Made by a program: the position numbers and the translations under genes
Source: Anaerolineaceae bacterium
Lineage (GTDB): Bacteria > Chloroflexota > Anaerolineae > Anaerolineales > Anaerolineaceae
Reading direction: 5' to 3'
DNA: 9,500 nt
Assembly: GCA_014860845.1 (NCBI GenBank)
Contig: JACZIY010000118.1
Location: 1-9,500 of the forward strand
The notes under the pieces: generated by a model
Told to the model about the DNA's origin: nothing
Databases searched by the model: none
What the model saw: the letters and a program-made list of their open reading frames with translations, nothing else
Shown here: positions 1 through 9,500 of the stretch, piece by piece
Layout of the letters: each line of letters begins with the position of its first letter
Numbering within the stretch: position 1 is the stretch's first letter

Positions 1-1025
1 CCTGTTAGATGGCCGTAAGTGTCGTTCACCTGTTTGAAATGGTCGAGATCCATCATCATTACACCCATAGGGGTGTTTGCTCGTAAAGAACGACCAAATT
101 CTTCATGTAATCGAGTCATCCCAAAGCGGCGGTTGTAAATGCCTGTTAATGAATCGAGGGCTGCCAATCGTTCCAACCGATCAAATAATAATGCATTGTG
201 TAACGCAAGCGCTAATCCCTGTCCAAAAAGATTCAATCGAGTCAACGAATCTTGACTGAAATTTTTATTTGTGGCCAAAATTATCAATCCAAGGATCACT
301 TCTTTGTAAAGAATTGGTTCAATGATAATTTCATTGGGGCGAAATTCTGTCAATATGCCATCCACCTGCACGTCTTCTGGCAAACTTATCTGGATGCGAT
401 TTTCATCCCGTAAAGCACTTTTAACATGATCACTCGCTATAAGGGAATTCACGTTTTTAATGCCTTGCGATGCTGATATTTGAAGAGATCCATCATTTTC
501 TATCATCATTGCACCAGCTGCACTTCCCGTATATAAAAGAAGTTGGTGAAGTGCTTTTTCGGTAAGATCACGCAATGCCAATTGGCTGCCAAGTAATTGG
601 TTAAAAGCGTTGAGTGAATTTTCAGTTTCAATGGATTGAAAGAGTGTCTCAACAAGCTCGTTGAAAGCAGAGGTGCTATGCCCAATTTCATCCTCCGAAT
701 CGACTTTGATCATGCAATGTTCTGCATCACAATCTACGTCATTGCGGCCTGCTTTGATTGCCTTTAAGTTCTTGGTCACATATTGCATACGATTGCCTAA
801 TAATTTAAGGCGTGAACCTACAACAGTTCGGGCTAAACTGATATTCAACGCACCAACAATAATACCTGCAGTAACACAGGCGATAAAAAACCAGGGTTTC
901 ATAACAAATTCACGTGGAATGCCCATCCATGAGACGAAAAAAGGAAAAACAACTCCTATTAGTAAACCAAGGCCAATCATGAAAATGGAAAGGTCGGTGA
1001 AAACTTTTTTTGTAATTCTAATCAT
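1..1025 (-). CDS. membrane GAF-GGDEF protein, probable diguanylate cyclase (C-terminus cut by window)
   Basis: Only the first 341 codons lie in the window; the reading frame is open to base 1. Two transmembrane helices (about residues 11-33 and 45-66) are separated by a periplasmic loop of only about 12 residues. A HAMP-like linker follows (about 67-135, with DEIGHSTSAFNELV), then a GAF-like domain (about 145-275) and the start of a GGDEF domain from about 285. Typical GGDEF N-terminal marks are visible: DSLTGIYNRR (291-300) and MMMDLDHFKQVNDTYGH (323-339), including the metal-binding Asp region. The GGEEF signature itself falls outside, so cyclase activity cannot be confirmed. If active, it would make cyclic di-GMP from two GTP at the inner membrane face. 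The tiny loop suggests that the cytoplasmic GAF domain is the sensor. The ATG at 1025 is preceded by AAGGAGCACC, and a good promoter lies just upstream. Confidence 0.88.
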   Translation of the reverse strand, partial: MIRITKKVFTDLSIFMIGLGLLIGVVFPFFVSWMGIPREFVMKPWFFIACVTAGIIVGALNISLARTVVGSRLKLLGNRMQYVTKNLKAIKAGRNDVDCDAEHCMIKVDSEDEIGHSTSAFNELVETLFQSIETENSLNAFNQLLGSQLALRDLTEKALHQLLLYTGSAAGAMMIENDGSLQISASQGIKNVNSLIASDHVKSALRDENRIQISLPEDVQVDGILTEFRPNEIIIEPILYKEVILGLIILATNKNFSQDSLTRLNLFGQGLALALHNALLFDRLERLAALDSLTGIYNRRFGMTRLHEEFGRSLRANTPMGVMMMDLDHFKQVNDTYGHLT

Positions 1026-1055
1026 GGGTGCTCCTTATTTAGCAAAACGATCCAA

Positions 1056-1085
1056 ATTATAGGTTCTTCCCCCAGCTTCGGTCAA
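1056..1085 (-). promoter_or_regulatory. sigma70-type promoter of the GGDEF gene
   Basis: On the minus strand, TTGACC (1085-1080) and TATAAT (1061-1056) are separated by 18 bases. The -10 is a consensus match and the -35 has five of six bases. Initiation near 1049 would give a short leader of about 25 bases containing the AGGAGC ribosome site. The GGDEF gene can therefore be transcribed independently of the CPBP-like gene upstream. Confidence 0.7.
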
Positions 1086-1099
1086 TAAAACAATTATTC

Positions 1100-1145
1100 A
1101 TTTCGACATATAATAGCGAAATACCAATTGATTTTTTTATCAATT
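1100..1145 (-). terminator. weak AT-rich hairpins after the CPBP-like gene
   Basis: AATTGAT (1126-1132) pairs with ATCAATT (1139-1145) around a six-T loop and overlaps the stop codon of the CPBP-like gene. A second small hairpin, ATTTCG (1100-1105) with CGAAAT (1117-1122), follows on the minus strand. Neither has a clean U-run on the minus strand, so termination here is only possible and read-through into the GGDEF gene may occur. Confidence 0.25.
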
Positions 1146-1893
1146 ATGAAATGTTCGGTACCATGTACATGAAAACAAATGATAGATTCATCAGCAAATG
1201 AATTATACAGATAAAAGGTAATAATCGTGGTCGCCAACGAATGAGAATACCTACGTAGATTGCAAAGGGCAGATACATTAATGCGCGCCAAAGAATAAAG
1301 CGCAGATCGAATACTAATGGGGCAGTGATGTGTTGCAGGCTGAGGAATATGCTTGCTAAACCAATTGCCAACCATGGTTTCAATCCATACCCGGAGGCAG
1401 ATTTATTTTCAAATTTTGGAGCGATGTAGCGCATATACATTGGGATTTCCGTAAGCGCTTGCCCTAGAGGGAAAAACGCTGCAGATATAATTACAGCCCA
1501 GAGTGGTAATGGGCCAACAAATAATTCCAAGGTTGCTTCTGGATTGCCAAACAGCCAGGTAGACAACAAAATATTGGGTAATACAGACAATGGGCCACCA
1601 ATGACCAAAGAAAGCAAAACGAATCCCAAGTCTTTCCAGAATGATTCCCGAACAATTCGAAATTCAGAAAAGAAGTTTTTGCCTTCTTTTCTGTACCAGC
1701 GGATCAGTAAGAAAAGGCAAAATATATCTGCCAGGGCAACCGCCATTGGCCACCAGGCAGCTGATGCCTGCCAATCAGAGATACCTGAAACGATCAGTAG
1801 CATTAAAGCAATGAATGCCTGTGCAACCAGAAAGAATATTGTACGGGTAGGTAATAATAACCAGACAGCATTATTTTTTAATTGTGTATTCAT
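1144..1893 (-). CDS. CPBP-like (CAAX protease/bacteriocin-processing family) membrane protein
   Basis: A 249-residue polytopic membrane protein with about six to eight hydrophobic helices (for example 16-38, 45-65, 88-112, 128-146, 174-187, 204-218 and 225-245). The arrangement resembles CPBP intramembrane glutamic-type proteases. Their motif three, HxxxN, is clear at His232-Asn236, and a second-motif histidine is at His188 (SLQH, after an aromatic/hydrophobic helix). The first motif, normally EExxxR, is degenerate: TEIPMYMR, with Glu149 and Arg155 spaced one residue too far apart and no second Glu. The protein may therefore be a divergent or inactive member. The ATG at 1893 is chosen because AGGA precedes it and the likely promoter is at 1952-1960. 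The in-frame ATG at 2004 would lie upstream of that promoter and adds an implausible polar and cysteine-containing N-terminus. Substrate and role are unknown. Confidence 0.7.
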   Translation of the reverse strand: MNTQLKNNAVWLLLPTRTIFFLVAQAFIALMLLIVSGISDWQASAAWWPMAVALADIFCLFLLIRWYRKEGKNFFSEFRIVRESFWKDLGFVLLSLVIGGPLSVLPNILLSTWLFGNPEATLELFVGPLPLWAVIISAAFFPLGQALTEIPMYMRYIAPKFENKSASGYGLKPWLAIGLASIFLSLQHITAPLVFDLRFILWRALMYLPFAIYVGILIRWRPRLLPFICIIHLLMNLSFVFMYMVPNIS

Positions 1894-1951
1894 GGAGATC
1901 CTGTTTAGAAAAAAAGAAGATACTTGGATGTTACAAGATGGACAAGAAAAA

Positions 1952-1960
1952 ATTATAGCA
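1952..1960 (-). promoter_or_regulatory. extended -10 promoter of the CPBP-like gene
   Basis: On the minus strand the sequence TGCTATAAT (1960-1952) is a perfect extended -10 element (TGnTATAAT). A TTGATT lies 19 bases further upstream as a weak -35. Initiation near 1945 gives a leader of about 50 bases before the ATG at 1893, and this supports that start. Confidence 0.55.
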
Positions 1961-2051
1961 GATTTCCAGATAATACAATCAATAAAGTGCCTGGGTAAAT
2001 TCATGAGCTGAATTATTTTCTATTTCAAAAACTACCCATATAAACTCGAAT

Positions 2052-2108
2052 CTACTACTTGACAATACATAGTAGTAGGTGTACAATAATATCAATCACT
2101 ACTATGTA
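2052..2108 (+). promoter_or_regulatory. probable PadR operator: inverted repeats overlapping the promoter
   Basis: TACATAGTAGT (2066-2076) recurs as its exact reverse complement ACTACTATGTA (2098-2108), an 11-bp inverted repeat that brackets the -10 box and the start point. A further pair, CTACTACT (2052-2059) with AGTAGTAG (2071-2078), brackets the -35 box. ATGT/ACAT-containing dyads of this kind are typical of PadR-family operators. Binding here would block RNA polymerase, so negative autoregulation of the padR operon is the natural reading. Which ligand relieves it is not visible. Confidence 0.65.
2059..2087 (+). promoter_or_regulatory. strong sigma70-type promoter of the padR operon
   Basis: TTGACA (2059-2064) and TACAAT (2082-2087) are spaced by exactly 17 bases. 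The -35 is a perfect match and the -10 has five of six bases. Initiation is expected near 2094-2096, giving a leader of about 33 bases that contains the AAGGAGGT ribosome site at 2117-2124. Confidence 0.85.
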
Positions 2109-2127
2109 ATGCGTAGAAGGAGGTGGA

Positions 2128-2466
2128 ATGAATAACGACACCCAAATGATGAAAGGAATATTGGAAGGTTGCATTCTGAAGATTATCTCAGAAGAAGAGC
2201 TGTATGGTTACAAAACTGTCGAAAGGTTAAATGAAATTGGGTTTGATGTCAATGAGGCGACAGTGTATCCAATTCTGACAAGGCTGGAAAATAAGGGGCA
2301 TTTGAAAGTCGAGAAACGCCCTTCGCCTTTTGGTCCTATGCGCAAGTATTATTTTGTGACACAGGAAGGACAGGTTAATTTACAGGAATTTCAGGAAACC
2401 TGGCAGCGGATGATGAAGATGGTAAATGAGGTGATGGAGGTTGATGATCATGACAACCAGAAATAA
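2128..2466 (+). CDS. PadR-family transcriptional repressor
   Basis: A 112-residue protein of the small PadR subfamily. The N-terminal winged helix covers about residues 8-83: helix 1 MKGILEGCILKIIS, then EELYGYKTVERLNEIGF, the recognition helix region VNEATVYPILTRLENKG (41-57), and the wing with RPSPFGPMRKYYFVTQEG (64-81). A C-terminal helix of about 20 residues (84-103) is the usual dimerisation element. The length fits the subfamily. The ATG at 2128 follows a near-perfect AAGGAGGT. The gene is first in a two-gene operon. Its promoter carries dyads consistent with autorepression. Small PadR regulators are very often encoded directly before DUF1048/DUF1700-type membrane proteins, as here. Confidence 0.93.
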   Translation: MNNDTQMMKGILEGCILKIISEEELYGYKTVERLNEIGFDVNEATVYPILTRLENKGHLKVEKRPSPFGPMRKYYFVTQEGQVNLQEFQETWQRMMKMVNEVMEVDDHDNQK

Positions 2467-3283
2467 AGCTTTGTTGGTCAGTTCTATTGTATTGGCGTTA
2501 TTGGTGATTGCCAGTATCGTGTTTTGGGAGATCACCGGGCAATCCAATGGGGAAAGGTTACCGGCTGTAGCATTGGCAGCAATCATAATAATCAGTGTTC
2601 TATCGGTATTTGTGGTCTATTTTTCAAAAATTCAGAAAAAGAAATACGAAAAGTTGTTGAATCGGGAATATTATGAACAATACGAAATCATCAAAGATGC
2701 CGTGGCGAATTCTCAACTTTCTGCGGTAACCAAAAAAGATGTCATTGAAGACATTCTCGAATTATTGCTTTCAGCCCAAGAATCGGGGAAACCAGTTGCA
2801 TCTGTGGTTGGTGATCCGCAATCGTTTTCACAGGAGATTATGAGTTCCTTTGCAAAACCATATCGACTGGCACTACTGGATTTATTCGATAGCTTAATCG
2901 CCTTCATTCTAATGGTTGTAGGCGCAAGTTTCATGTTGTGGCTGGAACAAACGCAGCAAAGTTTTTATGTGACAAAGTTGGATATCAGCATGATTGCATT
3001 CTTTATCCTGGTCGCGTTTTTATTAATCCCGGTTACAAAGGCTGGAACAGGTACGCGTAATCCCTGGATTTTCATTATACCGGTTGCAGGTGGTGTGCTT
3101 TTTGTTTTGATCGCTGAATTGCTGAGGGCGTTTTTATATGATGTGGATCTGGTCCGACAGCTTCTGGATGATTCCGTGCGAATGGTACCCAATATGATCA
3201 CACTGATAATCTACCTGTTGTCAGTGCCATTGTTCTTGATACTGAAGCGAGTTTTCAGAAGGAGAATGCTCAAAGGCGCATAA
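2450..3283 (+). CDS. six-helix membrane protein with DUF1048/HAAS-like domain, PadR partner
   Basis: A 277-residue protein of unknown function. Two N-terminal helices (about 7-27 and 38-58) precede a charged, helical cytoplasmic region (about 60-135). This contains VIEDILELLLSAQESGKPVA and VVGDPQSFSQEI, resembling the DUF1048/HAAS pattern of a helix pair followed by a short 'aspartate-serine-phenylalanine' segment. Four more helices follow (about 143-165, 178-195, 206-228 and 247-266), with a basic tail (KRVFRRRMLKG). The gene overlaps padR by 17 bases and is translationally coupled. GGAGG at 2436-2440 serves the ATG at 2450; ATG 2444 and TTG 2441 are in-frame alternatives but sit too close to that site. 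Pairing with a PadR repressor suggests a membrane or envelope-stress role, but this is inference from context. Confidence 0.75.
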   Translation: MTTRNKALLVSSIVLALLVIASIVFWEITGQSNGERLPAVALAAIIIISVLSVFVVYFSKIQKKKYEKLLNREYYEQYEIIKDAVANSQLSAVTKKDVIEDILELLLSAQESGKPVASVVGDPQSFSQEIMSSFAKPYRLALLDLFDSLIAFILMVVGASFMLWLEQTQQSFYVTKLDISMIAFFILVAFLLIPVTKAGTGTRNPWIFIIPVAGGVLFVLIAELLRAFLYDVDLVRQLLDDSVRMVPNMITLIIYLLSVPLFLILKRVFRRRMLKGA

Positions 3284-3291
3284 CTGAAGAA

Positions 3292-3328
3292 AACATCCCG
3301 TCTCTACTGCAGAAACGGGATGTTGTTT
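3292..3328 (+). terminator. bidirectional intrinsic terminator between the padR operon and the toxin-antitoxin operon
   Basis: A perfect 10-bp stem, AACATCCCGT (3292-3301) with ACGGGATGTT (3315-3324), has a 13-base loop. Downstream on the plus strand is GTTTATTT. On the minus strand the stem is followed by TTTTCTT. It lies between the stop of the DUF1048-like gene (3283) and the stop of the frame-restored PIN toxin (3327-3329), so it probably ends transcription from both sides. Confidence 0.85.
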
Positions 3329-3760
3329 ATTTAAGAAGGTTAGAGATTGAGCTGAGATAATCCAAAGGTTGCATGACTGGCAACAAAGAGGGTTGAAATT
3401 CCTTAGGGTTTCTTGTAACCAAACAATCTGCCTTACATTGAATTGCTGCGATCATTTGAACTGCATCTTCAAATCCTTTATATTCAGATTGAGTGCCTGT
3501 TCGATGGTATTTTGATCAATTGGAGCAATCAACAAGAATTGTAAGAGGTTAGTCATAATCGCCTTGGCATCAGAAACTGATTTTCCCTTTTGATAAAGAT
3601 AATACAAAGTGGTAATACTGTGTGCAGAAATGTAACCTTTGATTAAACCTGATTCAACAATCGCCAAAACTCTTGCAGAGTTCTCATAAAACGGTTCCTG
3701 TTTTTGAAAAACATTTAATAAAATATTTAGATCAAGTAATACACTTGGTTTGTTTTCCAT
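3327..3760 (-). pseudogene. PIN-domain toxin (VapC-like), frameshifted; readable product ends at 3452
   Basis: The intact frame from ATG 3760 gives 102 residues and stops at 3452-3454. It begins with the PIN core (SVLLDLNILLNVF, with first acidic residue Asp10) and contains GYISAHSITTLYYL (42-55), typical of PIN_3-type ribonuclease toxins. After residue Asn91 the homology jumps to another frame: SEYKGFEDAVQ, then ADCLVTRNPKEF, and a stop at 3327-3329. Inserting one base near 3487/3488 (AATCT to AATTCT, giving ALNSEYKGFEDA) restores a 144-residue protein of normal family length. The conserved FEDA acidic pair and TRN motif then fall where expected. As sequenced, the toxin lacks its later catalytic acids and is probably inactive. 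A sequencing error is the main alternative. The start overlaps the antitoxin end by 29 bases; the ATG at 3820 is rejected as it lies deep in the antitoxin gene. Confidence 0.8.
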
Positions 3761-3986
3761 ATTTGTCTTCAAGATGATCTCTGTAATCCTGTATAGATAA
3801 ATTTTTTGGAAATGAACCACTTAATCTGCGTACAATAGGGGCATTTTCTAAAGGAAATTGAGATGGAATATTCTTTAGAAATGACTCTATCAGTTCAGTT
3901 AACGTTGTGTTATTTTTTTCTGCGAAAACTTTTACATTTTCCAAAAGATCACGAGAAACTCTGACAGTAAATTTTGTGTCTTTCAT
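3732..3986 (-). CDS. ribbon-helix-helix antitoxin, DUF6364-like, partner of PIN toxin
   Basis: An 84-residue protein. The N-terminal part has the ribbon-helix-helix layout: strand TKFTVRV (4-10), helix SRDLLENVKVFAEKNN (11-26), turn and second helix TTLTELIESFLKNI (27-40). The C-terminal part, APIVRRLSGSFP (49-60) and SIQDYRDHLEDKYG (64-77), matches the segment that in DUF6364-type antitoxins follows the DNA-binding fold and presumably binds the toxin. The start at 3986 is preceded by AGAGGTG; longer starts up to 4034 run into the promoter. The gene overlaps the downstream PIN gene, the usual antitoxin-first order. It is expected to bind its own promoter and neutralise the toxin. The antitoxin frame is intact although the toxin frame is broken. 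Confidence 0.85.
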   Translation of the reverse strand: MKDTKFTVRVSRDLLENVKVFAEKNNTTLTELIESFLKNIPSQFPLENAPIVRRLSGSFPKNLSIQDYRDHLEDKYGKQTKCIT

Positions 3987-4005
3987 TTCACACCTCTTGC
4001 TATAC

Positions 4006-4034
4006 ATAATGCAGCGATTTTGTACGGCTGTCAA
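4006..4034 (-). promoter_or_regulatory. promoter of the toxin-antitoxin operon
   Basis: On the minus strand TTGACA (4034-4029) is followed after 17 bases by CATTAT (4011-4006). The -35 is perfect and the -10 has four of six bases. Initiation near 4000 leaves a leader of only about 14 bases, with the AGAGGTG ribosome site in it. No convincing dyad for antitoxin binding was found. Confidence 0.6.
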
Positions 4035-4064
4035 GATATATTATTATGGATATTTTGTCTTTGA

Positions 4065-4107
4065 AAAATCAATTCGCAAATAAATCCCCAAAATCAATTT
4101 CCCAAAA
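4065..4107 (+). repeat. 25-base direct repeat upstream of the transporter promoter
   Basis: AAAATCAATT occurs at 4065-4074 and again at 4090-4099, exactly 25 bases apart. Each copy is followed by a C-rich triplet region and AAA. The copies fall just upstream of the -35 box at 4112, a typical position for activator sites. Binding is inferred only from the repeat and its place. Confidence 0.35.
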
Positions 4108-4111
4108 TTAC

Positions 4112-4140
4112 TTGACAGATCATTCTAAAAAGTGTATAAA
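4112..4140 (+). promoter_or_regulatory. strong sigma70-type promoter of the transporter leader
   Basis: TTGACA (4112-4117) and TATAAA (4135-4140) are spaced by exactly 17 bases. Initiation is expected near 4147. No comparable promoter was found between the leader terminator (4296) and the binding-protein gene at 4515, so this is likely the operon promoter. Confidence 0.85.
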
Positions 4141-4146
4141 AGTCAA

Positions 4147-4296
4147 ACTATGAAATTCCAAATGATTGTTAAGAAGGCTAAGCGTCATCATCCGAACTTC
4201 TCCCAGAAGGAGCGGCTAGTTTTCGTTTAGCAGAATTTCAATAATTCCAAGAACGTACTTGAAAAAAAAGCCTTCCTTCTGGGGAAGGCTTTTCTT
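4147..4296 (+). ncRNA. structured leader RNA with terminator/antiterminator: candidate riboswitch, attenuator or small RNA
   Basis: Possible helices: P0 TGAAATTC (4151-4158) with GAATTTCA (4233-4240); P1 GCTAAGCG (4177-4184) with CGTTTAGC (4224-4231, one G-U); P2 CCG (4192-4194) with CGG (4213-4215); and CTTCT (4197-4201) with AGAAG (4205-4209). Together they form a rod of about 90 bases with an 18-base one-sided bulge. The transcript ends in an intrinsic terminator. TCCCAGAAGGA (4201-4211) can instead pair with TCCTTCTGGGG (4274-4284), one wobble. This opens both P2 and the terminator, the logic of a transcriptional switch. A 26-codon open frame starts at 4150 (MKFQMIVKKAKRHHPNFSQK then ERLVFV) but has no ribosome site and may be incidental. 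No known class (T-box TGGNACC, lysine, glycine, SAM) was recognised. A free-standing small RNA is the alternative. Confidence 0.6.
4266..4296 (+). terminator. intrinsic terminator inside the transporter leader
   Basis: A perfect 11-bp stem, AAAAGCCTTCC (4266-4276) with GGAAGGCTTTT (4283-4293), has a six-base loop and a TTTTCTTGTTT tail. It lies about 120-150 bases after the expected start point and about 220 bases before the binding-protein start, so it would cut off the operon unless the antiterminator pairing forms. Confidence 0.88.
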
Positions 4297-4353
4297 GTTT
4301 ATTTTCCGGTGAGTCTGTCTTTGGGCAATGGAAAATTTTTTTAAAGGAGCGAG

Positions 4354-4407
4354 ATGGAGGTGCAACGAAAAAAACATTACAGAATAACTCAAAAACTGAT
4401 TTTCTAA
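4354..4407 (+). CDS. possible 17-codon leader peptide
   Basis: A short open frame reading MEVQRKKHYRITQKLIF lies between the leader terminator and the binding-protein gene. It is preceded by AAAGGAG (4343-4349) four bases before the ATG. Its basic run (QRKKHYR) could make its translation sensitive to charged arginine, lysine or histidine tRNA, which would suit an amino-acid importer. At 17 codons chance is a fair explanation, so only the ribosome site and position support it. Confidence 0.25.
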   Translation: MEVQRKKHYRITQKLIF

Positions 4408-4426
4408 AACCAGATTGTCAGGGCTT

Positions 4427-4436
4427 GCTCATGAGC
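4427..4436 (+). repeat. palindrome GCTCATGAGC upstream of the binding-protein gene
   Basis: A perfect 10-bp palindrome in the untranslated leader. With flanking G-U pairs it can extend to a longer hairpin in RNA. It may be a regulator site or an mRNA stem. There is no U-tract, so it is not a terminator. Confidence 0.3.
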
Positions 4437-4514
4437 GGGTTAGTGTTGAAAGAACGGTAATTGCCAAAGGAACCGTTTAATGAAAAAAACAAATTAATGA
4501 ATGGAGAAAAAGTG

Positions 4515-5450
4515 ATGAGAAGAAACGTATTAATTGTAAACCTTATATTGATCGCAACTTTGTTGTTGTCTGCCTGTGCCAGTACCAACGAACCAACTGC
4601 ACCGGCCATCGAAGAACCACAATCAGAGGCACCTGTTGCAGAAGTTCCCGCTGCTGAAGAACCAGTGGAAGAACCTGTTGCTGCTGACCCGGAGGGATGT
4701 CTGGGAAGTGCGGATACAGCTGTCGTTGACCTGAACTGTCAGGAGATCACCATCGCTGTTGAAAACGCTTACCTGCCATTCAACTACATTTCCATTGAGA
4801 CGGGCGAGCCGGGTGGTTGGGACTATGATGCCTGGAATGAGATTTGCACCCGCCTGCACTGTACCCCGGTATTCGTAGAAGCTGCCTGGGATGGCATGAT
4901 TCAGGCTGTTTCTAATGGACAGTTTGATGCTGCTGGTGATGGTATCACCAACACTCCCGATCGCCAGGAAGTGGTGGATTTCTCGATTGGCTATATCAAT
5001 ATTCAGCAACGCTTGCTGGTTCGAATGGGTGAAACCCGCTTTGATTCGATTGAAGCTTTTGCTGAGACCGATCTTCAAATGGGTACACAATCCAATACCA
5101 CTAATTATGAAACTGCCACAGAATATTTACCTGAGGATCGCATCAGCGCTTTTGAGCAATTCCCCTTTGCCATCCAGGCCTTATTGGCCGGTGATGTGGA
5201 TGCAGTGATCATTGATGAGGTAGTTGGGATGGGCTATATGGGCGAAAATGCAGAGCAACTGGAACTCATTGGGCCGGCAATCAGCAGTGATGAGTTAGGT
5301 TTCATCTACCCACTCGGTAGTGATCTGGTCGATCCGGTCAACCAGGCAATTCAGTCGATGATGGCAGATGGTTTCTTAGCTGCTTTGAATGTCCGTTATT
5401 TTGGACCTGAATTTGATATCACCTATGATGATATTTTACTAGAAGATTAA
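4515..5450 (+). CDS. polar amino-acid ABC transporter substrate-binding lipoprotein
   Basis: A 311-residue lipoprotein. The signal peptide MRRNVLIVNLILIATLLLSA ends in a lipobox with Cys21, which would be lipidated to anchor the protein outside the membrane. A Pro/Glu/Ala-rich linker (about 22-58) precedes a family 3 solute-binding domain (about 76-300). Visible marks are AVENAYLPFNY (81-91), GWDYDAWNEI (101-110), DGITNTPDRQEVVDFSIGY (142-160) and VDAVIIDEVV (228-237). Arg150, in the position that binds the substrate carboxylate, and Asp234, in the amino-group position, are 84 residues apart as in HisJ. Two Cys pairs (62/75 and 111/116) could form disulphides. GGAG at 4503-4506 fixes ATG 4515; the upstream ATG 4497 and TTG 4461 lack a site. 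The exact amino acid is not deducible. It feeds the adjacent permease and ATPase. Confidence 0.93.
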   Translation: MRRNVLIVNLILIATLLLSACASTNEPTAPAIEEPQSEAPVAEVPAAEEPVEEPVAADPEGCLGSADTAVVDLNCQEITIAVENAYLPFNYISIETGEPGGWDYDAWNEICTRLHCTPVFVEAAWDGMIQAVSNGQFDAAGDGITNTPDRQEVVDFSIGYINIQQRLLVRMGETRFDSIEAFAETDLQMGTQSNTTNYETATEYLPEDRISAFEQFPFAIQALLAGDVDAVIIDEVVGMGYMGENAEQLELIGPAISSDELGFIYPLGSDLVDPVNQAIQSMMADGFLAALNVRYFGPEFDITYDDILLED

Positions 5451-5459
5451 GTGATGAAG

Positions 5460-5496
5460 AACAGGAAGGGACTTCAATCCCTTCCTGTTTATTTTC
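5460..5496 (+). terminator. intercistronic terminator between binding-protein and permease genes
   Basis: A perfect 12-bp stem, AACAGGAAGGGA (5460-5471) with TCCCTTCCTGTT (5478-5489), has a six-base loop followed by TATTTTCTC. No promoter is evident between it and the permease gene. It probably acts as a partial terminator, reducing permease and ATPase relative to the binding protein and shielding the upstream mRNA 3' end. Confidence 0.85.
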
Positions 5497-5553
5497 TCAT
5501 GAAAATAAAATCATGAACGGATGAGCAATTATATTGCTGGAACAGGATCGATC

Positions 5554-6429
5554 ATGAATCAAAGCACATCTATTGAAATGAACCCCACTCCGGATAATTT
5601 AGGGAAACCAACCATCAAAGAAAGATTGTCCCAATTTCCCTGGTGGTTTGTGGCGTTAATCCTGATATTAATTGGCACGTTTATTGCGATAGCCATCCAA
5701 CCTTCATATACAGAAGCATTTAATTTCATCAAAGCTGGTTTGGGAATTACTATTCGAACCACCCTGATTGCATTCGTTATCGCTTTATTTCTGGGGTTGA
5801 TAACGGGTTTAGGCCGAATCTCTCATAATGTTTTCTTTAAAAATCTAGCAACTCTGTATGTGGAGTTTATCCGCGGTGTGCCCATGCTGGTGCTGATCTT
5901 CTTTATTGCATTTGTTGCAATCCCCGTTGTGGTGGGTGGAATGAATGAACTCGGGCATTGGTTTCAGACTCAGGGTTGGAATTGGATCGCTGGCCCATTT
6001 TTAGCTTTGGAGAATAAAGCGATCGAAATGAATGTGCGGGCGATCATCGCGCTCTCTGTAACTTATGGAGCTTTTCTCGCGGAGATCTTCCGTGCTGGAA
6101 TTCAGTCAGTGAGCAAAGGACAGATGGAAGCAGCCCGATCTCAAGGCATGAGCAGCGGACAGGCGATGATCTATATCATCTTACCTCAGGCAATTCGTAA
6201 TGTCTTGCCGGCATTGGGCAATGACTTTGTGGCCATGTTGAAGGATTCTTCCTTAGTATCGGTGTTAGCCGTGCGTGATATAACCCAGGTGGCACGCCTG
6301 TATGCCGGGCGGTCCTTCCGATTTGAAGAAGCCTATACCATACTGGCAATCTTATATCTGTGCATGACCATCATATTATCGCTGGTCGTGAAATACATTG
6401 AGAGGAGGGTTCGCCAGGATGAGCGCTAG
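5554..6429 (+). CDS. polar amino-acid ABC transporter permease (HisM/GlnP type)
   Basis: A 291-residue inner-membrane subunit. Hydrophobic helices are at about 31-49, 64-86, 107-128, 161-178, 222-240 and 260-280. The ABC-permease coupling motif is at 192-211 ([23 protein letters not shown], Gly198, then the ILP end), which contacts the ATPase. [13 protein letters not shown] near helix 2 and [11 protein letters not shown] (107-117) are typical of the His/Glu/Gln/Arg permease group. A loop of about 30 residues between helices 3 and 4 (about 129-158, Trp-rich) makes it longer than GlnP of enteric bacteria. ATG 5554 is preferred because AGGA lies at 5544-5547; ATG 5521 would add 11 residues and has no site. 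Only one permease gene is present, so the channel is probably a homodimer. Its end overlaps the ATPase start by 11 bases. Confidence 0.93.
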
Positions 6430-7162
6430 ACCAATGATTGAAGTCAAAGATGTTTACAAAGTATTTGGAAAAGTTGTCGCCTTGAATGGTGTCAGCCTGA
6501 ATGTTTATCCTGGCAAAGTGGTTGTGATTGTCGGACCCAGTGGTTCTGGAAAGTCTACCTTGTTACGATGCATGAACCACATGGAGGTGGAGAGTCAGGG
6601 AGAGATTTGGGTGGATGGGGAACACCTGATTGGTGATCAAATGAGACTTAATCGCATCCGCTCCGAGATTGGGATGGTTTTCCAATCCTTTAATCTATAT
6701 CCCCATTTGAGTGTTTTGGAAAATGTAACACTAGCGCAACGAATTGTGCGAAAAACCGACAAGATAACAGCCAAGGAAATTGCTATGCAACAACTTATAA
6801 AAGTTGGCATTGCAGAGAAGGCAGATGCTTATCCCGCACAACTATCTGGTGGGCAACAGCAACGCGTGGCGATTGCTCGCGCTTTGGCCATGAAACCGAA
6901 AATCATGCTGTTTGACGAACCCACCAGCGCATTGGATCCCGAAATGATCAAAGAAGTATTGGATGTGATGCTGCTACTGGCAAAAGAAGGGATCACCATG
7001 GTGGTAGTAACTCATGAGATGGGATTTGCTCGCGCTGCAGCGGATGAAGTGGTCTTTATGGATTTTGGTCAGATCGTGGAACATGGTACGCCTGGTGAGG
7101 TATTTGATCACCCTCAGCATCCGCGCACACAGCAATTTTTATCGCAGATATTGTCACATTAG
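6419..7162 (+). CDS. polar amino-acid ABC transporter ATP-binding protein (GlnQ/HisP type)
   Basis: A 247-residue ATPase with all motifs intact: Walker [10 protein letters not shown] (39-47), Q-loop Gln89 in [17 protein letters not shown], signature LSGGQQQR (142-149), Walker B IMLFDEP (162-168), D-loop SALD (170-173) and H-loop His199 in [10 protein letters not shown]. The length and the MGFA after the H-loop are characteristic of the amino-acid importer group. It hydrolyses ATP on the cytoplasmic face to drive import through the permease. The ATG at 6419 follows AGGAGGG (6403-6409) located inside the permease gene; overlap of 11 bases indicates coupled translation. The TTG at 6398 is in frame but redundant. 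It is the last gene of the importer operon. Confidence 0.96.
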
Positions 7163-7180
7163 AATTTAAAGAGAGTATAT

Positions 7181-7262
7181 GGTTGACACCTCCAACTTCA
7201 TCAAAGGATCCCGGTATAAAACATCCAGAATTAAAGTGTATCAACCTTTTTAAATTTAAAAA
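7181..7262 (+). terminator. possible long-loop terminator after the importer operon, ending in an AT palindrome
   Basis: GGTTGACAC (7181-7189) pairs with GTGTATCAACC (7236-7246), leaving a two-base bulge and a long loop, and is followed by TTTTTAAATTT. The tail is itself a 16-bp palindrome TTTTTAAATTTAAAAA (7247-7262), so it could also serve the oppositely directed metalloprotease gene. The loop is unusually long, so this is tentative. Confidence 0.35.
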
Positions 7263-7307
7263 ATTATTGTTTCATTGATAGGAACAAATTTTCGTTACGT
7301 GTTTTCA

Positions 7308-7928
7308 TTAGTAATCTTGATTGATTTGTGGTTCATCAGGCACATAAAATTCAATGGAGTCGATCATATCGCGTGCGATTGTTGCTTTAGGTTTGGAGAG
7401 TAACCAGATGACGACATAGAGATCCCCGACGGCTCCGGAGGTATTGATGACCAGGGCAACCAGAACCAGATTTAGGATTGAGACTGGCAAAACTGCCAGA
7501 AAGAAGATTCCCATGAGCGTAATCAGGATTAATGGGGCAATCCCAATCACCAGATATTGGTTACGGGGAAAATACCAACCTGGCATGGCTGCAAACGCAT
7601 AAAAACCCTTAAAGCCGATAAGCGGTTTTTGTCGACTGAATATCCAGAAAAAAAGCGCATGGATTGCTTCATGCAAGGCAAGAACGAGAATAATGGTGAG
7701 TAGTAATTTTCCTAGAGCAAGCAGCGCTGAAGGAATACTGGAAATTTCGATGGAAAAGGATGTGTCAAATCCGGTTCGGATTTGATTGGCAATCCAACCA
7801 AAAAACCAGATGGAAAAAACCAATAAAACTAATCCAATCAGATTCAAGATGATGATTTGTTTCAGGTTTTTTAAATCAAATTTACCTGACGGAAGATAAT
7901 TGGGAGGAAGAATCTGAATAGCTTTCAT
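7308..7928 (-). CDS. DUF3267-type putative membrane zinc metalloprotease
   Basis: A 206-residue membrane protein with a zinc-protease signature. HEAIH (86-90) lies in a hydrophobic helix (about 70-95), with two His ligands and the catalytic Glu87. A third ligand is suggested by Asp169 in NTSGAVGDLYV (162-172), inside the last helix. Other helices are at about 24-48, 124-147 and 150-168. This layout (HExxH in an early helix, then AGF-like loop GFKGFYAFAAMP, then N-x-S-G-x-x-G-D) fits the DUF3267 family of putative zincins related to site-2-type proteases. Substrate and role are unknown. The ATG at 7928 is preceded by AAAGGA at seven bases. It is a single gene, facing the importer operon tail to tail and diverging from the CitE-like operon. 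Confidence 0.8.
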   Translation of the reverse strand: MKAIQILPPNYLPSGKFDLKNLKQIIILNLIGLVLLVFSIWFFGWIANQIRTGFDTSFSIEISSIPSALLALGKLLLTIILVLALHEAIHALFFWIFSRQKPLIGFKGFYAFAAMPGWYFPRNQYLVIGIAPLILITLMGIFFLAVLPVSILNLVLVALVINTSGAVGDLYVVIWLLSKPKATIARDMIDSIEFYVPDEPQINQDY

Positions 7929-7996
7929 AATTAATCCTTTAAACTATGATTTTTTCAAAAGTAGACTGGCCAGGAAACCCTGATACTGCGCTGAGA

Positions 7997-8020
7997 TGAT
8001 ATAATTTTTCCATCAGGAGG
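7997..8020 (+). promoter_or_regulatory. extended -10 promoter and ribosome site of the CitE-like operon
   Basis: TGATATAAT (7997-8005) is a perfect extended -10; no good -35 is seen 16-18 bases upstream, which is common for this promoter type. Initiation near 8012 leaves a leader of only about 14 bases, almost filled by AGGAGG (8015-8020), five bases before the ATG. Confidence 0.65.
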
Positions 8021-8025
8021 AGCCT

Positions 8026-8901
8026 ATGCGTGCACGTCGAGCTTTATTATACATGCCCGGTGACGATGAATACAAAATCAAAAAAGCAACTGAGTTGATT
8101 GTAGATTCTGTCGTTCTGGATCTGGAAGATTCCGTTTCTATGTCCTGTAAAAATGTAGCGCGGGAGATGGTTGCCAAATCTCTGCTTGAACTGGACTTTA
8201 ATGGATCGGAACGGCTGGTGCGCATCAATCCTTTTTCATCCGGGTTAGCAGAAGGGGATCTGGAAATGGTATTACCCTCGCAACCGGATGGCATTCTCTT
8301 ACCAAAAACTAAAACAGCAGAGGATGTGCAGAAACTGAGCATAATCCTGGCTGATTTTGAAAATGAACAGGGCTGGGAAAATAATTCCATATGTATTCTG
8401 GCGATTGTTGAGAATGCATTAGGGATCATAAATTTAAAGGAAATTGCACAGTCTGATCTCAGGCTGGATGCTTTGATTTGTGGCGGTGAAGATCTGGCAA
8501 CGGATATTAATGCTGTTCGAACACGGGCTGGCTGGGAATTATTCTATGCCCGCAGCGCAGTAGTGCTGCATGCTGGCGCATTCAATTTACAGGCGATCGA
8601 TATGGTTACCTCAGATTTTTCTGATGTGCATGCCTTAGAGGAGGAAGCTTCGCAAAGCCTGAAATTGGGATTTTCAGGGAAGCAGATTATTCACCCCAAT
8701 CAGATTGAACCTGTTCAGCGAGCTTTCACACCGGATGATGAAGAAATTGCCTACGCATTACAATTAATAGAAAAATTTGAAGAGAGTGACAAAAATGGAC
8801 AGGCAGCTTTTGCGCTGGATGGAGTCATGGTCGATCTGCCGGTAATTATTCGCGCACAACGTTTACTGAAACGCGCCAGAGCTGCCGGTAAGTTGTTGTA
8901 A
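8026..8901 (+). CDS. CitE-like HpcH/HpaI aldolase family protein (malyl-CoA lyase/thioesterase-like)
   Basis: A 291-residue TIM-barrel enzyme of the citrate lyase beta / malyl-CoA lyase superfamily. The N-terminus RRALLYMPG (4-12), VVLDLEDSV (29-37), RINPF with Arg66 (66-70), ILLPKT (90-95), IVENALGI (127-134), CGGEDLATD (152-160) and GFSGKQIIHPNQI (215-227) follow the family order. Glu129 and Asp156, the expected Mg2+ ligands, are 27 residues apart, the spacing in malyl-CoA lyase. Family members cleave or hydrolyse 3-hydroxyacyl-CoA type substrates. With no citF or citD gene beside it, it is probably not part of a citrate lyase complex. It is first in a two-gene operon with a thioesterase 18 bases downstream, pointing to a CoA-ester pathway. 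The substrate cannot be told from sequence. Confidence 0.88.
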   Translation: MRARRALLYMPGDDEYKIKKATELIVDSVVLDLEDSVSMSCKNVAREMVAKSLLELDFNGSERLVRINPFSSGLAEGDLEMVLPSQPDGILLPKTKTAEDVQKLSIILADFENEQGWENNSICILAIVENALGIINLKEIAQSDLRLDALICGGEDLATDINAVRTRAGWELFYARSAVVLHAGAFNLQAIDMVTSDFSDVHALEEEASQSLKLGFSGKQIIHPNQIEPVQRAFTPDDEEIAYALQLIEKFEESDKNGQAAFALDGVMVDLPVIIRAQRLLKRARAAGKLL

Positions 8902-8919
8902 ACAATTCTTGAGGTGGAA

Positions 8920-9336
8920 ATGGCGATTGAACCTGGATTAATCCATGAATTTTCGATGATTGTTGAAGCAGAACATACTGCCGCAGCCATAGAAAAGGAC
9001 TCTGAAATTGGGCAACTGGTACCGGTATTGAGTACTCCTTATCTGGTGAGCTTAATGGAAACGGCTGCACATGGCGCTGTCTTACCTTTTCTGGAACCCG
9101 GTCAAAGTGGAGTAGGTGCGATGATTCACATAAAGCACATGGCGGCCACACCGGTGGGTATGCAGGTTCGGATTCGGGCAGAGTTGATGGAAGTTCAGGG
9201 ACGCAGGTTATTATTTAAAGTGGATGCCTGGGATGAGGTTGAAAAAATTGCCGAAGGTGAACACGAACGCTTCATCATCAATTGGGAGCGGTTTATGACA
9301 GGTGTTGAGAAAAAGCAGGCAAAAAGAACCGGGTAA
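8920..9336 (+). CDS. hot-dog acyl-CoA thioesterase, FlK-like (fluoroacetyl-CoA thioesterase family)
   Basis: A 138-residue single hot-dog-fold protein. The family pattern runs through STPYLVSLMETAAHGAV (38-54), VGAMIHIKHMAATPVGM (65-81), the beta strands VRIRAELMEVQGRRLLFKV (83-101) and the end GEHERFIIN (113-121). Thr39, Glu47 and His73 match the Thr42/Glu50/His76 catalytic triad of Streptomyces FlK in both order and spacing (8 and 26 residues). It likely hydrolyses a small acyl-CoA; there is no reason to assume fluoroacetyl-CoA is the substrate. ATG 8920 is preferred, with GAGG at 8911-8914; GTG 8914 overlaps that site. It is co-transcribed with the CitE-like gene. The charged tail after residue 122 is not conserved-looking. 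No clear terminator follows. Confidence 0.87.
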   Translation: MAIEPGLIHEFSMIVEAEHTAAAIEKDSEIGQLVPVLSTPYLVSLMETAAHGAVLPFLEPGQSGVGAMIHIKHMAATPVGMQVRIRAELMEVQGRRLLFKVDAWDEVEKIAEGEHERFIINWERFMTGVEKKQAKRTG

Positions 9337-9382
9337 ATTTTGGAAATGCTACTAAAATAAATTATCGGGTCATCAGAGTTAA

Positions 9383-9391
9383 TGATATAAT
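9383..9391 (+). promoter_or_regulatory. extended -10 promoter element, right edge
   Basis: TGATATAAT is a perfect extended -10, and the 13-base context ATGATATAATTTT (9382-9394) is identical to the promoter at 7996-8008. No clear -35 is present. It would drive a gene lying mostly beyond the window. Confidence 0.45.
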
Positions 9392-9442
9392 TTTGCCCAC
9401 GTTGATAAAAAAAATTGAAATTACTGATAGAAAATTAGGTTG

Positions 9443-9500
9443 ATGCATATTATTGGAAAAATATTGAATCGAAATCAACAATTCAAAATCATGATGAGGG
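9443..9500 (+). CDS. possible start of a further gene, cut by window
   Basis: From ATG 9443 a frame reads MHIIGKILNRNQQFKIMMR and stays open to the window end. An AGG lies four bases upstream and an extended -10 box lies about 50 bases upstream. Nineteen open codons are easily expected by chance, so this is weak. Otherwise the 164 bases after 9336 show only AT-rich sequence with the promoter element. Confidence 0.25.
   Translation, partial: MHIIGKILNRNQQFKIMMR

Follow-up and report, generated by a model that had tools for sequence, protein, structure and literature searches.

Known attenuators include those for Trp, His, Leu, Ile/Val, Thr and Phe. That of the ilvBNC operon of Corynebacterium glutamicum, in which transcription begins only one nucleotide away from the start codon of a leader with Ile, Val and Leu codons, is described in PMC11857589 as combining features that we also find or predict here: a start codon close to the 5' end, mixed control codons, alternative hairpins and transcription attenuation. 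It differs in its host (Corynebacterium), in its branched-chain codons and in preceding a biosynthetic operon, whereas the leader that we report belongs to Chloroflexota, has Lys, Arg and His codons and precedes an importer. The leader-peptide ORF of the Sinorhizobium meliloti attenuator trpL (rnTrpL) is likewise leaderless, but is concerned with tryptophan and trpE; the same source names SEP5, which has Thr and Lys codons, as a candidate leader peptide (PMC10117765). In mycobacteria, Cys-coded leaderless ORFs are described (PMC4633059; PMC9031893, citing Canestrari 2020), which are also small leaderless ORFs with a codon run sensing one amino acid; that amino acid is cysteine and, according to PMC9031893, it is the translation of what lies downstream that is controlled.

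The his attenuators of gamma-proteobacteria and some Firmicutes, as presented in PMC9413887, have a His run and attenuator, antiterminator and terminator hairpins, and their logic is that of the hisG leaders described below, unlike our main leader, which has a mixed basic run before an importer; that source mentions Chloroflexi only in its reference list. Arginine is sensed through Arg codons in an upstream small ORF in Salmonella orf34-speF (PMC6386406) and Staphylococcus aureus rbfL (PMC13009471), but the accounts given there deal with access to the ribosome site, translation and RNA decay (Rho termination being discussed for speF), and not with an intrinsic terminator such as the one found here. 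Leaderless genes are predicted in 4 of 12 Chloroflexi genomes in the data cited from PMC3160421. Among the matches listed from the open-licence literature, no paper deals, by its title or the opening of its abstract, with leader-peptide attenuation in Chloroflexi or Anaerolineae.

The leader and the importer operon

The window, by which we mean the whole stretch of 9,500 nucleotides that was analysed, contains the following features.

4112 to 4140, + strand: promoter read from the sequence (TTGACA 4112-4117, 17-nt spacer, TATAAA 4135-4140)
4150 to 4230, + strand: leader-peptide ORF, 26 codons and TAG, predicted to be leaderless
4171 to 4191, + strand: control codons (codons 8-14, Lys-Lys-Ala-Lys-Arg-His-His), from the sequence and relatives
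4177 to 4231, + strand: P1 (4177-4184 with 4224-4231), which encloses P2, from the fold and relatives
4192-4194/4214-4216 and 4197-4201/4205-4209, + strand: P2, inside P1
4201 to 4217, + strand: antiterminator strand, which can pair with 4269-4284 (16 pairs, one bulged C)
4266 to 4300, + strand: intrinsic terminator (stem 4266-4293, 12 pairs, T-rich tail)
4356 to 4362, + strand: Shine-Dalgarno-like GGAGGTG, conserved, after the terminator
4515 to 5450, + strand: substrate-binding protein (PF00497)
5521 to 6429, + strand: importer permease (PF00528)
6422 to 7162, + strand: importer ATPase (PF00005)

An earlier note on this DNA, which proposed an orphan riboswitch or an attenuator, had read a near-consensus promoter, TTGACA-17-TATAAA, and the sequence bears this out: both hexamers are unvarying across nine aligned leaders (an automated scan omitted this promoter because it requires a T at the last -10 position). 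The terminator, first described as a perfect 11-bp stem, is present ahead of the first gene of the importer and has 12 pairs here. The three genes that follow match PF00497, PF00528 and PF00005, so that they encode, as had been proposed and as judged from these domains, a polar amino-acid ABC importer. Of the NCBIfam models, the Lys/Arg/Orn model TIGR01096 fits the binding protein best (102 bits for a cut-off of 256), and among solved structures reconstructed ancestors and ArtJ come closest; these matches are suggestive only, and the protein sequence does not fix the substrate. It is mainly the codons of the leader that point to basic amino acids as the probable cargo.

Elsewhere in the window, a PIN_3-domain protein beside a DUF6364 protein (3452-3986, minus strand) resembles a toxin-antitoxin pair, and an HpcH/HpaI-citrate-lyase-family protein lies beside an FlK-like thioesterase (8026-9336).

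The fold of 4148-4300 has an energy of -41.1 kcal/mol, against a mean of -31.9 for shuffled sequences (z -2.43; 4 of 200 shuffles equally good). The leader had been drawn as a rod made of P0, P1 and P2. The minimum-free-energy fold does contain P1 (4177-4184/4224-4231) and P2, and P1 is kept in relatives, but P0 (4151-4158/4233-4240) is not: its energy is -7.1 kcal/mol in the window, and the seven relatives for which it was calculated, L001-L006 and L008, reach only -0.3 to -3.3. We rejected P0 as a functional stem on the basis of this weak pairing; its formation in the window is probably incidental.

The first reading had left out the ORF 4150-4230, whose product is MKFQMIVKKAKRHHPNFSQKERLVFV* (stop codon 4228-4230). 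Its ATG is 9 nt past the -10 box. With a transcription start at the normal spacing from that box, no room is left for a Shine-Dalgarno sequence, and this suggests that the ORF is leaderless. The run of basic codons 4171-4191 contains the 5' arm of P1, and the stop codon sits in the 3' arm.

Coding frame and control codons in relatives

The binding protein of the window has 28 relatives among the genome contigs searched, eight of which (L001-L008) have the leader upstream. A covariance model (R1) was built from these eight leaders and that of the window; run against the window and loci L001-L020 of the 28, it matched the leader in those nine only, the other matches (E up to 1) being weak ones located at these loci but on the other strand. 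R1 matched 35 of 147 genomes in the family of the closest relative (G001), a tally that includes matches later rejected, and 3 of 396 in a sample of the class. Among 400 genomes of the order, a refined model, R2, made from 30 sequences, had matches in 47 (again counting matches later rejected); among 400 of the phylum it had matches in 5, two of which (L071 and L072) were rejected; the class and phylum samples were run with stricter filters, which lose weak matches, so that these counts set no firm limit on the range.

In total 58 places were inspected (the window, L001-L007, and batches of 23 and 27 places) and 46 were kept. The other 12 (L056, L071, L072, L076, L077, L078, L081, L083, L085, L088, L089 and L090) were dropped by hand, being placed in coding sequence or lacking the promoter-ATG-ORF layout, and the set of 46 is thus partly selected on layout. 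In the batch of 23 places, 22 were accepted by eye (one of them, L038, is the training leader L008), while an automatic rule finds 20 of the 23. An R2 match on the other strand in G731, which overlaps L076, is outside the 58 places inspected on their own.

The coding evidence was obtained with a fixed rule, applied without selection: the best promoter is taken, and then the first ATG 3-14 nt past it. In the nine training leaders, which were picked irrespective of any ORF, the ATG is found in all nine, and there are 0 stops in 171 in-frame codons as opposed to 12 and 12 in the other frames. Over all 58 inspected places, kept or dropped, the ATG is found in 46 and 1 of 874 in-frame codons is a stop, vs 48 and 47 stops in the other frames. 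In the kept set, an ATG is present 6-12 nt past the -10 box in 44 of 46 leaders, and their first 19 codons contain 0 stops in frame compared with 45 and 46. These 19-codon stretches contain 104 Lys codons in frame (29 and 42 in the other frames) and 55 His codons (9 and 39); Arg codons, pooled over all the kept leaders, show no frame specificity (75 vs 94 and 34). From the control triplet to the stop codon, the median distance is 54 nt (39-72 over the 46 leaders). The frame evidence supports a short ORF, which would be translated, at the predicted start of the transcript.

The 46 kept leaders precede 33 importers, 6 lysW-lysX loci, 4 argG genes, 1 hisG gene, 1 gene resembling homocitrate or isopropylmalate synthases and 1 resembling citrate synthases. 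All 33 importer leaders have Lys at the control position, which was assigned by hand in this class, and the codon after it is for Arg in 23 leaders and for His in 8, with one leader each for Lys and Val. In five of them (L041, L043, L045, L050 and L067) the control Lys is AAA and not AAG, the amino acid being kept. The 33 downstream importer proteins all match PF00497; besides that of the window itself, 24 are 54-94% identical to the binding protein of the window and 8 are 26-30% identical, so that this type of leader goes with two kinds of binding protein. The six lysW-type leaders are Lys-coded (LKKRS or PKRK); the LysX model is above cut-off at five of these loci, and at the sixth (L046) the contig ends within the lysW-like ORF. 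The four argG leaders read RRPRR, RARR, RRARR and RRPRP, with the argG model passed in 4/4, and Arg makes up 25.0% of their 64 in-frame codons vs 1.6% and 7.8% in the other frames. The hisG leader reads HHHH, and its gene passes the hisG model (1/1). The leader L064, before the citrate-synthase-like gene, reads LRRQQQNPKPQ and points to no single amino acid. As far as sequence can tell, the control codons correspond to the pathway that is regulated, and the importer would take up the amino acids that its leader encodes.

Among the kept leaders, those of importers, of lysW, of hisG and of the homocitrate- and citrate-synthase types are all within the family of G001. The argG leaders L069, L080 and L087 are in three genomes of the order (G603, G641 and G708) that are outside this family, and outside the set of 147 genomes.

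The match between codons and genes was also examined with a scan that ignores the amino acid, and only looks for a promoter, a leaderless ATG, an ORF of 10-50 codons and a terminator upstream of biosynthetic genes. For argG (the best-scoring 30 loci; 49 of 91 genomes were over the cut-off), a leader is found in 17 of 30 regions (L093-L122), all 17 with Arg-Arg; for hisG (30 of 35 places), in 21 of 30 regions (L123-L152), all 21 with His-His-His. Dinucleotide shuffles gave 0/90 in each case. A looser scan finds a His-rich ORF in 24 of the 27 hisG regions where the gene start was located. This blind scan overlaps the set obtained with the covariance models by one argG leader (L113 is L070) and one hisG leader (L132 is L086), so that the two are not wholly independent. 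The blind scan found a leader in 0/14 trpE regions (shuffles 0/42) and in 0/30 leuA regions (shuffles 0/90); leuA is frequently internal to operons, and the latter result is therefore not proof of absence.

The promoter, the ORF and the terminator form a self-contained unit, and an attenuated transcript is itself a short RNA. It could therefore be argued that the unit is a constitutive small RNA or small-protein gene, the importer having its own promoter elsewhere, downstream of 4300; one leader peptide is indeed reported, in PMC7298713, to act in trans. On the contrary, the importer-class leaders have diverged (the median nucleotide identity, anchored on the ATG, is 31% over 17 codons) save for the basic run, and this run tracks the downstream gene. 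The antiterminator described below would also serve nothing in such a gene, and we consider this explanation very unlikely.

Alternative pairings and the proposed attenuation

The mutually exclusive pairing that had been proposed, 4201-4211 with 4274-4284, is present and is longer than claimed, since it extends to 4217 with 4269 if one C is bulged. The covariation expected among relatives was looked for in an alignment (A3) of the leaders. On each of the five measures, the structure made of P1, P2 and the terminator outscores every one of 500 shuffles, in an alignment that was fitted to the very structure whose covariation it counts; the CCG/CGG helix within P1 (4192-4194/4214-4216) is paired in just 48% of the alignment cells. 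The antiterminator was not part of this fit. Its columns are 72.1% paired, vs 70.7 after shuffling (39/500 as high) and at most 63.9% in slid registers. It shows 23 double changes vs 14.5 in shuffles (2/500 as high), but the number of pairs with a double change (7 vs 6.2; 177/500), that of further pair types (23 vs 24.0; 401/500) and the covariation score (0.169 vs 0.149; 23/500) do not or hardly exceed those of shuffled alignments. The column-wise covariation of the antiterminator is weak. When the duplex is instead evaluated leader by leader, the antiterminator has a mean z of -2.07, is negative in 45 of 46 leaders and has p<=0.05 in 24/46; for the arms of P1, the mean z is -1.33, negative in 38/46 and below -1.64 in 16/46. 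As regards the earlier note, covariation is therefore found for P1 and the terminator, it is weak by columns for the antiterminator, and P0 is not conserved. The part of that note which spoke of an attenuator controlling an amino-acid importer agrees with the compensatory changes in P1 and the terminator, and with antiterminator duplexes that beat shuffles in relatives.

Stems conserved with covariation, and a terminator and an antiterminator that exclude each other, are also what an orphan riboswitch would have, P1 and P2 being then an amino-acid aptamer and the ORF an accident. However, the 5' arm of P1 is built from Lys/Arg/His codons that share the frame of a leaderless ATG; although the stems themselves are conserved, this arm varies with the amino acid that is coded, and the codons vary with the downstream gene. 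A riboswitch leaves the single in-frame stop among 874 codons, and the match between codons and genes at argG, hisG and lysW loci, without a cause. The location of the codons in the 5' arm of P1, together with this match, indicates that the sensor is a translating ribosome and not a receptor for a small ligand, and we regard the riboswitch as highly improbable.

In agreement with the earlier note, which recognised no known riboswitch or T-box signature, Rfam gives 0 matches at the gathering score across the window. A drifted T-box or a known lysine riboswitch would fit the amino-acid gene downstream and the terminator/antiterminator logic, but neither family reaches the gathering score in the window, and neither is among the 18 weak matches (E up to 10) for 4050-4560; we give practically no credence to this explanation. 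The Rfam amino-acid leaders score below their cut-off of 55 bits in the same region: on the strand of the leader, Phe_leader scores 21.0 bits and Thr_leader 15.3, and on the other strand they score 31.3 and 21.9. Ligand riboswitches, T-boxes and the known Rfam leaders were rejected as candidates on the grounds given here.

We consider it very likely that this is a case of ribosome-mediated transcription attenuation, in which a leaderless leader peptide serves to sense charged basic tRNAs. The ORF, its frame, the match between codons and genes and the alternative pairings come from the sequence and from comparison between relatives; from these we infer the following mechanism. Transcription would begin at or beside the ATG at 4150, where the ribosome would initiate. 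Under a shortage of charged Lys-, Arg- or His-tRNA, the ribosome would stall at 4171-4191 and cover the 5' arm of P1. Strand 4201-4217, now released, would then pair with 4269-4284 in the 5' arm of the terminator, the terminator would not form and the importer operon would be transcribed. When these tRNAs are charged, the ribosome would reach the stop codon 4228-4230 and mask the antiterminator strand, and transcription would terminate at 4266-4293. If the ORF is not translated, P1 and P2 would sequester the antiterminator strand, so that termination would be the default.

The predicted folds of the window agree with these three states: P1 and the terminator form without a ribosome; when the sequence is masked through 4195, to mimic stalling at the Lys/Arg codons, the antiterminator forms (-35.5 kcal/mol) and the terminator is lost; masking beyond the stop codon gives the terminator. 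Over the 46 leaders, the terminator forms in 44 without a ribosome and in 46/46 with a ribosome at the stop codon. With a stalled ribosome and the whole leader at equilibrium, the antiterminator is dominant in just 10 of the 46, the window among them, and this modelled figure is a caution for the attenuation model. In the classical model, the state that counts is the one in which the chain ends at the terminator loop. For chains ended there, at least 5 antiterminator pairs are predicted in 43 of 46 leaders (mean 8.5 vs 5.6 for shuffled sequences), while just 11/46 exceed 95% of their own shuffles. A mutually exclusive antiterminator is thus found, for which column covariation and the equilibrium folds of the relatives argue less strongly.

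Beyond the terminator, and significance

Among the 30 importer leaders in which the gap is long enough, the gene is preceded, at a distance of 35 nt or more, by GGAGG[T/C] in 25, compared with 4.1% of shuffles; besides the window, the carriers are L001-L005, L007, L030, L038-L040, L042-L045, L048, L050, L052, L054, L055, L067, L068, L075, L084 and L091. An ATG, GTG or TTG follows at the usual distance in just 7 of these 25. With a slightly wider motif, a pair of Lys-Lys codons comes soon after in 14/26 (shuffles 14%). With a rougher window for the search, the motif is found in 0/17 argG regions and 9/19 hisG regions.

Several small elements lie in the same part of these loci. The GGAGGTG of the window overlaps a small ORF, MEVQRKKHYRITQKLIF (4354-4407). 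In L041, L045, L050 and L067, second Lys-rich ORFs (MKKYKIK, MKKYKIQHQK, MKKYKILP and MKKIKPKQ) are found within about 60 nt past the terminator, after a Shine-Dalgarno-like site and within a long predicted stem. A hairpin-like sequence, AACGGTAATTGCCAAAGGAACCGTT (about 4456-4481), which is alike in several close relatives, lies upstream of the binding-protein gene in the window and is followed by a five-codon ORF, MKKTN (4480-4497).

It may be, on the strength of this motif, that the importer leaders hold two starvation sensors in series, first the leaderless Lys/Arg/His attenuator and, beyond the terminator, GGAGGTG as a very strong ribosome-binding site for a tiny Lys-Lys ORF; we find this speculative and rather unlikely. 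If it were true, the operon would be gated at transcription and then at translation, with a second ORF that often has no standard start codon.

Within the literature searched, the mechanism of the attenuator is known, while the lineage, the set of basic amino acids and the RNA family appear to be new. The leader described here would extend classical translation-coupled attenuation to Chloroflexota, and add Lys- and Arg-coded transcription attenuators to those already described. The mixed Lys/Arg/His run predicts the substrates of the importer, which the sequence of the importer alone does not; codon runs of this kind could therefore help to assign substrates and pathways in uncultivated genomes.
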